In this document: piece after piece, positions 1-57,184 of the stretch | How the letters are laid out: each line of letters starts with the position of its first letter | Numbering within the stretch: the first letter of the stretch is position 1 | NCBI GenBank assembly: GCA_016183235.1 | Contig: JACPFA010000041.1 | Location: 1 to 57,184, forward strand | DNA: 57,184 nt | Source of the DNA: Deltaproteobacteria bacterium | GTDB taxonomy: Bacteria > UBA10199 > DSSB01 > JACPFA01 | Direction of reading: 5' to 3' | Notes under the pieces: generated by a model | The model's database searches: none | Told to the model about the DNA's origin: nothing | What the model saw: the letters and a program-made list of their open reading frames with translations, nothing else | Position numbers and translations under genes: made by a program

Positions 1-262
1 AGATGCGTGACATGAGCCATCATGGGCCAAAAGGGAAAAATCTCCCCGACCTCTTGATCGCCTCGACCCAAGATCGTTGCTTATAAGCCAACCTCGTGAT
101 CCACTTTCAACCGCTGATCCCAAAAAATACATCGCCCCTCCAATTCAGGGGCTAATGTTATCAAGTCTTGACATGAGACAGGTTTAGATTGGGTTATTTA
201 AAACTTGTCTTAAATCATCCTAGTTTTCCGCACTTATTTTTTTAACCATGACAAAATAATCC
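1..262. other. Non-coding leader with degenerate sequence
   Basis: No convincing gene is present. Positions 3-83 translate in one frame as a short peptide containing PDLLIAST before a stop, faintly like the C-terminal part of a PIN-domain toxin; this may be a decayed fragment but is weak. The second half holds a hairpin GCCCCT-(7)-AGGGGC at 134-152 and a REP-like repeat at 161-185. Confidence 0.3.
134..185. repeat. REP-like repeat (hairpin plus TCAAGTCTTGACATGAGAC)
   Basis: The hairpin at 134-152 is followed by TCAAGTCTTGACATGAGACA, which recurs at 36061-36086 beside another toxin-antitoxin module. The AGGGGCTAATG part is the reverse complement of the CATTAGCCCCT motif found after TA modules at 934, 2861 and 35972. 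Similar GGGGTCA...CTTGAC sequences are known as REP elements mobilised by Y1 transposases, but no such transposase is in the window. Confidence 0.55.
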
Positions 263-292
263 TTGACAATTGAACCATTATATTGGTACACT
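263..292 (+). promoter_or_regulatory. Promoter of the first TA module
   Basis: A perfect -35 hexamer TTGACA (263-268) is followed after 18 bp by TACACT (287-292). Transcription would start near 299, almost at the GTG chosen for the toxin, so the message may be leaderless. This argues against the TTG start at 270. Confidence 0.45.
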
Positions 293-299
293 CACCTTC

Positions 300-635
300 G
301 TGAAATTAGAGATTCGATTTTTCCGAACTGCTCGAGGTGATGAGCCAGTTGCTGAGTACATTAAGAAATTGTCGTTAAAGGAACGTATTCGCATCGAGGG
401 ATGTTTATTCATTTTGTCAACAACTGGAAGGCTTGATATGCCACATGGAAGAAAAATGGTTGGACAGAAGGATCTTTTTGAAATTCGAGCAGGCCGCCAT
501 AGAGTTCTTTACGCATTTCATGAGGGCGAGGTTGTTCTTCTTCATGCTTTTATGAAGAAATCACAAGAAACTCCTAAGGGGGAAATCACTCTCGCGTTAA
601 GACGGTTCGCAAATTATATGAGCCTAGGAGGATAA
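300..635 (+). CDS. RelE/HigB-family toxin (phage Gp49-like)
   Basis: Predicted toxin of a type II toxin-antitoxin pair, a small RelE-fold mRNA interferase. It has the family pattern EIRFFRTARGDEPVAEYI at the N-terminus, a central GRxLxMPxGRKMVGQKDLFEIR-type strand and the RHRVLYAF core typical of Gp49-like (PF05973) proteins. The open frame begins at a TTG at 270, but the GTG at 300 (about 111 residues) fits both the family N-terminus and the promoter position. One base separates it from the HTH antitoxin gene downstream, giving the toxin-first order usual for HigBA. Function is inferred from family resemblance and gene order. Confidence 0.85.
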   Translation: MKLEIRFFRTARGDEPVAEYIKKLSLKERIRIEGCLFILSTTGRLDMPHGRKMVGQKDLFEIRAGRHRVLYAFHEGEVVLLHAFMKKSQETPKGEITLALRRFANYMSLGG

Positions 636-636
636 A

Positions 637-930
637 ATGAAAAAAACTAATCCCCATCGAGGATCCAGCTTTTCGGATTTCTTGCAGGATGAACTGAGAG
701 ATCCTGACTTCCGCAGGGAGTTTGAAAAAGTAACTGCGGAGCTAATGATTGGCCAAGAAGTGCGTCGGATTGCTAAGCAAAAACGATTAAGTATCCGTCA
801 ACTGGCAAAAAGAATGAAAACAAGCGTTTCACAAGTTCAGCGTCTTATGAGCAACGCTAATGTAAGTATTGATTCACTGGCTCGTTTTGCTGCTGCCACC
901 GGAAAGAGATTATTGATTGAACTGAAATGA
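637..930 (+). CDS. HigA/XRE-family antitoxin
   Basis: A 97-residue protein with a Cro/C1-type helix-turn-helix in its C-terminal half (SIRQLAKRMKTSVSQVQRLM, then a recognition-helix region around residues 60-85). It should neutralise the upstream RelE-like toxin and repress the pair's promoter. The gene starts one base after the toxin stop, with a good AGGAGG ribosome site inside the toxin's last codons, so the two are translationally linked. The stop is followed within a few bases by a 78-bp repeat that recurs near another TA region at 35972. Confidence 0.85.
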   Translation: MKKTNPHRGSSFSDFLQDELRDPDFRREFEKVTAELMIGQEVRRIAKQKRLSIRQLAKRMKTSVSQVQRLMSNANVSIDSLARFAAATGKRLLIELK

Positions 931-933
931 GAA

Positions 934-1011
934 AAGGGGTCACCCATTAGCCCCTGGGGTCAAGAGAAAAAAGTTTTCCCTTAGGATTTTTTCATCAATC
1001 CTTTCAAAGTA
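934..1011. repeat. 78-bp repeat downstream of the first TA module
   Basis: This segment matches 35972-36049 with only two visible differences over 78 bases. It begins with GGGGTCACCCATTAGCCCC, itself an imperfect hairpin, and ends at TCAATCCTTTCAAAGTA. Shortened versions of its first 23 to 27 bases follow HipA (2861) and the second HigA-like gene (36923). Confidence 0.8.
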
Positions 1012-1240
1012 ATCATCTGATAAGACGAGTTTTCTTTTACACCTGCACCCTTGAATTCGAGTGTTAGAAATCAGACTCAAGGTCTGTTTCAGTCACCTAT
1101 CAGGTTCTACCCACCTTACGGTGGGCCATCCGAATTTTTTACAGGCTGTAATCAGGTGAGAGTTCTACTTTGCGTCGAGCAGTAAAGTGGGCTAACTCCA
1201 CCCGTTCAGTCCCCAAATTTCGTTTGCCAATTCCCCCGTT
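1012..1240. other. Intergenic, no gene seen
   Basis: No supported ORF; the minus-strand ORF here lacks recognisable features. A CCCACC-TTAC-GGTGGG hairpin sits at 1110-1125, but the T-run (1135-1140) is too distant for a clear terminator. Confidence 0.5.
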
Positions 1241-1295
1241 ATTTAGTACATTATAATGCATATTTAATGTTATTAATATACATTTAATAGTATAT
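1241..1295 (+). promoter_or_regulatory. AT-rich promoter/operator of hipBA
   Basis: About 55 bp of very AT-rich DNA directly precede hipB. It contains TATAAT (1252-1257), a TATTAATA palindrome (1271-1278) and two ATTTAAT repeats on either side of it. This looks like the autoregulatory operator expected for a HipB dimer. A matching -35 box is not obvious. Confidence 0.45.
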
Positions 1296-1643
1296 ATGAA
1301 ACTCAAAAATTGGGATACGATGCTCACGGGGGACGCGGCCTTCTTGCTGAAAGAGGTGGGGCGGCTGATTGCCGAGGCCCGCAAACGGCGGGGCTTAAGC
1401 CTCCTGGGACTGGCCAACAGGGCGCGCGTGGATCGGCGCACGGTGGCGCAGTTGGAGGCGGGCCATCCGGGGGTATCGATCGGCCTCTTTTTTCAGGTTT
1501 TAAGTCTCTTCAACCTCGCTAAAGGAATAGAAGAATTTTTGAAACCGGAAAACGATATTGAAACCGCCGCCGCCAAGGTTCGCAGAATTCGTAAAAGGCA
1601 GAAGATCACCCGGGCGATCCCGGAAGAGGAGGTCAATTTCTGA
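1296..1643 (+). CDS. hipB: HipB-like XRE antitoxin
   Basis: A 115-residue DNA-binding antitoxin. An HTH_3-type helix-turn-helix occupies about residues 17-70, with LSLLGLANRARVDRRTVAQL as the helix-turn-helix core, followed by a Lys/Arg-rich tail. It would bind and inhibit the HipA kinase and repress the operon. The stop codon shares its final base with the hipA start (TGATG), the coupling usual for hipBA. The gene is visibly GC-richer than both flanks, which suggests recent acquisition. Start chosen at the ATG just after the AT-rich operator. Confidence 0.85.
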   Translation: MKLKNWDTMLTGDAAFLLKEVGRLIAEARKRRGLSLLGLANRARVDRRTVAQLEAGHPGVSIGLFFQVLSLFNLAKGIEEFLKPENDIETAAAKVRRIRKRQKITRAIPEEEVNF

Positions 1644-2857
1644 TGCTCAGCCGCATGTATGTCCTTATTGATTTGAATGGCGACTGGATCCCCTGCGGAT
1701 TGCTGAAATATCAGGAGGCAGGCCCCCGCTCGTCGAGTCTGTTTCGCTACGGAAAAAAATATCTCGCACGCGCGGACGCCATTTCCATTGATCCTGTTCA
1801 TCTGCCGCTAGAAGACCGCAGTTTTGAAACGCCGGACGGGTTTCAGGTCTTTAACGGCATTCGGGATGCGGGACCCGACAAATGGGGACGCTACCTCCTG
1901 GATAAAAAATTTGCGCGGGGATTAAACGAAATCGAATACATTGCGGCGACCGGCGAGGACCGTGTAGGCGCGCTGGCGTTCACCGATTCTTTGGAATCCG
2001 GCCCGATGCAGTATGAACCGGGTGACAAATTTGAGGCGCGTCACAGCCCTAAACGGCTGGACCTCACCCAATGTGCGGGCGCGGTGGATGATGCCGTTGC
2101 CTCTGATCAAACGAAACGCCTGAAGCAGTATCTGGATTATGGTCCGTCACTGGGCGGGGCGCGCCCCAAATCCACCGTGATGTGGCATCAAGGGGCCTAC
2201 CTGGCCAAATTTTCCATCTCGCTCGATTCCAAAAACGAGCCGTTGATCGAATATGCCACCATGACCCTCGCCCAAAAATGCGGGCTCAATCTCCCGCCGC
2301 TGTATCTTGAAAAAATCGGCGAGAAGTCTGTTTTTTTGATTAAACGATTTGACCGGAAAAACAGAGATCGTATTCCCTTCATTTCGGGCCTGACGATCAC
2401 CGGGACCCATGAAAGCGATTATGGGTCATGGAGCTACTTTGCGCTGGCAGACGCGATTTTGCGGTTTTCGGAGCATCCTGAAGAGGACCTCAAAGAGTTG
2501 TTTCGGCGACTGGTGTTCAACATCGCGGTTTACAACAACGACGACCATCCTAGAAATTTTGGCTTTCTTAACAATGGGAAGTATTGGAACCTGTCGCCAC
2601 TGTATGATGTCTCTCCGGCGGTCATCAAGACGGACAGTTATGCATTGGCAATGGTCCTGGGGGCCGACGGGCGCCGCGCCTCCTATAAGAACGCGCTCTC
2701 CCTATGTGAAAAATTCCGCTTGAGTAAGGCAGGTGCGCGTCTTCTCATCAACAATATTCGGGATATCACCACTACCTGGAAGACCCACTTCAGCAAACTC
2801 GGCGTTTCAGATGCGGAAATTGCGATGCTTGAGAATAGCTTCAAATCAAAAGATTGA
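1643..2857 (+). CDS. hipA: HipA serine/threonine kinase toxin
   Basis: A 404-residue HipA-family kinase; the E. coli homologue phosphorylates glutamyl-tRNA synthetase and promotes persistence. Family landmarks are in order: the N-terminal HipA_N region, the Ser-containing loop SLGGARPK (residues 169-176), the ATP-binding AKFS strand, the catalytic NNDDHPRN motif (298-305) and the metal-binding SPLYDVSP (318-325). Length is typical, so it appears intact. It overlaps hipB by one base. High GC compared with the neighbouring DNA points to transfer. The actual substrate in this organism is unknown. Confidence 0.9.
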   Translation: MLSRMYVLIDLNGDWIPCGLLKYQEAGPRSSSLFRYGKKYLARADAISIDPVHLPLEDRSFETPDGFQVFNGIRDAGPDKWGRYLLDKKFARGLNEIEYIAATGEDRVGALAFTDSLESGPMQYEPGDKFEARHSPKRLDLTQCAGAVDDAVASDQTKRLKQYLDYGPSLGGARPKSTVMWHQGAYLAKFSISLDSKNEPLIEYATMTLAQKCGLNLPPLYLEKIGEKSVFLIKRFDRKNRDRIPFISGLTITGTHESDYGSWSYFALADAILRFSEHPEEDLKELFRRLVFNIAVYNNDDHPRNFGFLNNGKYWNLSPLYDVSPAVIKTDSYALAMVLGADGRRASYKNALSLCEKFRLSKAGARLLINNIRDITTTWKTHFSKLGVSDAEIAMLENSFKSKD

Positions 2858-2860
2858 ACA

Positions 2861-2887
2861 AAGGGGTCATCCATTAGCCCCTGCCTG
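2861..2887. repeat. Short TA-associated repeat after hipA
   Basis: Carries GGGGTCATCCATTAGCCCC, one base different from the first 19 bases of the repeat at 935. It starts three bases after the hipA stop codon. Confidence 0.65.
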
Positions 2888-2890
2888 CGT

Positions 2891-3169
2891 TTATTTTATT
2901 GTTTCAAGACTAGATAGGCTTGCGCTGGCTACGTAGGCCTCAATGCCGCCCGCGCTTTTTACCAGGGCGTAGCTACCTGATGATCGAATTAAGGTTACTT
3001 TTTCGCCTTTTTTAAAGGTTCCATCAGGGGGGCGGGCTTGCTGAGGGCCATCTTTGTAATAATGAGTATCCATGGTGATCACGTGGGTGGGTTGTTCTCC
3101 GCCCGCTTGCAGAGAATAAAAGGGCACAACGATTAAAAAAGAAACCAAAACAAAAATCATTTTCTTCAT
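2891..3169 (-). CDS. Secreted SH3-like domain protein
   Basis: A 92-residue protein with an N-terminal signal peptide (MKKMIFVLVSFLIVVPFYSL, cleavage probably near AGG), then a short beta-rich domain containing KKGEKVTLIRSSGSYALVKS and GIEAYV, the layout of bacterial SH3 (SH3b) domains that often bind peptidoglycan. It is probably periplasmic or cell-envelope associated. No partner gene is evident: hipA converges from one side and the acyltransferase gene lies upstream on the same strand. Binding specificity cannot be deduced. Confidence 0.65.
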   Translation of the reverse strand: MKKMIFVLVSFLIVVPFYSLQAGGEQPTHVITMDTHYYKDGPQQARPPDGTFKKGEKVTLIRSSGSYALVKSAGGIEAYVASASLSSLETIK

Positions 3170-3243
3170 TTTTCCCTCGCAATTAAAATTGTCAGTCTGG
3201 CTATTTTAACCTTCTTTAAAAAAATGTCTTCAAAAAAAACATG

Positions 3244-3951
3244 CTAATAACTATCCCGCAGGTGCTCCATGGTTTTGATAACTTCGATGTGGGTGCGTTC
3301 GACTTGCTGTTCGAACGATTCTTTTTTGTGTCTTTTGGGGTAGATGGGGTCGCCTAAGAGTTGGATGAGTTTGATGGGAAAGGGGAGTAGGCCTAAGCCC
3401 CAGAATAAGGGGATGCTAAAGCGGGTTTTTTCTAAAATTTTGATGCGACGTTTGAGCATGAATTTGGAATTGAAATAAACTTTGTCGATGCCATGGCAAT
3501 AGCTTGGAATGATGGGAGTGTTGGTTTTGCAGGCCACACGCACAAAGCCTTCGCGGCGTTCCCATGGGATGCGTTTCATGCCAGGGGTGGTGACTAGGGC
3601 TTCATAAATGCCGCCCGGTGCTAGCATGACGCAGCAGCCTTGGCGTAAAAGTTTTTCGGCGTTTTTAGGTGTAGCTTCTACAGCGCCACCTTTGATAAAA
3701 AATTCTCGAAGCAAGGGGACTTCAAATAGAAAACTTGCACCCAGGCCGCGGGGTGGAATTTTAAGTTCGGTGAAAACTCGGCGCGCTAATAAGAAGCCAT
3801 GATAGGGGATGATGCCGTGGTTCATGACGATCATGCTGGCGCTGTGTTGGGGGATTTTGTGCAGGCCTTGCACTTCGTAGCGGAAGTACCATTCCAGGGG
3901 GGCGAAGATTTGGGCAATAAGTTCTAAGAATGAATGATCTTGATTGGGCAT
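3244..3951 (-). CDS. Lysophospholipid acyltransferase-like protein (PlsC/DAGAT superfamily)
   Basis: A 235-residue membrane-associated acyltransferase candidate. The NHG...YHG segment replaces the usual NHx4D catalytic block, followed by the substrate-binding region FFIKGGAVEATPKNA and the APGGIYEAL motif seen in the DAGAT/TMEM68-like branch (usual form PGGxxE). It would transfer acyl groups to a lysophospholipid or related lipid. There is no signal peptide, but a hydrophobic stretch near residues 180-200 could associate with membrane. The lack of a clear Asp in the catalytic box leaves the exact reaction open. Confidence 0.65.
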   Translation of the reverse strand: MPNQDHSFLELIAQIFAPLEWYFRYEVQGLHKIPQHSASMIVMNHGIIPYHGFLLARRVFTELKIPPRGLGASFLFEVPLLREFFIKGGAVEATPKNAEKLLRQGCCVMLAPGGIYEALVTTPGMKRIPWERREGFVRVACKTNTPIIPSYCHGIDKVYFNSKFMLKRRIKILEKTRFSIPLFWGLGLLPFPIKLIQLLGDPIYPKRHKKESFEQQVERTHIEVIKTMEHLRDSY

Positions 3952-3960
3952 AAGAATAAA

Positions 3961-4019
3961 ATGGAAGATTCTTTATCATCATGGGTCCCTGCCTTCGCAG
4001 GGATGACATCAGAATGACA
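3961..4019. repeat. Interspersed palindromic repeat
   Basis: Copy of the dispersed repeat: GGAAGATTCTT at one edge, GTCCCTGCCTTCGCAGGGAT hairpin in the middle and AGAATGACA at the other edge. Confidence 0.7.
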
Positions 4020-4030
4020 TTATTATATTA

Positions 4031-4067
4031 ATAAAAAAGGCGCCCTGATTTTTTCAAGGCGCCTTAA
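4031..4067 (-). terminator. Rho-independent terminator of the 4121-4555 gene
   Basis: An 8-bp stem AAGGCGCC/GGCGCCTT (4037-4044 with 4058-4065). On the minus strand it is followed by a run of six T residues. It lies downstream of the small secreted protein gene and could also receive transcripts from the plus side through the A/T-rich flanks. Confidence 0.75.
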
Positions 4068-4080
4068 AGAAAATAAACTG

Positions 4081-4113
4081 AGATTCTTCACCCTGTTGGG
4101 TTCAGAATGACAG
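4081..4113. repeat. Interspersed palindromic repeat (short form)
   Basis: AGATTCTTCACCCTGTTGGG followed by TTCAGAATGACAG; the same short form occurs at 33548-33585 and within 20880-20988. Confidence 0.7.
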
Positions 4114-4120
4114 CAGTCAA

Positions 4121-4555
4121 CTAGTCAACCTTAACTTTCATTTCGATATTATCGCCGCCTTTTTGATAATATACGGAATAATCCCACCAGCTAACTTGGG
4201 CTTTGACTTGGTCGCGAAGGTATTCAGCGCGTTGTCTTGCCACTTTATCTGTTTTGGCATGAGCCGTGATTTCAATATCTACATCATTGGCCGCTCCGCT
4301 CCTTTCAGCAGTTTTTCGAAAGGCATTGAGTGCGGTTATGATGGCCATCGTGTTGCAACCGCTTGGTCTAATTTCGGTGGCGGAGGCATAACGGCATTTA
4401 CGAGTTTCATCAGACAATTTTTTGTTAACGCCGATTTCAATGCCGGCTTTACCTACTTCTTTGGTTACATCTTTAATTTTAAAGGCCAAAGCAGAGCCTG
4501 CTGTTAGAGCAAGCATCAAACTAGCAAAAAGAGAAATCGCTAATAATTTTTTCAT
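4121..4555 (-). CDS. Secreted hypothetical protein
   Basis: A 144-residue protein with a clear signal peptide (MKKLLAISLFASLMLALTAG, cleavage after SALA). The mature part has two Cys residues (in RKCRYAS and PSGCNT) that could form a disulfide, and a basic helical segment followed by a Trp-rich end (SWWDYSVYYQK). It is probably periplasmic. I do not recognise the family. A GGGG ribosome site precedes the ATG, and a strong terminator follows the gene, so it is likely a monocistronic unit. Confidence 0.6.
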   Translation of the reverse strand: MKKLLAISLFASLMLALTAGSALAFKIKDVTKEVGKAGIEIGVNKKLSDETRKCRYASATEIRPSGCNTMAIITALNAFRKTAERSGAANDVDIEITAHAKTDKVARQRAEYLRDQVKAQVSWWDYSVYYQKGGDNIEMKVKVD

Positions 4556-4705
4556 CGGTATTCACCCCGGGTTTAATGGTTAACGAGAATTGGTTTTACA
4601 AGACGTTCATTCTAATAGGGGAGGTTTAAGATTGGCAAATAATTTCATAACCGCCTATAAAAAATAGAGATAAAATCAAATAAAATCAAATACTTATAAC
4701 AGTTA

Positions 4706-4749
4706 AGATTCTTTGTCACTATGGATCCCGGATCAAGTCCGGGATGACG
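4706..4749. repeat. Interspersed palindromic repeat (CCGGGATC type)
   Basis: GATTCTT then ATGGATCCCGGATCAAGTCC pairing with the following GGGATGACG; the TCATCCCGGACTTGATCCGG class seen again at 6903, 24210 and elsewhere. Confidence 0.7.
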
Positions 4750-4785
4750 TGTGTTCGATAATTTTTCAATTTACTTAAAGGTTAA

Positions 4786-4843
4786 TTGACATTAGATGAT
4801 CTGGATCATTAGCGTTAATTCAACAAACAATCCTTTAAGGAGG
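4786..4843 (+). promoter_or_regulatory. Promoter, palindromic operator and RBS of the precursor/MNIO locus
   Basis: TTGACA (4786-4791) is followed by the palindrome ATGATCTGGATCAT (4796-4809), whose half-sites differ by one base each from the FNR/CRP-family pattern TTGAT-N4-ATCAA. The palindrome lies between -35 and a weak -10 (TAGCGT), a place where binding would repress. A strong AAGGAGG ribosome site lies at 4837-4843, five bases before the ATG. Confidence 0.5.
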
Positions 4844-4848
4844 AAAAA

Positions 4849-5235
4849 ATGGTTAAGAAGAATCAATTATCAAAGTGGATGTTAGGGTCTGCTGTTGCAG
4901 GGTTAGTCGTTTCTGGGGGTATTTTCCAACATAACGTTTTGAGTGTTGGCTATAGCGTTGCTCATGCCGAAGAACAAGCTCCGGCAAAAGATGAAAAGGC
5001 TAAAGACGAAAAGACTGCCAAAGATGAAAAAGCCCCGGCAAAGGATGAAAAGGCTAAAGATGAAAAGACTGCCAAAGATGAAAAAGCCCCGGCAAAGGAT
5101 GAAAAGGCCAAAGATGAAAAGGCCAGCAAAGAAGAAAAAGCCAAAGATGAAAAAACTGCTAAAACCAAAGATGCTTCTTGTGGTCAAGGCAACTGCGGGG
5201 CCAACATGAAAGACGAAAAGGCCAAAACGAATTAG
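4849..5235 (+). CDS. Secreted Lys/Glu/Ala-rich Cys-Gly precursor peptide (HvfA-like)
   Basis: A 128-residue protein: an N-terminal signal/transmembrane segment (residues 12-40, AHA cleavage site), a spacer of tandem KDEKAKDEKTA units, and a C-terminal core SCGQGNCGANM followed by a short tail. Signal-peptide-bearing, low-complexity precursors with CGxGxCG cores next to DUF692/DUF2063 genes are known as HvfA/bufferin-type ribosomal peptides whose cysteines are oxidised by the MNIO enzyme and bind metal. Here the enzyme gene starts 3 bp downstream, so co-expression is near certain. Only one core motif is present, instead of the several EGKCG units usual in HvfA. The product chemistry is inferred. 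Confidence 0.75.
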   Translation: MVKKNQLSKWMLGSAVAGLVVSGGIFQHNVLSVGYSVAHAEEQAPAKDEKAKDEKTAKDEKAPAKDEKAKDEKTAKDEKAPAKDEKAKDEKASKEEKAKDEKTAKTKDASCGQGNCGANMKDEKAKTN

Positions 5236-5238
5236 GCT

Positions 5239-6918
5239 ATGGTTAATTATAACAGCACCGTTCAAAAATTAGGTGTTGGAATTGGGTTGAGGAGGGAACA
5301 CTTCGATTCCCTCCTCTCAAACCCACCGGGTGATGTTGATTTTTTTGAAATAGCCCCCGAAAATTATCTGCAAATCGGTGGGCGCAATTTTAACAAGTTT
5401 TGTCAAATCGCTGAGCGCTATCCCCTATTAGCCCACGGGTTGAGCCTTTCGATTGGCAGCGTTGACCCGATCGATTTTGAATTTCTCAAACAACTCAAAA
5501 AATTTTTAAACCAATTTAAAATCCCTTGGTTTAGCGAACATTTGTGTTTTGCTTCGGTGAAGGGGGCACAATTTCATGATCTCATTCCACTAACTTTTAA
5601 TGAAGCAAGCTTAAAGCACGTGGTTGCACGAGCAAAAGTAGTTCAAGATTTTTTAGAAATGCCCTTGGCCTTAGAGCATGTTTCTTATTATGCAACGTTA
5701 GGTGAAAATGAAATGTCGGAGGCCGAATTTGTAAGCCGAGTGGTGGAAGCAGCCGATTGTGCCCTCCACCTCGATATTAATAATGTTTACGTTAATGCAG
5801 TCAACCATGGTTACAGCCCTTATGAATTTTTAGATCAAATGCCCTTGCATCGGGTGATTCATGGCCATATGGCCGGGCATTATCAAAAATTGCCCGATTG
5901 GTTGATTGATACGCACGGGGCGGCGATTATTGAGCCGGTTTGGGATTTGCTTCGCTATGTGAGCCAAAAGTTAGAATTCCCGGCCATTCTGGTGGAGCGC
6001 GATCATAACCTGCCACCGGTAGAAGAAGTGTTAGCTGAGATGCGGCAGATGCGGGAGGTCTTAGAAAGGTCGAGAAAAAGTGTCATCGCAAGCAATGTCA
6101 TCCCTGCGCAAGCAGTGATCCATGATGATGCAACAATCTCGAATGGTGGGATTGCTTCGCCCGTTGGGCTCGCAATGACAGGAGAGGTGCAAGAAAATTG
6201 GCACAAACTCATCTTTGCTGAACAGGGTGAGTTTGTGTTTGATGGCCTGCCTGCAAAAAAACGCGAGTGCTTAGTTTTTTATCGTGAAGCGGTCTTTAAA
6301 ACTTTACGTGAAACAATCACCAGCTGTTATCCTATTAGTGCGGCCATTTTAGGGGCCGAGTGGCCTAGACTGATTCGCGAGTTTTTGGTGCAAGCGCCGC
6401 CCCAAAATCATTTATTAAAATTTGTTTCGGAAGAATTTTATCGGTTTTTTAAAAAGTGCGAATACCCTTTGAAGCGGCGGTTTCCTTATTTAGAAGAATT
6501 GTTGGATTATGAATTGTTGGAGTTGTTGTTACTTTATCAAGAAGAAATTGAAGATTGCTTCGCTAACGCTCGCAATGACATGGTAGTTTTTAACCCCGTT
6601 ATGGTGATTCGCCAATATGCATGGCCGGTGCATTTTATTAGTGAAAAAAATTGTGATTTAGAAAAGTTGCCGGTGGGGCAGTATTATCTTTGTGTTTATC
6701 GAGATCCCAAAACATTGGCAGTCAACTTTATGGAAGTGAATGCTGGGATTTATGAGTGGTGGCAAGGGGGGCTTGAAAAGCCTAAAGCGATCGAGGCATC
6801 TTTGAAAGAATGGTTACAAGAAATACCGTTCGAATTGCAAGGGGCCTTCAAAGAACAATTTTTTGCATTTGTGCAGGTAGCAATGGAGAAGGGAATACTT
6901 CACGTCATCCCGGACTAG
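5239..6918 (+). CDS. DUF692 (MNIO) - DUF2063 fusion enzyme
   Basis: A 559-residue fusion. Residues 1-275 are a DUF692 TIM barrel, the multinuclear non-haem iron oxidase family that modifies cysteines of ribosomal peptides. Candidate metal ligands are visible: H66 (AHG), E100/H101 (SEHL), H147 (LEHVSY), D179 (HLDINN), H208/H210 (IHGHMAGH), D224/H226 and E253 (VERDHN). Residues 320-559 resemble DUF2063, the usual separate partner that engages the precursor. The linker (about 281-315) is encoded by a dispersed palindromic repeat, and a second repeat lies in the DUF2063 part (438-448). The last codons and stop lie in a third repeat. Fusion of the two partners is uncommon and may have been created through the repeat. 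Confidence 0.85.
   Translation: MVNYNSTVQKLGVGIGLRREHFDSLLSNPPGDVDFFEIAPENYLQIGGRNFNKFCQIAERYPLLAHGLSLSIGSVDPIDFEFLKQLKKFLNQFKIPWFSEHLCFASVKGAQFHDLIPLTFNEASLKHVVARAKVVQDFLEMPLALEHVSYYATLGENEMSEAEFVSRVVEAADCALHLDINNVYVNAVNHGYSPYEFLDQMPLHRVIHGHMAGHYQKLPDWLIDTHGAAIIEPVWDLLRYVSQKLEFPAILVERDHNLPPVEEVLAEMRQMREVLERSRKSVIASNVIPAQAVIHDDATISNGGIASPVGLAMTGEVQENWHKLIFAEQGEFVFDGLPAKKRECLVFYREAVFKTLRETITSCYPISAAILGAEWPRLIREFLVQAPPQNHLLKFVSEEFYRFFKKCEYPLKRRFPYLEELLDYELLELLLLYQEEIEDCFANARNDMVVFNPVMVIRQYAWPVHFISEKNCDLEKLPVGQYYLCVYRDPKTLAVNFMEVNAGIYEWWQGGLEKPKAIEASLKEWLQEIPFELQGAFKEQFFAFVQVAMEKGILHVIPD
6081..6182. repeat. Composite palindromic repeat inside the DUF692-DUF2063 linker
   Basis: The sequence begins TGTCATCGCAAGCAATGTCA and ends GGGCTCGCAATGACA. 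It combines the GCAATGTCATCCCTGCG element seen at 14657 and 27279 with a TTGCTTCGCCCGTTGGGCTC half seen at 52348. It is read through in frame with no stop. Confidence 0.85.
6551..6580. repeat. Short repeat copy inside the DUF2063 domain
   Basis: AAGATTGCTTCGCTAACGCT followed by CGCAATGACA; matches the minimal intergenic form at 42102-42128 almost exactly and is translated in frame as EDCFANARND. Confidence 0.75.
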
Positions 6919-6963
6919 ATCCGGGATCCACCAACATAGATTCCGGCTCAAGGCCGGAATGAC
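6903..6963. repeat. Tandem CCGGGATC-type palindromic repeats at the fusion gene's 3' end
   Basis: Two palindromes in a row: TCATCCCGGACTAGATCCGG and ATTCCGGCTCAAGGCCGGAA. The first supplies the TAG stop codon of the fusion gene and its last residues HVIPD. Confidence 0.75.
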
Positions 6964-6967
6964 GATG

Positions 6968-8239
6968 TTAATCTTTGGCAATTAGTGCTTCAAGCTCTTG
7001 ACGATATTTTGCGAGGTCGGCGATGGGTCGTTTAGCCACCCCGGAGTTCATCGCGGCGCGGGCCACTTCGGGGGCAACCCAAGGCACCACTCGATAATCT
7101 AAGGCCTTGGGGATGATGTAATTTTTTCCAAACGAAATTTCTTTAAGTTGATAAAGGGTATAAACTTTAGCCGGTATGGGTTCTTTAGCAAGCTTGGCTA
7201 AGGCTAGGCTGGCCGCAATTTTCATTTCTTCGTTAATGGTAGAGGCCCCCACGTCTAAGGCCCCACGGAAAATAGCGGGAAAACCCAAAACATTATTGAC
7301 TTGGTTGGGGTAATCAGAGCGCCCCGTGGCCATAATAATATCGGGCCTGGCTTGAATGGCTTCGGGGTAGGTAATTTCGGGATCCGGGTTGGCCAAGGCA
7401 AAAACAATGGCGTTAGGGGCCATGCTTTTAAGCATCGTAGGGGTCACTAGCCCTTTAGAAGAGACACCCACAAATACATCGGCATCTCGCATGGCGTCGG
7501 CTAAGGTGCGGCCGGGGGTCTTTTGGGCGAAAAACCCGCGTTCGGGTTCAATGTCGTCGCGATCTTGATGCACCAAACCTTTGCGGTCGCAAAGAAAAAT
7601 ATTTTCTCGCGGCACACCCAAACGGTGAAAAATTTTTGCACAAGCAATAGCAGCAGCCCCTGCGCCTGAAAAAACAATTTTAACATTTTTGGTATTTCGG
7701 CCAGTAATCTCCAAAGAATTAAGCAGGGCAGCCCCGCTAATAACAGCGGTGCCGTGTTGATCATCGTGAAAAACCGGGATGTTAAGTTCCATGGTTAAAC
7801 GGCGTTCAATGTAAAAACATTCAGGGGCTTTGATATCTTCTAAATTAATGCCACCAAAGGTGGGTTCGAGAGATTTGACGATTTCTACAAAACGATCGGG
7901 ATCCGATTCTTTAATTTCAAGATCAAAGGCATCAATGTTGGCAAATTTTTTAAAGAGGACAGCCTTGCCTTCCATCACCGGCTTGGCTGCATAGGGGCCA
8001 ATGTTGCCCAGGCCTAAAACTGCGGTGCCATTGGTGATTACGCCCACCAAATTGCCTCGTGCCGTAAAACGATAAGAATTGTCTGAATCTTTTTCAATCT
8101 CGAGACAAGGCTCGGCCACACCCGGGGTGTAAGCCAGCGACAAATCTTTTTGGGTAGCGCAGGGTTTGGTGGCAATAATTTCAATTTTCCCTTTGGGCGT
8201 TATTTCATGATAATTTAATGCTTCATTTTTAGTTATCAT
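6968..8239 (-). CDS. maeB: Malic enzyme (NAD(P)-dependent, short form)
   Basis: Oxidative decarboxylation of malate to pyruvate with NAD(P)H formation. The 423-residue protein has the malic N-terminal domain ([28 protein letters not shown]; catalytic region [12 protein letters not shown] and [11 protein letters not shown]) and the NAD-binding domain ([22 protein letters not shown]). The phosphotransacetylase-like C-terminal half of long MaeB proteins is absent, which is normal for the short type. Its start overlaps the stop of the biotin carrier gene (ATGA), so it is the last gene of the carboxylase operon, linking C3-acid carboxylation to pyruvate supply. Confidence 0.92.
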
Positions 8240-8742
8240 TTTTCAATCTCGATTAATTTTTGCCCGGCCTCGACAGAATCGCCAACTTTGACATGAATAT
8301 TTTTTACCGTTCCATCGAGTGGACAGTTGATTTCGTTTTGCATCTTCATGGCCTCAACAATGAGTACCACGGCACCTTTGGTGACACTGTCACCAACGTT
8401 TAATTTTAATTCGATCACTTTGCCTGCCATGGGGGCTTCGATGATGCCAGAGCCTTCGTCTCCATAGGCATCGCCATCGTGGGCCTTCAGAGGGTCGATG
8501 ATTTTTAAAGTATAGGGGATGTGCCCTAAGACTAATTGGCATTTATCATCTTTAACTTGAGCCTCAAGATCGATGATTTTGAATTGGTCTAAGAGAAATG
8601 TGTAAATGGGTTTTTTGTCTAATAGCAATTCGAATTGATGAGAAGATTTCCCCAAATGCACCACATAAGTCGAAGCGTCTTTTTCTTCGATTTGCACTTC
8701 AAAATTTTCACCTTCGGTGTGGAGATGATAAGTGCAACTCAT
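8236..8742 (-). CDS. Biotin carboxyl carrier protein (acyl-CoA carboxylase)
   Basis: A 168-residue carrier subunit. The C-terminal biotinyl domain carries the EAMKM motif with the biotinylated lysine at about residue 133, followed by the hallmark [15 protein letters not shown] end. The N-terminal half (residues 1-90) resembles the PCC-type carrier region. The ATG at 8742 is preferred over the longer frame from 8781 because it overlaps the biotin carboxylase stop in an ATGA junction. The three subunits are adjacent: carboxyltransferase, biotin carboxylase, carrier. Confidence 0.9.
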
Positions 8743-10253
8743 GATGAACGTAACCCTGCCTTTCGCCCCAGAAGTTTCCAAGCAGAAACGCTGGCGGCTT
8801 CAGTGCCGCTCGTGGTGGGTTTAAGAGATTTATTGTGTAAATGCTGGGTGAGGGCTGCCAACATGAGGGCAATTTCTTTTTCTTGAGGGTCAATCTTTAA
8901 AATTTCAGCAAGATGTTGGTCGACAAAATGTGTGTCGTAATGGCCTTTGACAAAATCAGCAATTTCTAAAGCGCGGCGATGAAAATAAAGATTGGTTTTA
9001 ATGCCAATGATTTTATATTCGGCCAAGGCCCGCTTCATTCGGGTGATGGCCTCTTGGCGCGTGTTTCCCCAGGTGATGAGTTTGGCTAAAATTGGGTCAT
9101 ATTCCATGGGAACAGTAAACCCTTGATAAATACCATTGTCGAGCCTCACTTCAGGGCCATGGGGATATTGTTGATCGATCACCAAGCCAGGGGAGGGGCG
9201 AAAGTTGTTAAAGGGGTCTTCGGCATAAATTCGGCATTCGATAGCTGCGCCGGTTTGAGTAATATCGGCTTGTTTAAGGGGGAGTGGTTTACCCATAGCA
9301 ATTTCTAATTGTAATTTGACCAAATCAAGATGGGTGACGCATTCGGTGATGGGGTGTTCGACTTGTAGCCTGGTGTTGACTTCGAGGAAATAGCAATTTT
9401 GGTTTTTGTCGACCAACATTTCAATTGTGCCGGCATTTTGGTAACCCACGTGTTTAGCTAGTTTGAGGGCGATGTCACAAACTTTTTTGCGAGTGGCCTC
9501 GGTGATAAAAGGCGAGGGCGATTCTTCAATAATTTTTTGATGACGGCGCTGAATCGAACATTCTCGTTCAAAAAGATGGATTACATTGCCGTGTTGGTCG
9601 CCTAATATTTGCACCTCAATGTGGTGAGGGCCTTCGATTAATTTTTCAATAAATACCGAACCATCTTTAAAAGATTTGAGGGCCTCGCCGCTGGCCAATT
9701 CAAAAGCACTAGCCAGCTCTTCTTCTCGATGCACGGTGCGCATGCCTTTGCCGCCGCCCCCCATCGCGGCTTTGAGTAAGATCGGGTAACCCATTTGTTG
9801 GGCAATCTTTTTAGCCTCGGATAAATCTTGGATGGCTTTTTCCATGCCGGGAATGACTGGCACGCCTGCTTGGATAGCGATTTTACGGGCTTCGATCTTA
9901 GAACCCATTTGCGAGATGGTTTTAGGGCTGGGGCCTACGAAGATCATTCCTGCATCGATGACGGTTTGAGCAAACTGGGCGTTTTCTGAAAGAAAGCCAT
10001 AACCGGGATGAATCGCATCAACCCGAGCTTTTTTGGCAATGGCAATAATTTTTTCGATATTGAGATAGCTTTCAGTCGCGGGCGATTTTCCCAAATAATA
10101 GGCTTCATCAGCTCGTCTTACGTGCAGTGCGCTACGATCGGCGTCGGAAAAAAGTGCAACCGTGGTAATGCCCAGCTCACGACAAGTGCGCAGGATGCGT
10201 ATGGCGATTTCTCCTCGATTGGCAATAAGCACTTTTTTGATAGATGAGGCCAT
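8739..10253 (-). CDS. Biotin carboxylase subunit of acyl-CoA carboxylase
   Basis: ATP-dependent carboxylation of carrier-bound biotin. The 504-residue protein begins KKVLIANRGEIAIRILRTCR and has the ATP-grasp glycine-rich loop (KAAMGGGGKGMR), the HIEVQILGD segment, the ECSIQRRHQK motif, the EVNTRLQVEHPITE active-site block and the C-terminal RLDNGIYQGF region. The extra 50 or so C-terminal residues beyond an AccC core are as in PccA-like subunits. The stop overlaps the carrier start, and the gene follows the carboxyltransferase by 4 bases. Confidence 0.93.
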   Translation of the reverse strand: MASSIKKVLIANRGEIAIRILRTCRELGITTVALFSDADRSALHVRRADEAYYLGKSPATESYLNIEKIIAIAKKARVDAIHPGYGFLSENAQFAQTVIDAGMIFVGPSPKTISQMGSKIEARKIAIQAGVPVIPGMEKAIQDLSEAKKIAQQMGYPILLKAAMGGGGKGMRTVHREEELASAFELASGEALKSFKDGSVFIEKLIEGPHHIEVQILGDQHGNVIHLFERECSIQRRHQKIIEESPSPFITEATRKKVCDIALKLAKHVGYQNAGTIEMLVDKNQNCYFLEVNTRLQVEHPITECVTHLDLVKLQLEIAMGKPLPLKQADITQTGAAIECRIYAEDPFNNFRPSPGLVIDQQYPHGPEVRLDNGIYQGFTVPMEYDPILAKLITWGNTRQEAITRMKRALAEYKIIGIKTNLYFHRRALEIADFVKGHYDTHFVDQHLAEILKIDPQEKEIALMLAALTQHLHNKSLKPTTSGTEAASVSAWKLLGRKAGLRSS

Positions 10254-10257
10254 AGAG

Positions 10258-11826
10258 CTATAGAGGGATATTGCCGTGCTTTTTATTGGGATTTTTGTCG
10301 ACCTTGTTGCTTAACATTTGCAGCGCGGTGATAATTTTGCTGCGAGTCTCACTGGGCATGATGATTTCGTCGATATAACCTAGCTCGGCGGCTTTGTAAG
10401 GGGTGGCAAAGGTTTCACGATATTTTTCGACCAAACGTTTTCGTTCAGCTTCAGGGTCTTTAGCTTCGGCTAATTCTTTTCGAAAAATAATATTCACTGC
10501 GCCTTCGCTACCCATCACGGCAATTTCAGCAAAGGGATAGGCATAGTTAATATCGCCACGGATGTGTTTAGAACTCATAACATCGTAGGCGCCGCCGTAA
10601 CCTTTGCGTGTGATGAGAGTTACTTTAGGGATGGTGGCTTCACAAAAGGCATAAAGTAATTTAGCACCATGTAAAATAATGCCACCGTATTCTTGCTGGG
10701 TGCCTGGTAAAAACCCGGGGACATCTACAAAGGTGACAATAGGAATATTAAAGGCATCACAAAAGCGAACGAAGCGCGCCGCTTTAATAGAAGCATTAAT
10801 ATCAAGGCAACCGGCTAACACCATGGGTTGATTGGCTACAATCCCCGCCACTTTTCCATTATAGCGACCAAAACCAATCAGGATATTTTTGGCATAATCA
10901 GGGGCAATTTCAAAAAAGTCTTCGTGGTCGAGGGTGGCCTTAATAATGGTTTTCATGTCGTAAGGTTTGTTGGGATTTTCAGGCACGAAATTTTCTAAAT
11001 TTGCCAATTTGCGTTGTGAATCGTCGGTGCAATTTTCAACGGGGGGATCTTCTAAATTATTTTGTGGCAGGTAACCCAAGAGCTTGCGGATGAGTAATAA
11101 ACAAGCCTTATCGTTAGGAGAGCGTAATTGGCAAACCCCGCTTTTGCTGCTGTGGGCCAAGGCGCCGCCTAGGTCTTCTTTGGAAACTTCTTCATGGGTG
11201 ACCTGTTTAATGACCTCGGGGCCGGTGATGAACATGTGGGCAGTCTTTTCCACCATAATAATAAAGTCGGTAAGGGCAGGGGAATAAACCGCACCCCCGG
11301 CACAAGGGCCCATAATCGCTGAAATTTGGGGGATGACCCCGCTCGACATAACATTGCGTTGAAAAATATCGGCATAGCCGGCTAACGAAAGCACGCCTTC
11401 TTGAATACGGGCCCCACCCGAATCATTTAAACCAATGACCGGGGCGCCCGTTTTAGTTGCTAAATCCATGATTTTACAAATCTTTTTTGCATAGGCCTCG
11501 CCCAGCGAACCGCCGAAACTCGTAAAGTCTTGGGCAAAAATGTAAGCAAGCCGGCCATTAATGTAGCCATAGCCAGTGATGACCCCGTCCCCTAAAATCT
11601 TTTTCTTTTCCATGCCAAAGTCAGCAATGCGATGGGTGACAAAACGGTCTAATTCGACAAAGGTGCCGGGATCTAGGAGGAGTTCGATTCTTTCCCGAGC
11701 GGTGAGTTTGCCCAATTGGTGCTGGGCTTCGATCCGATCTTTGCCCCCGCCCAAGAGGGCCTCTTCGTTTCGTTTTTGTAATTGCTGGTAACGTTCTTGA
11801 TGAGAACTCATAGGAAAGTGGACCAT
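10258..11826 (-). CDS. Carboxyltransferase subunit (propionyl-CoA carboxylase beta / MmdA type)
   Basis: Transfers CO2 from carboxybiotin to an acyl-CoA. About 522 residues with the two crotonase-fold halves: [33 protein letters not shown] and [16 protein letters not shown] in the N-half; [18 protein letters not shown] and [15 protein letters not shown] in the C-half. These match PccB or methylmalonyl-CoA carboxyltransferase rather than AccD. With the neighbouring biotin carboxylase and carrier, propionyl-CoA to methylmalonyl-CoA is the most likely reaction. Start codon is uncertain: TTG at 11832, ATG at 11826 or ATG at 11811. Confidence 0.92.
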
Positions 11827-11855
11827 AGCCAATCCGGCGCAGAGGTCAATAGTTT

Positions 11856-12935
11856 TTAGAGTTTAATCATGATAGGCGGAGAGGCGGCTACTTCTGTTTT
11901 ACTTTCAATTTCTTGGGCGATGGCTTTGAAGATAGCGCCGATTTTTCCCGTGGGATTTGCATGAACAATCGGAATACCATCGTCGCTCGAAATGCGAGTG
12001 GCAAGGTCAATGGGGATAGAACCCAAAAATGGGATGCCCAATTTTTTACTTTGCAACATCCCGCCGCCGGTGGAAAAAATTTCGGTAATTTCATGGCAAT
12101 GGGGGCATTCAAATTGGCTCATGTTTTCAATAATTCCAATAATGGGGGTGTTCACCTTACGAAACATCTGGATGCCACGCACCACATCAGCCAAGGCAAT
12201 TTCTTGTGGGGTGGTTACAATAATGGCCCCCGAGATTTGCAAAAGTTGGGTGAGAGAAAGTTGGGTGTCACCGGTGCCGGGTGGTAAATCGATGACTAAA
12301 TAATCTAATTCACCCCATTCGACATCATCGACAAATTGTTGAATCAATTTTCCCACCATGGGGCCGCGTAAAATAGCGGCATCTTGTTCGCCCATTAAAT
12401 AACCCACCGACATGGATTTAATACCAAATTTTTCATGGGGGATCATTTTGGTTTTGTTTTCATTAAGCGAGGGGGGCATATTTTTGAGGCCTAACAGGGT
12501 AGGAAGCGAGGGCCCATAGATATCGGCGTCGAGAACCCCCACCCGATTTCCCAAATGCGAAAGCGCAATCGCCAAATTGATGGCCAAGGTAGATTTTCCG
12601 ACCCCACCCTTGGCACTGGCCACCGCCAAAATGTGGCGGGCTGAAAGCCTGGGTTGATCTTCGTGGGCATGATCATGTTCGTGATGATGCCCGTGGTCGT
12701 GAGTATGGGGCGTTTCAAAAAAGATTTTTACCGACCCTAAGTTAGGGACTTTTTTTAAAGCCTGGTTGATTTCGAGTTCTAAATGGGCCTTCAATTGAGG
12801 GTTGGGTAGCAAGACTGTAAATTGAACATTATTGCCCAGCACCCTAAAATTTTTTATGCGATCTGTGGCGACTAGACCCTGCTTAGTTTCAGGGTCCATA
12901 ACCTTGGCCAGCGCTTGATAAATCTGTTTTTCCAT
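11856..12935 (-). CDS. apbC: Mrp/ApbC P-loop iron-sulfur carrier ATPase
   Basis: Scaffold or carrier for Fe-S cluster delivery. The 359-residue protein has an N-terminal MIP18/DUF59 domain (1-75), a His-rich linker (residues 77-91 contain nine His), a deviant Walker [10 protein letters not shown] (108-116), and a CxxC pair (ECPHC, about residue 275) that bridges a cluster in dimers. It is the first gene of the minus-strand operon, 29 bp upstream of the carboxyltransferase, and is divergent from iscS, so the Fe-S genes flank one intergenic region. Confidence 0.92.
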
Positions 12936-12990
12936 AGGGTGTTGTAAGTATGTCTTATGCCCATGAATTTCAAGGTCAAAAAAACAGAAA

Positions 12991-13019
12991 TGACTTTTGG
13001 TAGGCTATGGTAATATGAT
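12991..13019 (+). promoter_or_regulatory. Possible iscS promoter
   Basis: TGACTT (12991-12996) and TATGAT (13014-13019) are separated by 17 bp, ten bases ahead of the iscS ATG. The match is moderate and unverified. Confidence 0.35.
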
Positions 13020-13028
13020 TAAAACGAA

Positions 13029-14201
13029 ATGATTCGAAAACAACCTATTTACTTAGATTATCATGCAACGACTCCGCTAGATCCTGAAGTGTTGGCAGCC
13101 ATGTTGCCTTATTTGAAAGATGATTTTGGCAATGCCGCCAGTCAGCAGCATATCTTTGGGTTGAAAGCGCAAGCAGCGGTTAAAAAGGCAAGGAAAGATA
13201 TTGCTCAATGTTTGGGTTCAGAAGAATCCGAAATTATTTTTACGAGTGGGGCCACCGAATCGAATAATCTAGCTATCTTGGGGTTAGCCCAAAGATTTGA
13301 AGGTAAACATTTCATTACCACAGCGGTCGAACATAAATCGGTTTTAGATCCCCATAAATTTTTAACAAGTCGTGGGTTCAAGGTAACGATTTTGCCGGTT
13401 GATTCTTGCGGTAAGGTTTCTGTTGCAGAGTTCAAACAAGCCATCACTCCCGATACAGTTCTTATTTCAGTGATTGCAGCAAATAATGAAATTGGTACTT
13501 TAAATCCCATCGCAGAAATTGGTGAGCTTGCCAGCCTTGCCAAAATTACTTTTCATGTGGATGGGGCACAAGCGGTAGGTAAGGTGCCCATCGATGTAGA
13601 AAAAATGAAAATTGATTTATTGTCATTTACGGCCCACAAATTTTATGGGCCCAAGGGTTGTGGTGGTTTGTATGTTCGTAAGCGCCCGCATGCTGTGAAA
13701 TTAAATCCCTTGTTTTATGGTGGTGGGCATGAAGCGGGCTTGCGTTCGGGCACATTAAATGTTCCTGCGATTGTTGGTATGGCCAAAGCCATGCAAAAGG
13801 CTTGTCAATTGAGAGCCGAAGAAGCTAAGCGTTTGATAAAATTGCGAGAGCGTCTTTACCAAGGTATTTGTTCTGGTCTTGACGAAGTCTATTTAAACGG
13901 ACATTCTACCGATAGGTTGCCCGGCAACTTGAATCTTAGTTTCGTTGGGGTTAAAAGCAATGCCTTAATGATGGCAATGCCAGAAATTGCGGTTTCAAGT
14001 GGTTCGGCATGTAGTTCAGCGAATCCAGAACCGAGCCATGTGTTAAAGGCTTTAGGATTTTCGCCCGAACGAGCAGAAAGTGCGATTCGGTTTGGGTTGG
14101 GAAGATTGACGACCGAAACAGAGATCGATTATACGATTAAGCGAGTCATCGAAGTTGTTAAAAAACTGAGAGAGAATGGAGCTGTCATTGTGAGGATCTG
14201 A
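13029..14201 (+). CDS. iscS: Cysteine desulfurase (IscS/NifS family)
   Basis: PLP enzyme that supplies sulfur from cysteine for Fe-S clusters. The 390-residue protein starts with the family hallmark YLDYHATTPLDPEV; the PLP lysine is in TAHKFYGPKG (K204) and the catalytic cysteine in SSGSACSSANPEPSHVL (C328), a group I (IscS-type) loop. An A-type carrier gene follows 132 bp downstream. The last residues (AVIVRI) and stop codon lie in the edge of a dispersed palindromic repeat, so the native C-terminus may have been altered slightly. Confidence 0.93.
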   Translation: MIRKQPIYLDYHATTPLDPEVLAAMLPYLKDDFGNAASQQHIFGLKAQAAVKKARKDIAQCLGSEESEIIFTSGATESNNLAILGLAQRFEGKHFITTAVEHKSVLDPHKFLTSRGFKVTILPVDSCGKVSVAEFKQAITPDTVLISVIAANNEIGTLNPIAEIGELASLAKITFHVDGAQAVGKVPIDVEKMKIDLLSFTAHKFYGPKGCGGLYVRKRPHAVKLNPLFYGGGHEAGLRSGTLNVPAIVGMAKAMQKACQLRAEEAKRLIKLRERLYQGICSGLDEVYLNGHSTDRLPGNLNLSFVGVKSNALMMAMPEIAVSSGSACSSANPEPSHVLKALGFSPERAESAIRFGLGRLTTETEIDYTIKRVIEVVKKLRENGAVIVRI

Positions 14202-14324
14202 GGGGGGCACTCTGTCATTGCGAACCCAGCAGGGTGAAGCAATCTCGCTTGGGCCAATTGAGATTGCTTCGCCTTGCTGGGCTCGCAATGACAGAAGGCT
14301 TATCAATGGTTCCGCAATGACAGA
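14181..14324. repeat. Interspersed repeat cluster between iscS and the A-type carrier
   Basis: A CTGTCATTG edge overlaps the iscS 3' end; then a full inverted pair, TGTCATTGCGAACCCAGCAG against TGCTGGGCTCGCAATGACAG, followed by a partial GCAATGACAGAG copy. Confidence 0.8.
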
Positions 14325-14333
14325 GCAAGCACT

Positions 14334-14657
14334 ATGATTACACTAACAGAGCAGGCATTAACTCAGATCAAAAAGATCATTACCGAACAGGGTAAACCCA
14401 ATTGGGGGATTCGCTTTGGAATACAGGGTGGGGGTTGTTCGGGGTTACAATATAAGTTTGATATTGTAGAAAACCCAGAACCCAAAGATCACGTGGTAGA
14501 ACAAAACGGGGTCAAGATTTTCATCGATCCTAAGAGTGGTTTATACATCAAAGGCATGGTGGTGGATTGGCATTCAGATATTATGGGTTCAAATTTCGTG
14601 TTTAATAACCCCAATGCGAAACAATCTTGTGGATGTGGAACCAGTTTCTCGGTATAG
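14334..14657 (+). CDS. A-type iron-sulfur carrier (IscA/ErpA family)
   Basis: A 107-residue Fe-S carrier. The three conserved cysteines are present: C35 in GGGCSGLQY, and C99 and C101 in the SCGCGTSF terminus. The IFIDPKSGLYIKGMVVDWH segment matches the family core. It lies downstream of iscS on the same strand, separated by a repeat cluster, and likely receives clusters assembled with IscS sulfur. No iscU is in the window. IscA, ErpA and SufA cannot be separated by eye. Confidence 0.9.
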   Translation: MITLTEQALTQIKKIITEQGKPNWGIRFGIQGGGCSGLQYKFDIVENPEPKDHVVEQNGVKIFIDPKSGLYIKGMVVDWHSDIMGSNFVFNNPNAKQSCGCGTSFSV

Positions 14658-14730
14658 CTGTCATTGCGAGCAATGTCATCCCTGCGGAGGCGGGGACCCA
14701 CGATGGAGCGTGGCAATCTCGATTTGGGTA
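14657..14730. repeat. Composite palindromic repeat
   Basis: Same composite as in nagZ (27279) and the DUF692 fusion (6081): TGTCATTGCGAGCAATGTCA, CCCTGCG...GGGACCCACG, GCGTGGCAATCTC. It leaves an open frame fused to the next gene, which should not be read as part of that protein. Confidence 0.85.
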
Positions 14731-14738
14731 ATTTTAAC

Positions 14739-14984
14739 ATGAAAAAATTTTTATTAGTGTTAATATTTTCTTTTTTTACAGTTTCTTGTGCTAGCACCCA
14801 TTTTCAAATTCAACCTGCGGTTGCAACCCGTACTTTAAATCAAAAAGACATTGTCAGGGCCGAGTTTGATACCATGTCGGCGGATACTCGCTCTGACAAA
14901 ACCGCAGCCATTGTGGTGGGCACATTGATTGGGGCGATTATTTTGAGCGGCATCATTGTGCCGATCGTCGTATTGTCCGATTAA
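14739..14984 (+). CDS. Small lipoprotein with C-terminal membrane segment
   Basis: An 81-residue protein. The ATG at 14739 begins a lipoprotein signal (MKKFLLVLIFSFFTVSCAS; lipobox around the Cys at residue 17). A second hydrophobic segment at the C-terminus (AAIVVGTLIGAIILSGIIVP) resembles glycine-zipper-like inserts. The longer frame from 14664 is encoded by a dispersed repeat and is rejected as coding. It overlaps the convergent MBL gene by 4 bases. Function unknown; probably an envelope lipoprotein. Confidence 0.65.
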   Translation: MKKFLLVLIFSFFTVSCASTHFQIQPAVATRTLNQKDIVRAEFDTMSADTRSDKTAAIVVGTLIGAIILSGIIVPIVVLSD

Positions 14985-15892
14985 ACCAGGTGCCACAAAC
15001 CATTTTCTTCCCGCACTTTGCCTAGATTAGCCGCCCGTTGTAGGTGTTTTTGGATCATTTGGCGTTCGAAACTGGCATATAGAGGGTTCACCAACATGGC
15101 TTTTCGATAAATGATGCCAGAGGCAGAAAGTTCAGCTACCGTTTTAGGCCCTGTTTTTAAGGCTTCAAGGATTTGGGCATCACGATCGTGGATATCTTTT
15201 TCAAATCGCATCACTTTTTGGGTAAATTTTTCCCGATCATAAATTCGACCACCATGACTTGTTACATAATGTTCAACATGAATATTGCGAATCCGGCTTA
15301 AGGAACGCAAGAATTGATCGATATCTGAAACAATATTGGCATACCATGGGCCCATAGGGGTCAGGTCAATATCGCTGGTAAATAAAAGGCTTATATCTTC
15401 AAATAACAAACCAATGTGGCCAGGGGTGTGCCCGGGCAAGTGAACCACCTTCACTTTATTTTCTTTTAAGTCGAGATAATCACCATCTTCTACATTTAGG
15501 CTAATGTGCCTTTCCATCATGTCGAGAGAAGAAAAGAGCATGCGTAGCCATTCTTTATAAAAACTTTCTTCGGTGTCAGCGTATTTAAGATAATTTTCAA
15601 AATTGGCAATCGCAGGCAAGTCGAGTTTGTGACAAATAAATTTAGCTTCTTTAAAAAGCGAGCCTAGCGAACGATGGTCGGCGTGATAGTGGGTGTTTAA
15701 AACAAATTTAACGATCTTTTGGCTGGCAACAGATTCGAGATAGCTAAAGCTAGCCGAAGGGTCGACAATGGTCGTGTTGGGGTCGTGAATCAGGATAGAG
15801 TTAGAAAAAAATATATCTTTAGAATTGTGCCCCCAAATAAATTCAATATTTCCGATTTGAACCCCATGGGGTAACTGCTTAATTTCAGCCAT
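14981..15892 (-). CDS. Metallo-beta-lactamase-fold hydrolase with C-terminal winged-helix-like region
   Basis: A 303-residue MBL-superfamily enzyme. Metal-binding motifs are visible: THYHADH (HxHxDH), HLPGHTPGH and SDIDLTPMGPW (the metal Asp), then TSHGG. The C-terminal 70 residues (KTVAELSASGIIYR..., ending with QKHLQRAANLGKVREENG) look like the winged-helix end common in LACTB2-like hydrolases. The substrate cannot be assigned. It is divergent from the 16076 gene, with two palindromic operator-like sites in between. Confidence 0.85.
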   Translation of the reverse strand: MAEIKQLPHGVQIGNIEFIWGHNSKDIFFSNSILIHDPNTTIVDPSASFSYLESVASQKIVKFVLNTHYHADHRSLGSLFKEAKFICHKLDLPAIANFENYLKYADTEESFYKEWLRMLFSSLDMMERHISLNVEDGDYLDLKENKVKVVHLPGHTPGHIGLLFEDISLLFTSDIDLTPMGPWYANIVSDIDQFLRSLSRIRNIHVEHYVTSHGGRIYDREKFTQKVMRFEKDIHDRDAQILEALKTGPKTVAELSASGIIYRKAMLVNPLYASFERQMIQKHLQRAANLGKVREENGLWHLV

Positions 15893-15928
15893 AGGTTTTT
15901 ATACCATCCCATTACCTTTAAGAAAATC

Positions 15929-15959
15929 TCTCATTTTGAGAGCTATTCTCAAATTGAGA
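15929..15959. promoter_or_regulatory. Tandem palindromic operator-like sites
   Basis: TCTCATTTTGAGA (15929-15941) and TCTCAAATTGAGA (15947-15959) are near-identical 13-bp palindromes with centres 18 bp apart. They lie in the divergent intergenic region between the MBL hydrolase and the 16076 gene, suggesting a dimeric repressor or activator binding two sites. Confidence 0.5.
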
Positions 15960-16075
15960 GGGGTAGCGCCGGCCGTCTTTTCGTGCGTCAATGCAACTAT
16001 TTAAAATCATTTGATAATTTTTTACAACTTTCATTGTAACCTGGCATAAAGCATGCACACTTATTCTTATGCGGT

Positions 16076-16444
16076 ATGGGGTTTAAAGAAGAAAAACAAG
16101 TAGTCGGTCAAGAATCTACTGAACCACCCAAGCGTTCATGGGTAGCTGCGGGGTGGATGGGTCGGGGTTTGCCCTCGCTGGTGGATTCTAAATTATTCGT
16201 TCATGGGAATCGGGCCACCCTTACTTTTATTGTCAATAGATCCGTGGCGAGCATTCATTACGACCAAGGTGCCGAAGCCATCTATTATAAAGGCAGGAAC
16301 CTCACCAACCTTCATCTTTCCGATGAACAAATTGGATGTTTGTTTCGTTTTGCAGAACTCTTGCAAGAAAATTACACGGGGTCGGATTTGGCGCGGGATT
16401 ACCTGGTTTGCCTTAATAGAGTTTTATCTTCTAAACGATTGTGA
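16076..16444 (+). CDS. Hypothetical protein
   Basis: A 122-residue soluble protein, not recognised. It has a Pro/Trp-containing N-terminus (PKRSWVAAGWMGRGLPSLVD) and a module around residues 55-118 (AIYYKGRNLTNLHLSDEQIG then a helical stretch), loosely resembling two segments of the next gene's product. Start is the only ATG before the conserved-looking part, without a good ribosome site. A long hairpin separates it from the downstream gene on the same strand, and the pair may form a small unit. Confidence 0.5.
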   Translation: MGFKEEKQVVGQESTEPPKRSWVAAGWMGRGLPSLVDSKLFVHGNRATLTFIVNRSVASIHYDQGAEAIYYKGRNLTNLHLSDEQIGCLFRFAELLQENYTGSDLARDYLVCLNRVLSSKRL

Positions 16445-16450
16445 TAACTG

Positions 16451-16560
16451 CGTTAACGGTGTGGAAATTCTTCTGAAGCGGGAAGAGGCTACTCGAAACC
16501 CCTTTGCTCGGGGTTGAGAGAGCCTCTGCCGGATTCAGAAGAATTTCCACACCGTTAACG
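16451..16560. repeat. 110-bp long hairpin with perfect 27-bp terminal inverted repeats
   Basis: Arms 16451-16477 and 16534-16560 are exact reverse complements (left arm begins CGTTAACGGTGTGGAAATTC). Inside, AGAGGCT/AGCCTCT and AACCCC/GGGGTT extend the stem, leaving a loop of only a few bases. It fills the gap between two hypothetical genes. Confidence 0.9.
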
Positions 16561-16575
16561 TAATTGGCTTATTTT

Positions 16576-17253
16576 ATGTCCACTGACCCTTTAAACCTAC
16601 GCAATCTTTTACGGCTGCCTCCTCGCATTGATGATCTCCCTTTGGCCGAGCATGAAGCTCGAGAGGTAGTTAAACAAAGCTGGGAATTTCAAGATGGCGA
16701 GCATAAATTTGATTTTTTGCGAGGGCGAATTGTACTGAACAATCAAGATTTGGCTTATTTTATTTCGGAAAACTTAACCCATCTTTCGGCCCATTATTGG
16801 ACCAACCTGGCTAAAAAATTAGATAACTATCGCAAATGGGCCCTGCACCATGCGCAAGATCCTGAAAAACTCGCCATGCTGGCAGCATTGGTACAAGCCT
16901 TTTTGGCCAAAATCTTTGGGCGCATTAAAAAGAAGTTTGATGAAACCGTTGATGGAGTGTCTTTTCATCTAGAAGAAGGCCAATTATTGCTCAACGGGAT
17001 TAATGTGAATGCCTTTATCCGGTTGGCCAAAAAATATCCTGATAATAAACGGGCCAAGGTGTTTATGAAGGGTTTGCGTGGTCGGTTGAAATTGTTACTA
17101 ACGAATCAATGGGGCAATAACGAATATGAAAAAATTCGTGATGTGATCGTGGGGTTTATTCGGCTCATTGATGAACTACTTGAAGAAAAATCCCCTGGTC
17201 TTTATGAATTGCCACCTACCGTCTTGCTCAAAGATTTAAAGAAGCTGAAGTGA
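16576..17253 (+). CDS. Hypothetical protein with internal repeats
   Basis: A 225-residue, largely helical, charged protein without signal peptide or membrane segments; not recognised. Two segments share a layout: FDFLRGRIVLNNQDLAYFI (about residues 46-64) and SFHLEEGQLLLNGINVNAFI (about 135-154), each followed by a helix rich in Lys/Leu/Arg. The upstream gene's product has a similar YYKGRNLTNLHLSDEQI segment. The ATG at 16576 is preferred to the TTG at 16564. The gene is followed by a repeat-filled gap. Confidence 0.55.
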   Translation: MSTDPLNLRNLLRLPPRIDDLPLAEHEAREVVKQSWEFQDGEHKFDFLRGRIVLNNQDLAYFISENLTHLSAHYWTNLAKKLDNYRKWALHHAQDPEKLAMLAALVQAFLAKIFGRIKKKFDETVDGVSFHLEEGQLLLNGINVNAFIRLAKKYPDNKRAKVFMKGLRGRLKLLLTNQWGNNEYEKIRDVIVGFIRLIDELLEEKSPGLYELPPTVLLKDLKKLK

Positions 17254-17254
17254 T

Positions 17255-17428
17255 TTGTCATTGCGAGGCTACTAGTAGGGCCCCTCTGTCATTGCGAACC
17301 CAGCAGGGTGAAGCAATCTCCCCGGTTGGGCAGAATAGATTGCTTCACCCCTAAAGGGGTTCGCAATGACAGAGGGCATGAAAGGCCTCGCAATGACAGA
17401 GGGGATTATGAGAGGGCTCGCAATGACA
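17255..17428. repeat. Cluster of interspersed palindromic repeats upstream of comEC
   Basis: Several partial and complete copies: TTGTCATTGCGAGGC, the inverted pair TGTCATTGCGAACCCAGCAG / AAAGGGGTTCGCAATGACAG, then two further GCAATGACAG ends. Confidence 0.8.
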
Positions 17429-17462
17429 TCTTTTGGCATGCAACGTGCATTCTTTGCATGGC

Positions 17463-19883
17463 ATGACGATTCTATTTTCAAGGCCTTTGTTATGGGCGCT
17501 TGTGGGTGCAGGTTTGGGGATTTGCCTTGCGCATGCAGACATTCCTTTAAAAACGAACCCCTGGATTGTCCTTTTAGCAGGGCTGCTCTGGGTTTTTTTG
17601 TGGCGGCATTTTTTCAGTGAAGCTTTATTGCGTGGGGTGTTGGTTATCAATCTAGTTGCATTATCGATCATCGGTGGTGCAGTTTCGTACTCACATCATG
17701 AAAAAAGTGATTTAGTTCGCGAATCCATTTCATTGCCTTGGTCGGGGGTGGCTTGGGTTGAGGTGGCAAGCGCCTGCATGCCTTATGGCGATCAGGTTAG
17801 AATGTTAGTTAGGCTTAAAACTATACAGGATAATGAAAAAATCTCAGCCCAAGGGTTGGTAAAATTAACCGTGGTAACTGATCGTTGTGAGTGGGTGAAA
17901 GGGGATTTATTAAAAATAAAGGGCAAACTTAAAGCTATTCTTGGTTTTAAAAATCCTTACAGTTTTGATTCAAAGGCTTATTGGGAAAATCAAGGCGTGC
18001 ATGCTTCGATGTTTTTATCAAAGCCAGAACTTATTGAGGTAGTCAACAAAAGTCGTTACATTTCTAGATTTTTAGAGACTTATCGCCTAACCTTAATCCA
18101 AGACCTTCAACAATTTTTGTCGGGATATTCACAAAAAATTTTTCAATCTTTATTGTTGGGCACACCCATTGATTCAAAAGAGGGTTTGGCCCAAGGTTTT
18201 CAAACCTTGGGGCTTACGCATGTGTTAGTGGTTTCAGGCTTTCACCTCGTGTTGTTTGGAGCCTCCTTTTTTTATCCCCTCTACTTTATTTTTTCATTAT
18301 GGCCGCTCTTAGCCGAACGAGGTTTGGCGTTTAAATTAGCCTTGTTGACAAGTTTCATCCCCACCTTAGTCTATGCCTTGCTTACTGGCTGGAACCCTCC
18401 GGTGGCTAGGTCAGCGGTGATGATGGGTTTAGGGTTGGGGGTAATTTTAATAGGGCGCATTAAAGATGCGTTGACGATTTTTTGTTTTACAGCCCTTTGT
18501 TTATTAATCGTTCAACCTAAACTTTTATTAGATTTAAGTTTTCAATTGTCGGCCTTGGCTACCTTAACGCTCATTCTTTTTTTACCGCCTTGCCATCGGC
18601 AACTGCAAACGGCCATGCAAAAAACAAGTTTGAAACCAAGGTTTCAAACATTAATTGTTATCACCATAGATTCGCTCGCATCGACCATGGCCATTCAGGT
18701 GGTGCTTTACCCATTCTTAGTCAACAGCTTTGGGCGTTTTTCCCTTTTAGCACCTCTGGCCAATCTCATTTTAGGGCCGCTTATTTCCTTCATCATTTTG
18801 CCCATAGGTTTTTATGCCTTATTTTTTATGCCCAAACTTTGGGGTTTTGGAATACTAGCCGGATTAGCAAGATTTTTCGAACCTCTCTGGGTTTATTTAA
18901 GCACTCATTTTACCAGTTCCATTTTTTGCCCCTTGGTACCCCCGGTGCAAGGCTTTGGTTGGGTCATTTATGGTTGCTTGGCTTTAGGAATATTGCTGTG
19001 GGCACATCCCAGCCTCGCCAAAAAATTTTTTCTAATAGGAGCGGCATTCTTTATTTTAAATTATAGTTTTTCGTGGGGGAAGGCTTATTGTTTTCCTCCA
19101 CGTCATATGACCGTGACGATGTTTGATGTGGGGCAAGGCGATGCTTTGTTAATTCAGTTGCCGGGAGGGCCTAACCTACTGATCGATGGTGGGGGCTTGC
19201 CATTTTCTAATTTAGATATAGGCCAAAGCGTGTTGGCCCCTGAGTTATTGGGTCGCGGGATTCATCAGCTGGATTATGTTGTTTTAACTCATCCCGATGC
19301 GGATCATGCCAAGGGTTTAGGATTTGTATTGAAAAATTTTAGGGTGGGAGAATTTTGGTGGAATGGCAAGGGGTCGTTGTTGGAAGATGTTAAGCTGGCG
19401 GGGGTGAGGGATCGTGTTTTACAAGCCGGTGAAACCTTTGCATTAGGCAAGGCAATAGTTCAAGTGGTTCATGCAGGTTCTGAGGCAGAAGATGATAATA
19501 ACGCTTCTTTGGTGTTACGCTTATGTTGGCGCCAGGTTTGTTTTTTGTCGACCGGAGACATTGCAAAAGATGCTGAAACCTTAATTTTAGAACAAAACCA
19601 AGTTTTGGTAAAAAGCCAAATTCTTAAAATACCCCACCATGGTTCTAAAACCTCAAGCCTCGAATCTTTTCTCGATCAGGTTAATCCCCAAATTGCATTA
19701 TTGTCGGTGGGCGAAAACAACCCCTATCATTTGCCGAATCGTAAAATTATGGAGCGATATCAAAGCAAGGGGATCAAAATATTACGCACCGATCAAAACG
19801 GAGAAATTACTTTAAAGACCGACGGAGAAAAAATTTATTATAATACGTTTAACGGGGACCAGGGGATTGTTCCCATCCGTTGA
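17463..19883 (+). CDS. comEC: ComEC/Rec2 DNA-uptake channel protein
   Basis: Inner-membrane channel carrying single-stranded DNA into the cell during natural transformation. About 806 residues from the ATG at 17463; the earlier TTG frame is repeat-derived. Order: N-terminal membrane segments and DUF4131-type OB region (1-190), the competence domain with LTHVLVVSGFHLVLFGASFF and many membrane helices (200-530), then a soluble MBL-like domain starting MFDVGQGDALLIQLPGG with LTHPDADHAKG and KIPHHGSKTSS. The protein is full length. No other com genes are in the window. Its 3' end overlaps the convergent lipoprotein gene by 35 bases. Confidence 0.93.
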   Translation: MTILFSRPLLWALVGAGLGICLAHADIPLKTNPWIVLLAGLLWVFLWRHFFSEALLRGVLVINLVALSIIGGAVSYSHHEKSDLVRESISLPWSGVAWVEVASACMPYGDQVRMLVRLKTIQDNEKISAQGLVKLTVVTDRCEWVKGDLLKIKGKLKAILGFKNPYSFDSKAYWENQGVHASMFLSKPELIEVVNKSRYISRFLETYRLTLIQDLQQFLSGYSQKIFQSLLLGTPIDSKEGLAQGFQTLGLTHVLVVSGFHLVLFGASFFYPLYFIFSLWPLLAERGLAFKLALLTSFIPTLVYALLTGWNPPVARSAVMMGLGLGVILIGRIKDALTIFCFTALCLLIVQPKLLLDLSFQLSALATLTLILFLPPCHRQLQTAMQKTSLKPRFQTLIVITIDSLASTMAIQVVLYPFLVNSFGRFSLLAPLANLILGPLISFIILPIGFYALFFMPKLWGFGILAGLARFFEPLWVYLSTHFTSSIFCPLVPPVQGFGWVIYGCLALGILLWAHPSLAKKFFLIGAAFFILNYSFSWGKAYCFPPRHMTVTMFDVGQGDALLIQLPGGPNLLIDGGGLPFSNLDIGQSVLAPELLGRGIHQLDYVVLTHPDADHAKGLGFVLKNFRVGEFWWNGKGSLLEDVKLAGVRDRVLQAGETFALGKAIVQVVHAGSEAEDDNNASLVLRLCWRQVCFLSTGDIAKDAETLILEQNQVLVKSQILKIPHHGSKTSSLESFLDQVNPQIALLSVGENNPYHLPNRKIMERYQSKGIKILRTDQNGEITLKTDGEKIYYNTFNGDQGIVPIR

Positions 19884-20169
19884 TGCGCCAACCAAAAGGT
19901 GCCTTACGCAAAACCGTAACTTCAACTGGGATCGTATTGCCATTTTCTAACTGAACATTGGCCCCAATGGCGGCCAGATTTTTTTGTAATTCGTTAATCG
20001 ATTCAATTTCAACCTGGCTTACCTTAGAATTAAATTCACTGGTGGGGTATTTTTTGCCATATTTATTAAAAAAATGGGCTAAGAGATGGTCGGCCCGTTT
20101 AGCGGTTGGCACCCGAGTGCAGGCGGCTAAAAAAACGACTAAGATTGATAGCGCTAAGACTTTCTTCAT
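19849..20169 (-). CDS. Small lipoprotein, unknown function
   Basis: A 106-residue protein with a lipoprotein signal (MKKVLALSILVVFLAACTRV; lipobox LAAC, Cys17). The mature domain (about 88 residues) has a helix with KYGKKYPTSEF followed by beta-like segments ending FGWRINGWEQ. It is likely anchored to a membrane in the periplasm. The gene converges on comEC and overlaps it; no partner is evident. Confidence 0.65.
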   Translation of the reverse strand: MKKVLALSILVVFLAACTRVPTAKRADHLLAHFFNKYGKKYPTSEFNSKVSQVEIESINELQKNLAAIGANVQLENGNTIPVEVTVLRKAPFGWRINGWEQSPGPR

Positions 20170-20230
20170 GTTAAACCTTAATATATAATGTTGTAGTATT
20201 CATCAAGTCAATAAAGAGCCGAATAAATCC

Positions 20231-20283
20231 CATGTCATCCCCCGGCTTGATCCCCCGGTCAAGCCGGGGGACGGGATCCAAGA
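20231..20283. repeat. Interspersed palindromic repeat (CCCCCGGCTTGATC form)
   Basis: GTCATCCCCCGGCTTGATCC with its complement CCGGTCAAGCCGGGGGACGG; sits immediately before the DedA start codon. Confidence 0.75.
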
Positions 20284-20287
20284 TAGT

Positions 20288-20881
20288 ATGGAATCTTTCA
20301 TCGCCCACATTGAGCAATTTCATCCGCTGTGGATTTACCTCATTTTATTTTTTGCTGGGGTTCTGGAGTATATTTTCCCCCCTTTCCCGGGCGACTCGAT
20401 TATTTTATTTGGGGCCTTTTTAGCAGCGAAGGGAGTTATTAATATCCATTACGCCTTTGCCGTGACGACGCTCGGTTTTATTTCGGGATTGAGCTTACTT
20501 TATTGGTTTGGGCTCAAAAAAGGCCGCCAGTTTTTTATGAAGCGAAACACTCGATTTTTTTCGATTAAAACTCTTACCAAAACCGAATTACATTTTCAAA
20601 AATATGGTTGGTTATTGATTGTGGTTCATCGATTTTTGTTTTCGTTACGCATGATCGTCATTTTGCTAGCCGGCATTGGCCAGTTACCCTTTAAAAGGAT
20701 GTTGGCCTTTTCAATGGTGAGTTTGATGTTGTGGAATGTGTTGTTATTTTATTTGGGCTTTGTGTTGCAGTTAAGTTACGAAACCCTATCTTATTATTTT
20801 CAATATTCTTCGAATTTGTTCTATTTAATTGTGCTGCTGGGGATGGGTGTGTATTTCTTGATTAGACAGGTTAGAAATTAA
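20288..20881 (+). CDS. DedA-family membrane protein
   Basis: A 197-residue inner-membrane protein of the DedA/VTT family, linked to lipid flipping and envelope homeostasis. It shows the family signature PPFPGDSIILFGAFLAAKG near residues 36-54, the central GRQF...FHKYGW-like segment (here HFQKYGW), HRFLFSLRMIVILLAGIGQL and several hydrophobic helices. It is monocistronic between repeats. The start ATG follows a repeat with no obvious ribosome site. Confidence 0.88.
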   Translation: MESFIAHIEQFHPLWIYLILFFAGVLEYIFPPFPGDSIILFGAFLAAKGVINIHYAFAVTTLGFISGLSLLYWFGLKKGRQFFMKRNTRFFSIKTLTKTELHFQKYGWLLIVVHRFLFSLRMIVILLAGIGQLPFKRMLAFSMVSLMLWNVLLFYLGFVLQLSYETLSYYFQYSSNLFYLIVLLGMGVYFLIRQVRN

Positions 20882-20988
20882 TGTCATATATGGATCCCGG
20901 GTCTAGCCCGGGATGACGCAATACCGTCATGCCGGACCTGATCCGGCATCCATTCATTCTGAACCCAGCGGGGTGAAGAATCTTCCAT
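20880..20988. repeat. Composite repeat, copy 1 of a CCCGGGTCTAG type
   Basis: ATGGATCCCGGGTCTAGCCC, then TGACGCAATACCGTCATGCC and TTCTGAACCCAGCGGGGTGA. Near-identical to 22418-22532 in the same orientation and to 30390-30470, so the two nearer copies flank the transglycosylase gene as direct repeats. Confidence 0.85.
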
Positions 20989-22362
20989 CTATTTCTGAAT
21001 AACTAGCGGGTTTTTACTTGGGTCAGCCGATACCAGCCGATATTCAACAATCTTTTTCAATGCCTTGGCAAACAACGGGGCTTCTCCGCGCGGGATGTTA
21101 ATCGTAGCGCCGGTAGGGATGGGTTTGCCTTCATGCAGATAAGGGTCTTTTAAACCCAAGTTTAATCTTACCAAAACATCTTTAGAAAGACCGGTTTCAT
21201 TAGCCAGGTCATCGAGGCTTGCTTCTTGGGAAAGAGGGAATTTTTCTAGCAGGGCAGGGGGTTCTTTTTTGATCGAGCCAAAATATTTAGAATAATTTTC
21301 AGCTGTTTCTAAGGCTGCCAAAAAAGAAGGAAAGAAATTGCGTGAAGCAAAACCATAACTCCCGCCGCGGTATTGCGTAATAATCGTTGCAATGTCGGTG
21401 GTACCCAGCGTGTCAATGGCCCGGCGCAAACTCCCTCGCCCAGAATTGTAGGCGTTAATGGCCAAAGGCCAAGTGCCCAAGGCCTCGTAATTGCTTTTGA
21501 GGAGTTTAGCGGCAGCATGAGTTGCACTCAAAGGGTCGTTGCGTTCATCGACAACGTCATTAATATTAAGGTAAAGTTTGCCCGTGCCTGGCATAAACTG
21601 CCAAAGCCCACTGGCCCCCACTTTGCTGATCGCTTTGAAATTAAACATCGATTCTACAAAGACTAAACGAGTAATTTCGGAAGGTATGCTATAAGAATTA
21701 AAAATTTCTTCCATCTGAGGCAAATAAGTCCCACTTGCCGCAATGGCGCTCATAAATTTATTTTTCATCGCAGTTTGGGAACGCAGGCGTGCTGGTGTGG
21801 CGGCTGTTTTAAAACGCTCAGGTTCAGTGACATTTTTAAAAAAATCGTAAATCTTTTTTTCATCGGCATTAAGATCAGCCAATGCAGTGGTCCCCATATC
21901 GACATCGTGGAGTTTTAACAAGATCGTTCGAATGCGCTCCATCTCGGTGTCTACTTGCAGACCCTTCATTTCTTTTTTTTGTTGGGGGGTAAGATAGGGG
22001 TCACCCAAAATTTTTGAAACATTGATAACCGCATAAACAATATCTAAGTGTTCGGTATCGTGGAGGAGCACATAATTGTCGTCATATTTAGAATAAATGC
22101 TTTTCCAAAAATCAACTTGGGGCCGCAGCTCGGGGGGTGTTTTAAAGCTGTGATGAAGCAGTTTGCGCCCTGGAGGAGTGAGGGTTTCAGCTTTAGGGGT
22201 TTTGCGTTTGGCATGCAAGGGAACCAGAGGTAAAACTAGGAGTAGAATTGTCATTACAACCAGGCTTGTCAGGGCGAGATTGCTTCGCGGACGCTCGCAA
22301 TGACAGATAATAGATGTCATTGCGAGGAGGCATTTAGGCTGACGAAGCAATCTTTTTTTCAT
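20989..22362 (-). CDS. mltD: Lytic transglycosylase (MltD-like, SLT domain)
   Basis: Cleaves the glycan strands of peptidoglycan. The SLT domain contains the catalytic Glu in RLVFVESMFNFKAISKVGAS and the GLWQFMPGTG and AINAYNSGRG motifs. A LysM-like C-terminal region (LSQEASLDDLANETGLSKDV, ending INIPRGEA) follows. The start is unclear: the frame opens at 22494 inside a repeat. An ATG at 22362 gives MKKRLL plus a hydrophobic leader TSLVVMTILLLVLPLVPLHA interrupted by about 25 repeat-encoded residues; an ATG at 22254 would start inside the hydrophobic part. The first is preferred because it supplies the basic n-region of a signal peptide. Confidence 0.85.
   Translation of the reverse strand: MKKRLLRQPKCLLAMTSIICHCERPRSNLALTSLVVMTILLLVLPLVPLHAKRKTPKAETLTPPGRKLLHHSFKTPPELRPQVDFWKSIYSKYDDNYVLLHDTEHLDIVYAVINVSKILGDPYLTPQQKKEMKGLQVDTEMERIRTILLKLHDVDMGTTALADLNADEKKIYDFFKNVTEPERFKTAATPARLRSQTAMKNKFMSAIAASGTYLPQMEEIFNSYSIPSEITRLVFVESMFNFKAISKVGASGLWQFMPGTGKLYLNINDVVDERNDPLSATHAAAKLLKSNYEALGTWPLAINAYNSGRGSLRRAIDTLGTTDIATIITQYRGGSYGFASRNFFPSFLAALETAENYSKYFGSIKKEPPALLEKFPLSQEASLDDLANETGLSKDVLVRLNLGLKDPYLHEGKPIPTGATINIPRGEAPLFAKALKKIVEYRLVSADPSKNPLVIQK
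22262..22350. repeat. Palindromic repeat in the leader of the transglycosylase gene
   Basis: CGAGATTGCTTCGCGGACGC, TCGCAATGACAG, then TGTCATTGCGAGGAGGCATT and GACGAAGCAATCT; lies between the putative MKKRLL start and the hydrophobic core of the signal peptide. Confidence 0.8.
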
Positions 22363-22417
22363 AGGGAATTTATTACAACCTTCTCTCAAAGAAAAAACAA
22401 GAAAAAATTGCATAATC

Positions 22418-22532
22418 ATGTCACGTATGGATCCCGGGTCTAGCCCGGGATGACGCAATACCGTCATGCCGGACCTGATCCGGCATCCATTCATTCATTC
22501 TGAACCCAGCAGGGCGAAGCAATCTTCTGTTT
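22418..22532. repeat. Composite repeat, copy 2 of a CCCGGGTCTAG type
   Basis: Same sequence and orientation as 20880-20988, with an extra CATT unit in the CATTCATTCATT stretch. Confidence 0.85.
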
Positions 22533-22576
22533 TATTTTAATGGCAATAAATGCAAGAATCTCTTACAAAATAGCCT

Positions 22577-24094
22577 ATGGTGTTTTGGAAATATGCATGC
22601 ATAGGGTTCGGATTAGTTTTACTTATTTCCTGTTCTAGCCAAAAGCGTGACCCTCAAGAACTCGTGATCGCTCTAGAAGAATATCCCAATCAACTCGATC
22701 CGCGGCTAGCCCGCGGGGCCTATAATGTAAAGGTCGTCAAGCTCCTCTTTAACGGCTTGCTGAAATACGACCAAAATTTAAAGTTGGTCCCCGATTTAGC
22801 AGAAAAATATGAATTTCTTTCTGATCAAACCTTAAAAATCACCATAAAAAAGGGGATTCATTTTCATGATGGTACCGAACTAAAAATCGATGATGTCCTA
22901 TTTACTTTTCAATCGGTTTTGAAAGCCCGGCAAAATTCTCCTGCGTATCAAGATTTTTCTAAAATCAAATCGTTGGAAAAAATCGATGACTATACCCTCG
23001 TGGTGCAACTCAAAGAACCTTATGCCCCTTTTCTTACCGCGCTTACTTTGGGCATTGTGCCACGCTCTGCCGATCAACAGCTGTCATTCAAAGATCATCC
23101 TATTGGCACTGGGCCTTTTAAATTTTTGCAACAGCAAAGTGAGCGGTTTATTTTGTTGGAAAAAAACCCTGATTATTTTGCGGGGCCAGCCCACTTAAGC
23201 AGAGTGCGGATTCGCACCATTAAAGACGAAACCACTCGGGTTTTAGAACTCATTAAAGGTAACATTGACCTCATTCAAAATGCGGTTCCTCCCAATTGGT
23301 TGCCTTGGCTCACTAAGCATTATCCCTTTCAGGTGTTGCACGATAAAAGTATTAATTATCAATACCTCGGGTTTAATTTACGAGATCCTATTTTAAGTAA
23401 TGTCAAAGTGCGGTGGGCGATTGCCTATCTTTTAGATATCGACAACTTGATTCAGTTTAAACTCAAAGGCTATGCGCAACCGGCAACTGGGATCTTGAGC
23501 CCCATCCACTGGGCCTACAACCAAAAGTTACTCGGGTTTCATTACGATTTGGAAAAGGCTAACAGCCTGTTAGATGATGCAGGTTTCCCTGACCCGCCGG
23601 GGGCGGCGCCGCGGTTTAAGCTAACCTATAAAACTTCAACCAATGCCAGCAGTGTGGATATGGCTCTCGCTATTAAAGAACTTTTTCGTCAAGCGCATAT
23701 TGAAGTAGAAGTTAAACCTTACGACTGGGGGATTTTTTATAAAGACATTCGCACCGGCAATTTTCAATTATTTTCTTTATTGTGGGTTGGGGTGACCGAC
23801 CCCGATATTTTTTATCAGGTATTTGCCAGCAGCCAGATCCCGCCCAATGGCTCTAATCGTGGATTTTACGCCAATACCCAGGTTGATACCTTGGCCCATC
23901 AAGCTCAAAAAACTTACGACCCTGCCAAACGAAAATCTTACTATGACCCATTGCAAGAAATCGTTGCCAATGAACTGCCATATGTTAGTTTGTGGCACCC
24001 AGACAATATTGTCGTGATGCAAAAAGATTTGAAAGGATATTATTTAACCCCCAATGCGTCGTTTGAAGGCTTGGTGAGTACATACAGAGAATAG
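22577..24094 (+). CDS. Oligopeptide/dipeptide ABC transporter substrate-binding lipoprotein
   Basis: A 505-residue SBP_bac_5 family protein. It has a lipoprotein signal ending LLISCSSQ (Cys about residue 19), the family opening LVIALEEYPNQLDPRLARGAY, YDQNLKLVPDLAEKYE, and HFHDGTELKIDDVLFTFQSV. It captures peptides or similar solutes outside the inner membrane and delivers them to the two permeases encoded next on the same strand. Repeats separate the three genes but strand and order are as in dpp/opp operons. Confidence 0.92.
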   Translation: MVFWKYACIGFGLVLLISCSSQKRDPQELVIALEEYPNQLDPRLARGAYNVKVVKLLFNGLLKYDQNLKLVPDLAEKYEFLSDQTLKITIKKGIHFHDGTELKIDDVLFTFQSVLKARQNSPAYQDFSKIKSLEKIDDYTLVVQLKEPYAPFLTALTLGIVPRSADQQLSFKDHPIGTGPFKFLQQQSERFILLEKNPDYFAGPAHLSRVRIRTIKDETTRVLELIKGNIDLIQNAVPPNWLPWLTKHYPFQVLHDKSINYQYLGFNLRDPILSNVKVRWAIAYLLDIDNLIQFKLKGYAQPATGILSPIHWAYNQKLLGFHYDLEKANSLLDDAGFPDPPGAAPRFKLTYKTSTNASSVDMALAIKELFRQAHIEVEVKPYDWGIFYKDIRTGNFQLFSLLWVGVTDPDIFYQVFASSQIPPNGSNRGFYANTQVDTLAHQAQKTYDPAKRKSYYDPLQEIVANELPYVSLWHPDNIVVMQKDLKGYYLTPNASFEGLVSTYRE

Positions 24095-24255
24095 ATGTCA
24101 TTGCGAGAAGGCGTGCCAGTGTGAGATTGCTTCACCCCTAAAGGGGTTCGCAATGACAGAGGGGGCGATGAAGGGGCCTCCGTAGTAATAGATGTCATTG
24201 CACAACCCTCGTCATCCCGGACTTGATCCGGGATCCATGATGATAAAGCAATCTT
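24095..24255. repeat. Interspersed palindromic repeat cluster
   Basis: TGTCATTGCGAGAAGGCGTG, AGATTGCTTCACCCCTAAAG, GGGTTCGCAATGACAG, then GTCATCCCGGACTTGATCCG and a GCAATCTTCC end. Confidence 0.8.
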
Positions 24256-24262
24256 CCTTTTT

Positions 24263-25186
24263 ATGCTTAATTATTTATTAAAACGTTTACTCTTCCTCAT
24301 TCCCACAGTCTTTTCGGTCATCACACTTGTCTTCTTCCTCATCCACATCATCCCCGGTGATCCAGTAGATTTTATATTGGGTGAAAATGCCAATGTGCAA
24401 GATCGCATGCAGTTAGTTAAAACGCTTCGCCTCGATCGCAATCTTTGGGTACAATACAGTTACTTCATCAAAGATGTTTTAACGCTCAATTTTGGGCGTT
24501 CACTCTTTGACCAAACCCTGGTTGCTCGATTGATCGCAAGCAGAATCTTGCCAACTTTTTGTTTGGCCTTGCTTAGTATGGTGGTGGCTATCTCGGTTGC
24601 CTTGCCTTTGGGTTTTTTTTCGGCCCTCAAACAAAATTCGTCTTTTGATCACATGGCCATGGGCTTTGCCCTGCTAGGAATCAGCATTCCTACGTTTTAT
24701 TCCGGGCCCTTATTGATTTTATTTTTTTCGATTAAACTCGGATGGCTGCCCGTGTCGGGGTTTGAACAATATTCTGGAATAATTCTCCCAGCCTTGGCCT
24801 TAGGGCTAGCGCTTGCTGCCATGATTTCTCGGATGACCCGCGCTTCGATGTTAGAAATTCTAAAGATGGACTTTGTGCGCACCGCTCGGGCCAAGGGGTT
24901 AAAAGAAAAAGTGCTTTTAGTTAGGCACGTGCTGCGCTGTGCCTTGTTGCCGGTTGTCACGATTATTGGTTTGCAGTTTGGGGCTTTGTTAGCCGGGGCC
25001 GTGGTAACCGAAAAGGTATTTAATTGGCCAGGCCTGGGCACCTTACTGATCACGGAGATACAACGGCGTAACTACCCTGTGGTTCAAGGGTGTGTGCTGA
25101 CAATTTCGATCACCTATATTGTGGTGAATATGTTAACAGATGTGTTTTATGCAAAGTTGGATCCAAGAGTAAGATTGGGAGGATGA
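24263..25186 (+). CDS. Peptide ABC transporter permease (DppB-like)
   Basis: A 307-residue inner-membrane permease. N-terminal MLNYLLKRLLFLIPTVFSVI and IHIIPGDPVDFILGE match DppB/OppB. The EAA-like loop RTARAKGLKEKVLLVRHVLR precedes the closing helices, and LAGAVVTEKVFNWPGLG is the family C-terminal block. Six hydrophobic segments are visible. It pairs with the DppC-like protein downstream to form the translocation pore. Confidence 0.93.
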   Translation: MLNYLLKRLLFLIPTVFSVITLVFFLIHIIPGDPVDFILGENANVQDRMQLVKTLRLDRNLWVQYSYFIKDVLTLNFGRSLFDQTLVARLIASRILPTFCLALLSMVVAISVALPLGFFSALKQNSSFDHMAMGFALLGISIPTFYSGPLLILFFSIKLGWLPVSGFEQYSGIILPALALGLALAAMISRMTRASMLEILKMDFVRTARAKGLKEKVLLVRHVLRCALLPVVTIIGLQFGALLAGAVVTEKVFNWPGLGTLLITEIQRRNYPVVQGCVLTISITYIVVNMLTDVFYAKLDPRVRLGG

Positions 25187-25258
25187 GATTGCAACGCTTG
25201 CGCTCGCAATGACAAATACGATGTCATTGCGAGCGTAGCGAAGCAATCTTCCATTTTA
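25186..25258. repeat. Interspersed palindromic repeat
   Basis: GAGATTGCAACGCTTGCGCT, CGCAATGACA, then the inverse GATGTCATTGCGAGCGTAGC and GAAGCAATCTTCC. Confidence 0.8.
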
Positions 25259-25259
25259 T

Positions 25260-26057
25260 ATGCTAAATTCAAAAATCAAAATCGGCGGTTCGATCATTCT
25301 TGTCTTTGCCTTATTGGCATTATTCGCCCCTTGGCTTGCGCCCTATTTGCCTGGTGAAATGAATTGGACGCTAGAGTTGCAGCCGCCCAATGCCAAGCAT
25401 TGGTTGGGCCAAGACGACTTTGGCCGCGACATTTTGAGCCGGGTGCTTTATGGGGCGAGGCTTTCGCTCGGGGTTGGATTGGTGACCGTGGTTTTGAGTG
25501 CAACGCTTGGGGTTTTTACGGGGCTCCTAGCAGGTTATGTAGGGGGTAAAGTCGAAGAATTATTTATTTTTGTGAGTGATTTGTTCATGTCGTTTCCTGG
25601 CATTTTATTGTTGATTGCAGTGGCGGCCTTTGTTCCGCCTAGCGTGGTGAATATTATTTTAGTTTTAAGTTTTGTAGGATGGGTAAGTTATGCTCGCATA
25701 ATTCGGGCGCAAACGTTAGAGTTGCGCGAACGCGAATTTGTTTTGGCTAGCCGTGCCTTAGGCGCGCGCCGGTTGCACATCATGTTACGCCATATTTTAC
25801 CCAATGCCCTGGGGCCTTTGATTGTTGCGGCTTCGCTAGGCATTGCGGGGATTATTTTGGCAGAATCAACCCTGTCGTTTTTAGGGATTGGCATTCCGCC
25901 CGAAATCCCCACCTGGGGCGGCATGCTCAACACCGGAGTTCGTTATTTATTAATCGCCCCGCACTTAGCATTTTTCCCCGGCCTTGCCATTATGTTAACC
26001 GTGTTGGGATTTAATTTTTTGGGTGATGGGTTGCGGGATATGTTAGCGAAGAAGTGA
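25260..26057 (+). CDS. Peptide ABC transporter permease (DppC-like)
   Basis: A 265-residue second permease. It carries the HWLGQDDFGRDILSRVLYGA hallmark near residues 46-65, the EAA loop SRALGARRLHIMLRHILPNA and the AESTLSFLGIGIPPEIPTWG block that defines DppC/OppC. No ATPase genes follow: the next plus-strand gene is an ORF6N protein, so the transporter must rely on ATPases encoded elsewhere or has lost its distal genes. Confidence 0.93.
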   Translation: MLNSKIKIGGSIILVFALLALFAPWLAPYLPGEMNWTLELQPPNAKHWLGQDDFGRDILSRVLYGARLSLGVGLVTVVLSATLGVFTGLLAGYVGGKVEELFIFVSDLFMSFPGILLLIAVAAFVPPSVVNIILVLSFVGWVSYARIIRAQTLELREREFVLASRALGARRLHIMLRHILPNALGPLIVAASLGIAGIILAESTLSFLGIGIPPEIPTWGGMLNTGVRYLLIAPHLAFFPGLAIMLTVLGFNFLGDGLRDMLAKK

Positions 26058-26109
26058 CAATGTCCAAAAATCTCGTTGAGCTTTAAATTAAAATTAATTA
26101 CAGTCGAAC

Positions 26110-26619
26110 ATGTCTTTAGTTCCAGTAGAGCGAATTGAAAAATCGATCTTATTAATTCGAGGACATAAAGTTATACTCGATGCCAATTTAGCTGAGCTTT
26201 ATGGAGTACCTATAAAACGGCTGAACGAACAAGTGCGCCGTAATTCCAAACGTTTTCCGCCCGATTTTATGTTCCAATTAACTTCTGAGGAGTTCGAAGC
26301 TTTAAGGTCGCATTTTGCGACCTTAAAAACTGGCCGGGGTAAACATCGTAAATACTTACCTTATGTTTTCACTGAACAAGGTGTTGCGATGCTCTCCTCT
26401 GTTTTGAATAGTGAACAAGCTATCGAAGTAAATGTTGAAATTATGAGGGCTTTTGTACGACTTCGACAGATCCTCTCTTCTAACAAGGTTTTGGCACAAA
26501 GATTGAGTGAATTAGAAAAGAAGTATGATCGTCAGTTTAAAGTCATTTTCGATGCTATTCGGCAGTTAATGATCCCATTACCATCTCACAAGCGCACCAT
26601 TGGATTTCAAGCAAAATAA
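26110..26619 (+). CDS. ORF6N-domain protein
   Basis: A 169-residue protein whose first 110 residues are an ORF6N domain: VERIEKSILLIRGHKVILDA, LAELYGVPIKRLNEQVRRN, RFPPDFMFQLT and YLPYVFTEQGVAMLSSVLNS. The C-terminal third is a coiled-coil-like helix (LAQRLSELEKKYDRQFK). These proteins are frequent in phages and mobile islands and are thought to bind DNA; a cellular role is not established. The gene sits where peptide-transporter ATPases would be expected. A 27-base perfect hairpin lies in its coding sequence at 26301. Confidence 0.88.
   Translation: MSLVPVERIEKSILLIRGHKVILDANLAELYGVPIKRLNEQVRRNSKRFPPDFMFQLTSEEFEALRSHFATLKTGRGKHRKYLPYVFTEQGVAMLSSVLNSEQAIEVNVEIMRAFVRLRQILSSNKVLAQRLSELEKKYDRQFKVIFDAIRQLMIPLPSHKRTIGFQAK
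26301..26327. repeat. Perfect hairpin inside the ORF6N gene
   Basis: TTTAAGGTCGCA (26301-26312), TTT loop, TGCGACCTTAAA (26316-26327). It encodes the LRSHFATLK stretch of the domain. Confidence 0.8.
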
Positions 26620-26644
26620 AGATTTTCTGTTTCATAACGACTTC

Positions 26645-27811
26645 ATGATGACATTAAATTTAAAAAAACTCATTGGTTCCCTCTGTGTGTTTGGTTTTGA
26701 AGGTACTGAAACGCCAAAACACATCGAAAGCTTTATTCAAGATTGGAACTTGGGCGGAGTGATTTTATTCAAGCGCAATATTGAATCGCTCGAACAGTTG
26801 GCCGCGCTCAATCAAGCGCTCATCAAACTATCAGATCACCCGTTATTATTGGGCGTTGACCACGAAGGTGGGCGGGTCTTTCGTTTGCCTGCACCCTTTA
26901 CTCATTTTCCTCCTTTGCAAAAAATTGGCGATTGCATTCGCAAACAAAAAAATCCGCAATTGGCATTTCAATTGGGCCAAATCATGGCGCGCGAACTATG
27001 TGCGGTGGGTTTTAACTTAAATTTTGCGCCGGTGACTGATGTCAATTCTAACCCCCAAAATCCTATCATTGGCGATCGAGCTTTTTCGGCTGATGCAGCA
27101 GAAGTGGGCCCTTGGTGTCACGAATTTTTACAAGGGCTAGCCAGTGAAGGCATCATCGGTTGTGCCAAGCATTTCCCAGGGCATGGGGACACCGAGCAAG
27201 ATTCGCATTTAGAATTACCAGTGGTGAATAAGACGGAAGCTAAATTGTGGGATTGTGAATTGAGGCCATTTCGCGACCTTATGTCATTGCGAGCAATGTC
27301 ATCCCTGCGTAGGCAGGGACCCATGATGGGGCGTGGCAATCTTCCTTTTTTCCCCCTCATGACCGCCCATGTAAAATACCCCGCCTTAGACCCCGATTGG
27401 CCCGCAACCCTTTCTTCTAAAATCTTAACTGATCTTTTGCGCAAGAAGTTAGATTACCAAGGGGTAATTTTTTCCGACGATTTCGAAATGAAAGGCATTA
27501 GTGCTTACTATCCTATCCCCGAAGCAGCTGAACAATTTTTGCACGCCGGAGGAGATGCAATTTTACTCTGCCACCATGAAGAACCTCAAATCAACACCCT
27601 CGAACATTTACTCCGTCTCGCCGAAAAAAATAGCCAATTTCGAGACTTATTGTCCGAAAAACAAGCTAGACTATCCTCTCTGTCATTGCAAACCGTGTTA
27701 GCCAATTTATCCCAGGTAGGATGTAAAGAACATCTCAGTTTTGCCAAAAGTTTCAGGCTACCCAGCGCAGAGAGCGGTGCGATTGTGCGCAATCTCGTAA
27801 ATAAAAATTAA
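26645..27811 (+). CDS. nagZ: Beta-N-acetylhexosaminidase NagZ (GH3)
   Basis: Removes N-acetylglucosamine from peptidoglycan fragments during cell-wall recycling. GH3 landmarks: LGVDHEGGRVFRLPAPFTHF, NLNFAPVTDVNSNPQNPIIG, the catalytic His/Asp loop CAKHFPGHGDTEQDSHLELP and the nucleophile strand VIFSDDFEMKGIS. An MMTLNLKKL start at 26645 is preferred; the TTG at 26600 overlaps the ORF6N gene. About 20 residues (MSLRAMSSLRRQGPMMGRGN), inserted between the LRPFRDL and LMTAHVKYPALD blocks, are encoded by a dispersed repeat and replace a short loop of normal NagZ. The frame is intact, so the enzyme may still work. Confidence 0.92.
   Translation: MMTLNLKKLIGSLCVFGFEGTETPKHIESFIQDWNLGGVILFKRNIESLEQLAALNQALIKLSDHPLLLGVDHEGGRVFRLPAPFTHFPPLQKIGDCIRKQKNPQLAFQLGQIMARELCAVGFNLNFAPVTDVNSNPQNPIIGDRAFSADAAEVGPWCHEFLQGLASEGIIGCAKHFPGHGDTEQDSHLELPVVNKTEAKLWDCELRPFRDLMSLRAMSSLRRQGPMMGRGNLPFFPLMTAHVKYPALDPDWPATLSSKILTDLLRKKLDYQGVIFSDDFEMKGISAYYPIPEAAEQFLHAGGDAILLCHHEEPQINTLEHLLRLAEKNSQFRDLLSEKQARLSSLSLQTVLANLSQVGCKEHLSFAKSFRLPSAESGAIVRNLVNKN
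27279..27345. repeat. Composite palindromic repeat inside nagZ
   Basis: TATGTCATTGCGAGCAATGT, CATCCCTGCGTAGGCAGGGA, CCCATGATGGGGCGTGGCAA, TCTTCC. The same composite is at 14657 and 54246 between genes. In nagZ it is read in frame. Confidence 0.9.
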
Positions 27812-27965
27812 TCAATTGTTGATAAGGCACGCCTGATTTTTGAGACATTGTTTTAAAATAATCAATGATGTCTTGGCCAAGCCTGATGGTTACCGGTTTT
27901 TTCAATCTTTTAATATAAGGGTTCTTGCGCCCTTTCATTTTTGAAAAATTATATTCAGTTTTCAT
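27753..27965 (-). CDS. brnA: BrnA-family antitoxin
   Basis: A 70-residue ribbon-helix-helix protein with KPVTIRLGQDIIDYFKTMSQ, the BrnA core pattern, and SGVPYQQLINFYLRDCA. It would neutralise the BrnT toxin encoded just upstream (11-base overlap) and repress the operon. The last 59 bases overlap the convergent nagZ 3' end, so the C-terminal residues (about 51-70) share DNA with the NagZ terminus. A fragment of a second BrnA-like sequence lies at 30298-30369. Confidence 0.85.
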   Translation of the reverse strand: MKTEYNFSKMKGRKNPYIKRLKKPVTIRLGQDIIDYFKTMSQKSGVPYQQLINFYLRDCAQSHRSLRWVA

Positions 27966-28254
27966 TGTTTTGTCTCCAATATGATTTAGCCTCAGCCTGT
28001 GTGGCTTTTCTGGCTGAGATGATTCGAATCGCTGATCCCTTATCTTTTAGACAATGACATACAACCAGAACATGAAATTTAAAACTTAAGCCCAACATTA
28101 AAAATCTGTCTTCTTCGGTAGAATGCTCAGGATCAAAAAATTCGATGGCATTTTCATCATAGAAAACCGTTTGTGCCTCTTCAAATGATATTCCATGTTT
28201 TCTTTTGTTTGACCTGTTTTTGCTTGTGTCCCAAATGAATCTCAACTCATGCAT
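27955..28254 (-). CDS. brnT: BrnT-family ribonuclease toxin
   Basis: A 99-residue RelE-fold toxin of the BrnT family (PF04365). Family pattern: FIWDTSKNRSNKRKHGISFE, EAQTVFYDENAIEFFDPEHS, EDRFLMLG, LVVCHCLKDKGSAIRIISAR and the closing KATQAEAKSYW. It is expected to cleave mRNA and be held inactive by BrnA. Toxin-first order with an overlapping antitoxin is the norm. A palindrome ATGTACAT immediately upstream of the start could be part of the operator. Confidence 0.9.
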   Translation of the reverse strand: MHELRFIWDTSKNRSNKRKHGISFEEAQTVFYDENAIEFFDPEHSTEEDRFLMLGLSFKFHVLVVCHCLKDKGSAIRIISARKATQAEAKSYWRQNNEN

Positions 28255-28551
28255 ATGTACATTGTAAATATAACAAAGTATGAATCCTTTTCAAGCGGTA
28301 AATTTGTTTCCGACAATTCAAAGTAACCCCAAAGCCAGGCTTGTCAAATTTCAAGTAAATAATTTATATATCTTATTGTATTCATTTGTGTTTTTTCTTA
28401 TTTTGCCTCGCAACAGCAAGGGTTTCGGGCCCCGATAAGATAAATGACATGGGCTAACCGTGTAAGCCATGGGTGCATTCTGTCATTGCGAGCCCGCCTT
28501 AAGGCGGGCGTGGCAATCTCGGTTTGACATTGATTTTATAGGAGTTTTTTA
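28255..28551. other. Intergenic with BrnTA promoter side and one repeat
   Basis: No gene seen. AT-rich DNA with TATATT-type boxes next to brnT; a dispersed repeat copy at 28479-28522 with the perfect palindrome GCCCGCCTTAAGGCGGGC (28492-28509) between TCATTGCGA and GGCAATCTC; then the TAGGAG ribosome site (28539-28544) of the next gene. Confidence 0.6.
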
Positions 28552-30246
28552 ATGGGTGTCGCAGGTGCTGGAAAACAAGATCCTGCTGCCAAAGCGGCCG
28601 AAGCGGCCAAGGCAGCTGAGGCGGCAAAAGCGGCCGAAGCGGCTGCCCACGCCGATGGAGCCACAACTCCACCGCCTGCCCAAGATGGCGGTGAAATGGG
28701 TGCCACCGGTGCCACCGATGAAGCCCAAGGCGGCAAGGTAGCAGGCCAGCCCAACGCCGATGCTGGTAAAAACGTTAAGCCCGATCCCAATGCCACCAAG
28801 CCCCCACCTGAAGATGCAGCTGTTTCAGAACCTGAACTCACCGATGCAGATTTTCTCGGCAATTTGAGTGACAATTTTGCCAACCTTCCTGAAGAGGCCC
28901 GCAAACTAGCCCAAGACATGGTTAGCCAAGTTAGAAATATGATGGGCCTGGTGCAACGGATTACCCAAGATACAGTTCAGCAAGATAAAAAAACCGATGA
29001 TGCCAAGGCGGTTGATCAAGATGTTGCTAGAACCGCAGAAGCAAACAACGCCGATGCTAAGCAGACCGAACGAGCCCAGGCGCAGGCTCGTACTGCTGGT
29101 GCAACGCGAGCCGAAACGGGTTTTGGTGCATCGCCTAAACAGCAACTTACGGCCTTGCTGGAAAAGATGGGCAAATTGTTTCAAGAAAAATTTGCACCTC
29201 CCAAGGCCTTGGCAAAAGGTGATGGCAAGGCAACTCCAGAGGGTGCAAAGCCTGAGGGCGCCGCAGCCAAACCTGAGGGTGAAGGGTTTGTAGCCACAGG
29301 CACCAAACCTACGGTTGAACATGAAGGAGCTGTGGTTCGAAATCGGCATGTTGCTAAAGTTTATGATGGCAAGGTTTATGAGGGCGATGCGGGCAGACGA
29401 CATCATGGTCATAAGGTGGCTAACCGCAGCGACACTAAACGTGCTGAAACCCGTAGGGCGGGTGAACAATATGCTACTCGATTAGCTGGTGACAAGAGCC
29501 GCGAATTAGATGCTAAGCGCCGTTTAGAAGATGTGCGTCGCCAAGCGGAATTAGCAAAAGCAGAAGCAGGCGAAGTTAACGAAGGCGATCAACTCAAAGC
29601 CGACCAACGAGTGGCTGCAGCGGCAAAACCTAAAACCGAAAGCACTTTAGAAAAAGAACGCATTGCCGCAGAATTGGGATTAAAGGTTGTGGAAGAGGAG
29701 ATTGCTTCGTCGGAGACTCCTCGCAATGACAGAATCGATGTCATTGCGAGCGCAGCGAAGCAATCTCTCTTAGACGAACCTGAAGAACTCGCCAGCTTCG
29801 AAGCCTACGGCCCCCGGGGCACCGACCACGAAGAAAGCGGCCTTAAAGCGGCTGATCGATCCGCAAAATTTAGAGGTTTGGAAGGCGGCAAAGGGACAAA
29901 TAATCCCGAGGGTCGCTATGCCATCCGTCACGTAGCGAAGTTTAATGGGCAAGGCGCTGATTCTGATTTGCCAGAGTCGTATCAAGAAGGCATGCCCAAT
30001 ACAGGCGAAATTCACGATGAAAAAGGCCAAGCCGTGGCAAGTTTTCAACCTGGCACCATCATGGGCAGCCAGTTCAACGATGCGCGTGGGCGCTTAGTAA
30101 ACCCATGGAACCCCGCAAGCGTGATCACCGATCAGGCCGCCGTAGAAAAAATCGTAGCCGCCCGCCAATTTTTAACCCGCATTAAATTAGAAGGCGCCCT
30201 ATTGCCCGAAGACGCACGAGAAGCCGCCGCCGGGGCAAAGTGCTAA
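28552..30246 (+). CDS. Large Ala/Lys/Glu-rich low-complexity protein
   Basis: A 564-residue protein, not recognised. It starts with KAAEAAKAAEAAKAAEAAA repeats, continues with Pro/Gly/Asp-rich disordered sequence, a helical segment near residues 103-140 (LTDADFLGNLSDNFANLPEE), Ala/Lys-rich stretches and a Cys as the last residue. There is no signal peptide or membrane segment. About 23 residues (383-405, EIASSETPRNDRIDVIASAA and following) come from a dispersed repeat pair read in frame. The composition resembles the 739-residue protein at 33651. The upstream TAGGAG ribosome site supports the ATG at 28552. Confidence 0.6.
   Translation: MGVAGAGKQDPAAKAAEAAKAAEAAKAAEAAAHADGATTPPPAQDGGEMGATGATDEAQGGKVAGQPNADAGKNVKPDPNATKPPPEDAAVSEPELTDADFLGNLSDNFANLPEEARKLAQDMVSQVRNMMGLVQRITQDTVQQDKKTDDAKAVDQDVARTAEANNADAKQTERAQAQARTAGATRAETGFGASPKQQLTALLEKMGKLFQEKFAPPKALAKGDGKATPEGAKPEGAAAKPEGEGFVATGTKPTVEHEGAVVRNRHVAKVYDGKVYEGDAGRRHHGHKVANRSDTKRAETRRAGEQYATRLAGDKSRELDAKRRLEDVRRQAELAKAEAGEVNEGDQLKADQRVAAAAKPKTESTLEKERIAAELGLKVVEEEIASSETPRNDRIDVIASAAKQSLLDEPEELASFEAYGPRGTDHEESGLKAADRSAKFRGLEGGKGTNNPEGRYAIRHVAKFNGQGADSDLPESYQEGMPNTGEIHDEKGQAVASFQPGTIMGSQFNDARGRLVNPWNPASVITDQAAVEKIVAARQFLTRIKLEGALLPEDAREAAAGAKC
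29698..29766. repeat. Inverted repeat pair read through in the 564-residue gene
   Basis: GAGATTGCTTCGTCGGAGAC, TCCTCGCAATGACAG, then TGTCATTGCGAGCGCAGCGA and AGCAATCTC: two complete palindromic halves, both in frame. Confidence 0.9.
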
Positions 30247-30249
30247 TGA

Positions 30250-30290
30250 TGGTGTCATTCTGAGGCGAAGCCGAAGAATCTTCCATATAA
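30250..30290. repeat. Interspersed palindromic repeat (short form)
   Basis: GTGTCATTCTGAGGCGAAGC then CGAAGAATCTTCCATAT, directly upstream of a BrnA-like fragment. Confidence 0.7.
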
Positions 30291-30297
30291 AAACAAA

Positions 30298-30369
30298 AAA
30301 ATAGCCATTGGAATTAACTTAAGCCCAGAGGTGATTGATTATTTTAAGAGCCTTGCCAATCAAATGTAA
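30298..30369 (+). pseudogene. BrnA-like antitoxin fragment
   Basis: The frame reads KIAIGINLSPEVIDYFKSLA, then NQM and a stop. It aligns with the BrnA core (KPVTIRLGQDIIDYFKTMSQ in the intact protein at 27753). There is no start codon or remaining N-terminus; a dispersed repeat abuts its 5' side and another follows 20 bp after the stop. It looks like the remnant of a second BrnTA module. Confidence 0.6.
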
Positions 30370-30389
30370 AAAAGCAGCTTAATATTTTA

Positions 30390-30470
30390 ATGTCATATAT
30401 GGATCCCGGGTCTAGCCCGGGATGACGCAATACCGTCATGCCGGACCTGATCCGGCATGACGGTATTGAT
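30390..30470. repeat. Composite repeat, copy 3 of a CCCGGGTCTAG type
   Basis: ATGTCATATATGGATCCCGG then GTCTAGCCCGGGATGACGCA and ATACCGTCATGCCGGACCTG; matches 20880 and 22418 but ends in an inverted TGACGGTATT instead. Confidence 0.85.
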
Positions 30471-30481
30471 TATACAAAAAA

Positions 30482-32035
30482 TTAAACGCCCTGTTCTGTC
30501 CAATATTTCATTTCAGAAGCAACAAACTTTGTAAAAGGAATAATATTCTCATTCACAGAAGCTTCTTCCAATGCTTGCATGTAAGACTCTCTTTTTTCTA
30601 CTCGAATGACAGTCCAAGGATACCCTCCCGAGGTCAGCATAAGGTTCATTAAGAAGCGGGCAACCCGCCCATTTCCATCCATATAAGGGTGGATATAAAC
30701 AAAAATAAAATGCCCGAGTATAGCGCGTACCGCGGCACTTTTTTCTTGTTTGAGGAGTTTAAACAAGGTCTCCATGGAATCGACAACGGCGTTGACGGGA
30801 GGGGGAATATGTCTGGAGTTTGAAATAAAAACAGGGTGATTTCTATAGCCAGCGAGAGAAGCAGCCTTGAGCAAATTTGCTTGTACGAGAGGTAAGAAAA
30901 GTTTTCTGTACCATGTTTGCAAATCATCCTCAAAAATTTCTCCAGCTGATTTTTGTTGCTGAAAGACTTTTTGGATACTTTCTGTGACTCTCTGAAAGGC
31001 TTCATAATAACCCTTTGCGGCCAAAGCATCCTTTTGTTGTTTGTCTTGTGGGTTGTTGTTAGGATCCCAATTCCCCTGAGCAATTTTATTAATTAAATCT
31101 TCTGTCACTTGGTAACCCTCGATCGACAAGGAATGATAAGCATCCCGAGAGTAGAGTTCTTTAATCTTCTTTAAAGCCTTATTTTCTTTCTTGGATAAAC
31201 CGGTTTCTTCAGGAAAAAATTTGAGAATAGGTGCTCTCATCTTTTTGCAAAGCGCCTCAATTCGTCCTGCGTAAGGAGAGGTAATTCTCTGTGGCCCTTG
31301 AATGAAAGGCTCGTAGGCTGAAAAAGGATTGCTGGATTTAAGAACAAGCCCGACACTTGCCATGTCTTCTGCAATTTGTTTTGATTTATTTAACTCTCCA
31401 AGAGTTTGAAGAACTCCTACAAGACGATTTGCAGAAGTGACGGCTTGTGTGTCTAATAAAAGCCGGGAAACTTCCGTCATAGAAGGAAGTAAGCGAAGGG
31501 CAATTTCAACATTCAGCGGTTTATTGGAATAATAAGCAGGAGAAAGTCTGCATAAAGCCAAAGCAAGAGGCATGACATTGACGCCTTGAATCTGTTCGAT
31601 GACAGATGGAAAATTCTTACTGTCGGCATAAAGAAAAAGAGAAGTGTTGTGAGGCAGCTGAATGGTTTGATTACTATTCTTTTGAGTAATGACCGTGATT
31701 TGATTGGCAATGATACTTTCACCCGCATAAAGATTTAGGGAAGACTCCGCGGATAAACAGTAACCTGTTTTGCCAAAACGGTCTGAGAGATAATATTTTA
31801 TAAAGGGCCAAAAGCCTCCAAACCAAGCGGTGCTACCCCCTCTTCCTCCGGGGCTTGTAAGTAAATACCAACCCTTCAGAATTTCAATTAAGCATCCTGC
31901 AGCAGAGAGGCGGCTTTTAATTTTTCGGCCTAAATCTGTGGCTTTCAACACCCCTTCTTGGCTCAACTCTTTTGCTTGAGACAAAGCTTCCGCAAGGGGA
32001 TGAGGCGGTTTTATTTGGAGAGGATGTGTAGCCAT
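30482..32035 (-). CDS. Fic-family protein with AbiEi-like N-terminal region
   Basis: A 517-residue protein. The C-terminal half is a Fic domain with the AMP-transferase motif HPYMDGNGRVARFL (about residue 440) and an internal inhibitory-helix-like motif SLSIEG (about residue 302). The N-terminal half (1-250) resembles the AbiEi/type IV antitoxin fold: a winged-helix-like start (VLKATDLGRKIKSRL), then GYCLSAESSLNLYAGESIIA and IQLPHNTSLFLYADSKN. Fusions of AbiEi-like and Fic domains occur in accessory islands; the target is unknown. The gene runs opposite to the 564-residue gene and next to another Fic gene. Confidence 0.8.
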   Translation of the reverse strand: MATHPLQIKPPHPLAEALSQAKELSQEGVLKATDLGRKIKSRLSAAGCLIEILKGWYLLTSPGGRGGSTAWFGGFWPFIKYYLSDRFGKTGYCLSAESSLNLYAGESIIANQITVITQKNSNQTIQLPHNTSLFLYADSKNFPSVIEQIQGVNVMPLALALCRLSPAYYSNKPLNVEIALRLLPSMTEVSRLLLDTQAVTSANRLVGVLQTLGELNKSKQIAEDMASVGLVLKSSNPFSAYEPFIQGPQRITSPYAGRIEALCKKMRAPILKFFPEETGLSKKENKALKKIKELYSRDAYHSLSIEGYQVTEDLINKIAQGNWDPNNNPQDKQQKDALAAKGYYEAFQRVTESIQKVFQQQKSAGEIFEDDLQTWYRKLFLPLVQANLLKAASLAGYRNHPVFISNSRHIPPPVNAVVDSMETLFKLLKQEKSAAVRAILGHFIFVYIHPYMDGNGRVARFLMNLMLTSGGYPWTVIRVEKRESYMQALEEASVNENIIPFTKFVASEMKYWTEQGV

Positions 32036-32167
32036 AACTATTCTTTATGAATAATAATTATCTCCTAGAAGTTAATGTTATTATTTTATAGAACTTAAGG
32101 CAACTTCTTTCTAGAAGATGTGGACGTGGTGTATGTGAAGTTTTTCGGCTGATTGGTAGATCCATAC

Positions 32168-33313
32168 TTATTGCCTTAGATGCTGAGCTGGTTCATCTAG
32201 AATATCCAGGATCACTTTGGCGCAATAGGTACGATCCCGTTTGGCTTGCGTCACCTCTTTGATAATCGATATTTTTTCGAGTTTTTCGATGGCTCGCTGT
32301 GCTGTCGTGAAGGCAATGCCCAGTTCTTTAGCCACTTTCTTCACCGTCAGAAAGGGGTTAGCGGCCAAAAGATCAATGACCAACATCGGTGTTTTGGTTG
32401 AGGCCCCGGCCACAAGTTTTCGCCACTGCACCAATTTTTTGTTGATCCGTTCGGATCGGCTGATTGCATCTTCGGCTTGATGGGCCACCCCTTGGAGAAA
32501 ATATTCTAACCATCTCTGCCAATTTCCTTCTTCGGTGATAGCGCGCAAATGAGCGTAGTACTGGTCACGGGTCGATTCAAAATACGCACTCAAGTACAAA
32601 AGCGGCGAGGGAAGAATCTTGTGTTCAACAAGGAATAAAGTGATTAACAGACGACCCACACGGCCATTGCCATCCAAAAAGGGGTGGATTGCTTCGAACT
32701 GGTAATGTGCTAAGGCAACCTGAATGAGTGGGGGCTTAAATGGTCCATGTAAAAACTTTTCAAATTCACCCAGGCAGTTCATTAATTCCGATGGGGGTGG
32801 TGGTACATAACGCGCTTCGTTGAGGAGGCATCCCGGTCTACCGATCCAATTTTGAGAATGGCGAAACTCCCCCGGTGTGGATGTTTCTCCACGAACACCT
32901 TTCATGAGTTTTTCATGAATTTCCCGGATCAGTCGTAAGGAAAGCGGAAGGTCCTTCAGACGTTTAACTCCATACTCGAGGGCTACGACATAATTTGCAA
33001 CTTCGCGGAGATCTGCTGGAGATCGATTCACATGAGCCTCGGCCTCTGCTGCCAAAATCTCGCCTAGAGTTGCCTGTGTGCCCTCGATACGGCTGGAAAG
33101 CACCGCCTCGCGTCGGATAAAGGGTCGAATCAGCAGGTGAGGATTTGGCAAATGCCCACCTTCGCCTGCCAAGCGGCCGATAGAGCGATCTGCTTCCGAA
33201 AGTGCCTCAATGAGGGTTTGGGTCCATTCAATGTTCGGTGGTAGTGGATTTGGAAGAAATGCGTCATATCCTTGCGGACATCGAACTTTTTTACCGGTTG
33301 GATTTCCTGACAT
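32168..33313 (-). CDS. Fic-family protein with winged-helix C-terminus
   Basis: A protein of about 381 residues from the ATG at 33313. Order: Fic_N region with the inhibitory motif SSRIEGTQATL, Fic catalytic motif HPFLDGNGRVGRLL, and a C-terminal winged helix (AANPFLTVKKVAKELGIAFT then TAQRAIEKLEKISIIKEV). It likely AMPylates a protein target and can bind DNA, perhaps its own operator. The ATG at 33313 has an AAGAGG ribosome site eight bases upstream; the longer frame to 33400 would be translated from the operator region and is rejected. Confidence 0.88.
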   Translation of the reverse strand: MSGNPTGKKVRCPQGYDAFLPNPLPPNIEWTQTLIEALSEADRSIGRLAGEGGHLPNPHLLIRPFIRREAVLSSRIEGTQATLGEILAAEAEAHVNRSPADLREVANYVVALEYGVKRLKDLPLSLRLIREIHEKLMKGVRGETSTPGEFRHSQNWIGRPGCLLNEARYVPPPPSELMNCLGEFEKFLHGPFKPPLIQVALAHYQFEAIHPFLDGNGRVGRLLITLFLVEHKILPSPLLYLSAYFESTRDQYYAHLRAITEEGNWQRWLEYFLQGVAHQAEDAISRSERINKKLVQWRKLVAGASTKTPMLVIDLLAANPFLTVKKVAKELGIAFTTAQRAIEKLEKISIIKEVTQAKRDRTYCAKVILDILDEPAQHLRQ

Positions 33314-33324
33314 TTCAAGACCTC

Positions 33325-33386
33325 TTATTTTCGATTCGAAAATAACAAAATTTATTATTATCGAATATATATGGTATCGAAAATAA
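33325..33386 (-). promoter_or_regulatory. Operator/promoter region of the second Fic gene
   Basis: A perfect inverted repeat TTATTTTCG-ATT-CGAAAATAA (33325-33345). Two more half-sites lie further upstream of the gene: TTATTATCG (33355-33363) and CGAAAATAA (33378-33386). The AT-rich setting immediately before the Fic gene, whose product carries a winged helix, suggests autoregulation. Confidence 0.5.
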
Positions 33387-33497
33387 TATCTCAACTCCAA
33401 TTTTTTCTAAAGAAATGAAAAGGTCTTAAATTCCCCGTCAATCCGCAACTTTAGGTTTGTTGAAGGCCGATAATTATTTGGGTTATGTCATGTGACA

Positions 33498-33585
33498 AAT
33501 GTCATCCTGAGGCTTTAGCCGAAGGATCTTCCATTTTACAATCCGAAACGGAAGATTCTTCACCCCGCTGGGTTCAGAATGACAC
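33498..33585. repeat. Interspersed palindromic repeat pair
   Basis: AATGTCATCCTGAGGCTTTA, GCCGAAGGATCTTCC, then GGAAGATTCTTCACCCCGCT and GGGTTCAGAATGACA; arms invert around TTTTACAATCC. Confidence 0.75.
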
Positions 33586-33650
33586 CATCATAGGGTTCGT
33601 AAGGTACGGTAGACAACAAACAGGGTTACGAGTTACGATAAGGTAAAAGT

Positions 33651-35870
33651 ATGGATTACGATTTAAGTTACGATTTAGGGTATGAAGGTTGTGAAGGCTC
33701 ACCGCCCAAGCCTACAAAACCATCCCATGCCACCGCTTCTATTTGCGACCCCCATCAAGAGCATCCGGGGTATTGGTGTGCGCCACCTCCCAAAGTATGT
33801 AAAGTGGTTAATAGTGCGTTTGCCCCTGAGTGTACGGCTGAGGAAAGAGCAGACATTGTAGCAAAAAGAAATGTAATGAATGCAAAGAAAGCAGCACTGG
33901 ATGCAGCAACTAAGGCAGTGAATGAGTCAACAGAAACAGATGCAGCGAAGACCAAGCCTTTAATAGATGCACAATCAAAAGCTCAACAAGAATACGATGC
34001 TGCAAAAGCAGCATATGATACAGCTGCTGGTGTTACAACCAAAACTCCTCCCAAACCAGGAACAGGGGTTAAAGCCAAATCCGATACCCCCGAAGCTCCT
34101 CCACCTCCACCAGAGCCTGCGGTTTCAACCTATGTGCCTGCTTCTCGGGTCGATAGTGTATTAAAAGCAAAACAAGATGGTGGTGCTACTTATGCGCCTC
34201 CTAAAGATGCTGCTCCAGAGGTAGAACGCCCCACTTATACCTCAGACCAACTACAAAAGCGCGGTGAATTACAAACTAAGTTGCGCGAGGCCTTTGCAGC
34301 TGATAAAGCCTTTGCCAAAGACAAAACCCCAGCAGAAATCAATGCGGCAGCAGATGCTTATTTGGCCTATCTTGAAAAAACTGCGGAAGAGGAAAAAAAA
34401 TCCAGTTGGGCCAAAGAAAATTTAGAGTCACTTTTTGAAAAATCAAAACCTGATCGGAGGGGAAAACTTCCACCCACTAAGTTAGTATCAGGTAAAACTC
34501 CCCGAGGATTGCTAGATGATGCTATTGGAACTTGTAAAACTAAGGCAGCAACAGCGGCCAAAGACTATCATGGGGATGGCAGCGATAGAATCACGCAAGT
34601 AGAAACCGAGGCCAAACATTTTCACGGCGATAAAGATCCTCTTCACGGCGATAAAGACCCTCAAATATTATTGGGCCTCATGGAACGCGAAGCCACGTAC
34701 AAGGCCTTAAAGACTCAAAAAGCAACTTTAAAAAATAATGGTGATGAAATCATCGCCGCGGTCCATCTAGCAAGATTAAAAGCCCAGGGTTTAACAGATA
34801 CAGTAAATGGTAATCAGGCTCCCAAACCCGCTACCACTACCACCCTGGCAGCAGCCGAAACTCGCCCCCAAGCGGCCACTGATTTATTGGCTTATCTCAC
34901 CCGTCCTACTGAAAAACCTGCTGATTGGTCACAGGATGAACCCTTTGCCCCTGGTAAAGGCATGGCACCAGCAGAAGCAAAACTAGCCATGCAATATTTT
35001 CGCTTTCCCAATCCAAATCCTAACGACAAAACACATCCCACCGTGGGGGTTGATGAAGCGACTCCTGAACAAATGGCCAATTTGCAAAAGTCTCTTCCAG
35101 GCAAAAATAAAGATGCTATTTTGGCCGATGCCAAACAACAAGCCAGTGATGATTTAGTTCACGAGTTAAGGGTGGTGAACCCCACCTGGACCGACGCTGA
35201 CGCCCATCGGTTCGTTGCCAGCCGTGGCCTCTACGCAAAAGGTAAAACGGTGTACGACTTCGACGAAGCCATCCGCACTTTACGTGCGTCACCTGGGCCT
35301 TCTCCCAACGATAGTGCAGCCTTGGCTTCTACTTTAGAAAAACAAGATGGCGAATTATTTGCCAATGTAGACCCAGCATTGCAATCAAAATTTCGCCAAC
35401 GTGTACCCGAACCCAGTGGTGACGATGCGAGATCAATTGCCGATAAATTTGGGTTAGAAAATAAAGGTAAGGGCAAAGAATATCGGGATCAATTTTTGGC
35501 CCAAGCCGCAGGCCTTGCCTTTCAGGAAAAATTAAAATTAGCCGGAGAGTTGGCCAAAGAACAGCGGGACAATGCAGAATATGATCGAAGAGAGGGTATT
35601 AAACGAGAACAGGCCGTTGAGGATCGAGAAGACGAACAAGCCTTCAGAGCTGGAGAAAGTGCGTTACAACGTGAACACGACAAAGAAATGAAGGGCATGG
35701 ATTTTATGATGCAAATCGTTGGCAAGCAATTAGACTTTATGAACAACATGGTTACTACTTACATGCAAGCCTACCTCCAAGCCAACATGCCCAAACAATA
35801 CGACGCCATGCTAGCCCAAAACGTGTGGCTCACCGTGCAAGGCGGTGGCGGCGCCGGCCGGCGAGCGTAA
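33651..35870 (+). CDS. Large charged/Pro-rich protein with Gly-rich tail
   Basis: A 739-residue protein, not recognised. N-terminus: MDYDLSYDLGYEGCEGSPPK with several Cys/Pro; then Ala/Lys/Thr-rich disordered sequence, a Pro-rich patch (APPPPPEPA), charged helices, a 21-bp internal duplication giving HGDKDPLHGDKDP, and a coiled-coil-like C-terminus (AEYDRREGIKREQAVEDRED) ending in a conserved tail NMPKQYDAMLAQNVWLTVQG plus GGG(A)GRRA. The tail is repeated three more times downstream with TA modules between. There is no signal peptide. The composition recalls the 564-residue protein. Confidence 0.6.
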   Translation: MDYDLSYDLGYEGCEGSPPKPTKPSHATASICDPHQEHPGYWCAPPPKVCKVVNSAFAPECTAEERADIVAKRNVMNAKKAALDAATKAVNESTETDAAKTKPLIDAQSKAQQEYDAAKAAYDTAAGVTTKTPPKPGTGVKAKSDTPEAPPPPPEPAVSTYVPASRVDSVLKAKQDGGATYAPPKDAAPEVERPTYTSDQLQKRGELQTKLREAFAADKAFAKDKTPAEINAAADAYLAYLEKTAEEEKKSSWAKENLESLFEKSKPDRRGKLPPTKLVSGKTPRGLLDDAIGTCKTKAATAAKDYHGDGSDRITQVETEAKHFHGDKDPLHGDKDPQILLGLMEREATYKALKTQKATLKNNGDEIIAAVHLARLKAQGLTDTVNGNQAPKPATTTTLAAAETRPQAATDLLAYLTRPTEKPADWSQDEPFAPGKGMAPAEAKLAMQYFRFPNPNPNDKTHPTVGVDEATPEQMANLQKSLPGKNKDAILADAKQQASDDLVHELRVVNPTWTDADAHRFVASRGLYAKGKTVYDFDEAIRTLRASPGPSPNDSAALASTLEKQDGELFANVDPALQSKFRQRVPEPSGDDARSIADKFGLENKGKGKEYRDQFLAQAAGLAFQEKLKLAGELAKEQRDNAEYDRREGIKREQAVEDREDEQAFRAGESALQREHDKEMKGMDFMMQIVGKQLDFMNNMVTTYMQAYLQANMPKQYDAMLAQNVWLTVQGGGGAGRRA

Positions 35871-35947
35871 CAAATCCAAGTAGCGAACAAATAACTCCTA
35901 AAATAAATAGGGTTGCCGTTAAACATTGGCACAAGAATTGCTATAAT
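35807..35947 (+). repeat. Gene 3'-end repeat, copy 1 (in the 739-residue gene)
   Basis: The 141 bp from the CATG of CATGCTAGCCC to GAATTGCTATAAT cover the final 21 codons and 77 bp of downstream DNA. Copy 2 at 36127-36267 is identical; copies 3 and 4 are diverged. Confidence 0.95.
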
Positions 35948-35971
35948 TATAGAATACAATCACTATTACTG

Positions 35972-36049
35972 AAGGGGTCACCCATTAGCCCCTGCGGTCA
36001 AGAGAAAAAAGTCTTCCCTTAGGATTTTTTCATCAATCCTTTCAAAGTA
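35972..36049. repeat. 78-bp TA-associated repeat, second copy
   Basis: Differs from 934-1011 at two visible positions. It is flanked by direct TATTACTGAAGGGGTCA-type sequences (before 35972 and at 36048), suggesting tandem insertion. Confidence 0.9.
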
Positions 36050-36060
36050 TTACTGAAGGG

Positions 36061-36086
36061 GTCAAGTCTTGACATGAGACAGGTTT
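36061..36086. repeat. REP-like repeat, second copy
   Basis: GTCAAGTCTTGACATGAGAC followed by AGGTTT; the same as 161-185. Together with 35972-36049 it lies between tail copies 1 and 2. Confidence 0.8.
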
Positions 36087-36126
36087 GTACCGTCCGAAAT
36101 CACTGGATACCTATGTTTACCACTTT

Positions 36127-36267
36127 CATGCTAGCCCAAAACGTGTGGCTCACCGTGCAAGGCGGTGGCGGCGCCGGCCGGCGAGCGTAACAAATCCAAG
36201 TAGCGAACAAATAACTCCTAAAATAAATAGGGTTGCCGTTAAACATTGGCACAAGAATTGCTATAAT
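36127..36267 (+). repeat. Gene 3'-end repeat, copy 2 (orphan)
   Basis: Identical to copy 1 over 141 bp but not preceded by the rest of the gene: the upstream DNA is unrelated (CCGTCCGAAATCACTGGATA). It ends nine bases before the first codons that could belong to the next toxin gene. Confidence 0.95.
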
Positions 36268-36320
36268 GTAGAGAAATTCTAGCTAAACAGTTAATTTTTT
36301 ATGAAGATAAAAACGGAAGA

Positions 36321-36602
36321 ATGCCGTTTTTAGACTGGTTAGAATTGCTGGATTTCAAAACAGAGGCTCGAATTCGAAATCGATTGACTAGGCTTGAAAT
36401 GGGAAACATGGGCGATTGCAAAGCTATTGGAGAAGGAATTTTCGAATTACGTTTGTTTTTTGGCCCAGGATACCGGGTTTATTTTGGAGAGATTAACAGT
36501 GAGGAAGTCCTACTATTGATAGGTGGGAGTAAAAATTATCAAAAGAAAGATATCAAAAAGGCAAGAGAATTCTGGAAAAGCTATAAGGAATTGATGAAAT
36601 GA
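36321..36602 (+). CDS. RelE/HigB-family toxin, possibly 5'-truncated
   Basis: The 93 residues from the ATG at 36321 carry the core of the HigB-like addiction module killer family: RLTRLEMGNMGDCKAIGEGI, FELRLFFGPGYRVYFGE and LLIGGSKNYQKKDIKKA. The family normally has an extra segment before PFLDW; in this frame the preceding codons read AKQLIFYEDKNGR with no ATG/GTG/TTG, back to a stop that lies in tail copy 2. The original start may have been lost at the cassette junction, or a rare ATT (36276) start is used. The antitoxin gene overlaps by four bases (ATGA). Confidence 0.8.
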   Translation: MPFLDWLELLDFKTEARIRNRLTRLEMGNMGDCKAIGEGIFELRLFFGPGYRVYFGEINSEEVLLLIGGSKNYQKKDIKKAREFWKSYKELMK

Positions 36603-36916
36603 AAAAAGTTAAAAATTTTCGGCAATATCATCTGGAAAAACTTAAAACTTTGAAAGCTGCAAGGGTATATTTAGAGGTTGCTTTAGAAGAATTTGAAAAA
36701 GATCATGATAAAGACACCTTCTTGCAAGCCATCCGAGATGTTGCCGAGGCACAAGGGGGCCTTTCGTTACTTGCCAAACGTGCTGGGCTCAATCGTCAAA
36801 ACCTTTATAAAGCTTTATCAGCAAGGGGAAACCCTCAATTTGACACTATTGGGGCGATTTTGCAGGCGTTAGGGTTTAGGCTTTCAGTGGAATTGCTTTC
36901 TAGAAAAGCCGCCTAA
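36599..36916 (+). CDS. HigA-like HTH antitoxin
   Basis: A 105-residue antitoxin of the addiction module antidote family. The N-terminus is helical (FRQYHLEKLKTLKAARVYLE), followed by a helix-turn-helix (GGLSLLAKRAGLNRQNLYKA) and the end LQALGFRLSVELLS. It overlaps the toxin stop (ATGA). It should bind the toxin and regulate the pair. The stop is followed within 10 bp by the short repeat GGGGTTCACCCATTGGCCCC, related to the elements after HigA-1 and HipA. Confidence 0.87.
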   Translation: MKKVKNFRQYHLEKLKTLKAARVYLEVALEEFEKDHDKDTFLQAIRDVAEAQGGLSLLAKRAGLNRQNLYKALSARGNPQFDTIGAILQALGFRLSVELLSRKAA

Positions 36917-36922
36917 AAAACT

Positions 36923-36948
36923 GAGGGGTTCACCCATTGGCCCCTGCG
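36923..36948. repeat. Short TA-associated repeat after the second HigA
   Basis: GAGGGGTTCACCCATTGGCC then CCTGCG: a diverged copy of the first part of the 78-bp repeat. Confidence 0.6.
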
Positions 36949-36963
36949 TAGGCAGGGGCAGGG

Positions 36964-37086
36964 ATGACAGAACTCATGCAAGCCTATCTCCAAGCCAACA
37001 TGCCCAAACAATACGACGCCATGATGGCCCAAAACGTGTGGCTCACCGTAAAGGGTGGTGGCGGCGGCCGTGGTGGATATGGTTAA
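36964..37086 (+). CDS. Orphan tail ORF (gene 3'-end repeat, copy 3)
   Basis: A 40-codon ORF: MTEL, then MQAYLQANMPKQYDAMMAQN, VWLTVKGGGGGRGGYG and stop. It is a diverged version of the last 37 residues of the 739-residue protein, with a different Gly-rich end and no similarity after the stop. AGGGGCAGGG lies just before the ATG and could act as a ribosome site, so expression is possible; it may equally be a relic of a lost paralogue. Confidence 0.5.
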   Translation: MTELMQAYLQANMPKQYDAMMAQNVWLTVKGGGGGRGGYG

Positions 37087-37120
37087 TCAGCGGTTGCACA
37101 TCAATAAGGACATGGGCCAG

Positions 37121-37150
37121 ATAATTACTTATAATTACTTATAATTACTT
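37121..37150. repeat. Three tandem 10-bp repeats upstream of the PIN module
   Basis: ATAATTACTT occurs three times in a row, and one helical turn per unit would align repeated binding sites on one DNA face. It sits about 45 bp before the antitoxin gene. Confidence 0.75.
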
Positions 37151-37193
37151 ATACCTTGAAAGTACGGTAAGTATTGTATATATTTAAAGACGG

Positions 37194-37394
37194 ATGAAGT
37201 CGCCAATACAAAAAAATCCTGAAGATTTTATCTTATCCGTCCTTTCTGATGAGGCACGGTTGGATGCTGCCGTTAGTTTGGCTAGGGAGGCCTTCAAACA
37301 AGCCAAAATTACAGCAAAAGATATTGATCATGCAGTGAAGGCTGTACGTAAAGGCCTATTTTCTACAAAACAACATGCAAAACATAGTCGTTGA
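37194..37394 (+). CDS. Antitoxin of a PIN-domain toxin pair
   Basis: A 66-residue protein, ILSVLSDEARLDAAVSLARE in the middle and KAVRKGLFSTKQ near the end. It has no recognisable DNA-binding motif by eye, but its size and 20-base overlap with a PIN-domain gene match the antitoxin of COG1569-type modules. It probably wraps around the toxin's active site. The AT-rich upstream region with 10-bp repeats would be its operator. Confidence 0.7.
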   Translation: MKSPIQKNPEDFILSVLSDEARLDAAVSLAREAFKQAKITAKDIDHAVKAVRKGLFSTKQHAKHSR

Positions 37395-37809
37395 TACCGG
37401 CGTACTAATTTCAGCCTTTGCTTTTGATGGGATCCCTGAAAAGGTTGTCAAATTTGTATTTACTCGTCACAACCTTTTTGTTTCGCCACAAATTTTATTG
37501 GAATATCGTTCAGTTCCGGTGTTGTTGCATCGACGTAAAAAAATCAACAAACCTCAGTTGCAATCTCTTATTGTAGGTATAGCATCTTTTGTAAAACCAG
37601 CAATTATTGTTAAAGCAAAAAAATCTATTATGCTTTGTCGCGATCCCAAAGACGATATTTATCTGGAATTATGTTACGCTGCCAAAGTTGACTATTTAAT
37701 AACCGGTGATAAAGATTTACTCGCAATATCCGAAGATCAGTTAAATAAATTATTGCCAAGCCTAACAATTATTACTCCTAGAAATTATTTTATTAAATTC
37801 ATCAAGTAA
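37375..37809 (+). CDS. PIN-domain ribonuclease toxin (COG1569 type)
   Basis: A 144-residue PIN-domain protein. It starts NIVVDTGVLISAF with the first acidic metal ligand (Asp7), has an internal EYRSV glutamate, and ends with CRDPKDDIYLELCYAAKVDY and LITGDKDLL, supplying the remaining acidic residues. Predicted to be a Mg-dependent RNase toxin. Its start lies inside the antitoxin gene. It ends 14 bp before tail-repeat copy 4, so the module is bounded on both sides by copies of the same gene end. Confidence 0.87.
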   Translation: MQNIVVDTGVLISAFAFDGIPEKVVKFVFTRHNLFVSPQILLEYRSVPVLLHRRKKINKPQLQSLIVGIASFVKPAIIVKAKKSIMLCRDPKDDIYLELCYAAKVDYLITGDKDLLAISEDQLNKLLPSLTIITPRNYFIKFIK

Positions 37810-37822
37810 TGGCCTTCTTTTT

Positions 37823-37989
37823 AAGCCAACATGCCCAAACAATACGACGCCATGATGGCCCAAAACGTGTGGCTCACCGTGCAAGGCGGTGGTGGTGGCC
37901 GCCGAGGGTAACAAATCCAAAGTAGCGAACAAATAACTCCTAAAATAAATAGGGTTGCCGTTAAACATTGGCACAAGAATTGCTTTAAT
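37823..37989 (+). repeat. Gene 3'-end repeat, copy 4
   Basis: From AAGCCAACATGCCC to GCTTTAAT. It contains an in-frame end MPKQYDAMMAQNVWLTVQGG then GGGRRG and stop (37831-37911), followed by the same roughly 77-bp downstream DNA as copies 1 and 2 with one inserted A. An in-frame stop lies just upstream of it. Confidence 0.93.
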
Positions 37990-38070
37990 TTTGATTGAGC
38001 GGACTATATCAAGTTAGCCCAACCTAATGTTTAGGCCTTGATAAATAAACCTATTAGGTTTACTATTTTT

Positions 38071-38358
38071 ATGTATAGAAACATTGATATACAATTAAGT
38101 AAGTTAGTTAAGAAACAGCTCTTAAAAGTTCCAATGCATATAAGGGATGCTTTATTTGCTTGGGTTGAAGATGTCGAAGAAGATGGCCTTTTAGAAGTTA
38201 GAAAAATTTCAGGTTATCATGATGAACCATTAAAATTTGATAGAAAAGGCCAACGTTCAATTCGATTGAGTAGGTCTTATCGAGCGATTTATGAAGTTAT
38301 GTATGTGGGTGACAAAGAGATAATTGTCATTCGAGAGGTGAGTAAGCATGACTACTAA
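38071..38358 (+). CDS. RelE/HigB-like toxin
   Basis: A protein of about 95 residues from the ATG at 38071 (a TTG at 38038 is possible). The segment KISGYHDEPLKFDRKGQRSI, then RLSRSYRAIYEVM, matches RelE-superfamily cytotoxic ribonucleases, and the end is VIREVSKHDY with a terminal His-x-Tyr. An XRE antitoxin gene overlaps its 3' end by 11 bases. It is the third TA module in the tail-repeat array, beginning about 80 bp after copy 4. Confidence 0.82.
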   Translation: MYRNIDIQLSKLVKKQLLKVPMHIRDALFAWVEDVEEDGLLEVRKISGYHDEPLKFDRKGQRSIRLSRSYRAIYEVMYVGDKEIIVIREVSKHDY

Positions 38359-38668
38359 AATTAAAAAAAGCCAAGCGAGGGATTTTTTAGAAAAATTAAC
38401 GGGTGGAGCTTTAACCTTTGGTCGACGTCTTACGGCCATTCGTCTTGGTGAGGAGGAATCTCAAATTGTTTTTGCAAAACGGCTAAAAATTTCCCCCCAG
38501 CATTTGTGTAACATCGAAAAAGGGTTGAAGATCGTTAGCCCCGAACGGGCTGCCAAATTTGCAAAAATTCTTGGTTATTCCGAAAAACAATTTGTACGAT
38601 TAGCCTTGCAAGATCAATTAAACAAACAAGGGCTTGACCATCTAGCCGTTAATGTTCAGGCTGCTTAA
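38348..38668 (+). CDS. XRE-family antitoxin
   Basis: A 106-residue DNA-binding antitoxin with a helix-turn-helix in the middle (SQIVFAKRLKISPQHLCNIE), after an N-terminal helix (ARDFLEKLTGGALTFGRRL), and a C-terminal helix (EKQFVRLALQDQLNKQGLDH). It overlaps the toxin by 11 bases. Its downstream DNA has a CCTGAC-AATA-GTCAGG hairpin (about 38685-38700) without a T-run. Confidence 0.85.
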   Translation: MTTKIKKSQARDFLEKLTGGALTFGRRLTAIRLGEEESQIVFAKRLKISPQHLCNIEKGLKIVSPERAAKFAKILGYSEKQFVRLALQDQLNKQGLDHLAVNVQAA

Positions 38669-38748
38669 AAAGATTGGGATCAAGACCTGACAATAGTCAG
38701 GGTGCTGGGTTTAAATATAAGGTTCATCTTGAGGCGGCCTAGCTTAAG

Positions 38749-38982
38749 CTAAAGTTTCCCTTGTTGGTCAAGTTCCATCAACTCCTGATACCCGCCAATC
38801 ATTTGACCATCAATAAAAATTTGGGGCACGGTTTGCCAGCCGGTCTTTTCTTTCAAAGCAAGCTTTTTTTCTGAGTCGCTCACGTCGTGAACGGTAAAGT
38901 TGAGGCCCTTTGATTTTAATAACTTGATGGCGGCGTGGCAGTAGGGGCAATATTGTGTGACGTAGATTTCAACTACCTTCAT
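38749..38982 (-). CDS. Glutaredoxin
   Basis: A 77-residue GrxC-like glutaredoxin with the dithiol CPYC active site at residues 12-15, the TVPQIFIDGQMIGGYQELME block with the cis-Pro (TVP) and GG glutathione-binding residues. It reduces disulfides or glutathionylated proteins using glutathione. It is a single gene on the minus strand, at the transition from the accessory region back to housekeeping genes. Confidence 0.93.
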   Translation of the reverse strand: MKVVEIYVTQYCPYCHAAIKLLKSKGLNFTVHDVSDSEKKLALKEKTGWQTVPQIFIDGQMIGGYQELMELDQQGKL

Positions 38983-39029
38983 GCACTTTCTCCTTGCCCC
39001 AGTTTAGCAATTTAAAGTAGATTTGGTCT

Positions 39030-40130
39030 ATGTTTTATATCAGTATTGGATTGGCAGTGGGCTTAGCCGTGGCCAGCGTTGTGCTGGTGGTCTTTTTATT
39101 CTATCGCCGTCAGCACCAGCAGAACCAGAACCAGCAAAACGCTTTTTTGCTCTTTCAACAACAACTCGAGGGCATGCGCGATCAAGTGACCCGAAGTCTC
39201 GAAAACGTGACCGGCCAGGTGGCCACGCGTATTGATAAACACAATGAATTGCTGGCTCAAACCCATGATAATCTGGGCCAGCGGCTAGATAATGCGGCTA
39301 AAGTAGTAGGGCAGGTGCAGGGTAAGCTGGGGCAATTAGAAGAGGCGAGTCAAAAAATTTTCGAAGTGGGGAAAGACATTGGTTCGTTAAAAGAAATTTT
39401 GCAGGCGCCCAAATTGCGGGGGAATTTGGGGGAATTTTTTTTAGGGGAACTCTTGGGGCAAATTTTTACCAAAGATCAATACGAGTTGCAGTATCGATTT
39501 AAATCTGGTGAATCGGTAGATGCAATTATCAAGCTGTCGGGTTGGTTTGTGCCGGTAGATTCTAAATTTCCTTTGGAATGTTTTATGCGTTATTTAGAAG
39601 AACAGCATGAACCCCAAAAACGTAACCTCAAAAAATTATTCGTAACCGAAGTTAAAAAACAAATCGATAAAATTGCCGAAAAATATATTTTGCCTGCCGA
39701 AGGCACCAGTGAGTTTGCCCTAATGTATATCCCCGCTGAAAATGTTTATTACGAAATTATTGTCAAAGATGAATTAAGTGAGGGAAAACTTTATCATTAC
39801 GCCATGAAGAAAAAGGTCATTCCAGTTTCGCCAAACAACCTTTACATTTACTTGCATACTATATTATTGGGTCTAAAAGGCCTTACGGTGGAACGGCGGG
39901 CAAAAGAAATCATGGCCTCCATCAATTCGCTGAAAAATGAATTTGGCAAAGTGGCAGAAGCGGCTCGTAAATTGGGTGGCCATTTAAATAATGCGCGGTC
40001 GGCCCATGAAGAAATGGGTGACCGGATGAATCATTTGGGTAATAAGATGGATCGTTTGCAAGCCTCCGACCCTGAGAAAAAAGAAGAGACGGTTTTAACA
40101 ACGGAAGAAGAGCCACTAATGTTGAATTGA
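39030..40130 (+). CDS. rmuC: RmuC-family DNA recombination protein
   Basis: A 366-residue protein with an N-terminal membrane anchor (MFYISIGLAVGLAVASVVLV), a coiled-coil region (residues 35-120), and the RmuC nuclease-like domain: LKEILQAPKLRGNLGEFFLG, YELQYRFKSGESVDAIIKL, VPVDSKFPLECF and FALMYIPAENVYYEII. RmuC limits inversions at short repeats in E. coli, which is notable in this repeat-rich genome. The start is the first ATG, with the membrane segment immediately following. Confidence 0.92.
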   Translation: MFYISIGLAVGLAVASVVLVVFLFYRRQHQQNQNQQNAFLLFQQQLEGMRDQVTRSLENVTGQVATRIDKHNELLAQTHDNLGQRLDNAAKVVGQVQGKLGQLEEASQKIFEVGKDIGSLKEILQAPKLRGNLGEFFLGELLGQIFTKDQYELQYRFKSGESVDAIIKLSGWFVPVDSKFPLECFMRYLEEQHEPQKRNLKKLFVTEVKKQIDKIAEKYILPAEGTSEFALMYIPAENVYYEIIVKDELSEGKLYHYAMKKKVIPVSPNNLYIYLHTILLGLKGLTVERRAKEIMASINSLKNEFGKVAEAARKLGGHLNNARSAHEEMGDRMNHLGNKMDRLQASDPEKKEETVLTTEEEPLMLN

Positions 40131-40300
40131 CGGCGTAAGCTGTCATCCCTGCGAAGGCAGGGATCCAGTATGACAAAGCGAGATTGCTTCGGCCGGCTGG
40201 CCTCGCAATGACAGGGGGGCCATGAAAGGCCTCGCGATGACATTTATTCTGTCATTGCGAGGCCAGCCGGCCGAAGCAATCTCTCGCAATGACAAGGTGA
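40131..40300. repeat. Cluster of interspersed palindromic repeats
   Basis: GTCATCCCTGCGAAGGCAGG, AGATTGCTTCGGCCGGCTGG, CCTCGCAATGACAG, then the inverse CTGTCATTGCGAGGCCAGCC, GGCCGAAGCAATCTC. The two GGCCGGCTGGCC-containing halves form a long inverted repeat. Confidence 0.85.
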
Positions 40301-40304
40301 GGAT

Positions 40305-41111
40305 ATGTCAAACAACACTTATTATATTTATGCAATTTCTGATGCGACTGGCGAAATGGCGATGAATGTTGCCTTTGCGGCCTTACGGCAATTTAAGGTT
40401 GAAAATGTCAGCATTGTGCGCAGGCCCAAGATTACCGATCGCAATAAGATTGTTTCGGTACTAACCGAGGCCAAGAAAAAGCATGCCATTGTGGTGCACA
40501 CCTTTGTGGGTCATGAACTGCGAGAAATTTTTCATGAAGAAGCCGACAAGATTGGCATTTTGGGCGTTGATATCATGGGCCCAATGATTGATACCCTGAC
40601 TAGCTTTTTGCATAGCACGCCCAGTGAAGAACCCGGTTTAAAATATAAACTCACCAAAGAATATTTTCGTAGGCAAGAGGCCGTTGAGTTTGCGGTGAAG
40701 CACGATGATGGTTTGGGTATGGATACCTTAGCGCAAGCCGATATTATTTTATTAGGCATCAGCCGCACTTCAAAAACGCCTTTGAGTATTTATTTGGCGC
40801 ATCGTGGGCATAAGGTGGCGAATATTCCCATCGTTAAAGATGTGCCATTGCCCGAAGAGGTGAGTAAACTTGACTCTAAAAAGATTTTTGGTTTGGTGGT
40901 CAACCCTGAAAAACTAGTAGAACTGCGCGAAGCGCGGTTGGTTAAAATGGGGCGCCCCTTGACCGAAGAATATGCAAAAATCGAGAAGGTCTTGGATGAA
41001 TTAGACTATGGTCGCAAACTGTTTCGGCAATTGGGTGTTACCACGGTCGATGTAACCGCAAAATCGATTGAAGAAATTGCCACTGAGATTCTGATCATGA
41101 TGGGGTGGTGA
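40305..41111 (+). CDS. ppsR: PEP synthase / PPDK regulatory protein (DUF299)
   Basis: Bifunctional kinase/pyrophosphorylase that switches PEP synthase or pyruvate phosphate dikinase on and off. The 268-residue protein has ISDATGEMAMNVAFAALRQF at the N-terminus, and the nucleotide-binding loop GISRTSKTPLSIYLAHRG (151-168) followed by KVANIPIVKDVPLP. Target genes are not in the window. A repeat cluster occupies the upstream gap and AAGGTGAGG lies before the ATG. Confidence 0.93.
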   Translation: MSNNTYYIYAISDATGEMAMNVAFAALRQFKVENVSIVRRPKITDRNKIVSVLTEAKKKHAIVVHTFVGHELREIFHEEADKIGILGVDIMGPMIDTLTSFLHSTPSEEPGLKYKLTKEYFRRQEAVEFAVKHDDGLGMDTLAQADIILLGISRTSKTPLSIYLAHRGHKVANIPIVKDVPLPEEVSKLDSKKIFGLVVNPEKLVELREARLVKMGRPLTEEYAKIEKVLDELDYGRKLFRQLGVTTVDVTAKSIEEIATEILIMMGW

Positions 41112-41153
41112 GGCAGAGAGATTGCTTCGTCGCAAAGCTCCTCGCAATGACAT
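41112..41153. repeat. Interspersed palindromic repeat
   Basis: AGAGAGATTGCTTCGTCGCA, AAGCTCCTCGCAATGACA; same half as at 29698 and inverse of 48811. Confidence 0.8.
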
Positions 41154-41157
41154 GGGT

Positions 41158-42045
41158 CTACGGGTTGGTGGTAATTGCCTGCAAAGGTTCAACCCCACCT
41201 TGAATTTCAAGCTTATCTCCATAAGCCACCTGCGCTGCAAAGTGGGTGCCATCAAGTGAAATCAAACCGCGTTCCATTTTTGGAAATAAAATAAGCCGCT
41301 GGTTGGGTTTTAACCACCCCTGCAAAAGTTTATGGCGAACATCATTATCTAAAAATGGTTCGCGTACCCAGTATTTTAGTCGCCGATCGGTACGTGGGAA
41401 AGGCTTGGCCCCTGCAGATTTGATGGCAGCCGTAGAGCCAGTGCCAGTTGCGATCCAAATACCGGAGCTTTTTTGGGGCTCCATCTTTTTTCCTAATTTA
41501 ATGACATAACGGGTGGTGCCTGCCGGGTTGGCATTAGAAAACAGGGCTTCGTTGAGGCATAAATAGGGCAGCATGGTTCCATTCACATAAATTCTTAAGC
41601 GGGGTAGCAATTTGGGTTTTATTTTATCAGCCAAAAGATCAAGTAAAAGGGAGTGGATATTTTTAATATGGGCAATACAAAGAGCGCCGGTGGATTCTCT
41701 CAGCGAAGAATTTACGCCCATCAATATGGCCTTTCGTAAAAATTGGCTGGTTTGTAAAAAAGTGCCATCTCCACCCACCGTGAGCACTAAGTCGTATTGA
41801 TTCATTTGGTCGGCTAATTGGGTTACATCGTTACGCCAAATTTTTTGATAATCTAAACCTAAAAGAGTTAACAGGTGCTCAAGATATTCCAGGGTTTCGT
41901 GGTGTTGGCGATAAGAATTCATCCAAGCATGGGTGCAAGGGTGGCTGTTTTCAACTAATTTTTGGTAGTGAGATTCTTTTCTTTCTAAGACGTATTGTTG
42001 GTAGACGGGTTTGTTTGAAACGATGAGGATTTTTTGAATGTTCAT
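41158..42045 (-). CDS. nadK: NAD kinase
   Basis: Phosphorylates NAD to NADP. The 295-residue protein shows the nucleotide-binding VLTVGGDGTFLQTSQ loop (GGDGT, residues 91-95), GVNSSLRESTGALC in place of the usual GxN...G block, NEALF (the NE pair) and TGTGSTAAIKSAG. nadD lies upstream on the same strand, with only repeats between them, giving an NAD(P) synthesis pair. Confidence 0.9.
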   Translation of the reverse strand: MNIQKILIVSNKPVYQQYVLERKESHYQKLVENSHPCTHAWMNSYRQHHETLEYLEHLLTLLGLDYQKIWRNDVTQLADQMNQYDLVLTVGGDGTFLQTSQFLRKAILMGVNSSLRESTGALCIAHIKNIHSLLLDLLADKIKPKLLPRLRIYVNGTMLPYLCLNEALFSNANPAGTTRYVIKLGKKMEPQKSSGIWIATGTGSTAAIKSAGAKPFPRTDRRLKYWVREPFLDNDVRHKLLQGWLKPNQRLILFPKMERGLISLDGTHFAAQVAYGDKLEIQGGVEPLQAITTNP

Positions 42046-42049
42046 AAAA

Positions 42050-42128
42050 ACGGTGTCATCCTGAGCGAAAGCGAAGGATCTTCAATTTTATAATATGGAA
42101 GATTGCTTCGCTGGCGCTCGCAATGACA
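42050..42128. repeat. Interspersed palindromic repeats
   Basis: GTGTCATCCTGAGCGAAAGC, GAAGGATCTTC, then GGAAGATTGCTTCGCTGGCG, CTCGCAATGACA. Confidence 0.75.
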
Positions 42129-42130
42129 TC

Positions 42131-42652
42131 CTAGTACAGTTTATTCTTCTTAATATATTCTTCTACTGCTGGCAGCAAATATTCTTTTACGGATTTTCCT
42201 TGGGCAATGTTTTCACGAATGACGGTCGAACTATCTTCGCCAAACCACTCGTGACTGCGAGGGTAAAATTTAAAAGGGATTAACTTTAAGAGTTCAGCAG
42301 AATCTTTCCAGTTGGGGACATCTGGTTGCAAATCTTCTCCTGCGACAAAGGCAAAATGATTTTCTGGGAATTGTCTTTTAAGATGAGTAATTAAATCAAT
42401 GGTATAGCCGGTTAAATCTTTTTCTACTTCAAGCACGCGGGCCCCTTTTTGCGAAAAATTTAAGCGACACATTGCAACACGATCCACAAAAGCAGCGCTC
42501 TTTTTCTGATAAGGGTGGTGATAGACGGGGATGATCCAAACTTCGCTAAAACCTTCTTGGGTTAAAAGATAGTCGACAAATCGACTGTGGCCCAAGTGTG
42601 GGGGGTCAAAAGTCCCGCCAAAAATGGCAACAGGGGTTGGTTTATGGGTCAT
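42131..42652 (-). CDS. nadD: Nicotinate-nucleotide adenylyltransferase (NadD family)
   Basis: Adds AMP to nicotinate mononucleotide in NAD synthesis. The 173-residue protein has the GGTFDPPHLGH nucleotidyltransferase motif (12-22), YTIDLITHLKRQFPE, AGEDLQPDVPNWKDS and the SSTVIREN end motif. It is somewhat shorter than typical NadD (about 190-210), mainly in the central loop, but complete at both ends. It is paired with NAD kinase downstream. Confidence 0.88.
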   Translation of the reverse strand: MTHKPTPVAIFGGTFDPPHLGHSRFVDYLLTQEGFSEVWIIPVYHHPYQKKSAAFVDRVAMCRLNFSQKGARVLEVEKDLTGYTIDLITHLKRQFPENHFAFVAGEDLQPDVPNWKDSAELLKLIPFKFYPRSHEWFGEDSSTVIRENIAQGKSVKEYLLPAVEEYIKKNKLY

Positions 42653-42779
42653 AATGGGCCGATGGGTATCATTTTTAACATAGCGCGTTATTTCAAGAAC
42701 TATTTCAAACAGTTAAGCTATGTTTGGCAACAACTTTTTTAAGTAAAACCCGATAATTTATTGGGGCACAAGGGCAGCT

Positions 42780-45700
42780 ATGGAATTAAAGCAAATTAAA
42801 TTTTGTTCGGTCTTTATCTTACTGCTTTTTCTTTCGCTTTTAGCGGGGTGTTCGAGTGGGTCTGATGCGCCGTTTAGTTTAGGTTCTAAGGTGCCACCGC
42901 CCACGCCCTTTGCCAATCCCGATGAAATCCCCGGTGGTGGTGGGGCAGTACCAACGCCCACACCTACAGGGGGTGGGGCTACAGGCTGTGTGGTTCAACT
43001 CACGGGTGGCAATTTAGATTTAAAGGTTGATGCTCATATGCCGGGCCGGGACCCTTTGGTAAAACTCGATGCCCAGCCCGTTGATATTCCCTCCTTACCC
43101 CTGCATTTTGATGGCAACCAAGTAACTCTTTTGGGCAGCGAATTTCCCGAAATTCGACTAACCGAATTATCCGCTGATCGCGATTTGATTGTGCACGGTA
43201 ACGTTGCCGGCAATGTGGCCACCGGAACCTTCGATCCGAGTACAGGGCAAATCGAATTAAAAGATTTTCGTTTTGTGGTGCAAATTCTTTCGAGTAAAGA
43301 GGCGGGGGCCAGCAATGTGGGTGACCCCATTGTTTTTCCCAAAACCATATTAAAAACCACAGAGATTACGGCCACCGGTAATGGCAATCCCATTACCGTG
43401 CAAGGCAAACCCTTAGATTCGCAAACTAAAGAAGTGGCGCTGGCGGCAGGCCTTACCATCCCGGTGGGCACTTTGTTGGATGCGGGTGATATTGGTGGCG
43501 GTGCGCTTACTGCCGTTTTTACAGGGGCATTTGATAAACTGCCCAACGATCCTAATTGTGTGGGTGGTGGCACGGTGGTGGGCGAGCCTGATTTTGCGAT
43601 CAAAATGATGGTAGGCGAAGAAGAACAAGATATTGGTGGCAACACCTTAGACTTTGGTGAAAAATTTGCCGGCGGTTTAGAAGAAAAAGTTTTTCATTTA
43701 CGGATTAAAAATTTAGGGACGGCCGATTTAACTTTAAACAAAATCACTCAAGCGGTTGGGGGCCCCATTGGTTTGCTTAAAGAAGATGGGGCACAGTTGA
43801 TTACCCCAGTTCAAATTGCGGGAGGGTCCAATTTTGATTTTCGGGTTGAGTTTAAGCCCACTGCGGCCGATTTAAATGGCCAAGACAAATCTTATTCAGT
43901 GCCACTCACTTTTGAAAATAACGACCCTCAAACTCCAACTTATACTTTAACTTTAAAAGGCAAAGCCTTAGCCCCTGCGCCTAAGCTGTCGCTTACCGTG
44001 TTAGAAAAAAATGAGGCTACCGGCAGTTATGCCTTTGTAGAAAAAGACACCGTTGATTTTGGCGCGGTCTTTTTTCCAACCAACCAAGTGGTGCCAGAAA
44101 AACTCTATAGGTTTTTTAGAATTTATAATTTGGGAGTTTTGGATTTGCCCATGGCCAGCATGAAACTCACCATGAAAGATTTTACCTTTGGGGCGATTCG
44201 TTATGGCTACAATACGGCCAAAGATTGTGCTTCGGATAAATCACCGGTGGTAGGGGCCGATAACTGTAGTATCTTAATTAATAAAAAATTACTCGATGCC
44301 GATAGCGATGATGACCAAGTGGTTAATCTCCCGCCTGCCGACTTAAATGACTTGGAACATTCGATCCACTTAGATGTGATTGTGGGGTATCAGCCTTCTA
44401 CTCACGAAGAACTAGCCACCGGGAAGTTCATCATCAAGGCCAATGGGGTTAGCGACCAGCAGATTCAGGTGGTAGGCCATGTAGATGCCAATACTAAAGC
44501 AAAAGTTATTTTATATTTTGATACCACCCCCGACAATGCAGAAGATGTTGAAAATGAAATTGCAGTTTTGACTGGGCAGATTTTTAATTTCAAAAGAAAT
44601 AATCAAAATAGCAGCACTGCAAAAATTTATGTGGCCAATGGTGGGGCTGAAGGTGGGGATTTGTTGCAAGTCGATCCTTCAAAATTGACGCTAGAAGGTG
44701 ATGCGGCTTTTACGATTAGCACGGATGGATTTGATGAAAAATTATTACAAGGTATTTCCGTGGTAGAAGGAAAAAAATTCTTGGGGACTTTAACCGTCAA
44801 TAAACCTAGCAGCGTGATCCCTTACAAAAAGGCAACCTTAAAGTTAAAAGCCAAGAGTGTAAAATCCGAAGGTGGCAATGCTTCTGATATCGAAGATTTT
44901 ACGAGCACCGTGTTCTATGGTTTGCCTGAGAGCGATAACTTAACTTTATTTGTCTCTTTTGCCATTGGGGCGATCGATAACAAAGATCTTATCGATAAGC
45001 CGACTCACACCGAACCCAATGATCCTTTAGGTTCTATTCCCATTAAGATTCAATTAAGTGGTGAACCCGGTGGTATTATTGTGGGTAAGCAATCGACTCA
45101 ACCTAAATTTGAAGGTGCGCCAGCTTGTACGGGCACGCCTGCTCAACAAAAGGCCTGTGCCAGTGCCATGGCGCCAACCCGCTTAATTACAACATCGCTG
45201 GGTGGGCCATCGAATACTTGCCATGAAGGTGACTATGATGGGCTTTATGAAAGTGGTGAGTGTTCTTATTTTGCCATTTCCTTTGCGGGAAAAGAGGGCA
45301 CGAATTATCCTCAAGGCGTGATTGCCGATACCAAACTCACCGATTCGGTTTTTAAAATCGACCTGCAAACTGGAAAGGCCCAATTGCTATTTAAGAATGT
45401 CTTAATTCGTTTTATGAATACCGAACATAATTTAATGACAGGCAACGGTACTCATTTCGATCATATCCTGCCCATTACCTTTACGACCGGAGTGCTGGGT
45501 TCGGAGGTGTCGGGTTATGATGAATCGGCTTATCCTCTGCTCAGCAAGGTCAACATTAACCAACCGCCCATGCGCCCGTTTATTTGCGATGGTAATGACA
45601 GTGATGGGAATAACAATACGGGTGATTGTATTGTGCCCGAAGGTTTACCAGATGGGGCGGGGGTGTTAGTGGGCAGAGATTGGAACTTGCAAACCGGCGA

Positions 45701-45848
45701 AGTGACGTTGGTTGGGGTGACGAGGATCGATCAGCAATCGCAACAAAATGACAATGATGCGTTTTTTGCTATTTTAGGGGAGCGGTATTTCTACATGGTA
45801 TTGCAGGGGAAAATCTGCGGCGATGCCATTGGGATTCAGTGCAAATAA
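42780..45848 (+). CDS. Large surface lipoprotein with ASH/choice-of-anchor-like domains
   Basis: A 1022-residue protein with a lipoprotein signal (LLLFLSLLAGCSSGSDAPFS; Cys about residue 24) and a Pro/Gly/Thr linker. The middle has an immunoglobulin-like ASH/choice-of-anchor D pattern: LDFGEKFAGGLEEKVFHLRI then KNLGTADLTLNKI and FRVEFKPTAADLNGQDKSYS; a second similar domain begins near VDFGAVFFPTN. Several Cys pairs lie in the C-terminal 250 residues. It is probably exposed on the outer membrane or in the periplasm. The ligand is unknown. The downstream intergenic region holds a large palindrome. Confidence 0.75.
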   Translation: MELKQIKFCSVFILLLFLSLLAGCSSGSDAPFSLGSKVPPPTPFANPDEIPGGGGAVPTPTPTGGGATGCVVQLTGGNLDLKVDAHMPGRDPLVKLDAQPVDIPSLPLHFDGNQVTLLGSEFPEIRLTELSADRDLIVHGNVAGNVATGTFDPSTGQIELKDFRFVVQILSSKEAGASNVGDPIVFPKTILKTTEITATGNGNPITVQGKPLDSQTKEVALAAGLTIPVGTLLDAGDIGGGALTAVFTGAFDKLPNDPNCVGGGTVVGEPDFAIKMMVGEEEQDIGGNTLDFGEKFAGGLEEKVFHLRIKNLGTADLTLNKITQAVGGPIGLLKEDGAQLITPVQIAGGSNFDFRVEFKPTAADLNGQDKSYSVPLTFENNDPQTPTYTLTLKGKALAPAPKLSLTVLEKNEATGSYAFVEKDTVDFGAVFFPTNQVVPEKLYRFFRIYNLGVLDLPMASMKLTMKDFTFGAIRYGYNTAKDCASDKSPVVGADNCSILINKKLLDADSDDDQVVNLPPADLNDLEHSIHLDVIVGYQPSTHEELATGKFIIKANGVSDQQIQVVGHVDANTKAKVILYFDTTPDNAEDVENEIAVLTGQIFNFKRNNQNSSTAKIYVANGGAEGGDLLQVDPSKLTLEGDAAFTISTDGFDEKLLQGISVVEGKKFLGTLTVNKPSSVIPYKKATLKLKAKSVKSEGGNASDIEDFTSTVFYGLPESDNLTLFVSFAIGAIDNKDLIDKPTHTEPNDPLGSIPIKIQLSGEPGGIIVGKQSTQPKFEGAPACTGTPAQQKACASAMAPTRLITTSLGGPSNTCHEGDYDGLYESGECSYFAISFAGKEGTNYPQGVIADTKLTDSVFKIDLQTGKAQLLFKNVLIRFMNTEHNLMTGNGTHFDHILPITFTTGVLGSEVSGYDESAYPLLSKVNINQPPMRPFICDGNDSDGNNNTGDCIVPEGLPDGAGVLVGRDWNLQTGEVTLVGVTRIDQQSQQNDNDAFFAILGERYFYMVLQGKICGDAIGIQCK

Positions 45849-45849
45849 A

Positions 45850-45915
45850 CCATGTCATTCTGAACCAACTTCTAATGTCATTCAGAGCCCAGCAGGGCGA
45901 AGAATCTTCCATTTT
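45850..45915. repeat. Interspersed palindromic repeat (short form)
   Basis: CATGTCATTCTGAACCAACT, TCTAATGTCATTCAGAGCCC, AGCAGGGCGAAGAATCTTCC. Confidence 0.7.
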
Positions 45916-45933
45916 ATTTTCAATTAGAGTCAC

Positions 45934-46136
45934 GTCTTTTCGAGGTAGGGAGAGGCCAATGGAGAGCCCGCGCCCGGTCGGCCTAGTCGGGCTAAAAAAT
46001 TTTTTGTTTTTGATTGAATTAGAGTATTCCTTCGTCATCCTCTAATTCAAAAAAACAATAAAATTTTTTAACCCTCCTACGTCCGACCTCCTGCGCTGAA
46101 AGGCTCTCCCTTGGCCTCTCCCTACCTCGAAAAGAC
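45934..46136. repeat. Long palindromic element A (203 bp)
   Basis: Outer arms of 35 bp (45934-45968 and 46102-46136; starts GTCTTTTCGAGGTAGGGAGA) match with one mismatch. Inside, GGTCGG/CCGACC and GAATTAGAG/CTCTAATTC stems flank the loop TATTCCTTCGTCATC. It lies between convergent genes. The core is shared with elements B (52871) and C (57045). Confidence 0.92.
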
Positions 46137-46153
46137 TTCGAACAAATATTTTA

Positions 46154-48766
46154 TCAATCCAAGCCGCCAGAAATAATTTTTAGTTGGGGGGAGGGGGCCT
46201 CGGAGAGGCCTAGGCATTTTTCTAAAAGATTGAGGTATTCTTCACCTAAAGCATGGTTTTGGGGGGCGGGAGAATAAATAGATTTTTTCTGGGATTTTTT
46301 TAAGAGGCCTAAATTAATATAAAAATGCAGGGCATTTTTAATGGTGAATTGGCACAGGCTTTCTTGATGGCGAATAAAACCCCGCAAACAGTGAGTTTCG
46401 CCGCTTTGGAGGATTTTGGCCAACAAAACCTTTTCTTCTATTTCAGGCAAAGCATTTTTCAGTAAGGTCTTTAGAGTTAACCAGTAGGTTTCATAGAACG
46501 GAGTGAGCAACTCGACCAATTCAGTAGCAAGGTTCACGTCTTTACAACTCACTTCACCTTTGGCTACTTCAATCAACCCGATCGTTTGAAGATAGTTCAA
46601 GGTGTCTTCGTAAGAGGAAGGCAAAAATTCCAACTCAAATAGTTTGCCCAAGATATGAAATTGATTTTGGATCGATTCAATAAGATGATTTTGCGCGAGT
46701 GAATAGGCCTTGAAGAAAAGGGCAAAATCAACCCAGCAATGAATGCCATTATTTTTGAAATAATTGAGCCGGGGGCGATTAAAGGCATCAAGGGTATAAA
46801 ATTTTTCATATTCATCTTGGTGCTCTTGAACAAGGCCTTCTTTGACAAACTTGTTTAAGGCCTCGGTGAGCGAGCGGCGTGGGTTGTTTTTGAGAGAATC
46901 TGCAAAACGAATCTCTTTCTTTTCAAGCAGTTTTAAGAAAATCATAGCACTTTCTAAAGTCTTTTCTAAAGTTTTAGAACGTGAGGGGTTGCTTAGCAAA
47001 GCCATGGCAATTAAGGGAGAAGGGAATAAGGTTGCTATCGAGTTAATCGAACGCATGATTTTTTCTGCAAAAGCAGGAAGCCCGTGTTGTTTTAAAGATA
47101 AAGGCTGCCCAAACTCAACATAGGTTTTGCCATATTTGCGATTGAGAAATTTTCTTATTTTCAAAAGATCAGAAGTTTTTTCGGCATTCTTTTTACGACC
47201 TTTTACTTCATCTAAGTAAGATTTTTCTTCCATGATGCGTTCATAGCCAATCGAAACCGGGATAAAATAAATATCCTCAACCGTTTTTTCTTTAAGACAT
47301 TCGTCATATATGCTGAGCATCCCCAATTTGGGGGGAAAGAGTTTGCCTGAGCGCGACCGGGTGCCTTCAATAAAAAATTCTTGCACACAGCCATAGGCAA
47401 GCAGGGTTTTTAAATAATATTTTAAAGTGATGGGATAAAGCCGGTCATTGCCAAAAGAGCGACGAATGAAAAAGGCACCTGAGCGCCTAAAAATTCCACC
47501 CAACGGCCAAATTGAAAGATTAATCCCAGCGCAGATATAAGGCAGTGAAATACCCTGTAGAAGAAAGAGATAGCTTAAAATAATATAATCCATGTGGCTA
47601 CGATGTGCGGGCACCAAAACCACGGGATGATCTTTAATAATTTTTTTAGTACGGCTCAAACCTTCGTGGTCGAGGGTAATGCCGTCGTAGACATTTTTAA
47701 AAATCCAATTGAGCGTAAATTCCCACAGTTCAAAGACCGTTGAATTCATGTCGCCGGCTATTTCGTTTAAATGTTGATTAGCCCTTTTTTCCAATTCGGG
47801 CATGGGGATTTTAAGTTCGGTTGACAATTGAGTTAATTTTTCTTGAAAGCCATCGTCGGTTAAAATTTCTTCGATCACTCGGCGGCGGTGGCGCAATTTG
47901 GGGCCGGTGATGGCCTTGGTTTCTTTGAAAAACAAATGATGCAGGTGGCTGGCCAATGCTTCAGCATCAGCACTTAACCAATTTTTTAAATTGATGGGTT
48001 CGCCAATGCTAGCCACAGCTCGTTTTCGAAAGTTTCTCAAAAAGAAAACGACTTTACGTAACCACCCTGGATTGTGGCGTTCACCAAAGAGAATATCGAT
48101 AAGGTTAGGTTGTTCACCGCCGGGGTGACGATCATAAACAAAATGCAAGGGTACGAGTTGAATGGGTTTGTCTAATTCGGCTTGGGCCGAAAGCAATTGT
48201 TGAAAAAGTGAAAAATCACTTGGCATCTCCCATTCAAAATCGCGAGGCAAATTAAGACAAAAGAGGGGCGCCTCATTTTGGGTTAAGGCCTCTTTTAAAT
48301 CAAACAATTCACGATTAGAAAGCCACTTGTGGTGTTCAAAAAAGAAACGGATTTTTTTGGCTAATACCCCGAGGGCTTCTTGCCATGGCATCCAGTGGAG
48401 CATGCTAATTAAATTATTGTGGCAAGCGAGGCTCAAACCTTTTTTGAGAAAGAGCCGATTGAAATAATTATATTCGGTTTGCCCCCAGTTGCGCATGAGG
48501 TAAACCACCAAACCCTTTTGGCTTGCCTCACGAATATGGTCCAACTCAGATTCTTGAAATCGAATGGAGCTTAAAAGACGCCTAAAAAATAAATTCGCCA
48601 GCCCATTAAACCGGGTCAACATGCGTGAGGTGTCGAGATAGGGGGCGTGGGCTTCCAGCCGGTTGAAAAAATGAGGGAATTTTTTATGCAGTAAAAAATA
48701 GGGAAAACGCAATAGCAGGAGGATGCGGGTCGATAATTCTAGGAATAGGGGCTTTATTTTCGACAT
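46154..48766 (-). CDS. plsB: Glycerol-3-phosphate O-acyltransferase PlsB
   Basis: First acylation step of phospholipid synthesis at the inner membrane. The 870-residue protein has the PlsB acyltransferase blocks: VPAHRSHMDYIILSYLFLLQ (HX4D, about residue 390), FRRSGAFFIRRSFG, QEFFIEGTRSRSGKLFPPKL and the IPVSIGYERIMEE block. The long N-terminal extension (about 300 residues) and C-terminal region typical of PlsB are present. It converges on the large lipoprotein gene, with palindromic element A between their ends. Confidence 0.94.
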   Translation of the reverse strand: MSKIKPLFLELSTRILLLLRFPYFLLHKKFPHFFNRLEAHAPYLDTSRMLTRFNGLANLFFRRLLSSIRFQESELDHIREASQKGLVVYLMRNWGQTEYNYFNRLFLKKGLSLACHNNLISMLHWMPWQEALGVLAKKIRFFFEHHKWLSNRELFDLKEALTQNEAPLFCLNLPRDFEWEMPSDFSLFQQLLSAQAELDKPIQLVPLHFVYDRHPGGEQPNLIDILFGERHNPGWLRKVVFFLRNFRKRAVASIGEPINLKNWLSADAEALASHLHHLFFKETKAITGPKLRHRRRVIEEILTDDGFQEKLTQLSTELKIPMPELEKRANQHLNEIAGDMNSTVFELWEFTLNWIFKNVYDGITLDHEGLSRTKKIIKDHPVVLVPAHRSHMDYIILSYLFLLQGISLPYICAGINLSIWPLGGIFRRSGAFFIRRSFGNDRLYPITLKYYLKTLLAYGCVQEFFIEGTRSRSGKLFPPKLGMLSIYDECLKEKTVEDIYFIPVSIGYERIMEEKSYLDEVKGRKKNAEKTSDLLKIRKFLNRKYGKTYVEFGQPLSLKQHGLPAFAEKIMRSINSIATLFPSPLIAMALLSNPSRSKTLEKTLESAMIFLKLLEKKEIRFADSLKNNPRRSLTEALNKFVKEGLVQEHQDEYEKFYTLDAFNRPRLNYFKNNGIHCWVDFALFFKAYSLAQNHLIESIQNQFHILGKLFELEFLPSSYEDTLNYLQTIGLIEVAKGEVSCKDVNLATELVELLTPFYETYWLTLKTLLKNALPEIEEKVLLAKILQSGETHCLRGFIRHQESLCQFTIKNALHFYINLGLLKKSQKKSIYSPAPQNHALGEEYLNLLEKCLGLSEAPSPQLKIISGGLD

Positions 48767-48807
48767 GGGGCTATTTTAGGGGGAATGACTTGGGAAAGAA
48801 AGGGTTT

Positions 48808-48895
48808 TATGTCATTGCGAGGAGCTTTGCGACGAAGCAATCCCAGTGGTTGGGCAGAAGAGATTGCTTCGGCCGGCTGGCCTCGCAATGACAGT
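48808..48895. repeat. Interspersed palindromic repeat, full inverted pair
   Basis: ATGTCATTGCGAGGAGCTTT, GCGACGAAGCAATCCCAGTG, then AGATTGCTTCGGCCGGCTGG, CCTCGCAATGACAG. Confidence 0.85.
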
Positions 48896-48997
48896 ACAAC
48901 GGCTTTTAGGAGTTGATTAAGTGGGGTTTTTTCTTTTACAATATTAGTGTTGGGTTATGAGGTGGTTCTGGGAATCTTAAAAACTGAAAGGAATTCC

Positions 48998-49513
48998 ATG
49001 GGTTATAAAATAGCGACTTTCTTGAGTTTTCTAACTCTTTGGTTCATGGGTACGACCGCTCAGGCCTTGATGGTGAGCCCCATCACCCCTGAGCAGCGCA
49101 TTGGTTGGGCCAAGTGGGCCTGTTTATTTGAGGTCAAAGAGCAAAAAGCGGGGCCGGATGAATATGGCTATCCGGCTACTTTTTATAACTTACTTTGTTT
49201 GGAATCCATTAAAGGTGCAGCGGTTGGGGAAGTCGTTAAAATAAAAATGTATGGCACCCCCAACGAACGGGGTTCAATGGTGAAAGACCTCCCTGCTGGC
49301 ACAAGGTTCGTAGGCTTTTTAACCGCACCTTCGCGGTTGGGTTTTGTGCAGTTTGTGGGATTATCAGGCAATAGTTTTTTTATGCAAAAGGTGCCAGGTC
49401 AAGTCGAGACCCCAGAATTTCAGGCTTCCCCACAAACCGGGCGTACCATGCCCACCCAGCAACTCATCCAAGAATATCGGGAGCGACTTAAAGCAAAGGA
49501 GTCGAAAGAGTGA
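48998..49513 (+). CDS. Secreted hypothetical protein
   Basis: A 171-residue protein from the ATG at 48998, which has a GAAAGGA ribosome site. Signal peptide: MGYKIATFLSFLTLWFMGTT with AQA cleavage. The mature region has two Cys (WACLFE, NLLCLE), a beta-rich core (FYNLLCLESIKGAAVGEVVK, GTRFVGFL) and a Gln/Arg-rich C-terminus. Not recognised. It overlaps the protease gene start by four bases (GTGA), so the two are translationally coupled and may function together outside the cytoplasm. Confidence 0.65.
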   Translation: MGYKIATFLSFLTLWFMGTTAQALMVSPITPEQRIGWAKWACLFEVKEQKAGPDEYGYPATFYNLLCLESIKGAAVGEVVKIKMYGTPNERGSMVKDLPAGTRFVGFLTAPSRLGFVQFVGLSGNSFFMQKVPGQVETPEFQASPQTGRTMPTQQLIQEYRERLKAKESKE

Positions 49514-50919
49514 AACAATTAACAATAGCATCGCTAGTCGTCGTGATTGGTTTTTTATCGCCTAATCTAGTTAAAGCCGGTGGTTGTATTGGCACCGATA
49601 TTAACGGCACCTGTTTTAAATGGGATACGAGTCAGCCCATTGTGTGGAATCCCGACCCGGGTTGTTTTAAGTGTGGTTTAGGAAATTTTGACAAAGAATT
49701 AGAAGATGCCGAATTACCTGAAGAAAAAAATTCAGGGGGTTCTTGCCAATTAATGAAAGAAGAAGGCGAAGTGAATACCGATATTGATAATGCCACCGCT
49801 CGAGGCATGATTACAGCGGGTTTTCAAAAATGGATGAGCGTGCCGGGTGTTAAACTTACGATTCAAGAAGGGCCTGCCTTACCCGAAGATGCCAATTTGG
49901 CCACTTACACCAGTTATTATGTTCCCGATCCTCAATACAATCCTAACCACCCCTTGATCAAAGGTTGTTACGACAATGATCCCAATACCGCTTGTTATAA
50001 TCCGGTGATCTTTGACCCCAACGGTCTTATCATGCAAGATTTGCTTGGCTTGTGTAATCAATATTCCATTTGGGGACTAGGTGGAATAACGCCTCGGGAT
50101 GGATATAACGATCCCGTTTTGAAAAAAGGTCAATTTGTCATCAACGCGGCTTGTATGGCCTCCTCTACGGTCTTTCCGGGTTGTGAAGCCGGTGGGGGTT
50201 GTGCCCGCATTTTAACCAAGGCCGATATTGAAGCGGTGATGGTCCACGAGTTAGGGCATTTTTTAGGAATGGATCACAGCCAAGTGGCCGCTGAGAGTGT
50301 GTATTTTTGTAATGGGTTTCCCAATGGTTGCACGGATGATCTAAAAGACGACATCCCTACGATGTATGCCAGCCTTGTTCCCAATGGTGGGCAAGAGACC
50401 TTGCATCTTGACGATATGGTGGCCTTTGCAAAAATGTATCCCGACCCCACCCCAGCTAACCAAACCTTTAAGAAGCAGGATTGTACGATCAAGGGGAGTG
50501 CATGGCAGGCCCAGTGGTATTTAAGATGTGCCGAGGTTTTAGCTGTGCCAGTGAGTGGCGCCCTCGGCAGCGAGAGCTATGATTACGCCAATGCGGTCTC
50601 GGTTATTTCAGGGGCTGAAGCCTCTAAGCTCGATGTGAATGATCGCAGCCAGTGGAATTGTAGTAAGGCAGGGGCCGAATGCAGTAAATTTGAAATCAGT
50701 GGCATTAAAGTGGGGCAAAAGTATCGGCTGCAAATTCATCCTATCTACGATTGGGGGATGGCTATTGATCCTTGTTACCCAGCCGTGAATAGTCAAGGTC
50801 AAGTGACGCACAGTGTGCCAAATATTAATCCTAATTTAAATGCCCATGAGTTTACTTGTAATGTCGCGGGGTCGGTGTTGACCGTGCCAGGTGGGAAAGT
50901 TACTACGACTTTGAAGTAA
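49510..50919 (+). CDS. Secreted matrixin-like zinc metalloprotease
   Basis: A 469-residue protein with a signal peptide (MKQLTIASLVVVIGFLSPNL, cleavage near VKA) and the zincin motif HELGHFLGMDH at about residues 246-256, that is HExxHxxGxxH, followed further on by a likely Met-turn (PTMYASL). Many cysteines suggest disulfides. It is probably secreted to the periplasm or surface. GTG start coupled with the upstream gene. The C-terminal domain (about 330-469) is unassigned. Confidence 0.85.
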   Translation: MKQLTIASLVVVIGFLSPNLVKAGGCIGTDINGTCFKWDTSQPIVWNPDPGCFKCGLGNFDKELEDAELPEEKNSGGSCQLMKEEGEVNTDIDNATARGMITAGFQKWMSVPGVKLTIQEGPALPEDANLATYTSYYVPDPQYNPNHPLIKGCYDNDPNTACYNPVIFDPNGLIMQDLLGLCNQYSIWGLGGITPRDGYNDPVLKKGQFVINAACMASSTVFPGCEAGGGCARILTKADIEAVMVHELGHFLGMDHSQVAAESVYFCNGFPNGCTDDLKDDIPTMYASLVPNGGQETLHLDDMVAFAKMYPDPTPANQTFKKQDCTIKGSAWQAQWYLRCAEVLAVPVSGALGSESYDYANAVSVISGAEASKLDVNDRSQWNCSKAGAECSKFEISGIKVGQKYRLQIHPIYDWGMAIDPCYPAVNSQGQVTHSVPNINPNLNAHEFTCNVAGSVLTVPGGKVTTTLK

Positions 50920-50930
50920 ACGTCTATATC

Positions 50931-50994
50931 ATGGATCCCGGGTCAAGCCCGGGATGACGGGATTACGTCATCCCGGGCTTGACCCGGGATCCAT
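50931..50994. repeat. Perfect 29-bp-arm palindromic repeat
   Basis: ATGGATCCCGGGTCAAGCCC (extending to TGACG) and its exact reverse complement, separated by six bases. It could also act as a bidirectional terminator structure between the convergent protease and MBL genes, though no T-run is present. Confidence 0.9.
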
Positions 50995-51006
50995 CTATGA
51001 CATTTA

Positions 51007-51663
51007 TTACCTTGGCCGCATTCTGAATTTTGTAAAATCGTTGAGCGATTCAGCGGCTAATCTTAAATAAGGGTTGGATAACTTTTGTTCTTTCAAACTA
51101 CTGTGGGGAAGGGCCGCGTAGTTGTGGCCTGGCATGATTTGAGTTGCTTCGGGCAACAATAAAATCTTTTGTGTCAGCGTGTAATACATGGCTTCGGGGT
51201 CGCCACCTGGCAAATCACATCGCCCACAACCATCGATAAACAAAGTATCTCCCGTTACCAAGTGATCATTAACCAAAAAACATTGCGAACCAGGGGTGTG
51301 GCCAGGGGTATGAATGAATTGAATATTAAACTGCCCCACTTTAATCGATTCACCATCTTGAGTTGAATGAATATTACTTTTAGGGATGGGGACAAATTGT
51401 TGATCTTGTTTATGGATATAAATCGGGCAATTTTTATAGTTTAATAAATCTTCAATGCCATTGGTATGGTCACGGTGGTGGTGGCTAATCAAGGCGCCTA
51501 CAATCTCTAAATCTTCAGCTTCAGCCGCCTTAATTAAACGATCAACCTCCCAGGCAGGGTCCACCAAGATCACCTGGTGGGTGGCTAAATCCCCCAGAAG
51601 ATAGGCAAAATTCTCCATGGGGCCAACCTCGATTTGTTTCAAATAAAAGCCGCCTTGCGTCAT
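51007..51663 (-). CDS. MBL-fold hydrolase (hydroxyacylglutathione hydrolase-like)
   Basis: A 218-residue glyoxalase II-like enzyme. Metal-binding motifs: SHHHRDHTNG (HxHxDH), HTPGHTPGSQC, and GDTLFIDGCGRCDLPGGDPE with the bridging Asp, then MPGHNY. The C-terminal glutathione-binding domain of classic GloB is absent, as in YcbL-like proteins. Substrate unknown: thioesters or persulfides are possible. GGAAGGG precedes the start. Confidence 0.88.
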   Translation of the reverse strand: MTQGGFYLKQIEVGPMENFAYLLGDLATHQVILVDPAWEVDRLIKAAEAEDLEIVGALISHHHRDHTNGIEDLLNYKNCPIYIHKQDQQFVPIPKSNIHSTQDGESIKVGQFNIQFIHTPGHTPGSQCFLVNDHLVTGDTLFIDGCGRCDLPGGDPEAMYYTLTQKILLLPEATQIMPGHNYAALPHSSLKEQKLSNPYLRLAAESLNDFTKFRMRPR

Positions 51664-51712
51664 AAACAGTAACCCTTCCTATCTTCCCAATTCTTTGTTA
51701 ATATAAAAGGTA

Positions 51713-52213
51713 ATGAACAGCAAGGTCATACAATTTTCGAGGCAGGGTAATTTACAAACCAAGACCAGCGCCTCGTCGTTGGTGAAAGAGGATTATCTTT
51801 ATACCTTAGATATGATCATTAACGATGCTCAAAAAGATCATTATAAAGAACACTGTGTGGTTTGTGAGCCGATGAAACTCATGGGCACCCATCGAGATCG
51901 CGTGATTACTGAGATGGCGGGCACCATGGTAGGGGTATTTTTCGAAGATTTTACCCAATATTGTGAAGATGTTAAAGGCATCGTTTTAGAAAAACTATTG
52001 CGGCGGGATGCGCAGGGTCGGATTTACCCTACGATTCAAGCTCGATTTAACGAACTTATTTTAGAACAATTGGAAGTGGACATTCAAGATTTTGTGGTCG
52101 ACATCGAAAAACACTTGTTGAAATATACGCAATCAAATCTTTCGGCGAAGCGCAAAGAAATGATTGTTAAAAACACACTTAAAATGCTCAAGAAAAATTG
52201 GATCAATTTTTGA
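51713..52213 (+). CDS. Hypothetical cytoplasmic protein
   Basis: A 166-residue charged, helical protein with no signal or membrane segment. A Cys pair (HCVVC) lies near residues 47-51 and the C-terminus is Lys-rich (KRKEMIVKNTLKMLKKNWIN). Not recognised. It stands alone between a minus-strand MBL gene (divergent) and a repeat cluster. Confidence 0.6.
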   Translation: MNSKVIQFSRQGNLQTKTSASSLVKEDYLYTLDMIINDAQKDHYKEHCVVCEPMKLMGTHRDRVITEMAGTMVGVFFEDFTQYCEDVKGIVLEKLLRRDAQGRIYPTIQARFNELILEQLEVDIQDFVVDIEKHLLKYTQSNLSAKRKEMIVKNTLKMLKKNWINF

Positions 52214-52274
52214 AAATAAGCTTTTTGAAGATGTAGGCACTATTATTTTGGAGCCCGTTCAAGCATGATAGACT

Positions 52275-52380
52275 TCTCTGTCATTGCGAGGAGACCCTTC
52301 GCTAGGCCTCAGGGCAGGCTCCGCAATCTCTTTTGTTTAACCGGTGGGATTGCTTCGCCCGTTGGGCTCGCAATGACAAA
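52275..52380. repeat. Interspersed palindromic repeat, full inverted pair
   Basis: TCTGTCATTGCGAGGAGACC, CTTCGCTAGGCCTCAGGGCA, GGATTGCTTCGCCCGTTGGG, CTCGCAATGACA. Confidence 0.85.
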
Positions 52381-52388
52381 GGATTTAC

Positions 52389-52838
52389 ATGGCAGCGCTT
52401 TTTATTTTTCGTGTTACCGCTGGGATTATCTTTCTTGTCTTAGGTATTTTTCGTTTACAATATAGCGGCCCGGAGGCCTTTGGCTTTACCTTATTTCATT
52501 TGGCAAGTCGCGGAGCGCTGGGTTTTTTTCAACCTGTCTTTCAACAATATATATTACCCTATCAAAGAGAAGTTTATTACGTTTTAGTGATTTTATATCT
52601 GCTCTTGGGGGTTTTATTTTTGTTAGGGGCCATGGTTCGTTATGCGGCCTTTTTGTTGTTGGTGTATGGGGCCCTCATGTTGGTGAGTAGTTTTAATTTG
52701 GGTTATTTATATCAAATTATGAGCGTGGCTTGCATGGTTTTAGGGCTGGGGTTTTTAATCAATAACCCAGGCCAGGTATTAGGCTTAGACCAACTCCGCA
52801 TGAAAAAGAAAAAACCTCCCCAATTAGTTACAGAATAA
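52389..52838 (+). CDS. Integral membrane protein (DoxX-like)
   Basis: A 149-residue membrane protein with four hydrophobic helices (starting FIFRVTAGIIFLVLGIFRL, and YYVLVILYLLLGVLFLLGAM in the middle) and a basic, Pro-containing tail (RMKKKKPPQLVTE) in the cytoplasm. The layout resembles DoxX-type proteins but no signature is decisive. The longer frame from 52265 is encoded by a repeat and is rejected. Confidence 0.6.
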   Translation: MAALFIFRVTAGIIFLVLGIFRLQYSGPEAFGFTLFHLASRGALGFFQPVFQQYILPYQREVYYVLVILYLLLGVLFLLGAMVRYAAFLLLVYGALMLVSSFNLGYLYQIMSVACMVLGLGFLINNPGQVLGLDQLRMKKKKPPQLVTE

Positions 52839-52870
52839 TCGCTCATATAATTATACAAATTGCTCACCTA

Positions 52871-53085
52871 AAAAGTTTTACTGAAGGGGGCTAAGGGGGT
52901 TATCGAGAACCCGCACCCGTAAAGCCTACTCGGCCCAAAAAATCTTTTATTTTTAATTGAATTAGAGTATTCCTCTGTCATCCTCTAATTCAAAAAAATA
53001 ATAAGATTTTGTTGGGCCTCCTACGGCTTTACTTCTGTGCTACAGGTTCTCGATAACCCCCTTAGCCCCCTTCAGTAAAACTTTT
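52871..53085. repeat. Long palindromic element B (215 bp)
   Basis: Perfect 41-bp outer arms (52871-52911 and 53045-53085; starts AAAAGTTTTACTGAAGGGGG). The inner stems include GTAAAGCC/GGCTTTAC and GAATTAGAG/CTCTAATTC around the loop TATTCCTCTGTCATC. The core is the same as elements A and C. Confidence 0.93.
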
Positions 53086-53089
53086 CATA

Positions 53090-53111
53090 TTTCTGCAAAT
53101 ATTTGCAGAAA
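53090..53111. repeat. 22-bp perfect palindrome
   Basis: TTTCTGCAAAT followed by its exact inverse ATTTGCAGAAA, sitting in the short gap between elements B and D. Confidence 0.85.
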
Positions 53112-53112
53112 A

Positions 53113-53302
53113 GTCTTTTCGGGGTCATTGTTGTGGTGAAGCCATCGCGGAAGCGGCGGGGCCCCCTATGCGGATTTGCCGGCATGGAAAGCCGAGGCCC
53201 CCGCCTCTGGCGGGGGAACGCGGAAGGATTCCGTGCCGGCAAATCTGCATAAGGGTCGCCGCTGGAGCGCCGGCTTCAACACAACAATGACGCCGAAAAG
53301 AC
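53113..53302. repeat. Long GC-rich palindromic element D (190 bp)
   Basis: The outer arms (starting GTCTTTTCGGGGTCATTGTT) match their inverse with few mismatches; inner arms pair GATTTGCCGGCATGGAA-type sequence, and CCCCCGCC/GGCGGGGG forms the tip. It begins GTCTTTTCG and ends CGAAAAGAC when allowance is made for one base, like element A. No gene overlaps it, and together with element B it fills the 560-bp gap before mqnD. Confidence 0.85.
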
Positions 53303-53402
53303 GTGGCGCTATTTACAGATGAATTGGAAGATTCTTTATGCAAGAGGTCTATGCAAGAGGTCTATTGACGATCTTGCTTGGCCCTGTTAGAGCAAGCCCG
53401 CC

Positions 53403-54248
53403 ATGGTTGAAAAAGAAATTATTCAAATTGCCCATAGCCCCGATAGCGATGATGCCTTCATGTTTTATGCCTTGGCTAATGGTAAAATCGAAACCGACGA
53501 ATTTGAATTTCAACATATCTTAAAAGATATCGAAAGCTTAAACCAAGCGGCTTTTAATCAAGTTTATGAGGTTTCGGCCATTTCATTGCATGCCTTTCCT
53601 AAGGTGGCCAAAAATTATGCCTTGCTAAGTTCAGGGGCCTCGGTGGGTGATAATTATGGCCCCATGGTGGTGGCTAAAACACCCTATGCCCTTGATGCAA
53701 TTGCCGAAAAAACGGTGGCGGTGCCAGGTCTCAATACAACCGCTTTATTAGCCCTAAAAATATTTGAGCCCAATCTTAATTTTATGGTCATGCCTTTTGA
53801 TGAAATCATGCCCGCTATTGAAAGTGGAAAAGTCGATTTGGGTTTGATCATTCACGAAGGGCAATTGACTTATCGGGAAAAGGGTTTTCATTTGATTTTA
53901 GATTTGGGCGTGTGGTGGAAAGCAAAGTTTGGCCTACCCCTACCTTTGGGCGGGAATATTATTCGTAAAGATTTAGGCATTGATAAGATGAAAAAGATCG
54001 CCCAACTCATTTATCAAGGCATTAAATATAGTCTAGAACATCGCGAAGAAGCCTTGGCCTATGCCTTAAGTTTTGCCCGTGGAATGGACCCTAAAACCGC
54101 CGATCAATTTGTGGGCATGTATGTGAACGAGTTGACCCTCGATTATGGAGAGGTAGGGCGAAAAGCGGTGATGAAACTTTATGAAGAGGCGGTGGGTAAG
54201 CAAATTTTACCAGAATTACCCAAGGTAGAATTTTTAAGCCCAGACTGA
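53403..54248 (+). CDS. mqnD: Menaquinone biosynthesis protein (MqnD-like)
   Basis: Converts cyclic de-hypoxanthinyl-futalosine to 1,4-dihydroxy-6-naphthoate in the futalosine menaquinone pathway. The 281-residue periplasmic-binding-protein-fold enzyme shows SPDSDDAFMFYALANGKIET, VSAISLHAFPKVAKNYALLS, SGASVGDNYGPMVVAK and KFGLPLPLGGNIIRKDLGID blocks. Some homologues are annotated as ABC substrate-binding proteins, but there is no signal peptide. No other mqn genes are in the window. Confidence 0.85.
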   Translation: MVEKEIIQIAHSPDSDDAFMFYALANGKIETDEFEFQHILKDIESLNQAAFNQVYEVSAISLHAFPKVAKNYALLSSGASVGDNYGPMVVAKTPYALDAIAEKTVAVPGLNTTALLALKIFEPNLNFMVMPFDEIMPAIESGKVDLGLIIHEGQLTYREKGFHLILDLGVWWKAKFGLPLPLGGNIIRKDLGIDKMKKIAQLIYQGIKYSLEHREEALAYALSFARGMDPKTADQFVGMYVNELTLDYGEVGRKAVMKLYEEAVGKQILPELPKVEFLSPD

Positions 54249-54322
54249 TGTCATTGCGAGCGGTGTCATCCCCCGGCTTGACCGGGGGACCCATGATGCC
54301 GAGCGCGGCAATCTCGCTTTGC
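54246..54322. repeat. Composite palindromic repeat
   Basis: TGATGTCATTGCGAGCGGTG, TCATCCCCCGGCTTGACCGG, GGGACCCATGATGCCGAGCG, CGGCAATCTCGC; same architecture as the copies inside nagZ and the DUF692 fusion. Confidence 0.85.
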
Positions 54323-54328
54323 ACAATT

Positions 54329-55321
54329 TCAATCCTGCTTTTTCAACCAGCGCAAAATGGCAGGGAACACCTCTTTTTTAGAATGTAAGCCTAGAACCAA
54401 GTCAATGTGGCCATAGTCAACCCGATGGCCAAACTTTTTTCCAAACACGAGAATCTTTTTATTTTTGCTAGGAAATTGGGCCAAGATTTTTTTGACTTCG
54501 TCGGGATCGGTAAAAGAATCTTGGGTTCCTGCCACCATGAGAATGGGCATGGTGAATTTTTTTAAAGAACCCATATAATCTACTTTCCGATCGGCCGATT
54601 TAAAATGACCGTGCCGAAACCAATCGTGAATTTGCAGTACCAAGGCGGTAGGCACATTTTCTACCCCATATTTTAGTAGTTTTTCCAAAAGCGCAGGGGT
54701 CATGTTTTCTTTTGAAATCACAATTTGCTGGGGATGGTTTAGAATTTGTTCGGTGAATAGCTTCGCTATCTTTGACATGAAACGATAAGGCATGTGGGGT
54801 AGGTATTTAATGATACGGTCTAACTCGAAGGTGTAACGGATATAACCGATTTTTCGGCTGGTGGTAACGGGTGTGGCAATGGTGGTTAAACTTTTGAGAT
54901 CTTTTGGATTGATTTGTTGAATATAAGCATAAGCCATCACCCCACCTAAGCTGTGGCCTATCCAGTGAAATTGTTTTTTCCCAGTCACTTGTCTAATTTT
55001 TTTGGCAACAGCAGGGAGATCTCTTAAAACGTAATCATCAAAATTCCATTGTTGTTGGTGAGCGAGTTTGGTTTTGCTAGCCCCGGCGCCACGGAGGTCA
55101 ACGATCCAGGTGTCAAAACCGGCCTGATGCAGGAATTTTGCCAAATTTAAATCTTCATCAGGAAAGTCAAGATTGAACCGATTACTCGCTAAACCATGAA
55201 CTAAAAGCACCGGATAGCGAGTTTTTTTTAAATCCCCTGGGTAGCGGTAGAGTGATAGAGTCCATTGATCTTGGGTATTTACGGTATGAACGATGGGGTG
55301 GCTCGAGGGGTTTGCCGACAT
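54329..55321 (-). CDS. Alpha/beta hydrolase
   Basis: A 330-residue alpha/beta-hydrolase with the oxyanion region LLVHGLASNRFNLDFPDEDL, the nucleophile elbow GHSLGG (Ser about residue 125), WIVDLRGAGASKT, and VAGTQDSFTDPDEVKKI with the acid. The C-terminal FGHRVDYGHIDLVLG block has the catalytic His, similar to the PhaC-like/acid lipase branch. No signal peptide. The substrate is unclear: a lipid ester or polyhydroxyalkanoate-related role is possible. Confidence 0.85.
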   Translation of the reverse strand: MSANPSSHPIVHTVNTQDQWTLSLYRYPGDLKKTRYPVLLVHGLASNRFNLDFPDEDLNLAKFLHQAGFDTWIVDLRGAGASKTKLAHQQQWNFDDYVLRDLPAVAKKIRQVTGKKQFHWIGHSLGGVMAYAYIQQINPKDLKSLTTIATPVTTSRKIGYIRYTFELDRIIKYLPHMPYRFMSKIAKLFTEQILNHPQQIVISKENMTPALLEKLLKYGVENVPTALVLQIHDWFRHGHFKSADRKVDYMGSLKKFTMPILMVAGTQDSFTDPDEVKKILAQFPSKNKKILVFGKKFGHRVDYGHIDLVLGLHSKKEVFPAILRWLKKQD

Positions 55322-55448
55322 GACGGATCTCAGTGTAGAGGTTTTGTATTGAAATTCAATTTATTTATTTTATGTTGTCTTTTTCAGGATTGTATGGGAA
55401 CTCGCATTTCCAAATCGTTCATGTAGGGTTTTTAGGAGACAACTCATT

Positions 55449-55682
55449 ATGGCAAATAAAACCGATAAGCTAGCCAACCAGCCCGAAGGTCAATTTTACG
55501 TGGATAGCCAGTGCATCGATTGCAATCTGTGCCGTGAAACCGCACCCGATAATTTCAAACGCAACGACGATGGTGGTTATTCTTATGTTTTTAAGCAACC
55601 TACCACCGACGACGAGAAAAAGTTGTGCCAAGAGGCCTTAGAGTCATGCCCGGTGGAAGCCATAGGCAATGATGGTCCATGA
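55449..55682 (+). CDS. Ferredoxin, single [4Fe-4S]
   Basis: A 77-residue ferredoxin. Cluster ligands: CIDCNLC (C-x2-C-x2-C) and ESCPVEAI; the CP-containing C-terminal motif ends the protein. It has one cluster site, as in small Thermotoga-like ferredoxins. It overlaps the next gene's start (ATGA). GGAGAC lies ahead of the ATG. It is in an operon with a degenerate A-type carrier and queG, suggesting it may supply electrons to QueG or to other Fe-S enzymes. Confidence 0.92.
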   Translation: MANKTDKLANQPEGQFYVDSQCIDCNLCRETAPDNFKRNDDGGYSYVFKQPTTDDEKKLCQEALESCPVEAIGNDGP

Positions 55683-55963
55683 AAATCACGGTTCATGCAG
55701 CCCAAAAGATTGAAGAATTTAGAGCAGCTTTGGCCGAGCCTTGCCCTGCCTATTTTAGGGTGTTGTTAGAAAGGCAAGATTGCCAAGGTGCGCAGTGCGC
55801 CTTTTCTTTTGATGAAAAGAAAGAAGGGGATGTTGAGTTATTGATGGAAGGGGTTAAAGTAGTGGTTGATCCTTTTACCCTGCAATGGGTGGGGCAGGGT
55901 ACTATTGAATTTGAGTCCAATCCAACCCAAAGTGGTTTTCTAATCTCTTCCCATGTCCACTAG
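55679..55963 (+). CDS. A-type carrier-like protein lacking cluster cysteines
   Basis: A 94-residue protein with the HesB/IscA fold pattern: ITVHAAQKIEEFRAALAEPC, FRVLLERQDCQGAQCAFSFD in place of the GGCSGL strand, and EGVKVVVDPFTLQWVGQGTI. The C-terminal CGCG pair is missing: the protein ends SGFLISSHVH. It may be a structural or non-cluster-binding relative. It is coupled to ferredoxin (ATGA) and overlaps queG by 11 bases. Confidence 0.75.
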   Translation: MKITVHAAQKIEEFRAALAEPCPAYFRVLLERQDCQGAQCAFSFDEKKEGDVELLMEGVKVVVDPFTLQWVGQGTIEFESNPTQSGFLISSHVH

Positions 55964-57050
55964 GGACGTTATTGTTGCTCAATTACAATCATTGGGGTTT
56001 AACCAGGTAGGCATTGCGGTCCCAGATTTAAACCTGAACTTAGAAGAGAATTATTTTTCTCAATGGCTAGTCAAGCAATGGCATGGCCAAATGGAATATT
56101 TGAGTAAGCTTAAGCACAAGCGCATGCAACCTGAATTGATTTTGCCAGGGCTTCGATCTGTCATTGTGGCAAGTTATTTTTATCAACCGCCCCTTGATGA
56201 GCCAGAAGAATACCGTGTTTCTTGTTATACCCAAGGTGGGGATTACCATAAAAAATTAGGCAAAAAACAAAAAGCATTCGCGCAATGGTTTGCCAAAACA
56301 TTTCCTGAGCATCGGCTTTATACCGAAACCGATACGGGCCCGGTTTTAGAAAAAGTGTGGGCCAAACGGGCGGGGCTTGGCTGGATGGGGAAACATACCA
56401 ATGTGATTCACCCGCAAAAAGGATCCTATTTTTTTCTTTCTACATTTTTGACCGATTTAGAGCTTGCTCCTAGTGTGCCTCTGGCGGATCATTGTGGCCA
56501 TTGCATCCGCTGTATTGAGGTGTGCCCCACGCAGGCTATCATAGCCCCTTACCAATTAGACGCTAGGCTTTGTATTTCATATTTGACCATTGAGTTAAGA
56601 GGCCCCATCCCTCGTGATTTGCGGCCTTTGATTGGCAATCATTTATTTGGTTGTGATGATTGTCAGGCCGTGTGCCCTTGGAATCGCTTTGCCACGAGTT
56701 CTCACGAAACCATGGTTATTGAACAAACTTCTTTTGAAAAATTGTCACTTCAGAACTTTTTAAATTTTTCAGAAGAAAATTTTCGCCAACATTTTAAAGG
56801 TACTGCGGTGTTACGTTGTAAATATCAGGGGTTTATTCGCAATGTTTTGGTGGTGGCCGGCAATTCCAAAAACAATTTTTATTTTGAAAGTGTTGCTAAG
56901 CGATTAACTGATGCTGATCCGATTTTGCGGGGGCATGCGGTATGGGCTTTGGGGCAAATTGATTTAGAAAAATCGCGATCTCATTTTGAAATGTTGAAGC
57001 AGACGGAGCAAGATCCATTTGTGCTAGAGGAGATAAATTGTTGCACCTAA
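55953..57050 (+). CDS. queG: Epoxyqueuosine reductase QueG
   Basis: Last step of queuosine tRNA modification: reduces epoxyqueuosine. The 365-residue protein has DTGPVLEKVWAKRAGLGWMG, CGHCIRCIEVCPTQAI (4Fe-4S motif), CISYLTIELRGPIP, and FGCDDCQAVCPWN with the second cluster, plus a C-terminal HEAT-like repeat region (DADPILRGHAVWALGQI). The stop lies at the edge of palindromic element C, so the last residues (NCCT) may be recruited from it. The operon partner ferredoxin is a plausible electron donor. Confidence 0.93.
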   Translation: MSTRDVIVAQLQSLGFNQVGIAVPDLNLNLEENYFSQWLVKQWHGQMEYLSKLKHKRMQPELILPGLRSVIVASYFYQPPLDEPEEYRVSCYTQGGDYHKKLGKKQKAFAQWFAKTFPEHRLYTETDTGPVLEKVWAKRAGLGWMGKHTNVIHPQKGSYFFLSTFLTDLELAPSVPLADHCGHCIRCIEVCPTQAIIAPYQLDARLCISYLTIELRGPIPRDLRPLIGNHLFGCDDCQAVCPWNRFATSSHETMVIEQTSFEKLSLQNFLNFSEENFRQHFKGTAVLRCKYQGFIRNVLVVAGNSKNNFYFESVAKRLTDADPILRGHAVWALGQIDLEKSRSHFEMLKQTEQDPFVLEEINCCT

Positions 57051-57184
57051 AAAGTTATTTTGAGTTGGGCTAAGGTGTCTATCGAGAACCCGCACCCGTA
57101 AAGCCTACTCGGCCAAAAAAATCCTTTATTTTTATTGAATTAGAGTATTCCTCTGTCATCCTCTAATTCAAAAAAATAATAGGA
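57045..57184. repeat. Long palindromic element C (partial, cut by window end)
   Basis: Shares with element B the edge CACCTAAAAAGTT, TATCGAGAACCCGCACCCGT, AAAGCCTACTCGGCC and the stem-loop GAATTAGAGTATTCCTCTGT, CATCCTCTAATTC. The right arm lies outside the window. Confidence 0.9.

Follow-up and report, generated by a model that had tools for sequence, protein, structure and literature searches.

A natural MNIO-DUF2063 fusion joined by dispersed repeat DNA in a RiPP locus of the oxazolin/captophorin type

In a genome of Deltaproteobacteria bacterium (GCA_016183235.1), two adjacent genes on contig JACPFA010000041.1 (whole analysed stretch, 57,184 nucleotides, hereafter the window) form a locus of the oxazolin/captophorin type, a RiPP class that is already known. 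What is new, judged from the DNA sequence, is that the junction of the fused enzyme encoded there is made of dispersed repeat DNA. We regard the locus as a genuine variant of its class that probably functions, in which the origin of the fusion is unusual and well supported. The full account that we favour, and consider fairly likely, is that of a single-chain maturase, fused through a repeat, which would oxidize the cysteines of an exported, copper-binding peptide. The features are as follows.

4722 to 4749, minus strand: CGTC-type dispersed palindromic repeat 5' of the operon, an inverted copy of 6903-6930 (58 genome copies at ≤2 mismatches; reversed-pattern control 0)
4837 to 4843, plus strand: AAGGAGG, the ribosome binding site for the precursor, from sequence
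4849 to 5235, plus strand: RiPP precursor, 128 aa, with homologues among the precursors of same-order relatives (signal peptide and C-terminal CGxGxCG shared)
4849 to 4968, plus strand: Sec signal peptide, residues 1-40, with a putative cleavage site VAHA/EE (sequence; alignment with relatives)
4987 to 5160, plus strand: KDEK array of 54-nt units, where relatives have KCxxD cysteine arrays
5170 to 5199, plus strand: core DASCGQGNCG, two xxxCG 5-mers with Cys111 and Cys116 (layout of the FonAPE core EAKCGEGKCG)
5239 to 6918, plus strand: fused MNIO-DUF2063-RRE maturase, 559 aa
5272 to 6063, plus strand: MNIO domain, HvfB-like
6081 to 6181, plus strand: composite dispersed palindromic element, ~101 bp, encoding linker residues 281-315 (repeat matches; pLDDT below 50 at residues 287-307)
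6253 to 6447, plus strand: DUF2063 domain, HvfC-like (Pfam; family profile matches 3DEE)
6553 to 6580, plus strand: second in-frame repeat, residues 439-448 (DCFANARNDM), in the loop between DUF2063 and RRE (23 genome copies at ≤2 mismatches, two other exact copies, control 0)
6592 to 6870, plus strand: RRE/NGO1945 C-terminal domain (Pfam)
6903 to 6930, plus strand: CGTC-type repeat encoding the final codons and the TAG stop (HVIPD*) (58 genome copies at ≤2 mismatches, control 0)

Domains and predicted structure of the maturase

The reading frames and Pfam matches confirm the arrangement given in the original prediction, namely a precursor with a signal peptide, a gap of 3 nt (between the last base of the precursor stop codon, 5235, and the enzyme ATG at 5239) and a single MNIO plus DUF2063 chain. 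PF05114 matches residues 12-275 (E = 2e-98; 329 bits against a cut-off of 25; profile positions 1-262 of 263 covered), and is followed by PF09836 (DUF2063, residues 339-403, E = 3e-10) and PF22106 (NGO1945_C/RRE, residues 452-544, E = 1e-8), both over their cut-offs. These matches far exceed chance. The 2.6 Mb genome, which is 98% complete, has one match to PF05114 and one to PF09836, both in the 559-aa frame. The best NCBIfam models are HvfB (NF003818; 334 bits, below the curated equivalog cut-off of 360) and, for the second half, HvfC (NF050145; 95.9 bits, below the curated cut-off of 142). As in PME-type 1 partners, DUF2063 is followed by an RRE-type domain, but the partner, usually a separate protein, lies here within a single 559-codon frame.

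Ten residues of the MNIO half (H66, H101, E146, D179, N182, H210, D224, H226, E253 and D255) are invariant across the 36-row alignment, and mapping via 3BWW indicates that the known iron-site residues are present, in line with the metal ligand set proposed for this DUF692 half. By the same mapping, N182, D224 and H226 correspond to N175, D242 and H244 of HvfB, each essential in HvfBC (PMC13419390); mapping by motif places the FonB catalytic base D249 at D255 and FonB R15/R16 at R18/R19. H256 occupies the site of FonB Phe250, where the Lys-Cys group has Phe. Changes specific to this maturase at conserved sites are P119T and N147H, the latter adjoining E146. The DUF2063 half is 28-33% identical to those of same-order relatives, versus 43-91% among the relatives themselves.

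The AlphaFold model of the maturase, which predicts the fold of both halves, has a mean pLDDT of 89.6 and a pTM of 0.88 with an alignment of 57 rows, seven of which are neighbouring genes with the stop read as Gln, used solely for domain register. Predicted pLDDT falls below 50 only at residues 287-307, within the repeat-encoded linker, which is thereby predicted to be disordered between two confident domains. A large joint alignment (A4) was discarded because DUF2063 rows fell onto the MNIO region, and it was replaced by A6 with bridging rows. The best PDB match of the model in Foldseek is 3BWW (TM 0.90 to target), with TglH and MbnB also found. A phmmer search with the partner half alone gave no PDB relative; the profile of the partner family matches PDB 3DEE.

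The precursor and its relatives in the order and phylum

The precursor begins with a KK n-region, a hydrophobic h-region and the cleavage-like site, followed by the KDEK array, and it carries DASCGQGNCGANM close to its C-terminus with the only two cysteines of the protein. No Pfam or NCBIfam family exceeds its cut-off for this sequence, and the bufferin precursor family DUF2282 (PF10048) has no match up to E = 1. Since DASCGQGNCG shares the layout of EAKCGEGKCG, the minimal substrate of FonBC, what had been described as a single core amounts to a double site of minimal size: the SCGQGNCG motif is there, consisting of two adjacent 5-mers. Position 3 of the 5-mers is Ser or Asn rather than Lys, and KC motifs are present in the homologous same-order precursors. 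Cys111-GQGN-Cys116 has the cysteine spacing of the CxxxxC precursor family (PMC12452194). The single core had also been called unusual, but a two-cysteine precursor is not unique: others occur in L012, L089 and L125, and precursors with 1-18 cysteines were reported earlier (PMC12452194).

The fused protein served as query against seven genomes of the same order. Six of them have a full MNIO, in each case followed by a DUF2063 gene in a frame of its own; some of these frames overlap or nearly abut (e.g., L007, L009). Gene order and direction, precursor-MNIO-DUF2063, are the same as in the window. The window precursor aligns with eight precursors located before MNIO genes, and the alignment with those of relatives runs from the signal peptide (KKLLLGSALAGL against SKWMLGSAVAGL) through the C-terminal CGxGxCG. 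The assignment to a RiPP class with a Sec-exported precursor, as predicted from the start, is supported. Cysteines number 6-12 in the same-order precursors, mostly in KCxxD-type arrays, versus two in the window, where KDEK repeats stand instead. The comparison of cores and domain fusion across related genomes, which had been proposed as a check, shows separate enzyme genes and homologous, cysteine-rich precursors in the relatives. The separate genes, the absence of the relatives' cysteine array from the precursor and the repeat-derived linker had all been missed.

Across the phylum, MNIO matches were found in 19 of 46 genomes, and a frame of fusion length is present only in the window (560 versus 117-348 aa). 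The phylum contains two types of MNIO: the same-order loci (L003-L009) have one of the Arg-Arg, EGKCG-like type with KCxxD precursors, and most of L010-L022 have one of the Arg-Thr type with CKGKG precursors of about six cysteines.

The fusion junction consists of dispersed repeats

The MNIO part of the fused protein ends where the MNIO of relatives ends, and the partner begins within ~10 residues of the relatives' starts. Thus, the junction element occupies the site where a stop and a start codon would be expected. Its right arm, GGTGGGATTGCTTCGCCCGTTGGGCTCGCAATGACA (6145-6181), recurs once more in the window without a mismatch and dozens of times in the genome in near-identical form; its left half matches a different repeat type, TGTCATTGCGAGCAATGTCATCCCTGCGAAGGCAGGGATCCATGATG, at no fewer than five places. 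In a search of the genome with the linker DNA, 60 dispersed-repeat matches were listed, the linker itself among them. The outer ends of the element, TGTCATCGCAAGC and GCTCGCAATGACA, form imperfect inverted repeats, like those of other elements. As RNA, the element shows no more folding than its shuffled versions do (z = -0.77).

The 559-codon frame is open despite three repeat insertions, which suggests selection on the product. Elsewhere in the window, repeat ends lie inside long frames (29721-29750 within 28552-30246, plus strand; 22278-22325 within 20989-22494, minus strand), and repeats placed in frame may therefore be a common feature of the genome. REP elements that encode 20-30 residues within genes are already known (PMC3733652). 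The intragenic REP/RPE elements described there are likewise palindromic and include a CGTC-tagged type; the element of the window differs in that it additionally fuses two partner genes. It is a concrete case of repeat elements making multidomain proteins out of neighbouring genes.

Natural fusions are rare but recurrent

A set of 80 MNIO loci taken from other genomes contains no fused MNIO-DUF2063. A sample of 274 genomes from the class to which Shewanella belongs yielded three true fusions (L163, L164, L166). Frame length proved unsuitable as a fusion count: of the eight DUF2063 frames in this sample that exceed 400 aa, only these three are fusions, the others being stop-to-stop reads across an overlapping MNIO gene. 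A further fusion, WP_207604143.1 (598 aa, L137), is encoded in a DUF2282 operon on plasmid p4 of Rhizobium bangladeshense and corresponds to two genes in a sister strain. These cases indicate that natural fusion is rare but recurrent and apparently independent, so that the original view of the fusion as unusual stands as to rarity and not as to uniqueness. The four proteins have the same domain order in one chain as that of the window, and L137 differs in sitting with a DUF2282 bufferin precursor. No description of a natural MNIO-DUF2063 fusion was found in the passages covered of three MNIO papers.

Comparison with characterized systems

The oxazolin locus HvfABC of Haemophilus influenzae (PMC13419390, PMC13097082) shares with the window a Sec-exported cysteine precursor, an HvfB-type MNIO with the N175/D242/H244 residues kept and an HvfC-type DUF2063 plus RRE protein. 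It differs in that HvfB and HvfC are naturally separate and HvfA has six modified cysteines, versus two cysteines and one enzyme chain here. According to a preprint (PMC13419390), the yield of product was markedly higher with HvfB fused directly to HvfC than with the two coexpressed, which makes the fusion of the window look like a natural counterpart. The C-terminus of HvfB was joined to the N-terminus of HvfC in the identical domain order; that fusion is direct and made in the laboratory, whereas the natural one has a repeat-encoded linker of ~35 residues. As a counterpart of the more active engineered HvfBC, the fused enzyme would offer a natural maturase in one chain, with two sites in its substrate, for study of the mixed-valent di-iron mechanism.

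FonBC modifies both cysteines of EAKCGEGKCG and does not modify a single repeat; it tolerates several changes at the first three 5-mer positions, with Ala, Arg or Thr accepted at position 3 (PMC13097082). The fontiphorin system FonABC, of the captophorin class (PMC13097082), resembles the window in its double 5-mer core and in the Arg pair of the Lys-Cys group, kept as R18/R19, and differs in having Lys at position 3 (Ser/Asn in the window) and Phe250 at the site of His256. MovX (PMC13419390, PMC12452194) also combines an MNIO and a substrate-recognizing RRE-type C-terminal domain in one chain; unlike the enzyme of the window, it has no DUF2063 partner, and it modifies a C-terminal Asn.

Proposed function and alternative explanations

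The sequence shows that all parts have homologues, that the enzyme is fused, that its linker derives from repeats and that the known site residues are retained. The chemistry, export, copper binding, activity and order of events we infer, with the family pointing to conversion of Cys to 5-thiooxazole, Sec export and binding of copper as the most likely function. The RRE of the fused enzyme would bind the precursor, and the linker would hold the MNIO iron centre 1:1 with the DUF2063/RRE partner. The iron centre would oxidize both cysteines of DASCGQGNCG, Cys111 and Cys116, with 5-thiooxazoles as the most likely products, after which the peptide would be exported by Sec, lose its signal peptide and bind copper in the periplasm, where a single Cu(I) might sit between its two rings. 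The cysteine oxidation and copper binding originally proposed are accordingly to be viewed as likely by homology. The narrower proposal, that the repeat-fused maturase turns a minimal core into a methanobactin-like periplasmic peptide with two rings and one copper, is tentative and somewhat doubtful. The fusion itself may have arisen when a dispersed palindromic repeat inserted where two genes overlapped or nearly abutted, thereby opening the frame. Counted against the favoured account are the missed HvfB and HvfC cut-offs, P119T, N147H and H256, the diverged DUF2063 half, the lack of cysteine arrays and the lack of metal-related neighbours.

The main rival is a locus in decay, in which cysteine arrays were lost, repeats are invading the gene of the enzyme and the fusion product is inactive or nearly so. 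The drop from 6-12 cysteines to two, three repeats within one gene, the strong divergence of the DUF2063 half and the substitutions P119T and N147H would all fit, yet the frame is still open through the three insertions, the known site residues are retained, both halves are modelled with confidence, the signal peptide and CGxGxCG are conserved and two-cysteine precursors are known from unrelated genomes. We consider decay unlikely. Still less probable is the release of two products, with a free HvfC-like protein arising from an internal start at the in-frame ATG 6175 in the repeat, just ahead of the partner domain, or from proteolysis of the linker, whose predicted disorder would make it accessible; no ribosome site precedes 6175, and the repeat RNA lacks folding beyond that of shuffled sequence. 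Misjoining of two stretches at the repeat during assembly is very improbable: the junction coincides exactly with a dispersed repeat, a classic place for such errors, but the only PF05114 and PF09836 matches of a nearly complete genome are both here, the genes have the order and direction found in relatives, no stop interrupts the frame at the join and the element is only ~100 bp long. That the true substrate lies elsewhere and the KDEK protein is merely an unrelated periplasmic protein rich in Lys and Glu can practically be dismissed, as its failure to reach any Pfam or NCBIfam cut-off is outweighed by its alignment, signal peptide and CGxGxCG included, with eight equally placed pre-MNIO precursors.

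Surroundings of the locus

No DoxX, sigma/anti-sigma or metal genes adjoin the precursor-maturase locus of the window. In some same-order relatives (L004, L009, L021), the DUF2063 gene is succeeded by an ECF sigma factor gene and then by an anti-sigma-like gene; the window lacks both. A perfect inverted repeat, ATGATC-TG-GATCAT (ATGATCTGGATCAT, 4796-4809), lies directly after TTGACA and is a possible operator; it was not seen upstream of the relatives' precursors. The near-identical CGTC-type repeats at 4722-4749 and 6903-6930 form an inverted pair that flanks the operon, 2.1 kb apart. Farther upstream (270-2857) are toxin-antitoxin-like genes, comprising a RelE-like gene paired with an HTH gene, and a HipA-like kinase accompanied by an HTH partner.
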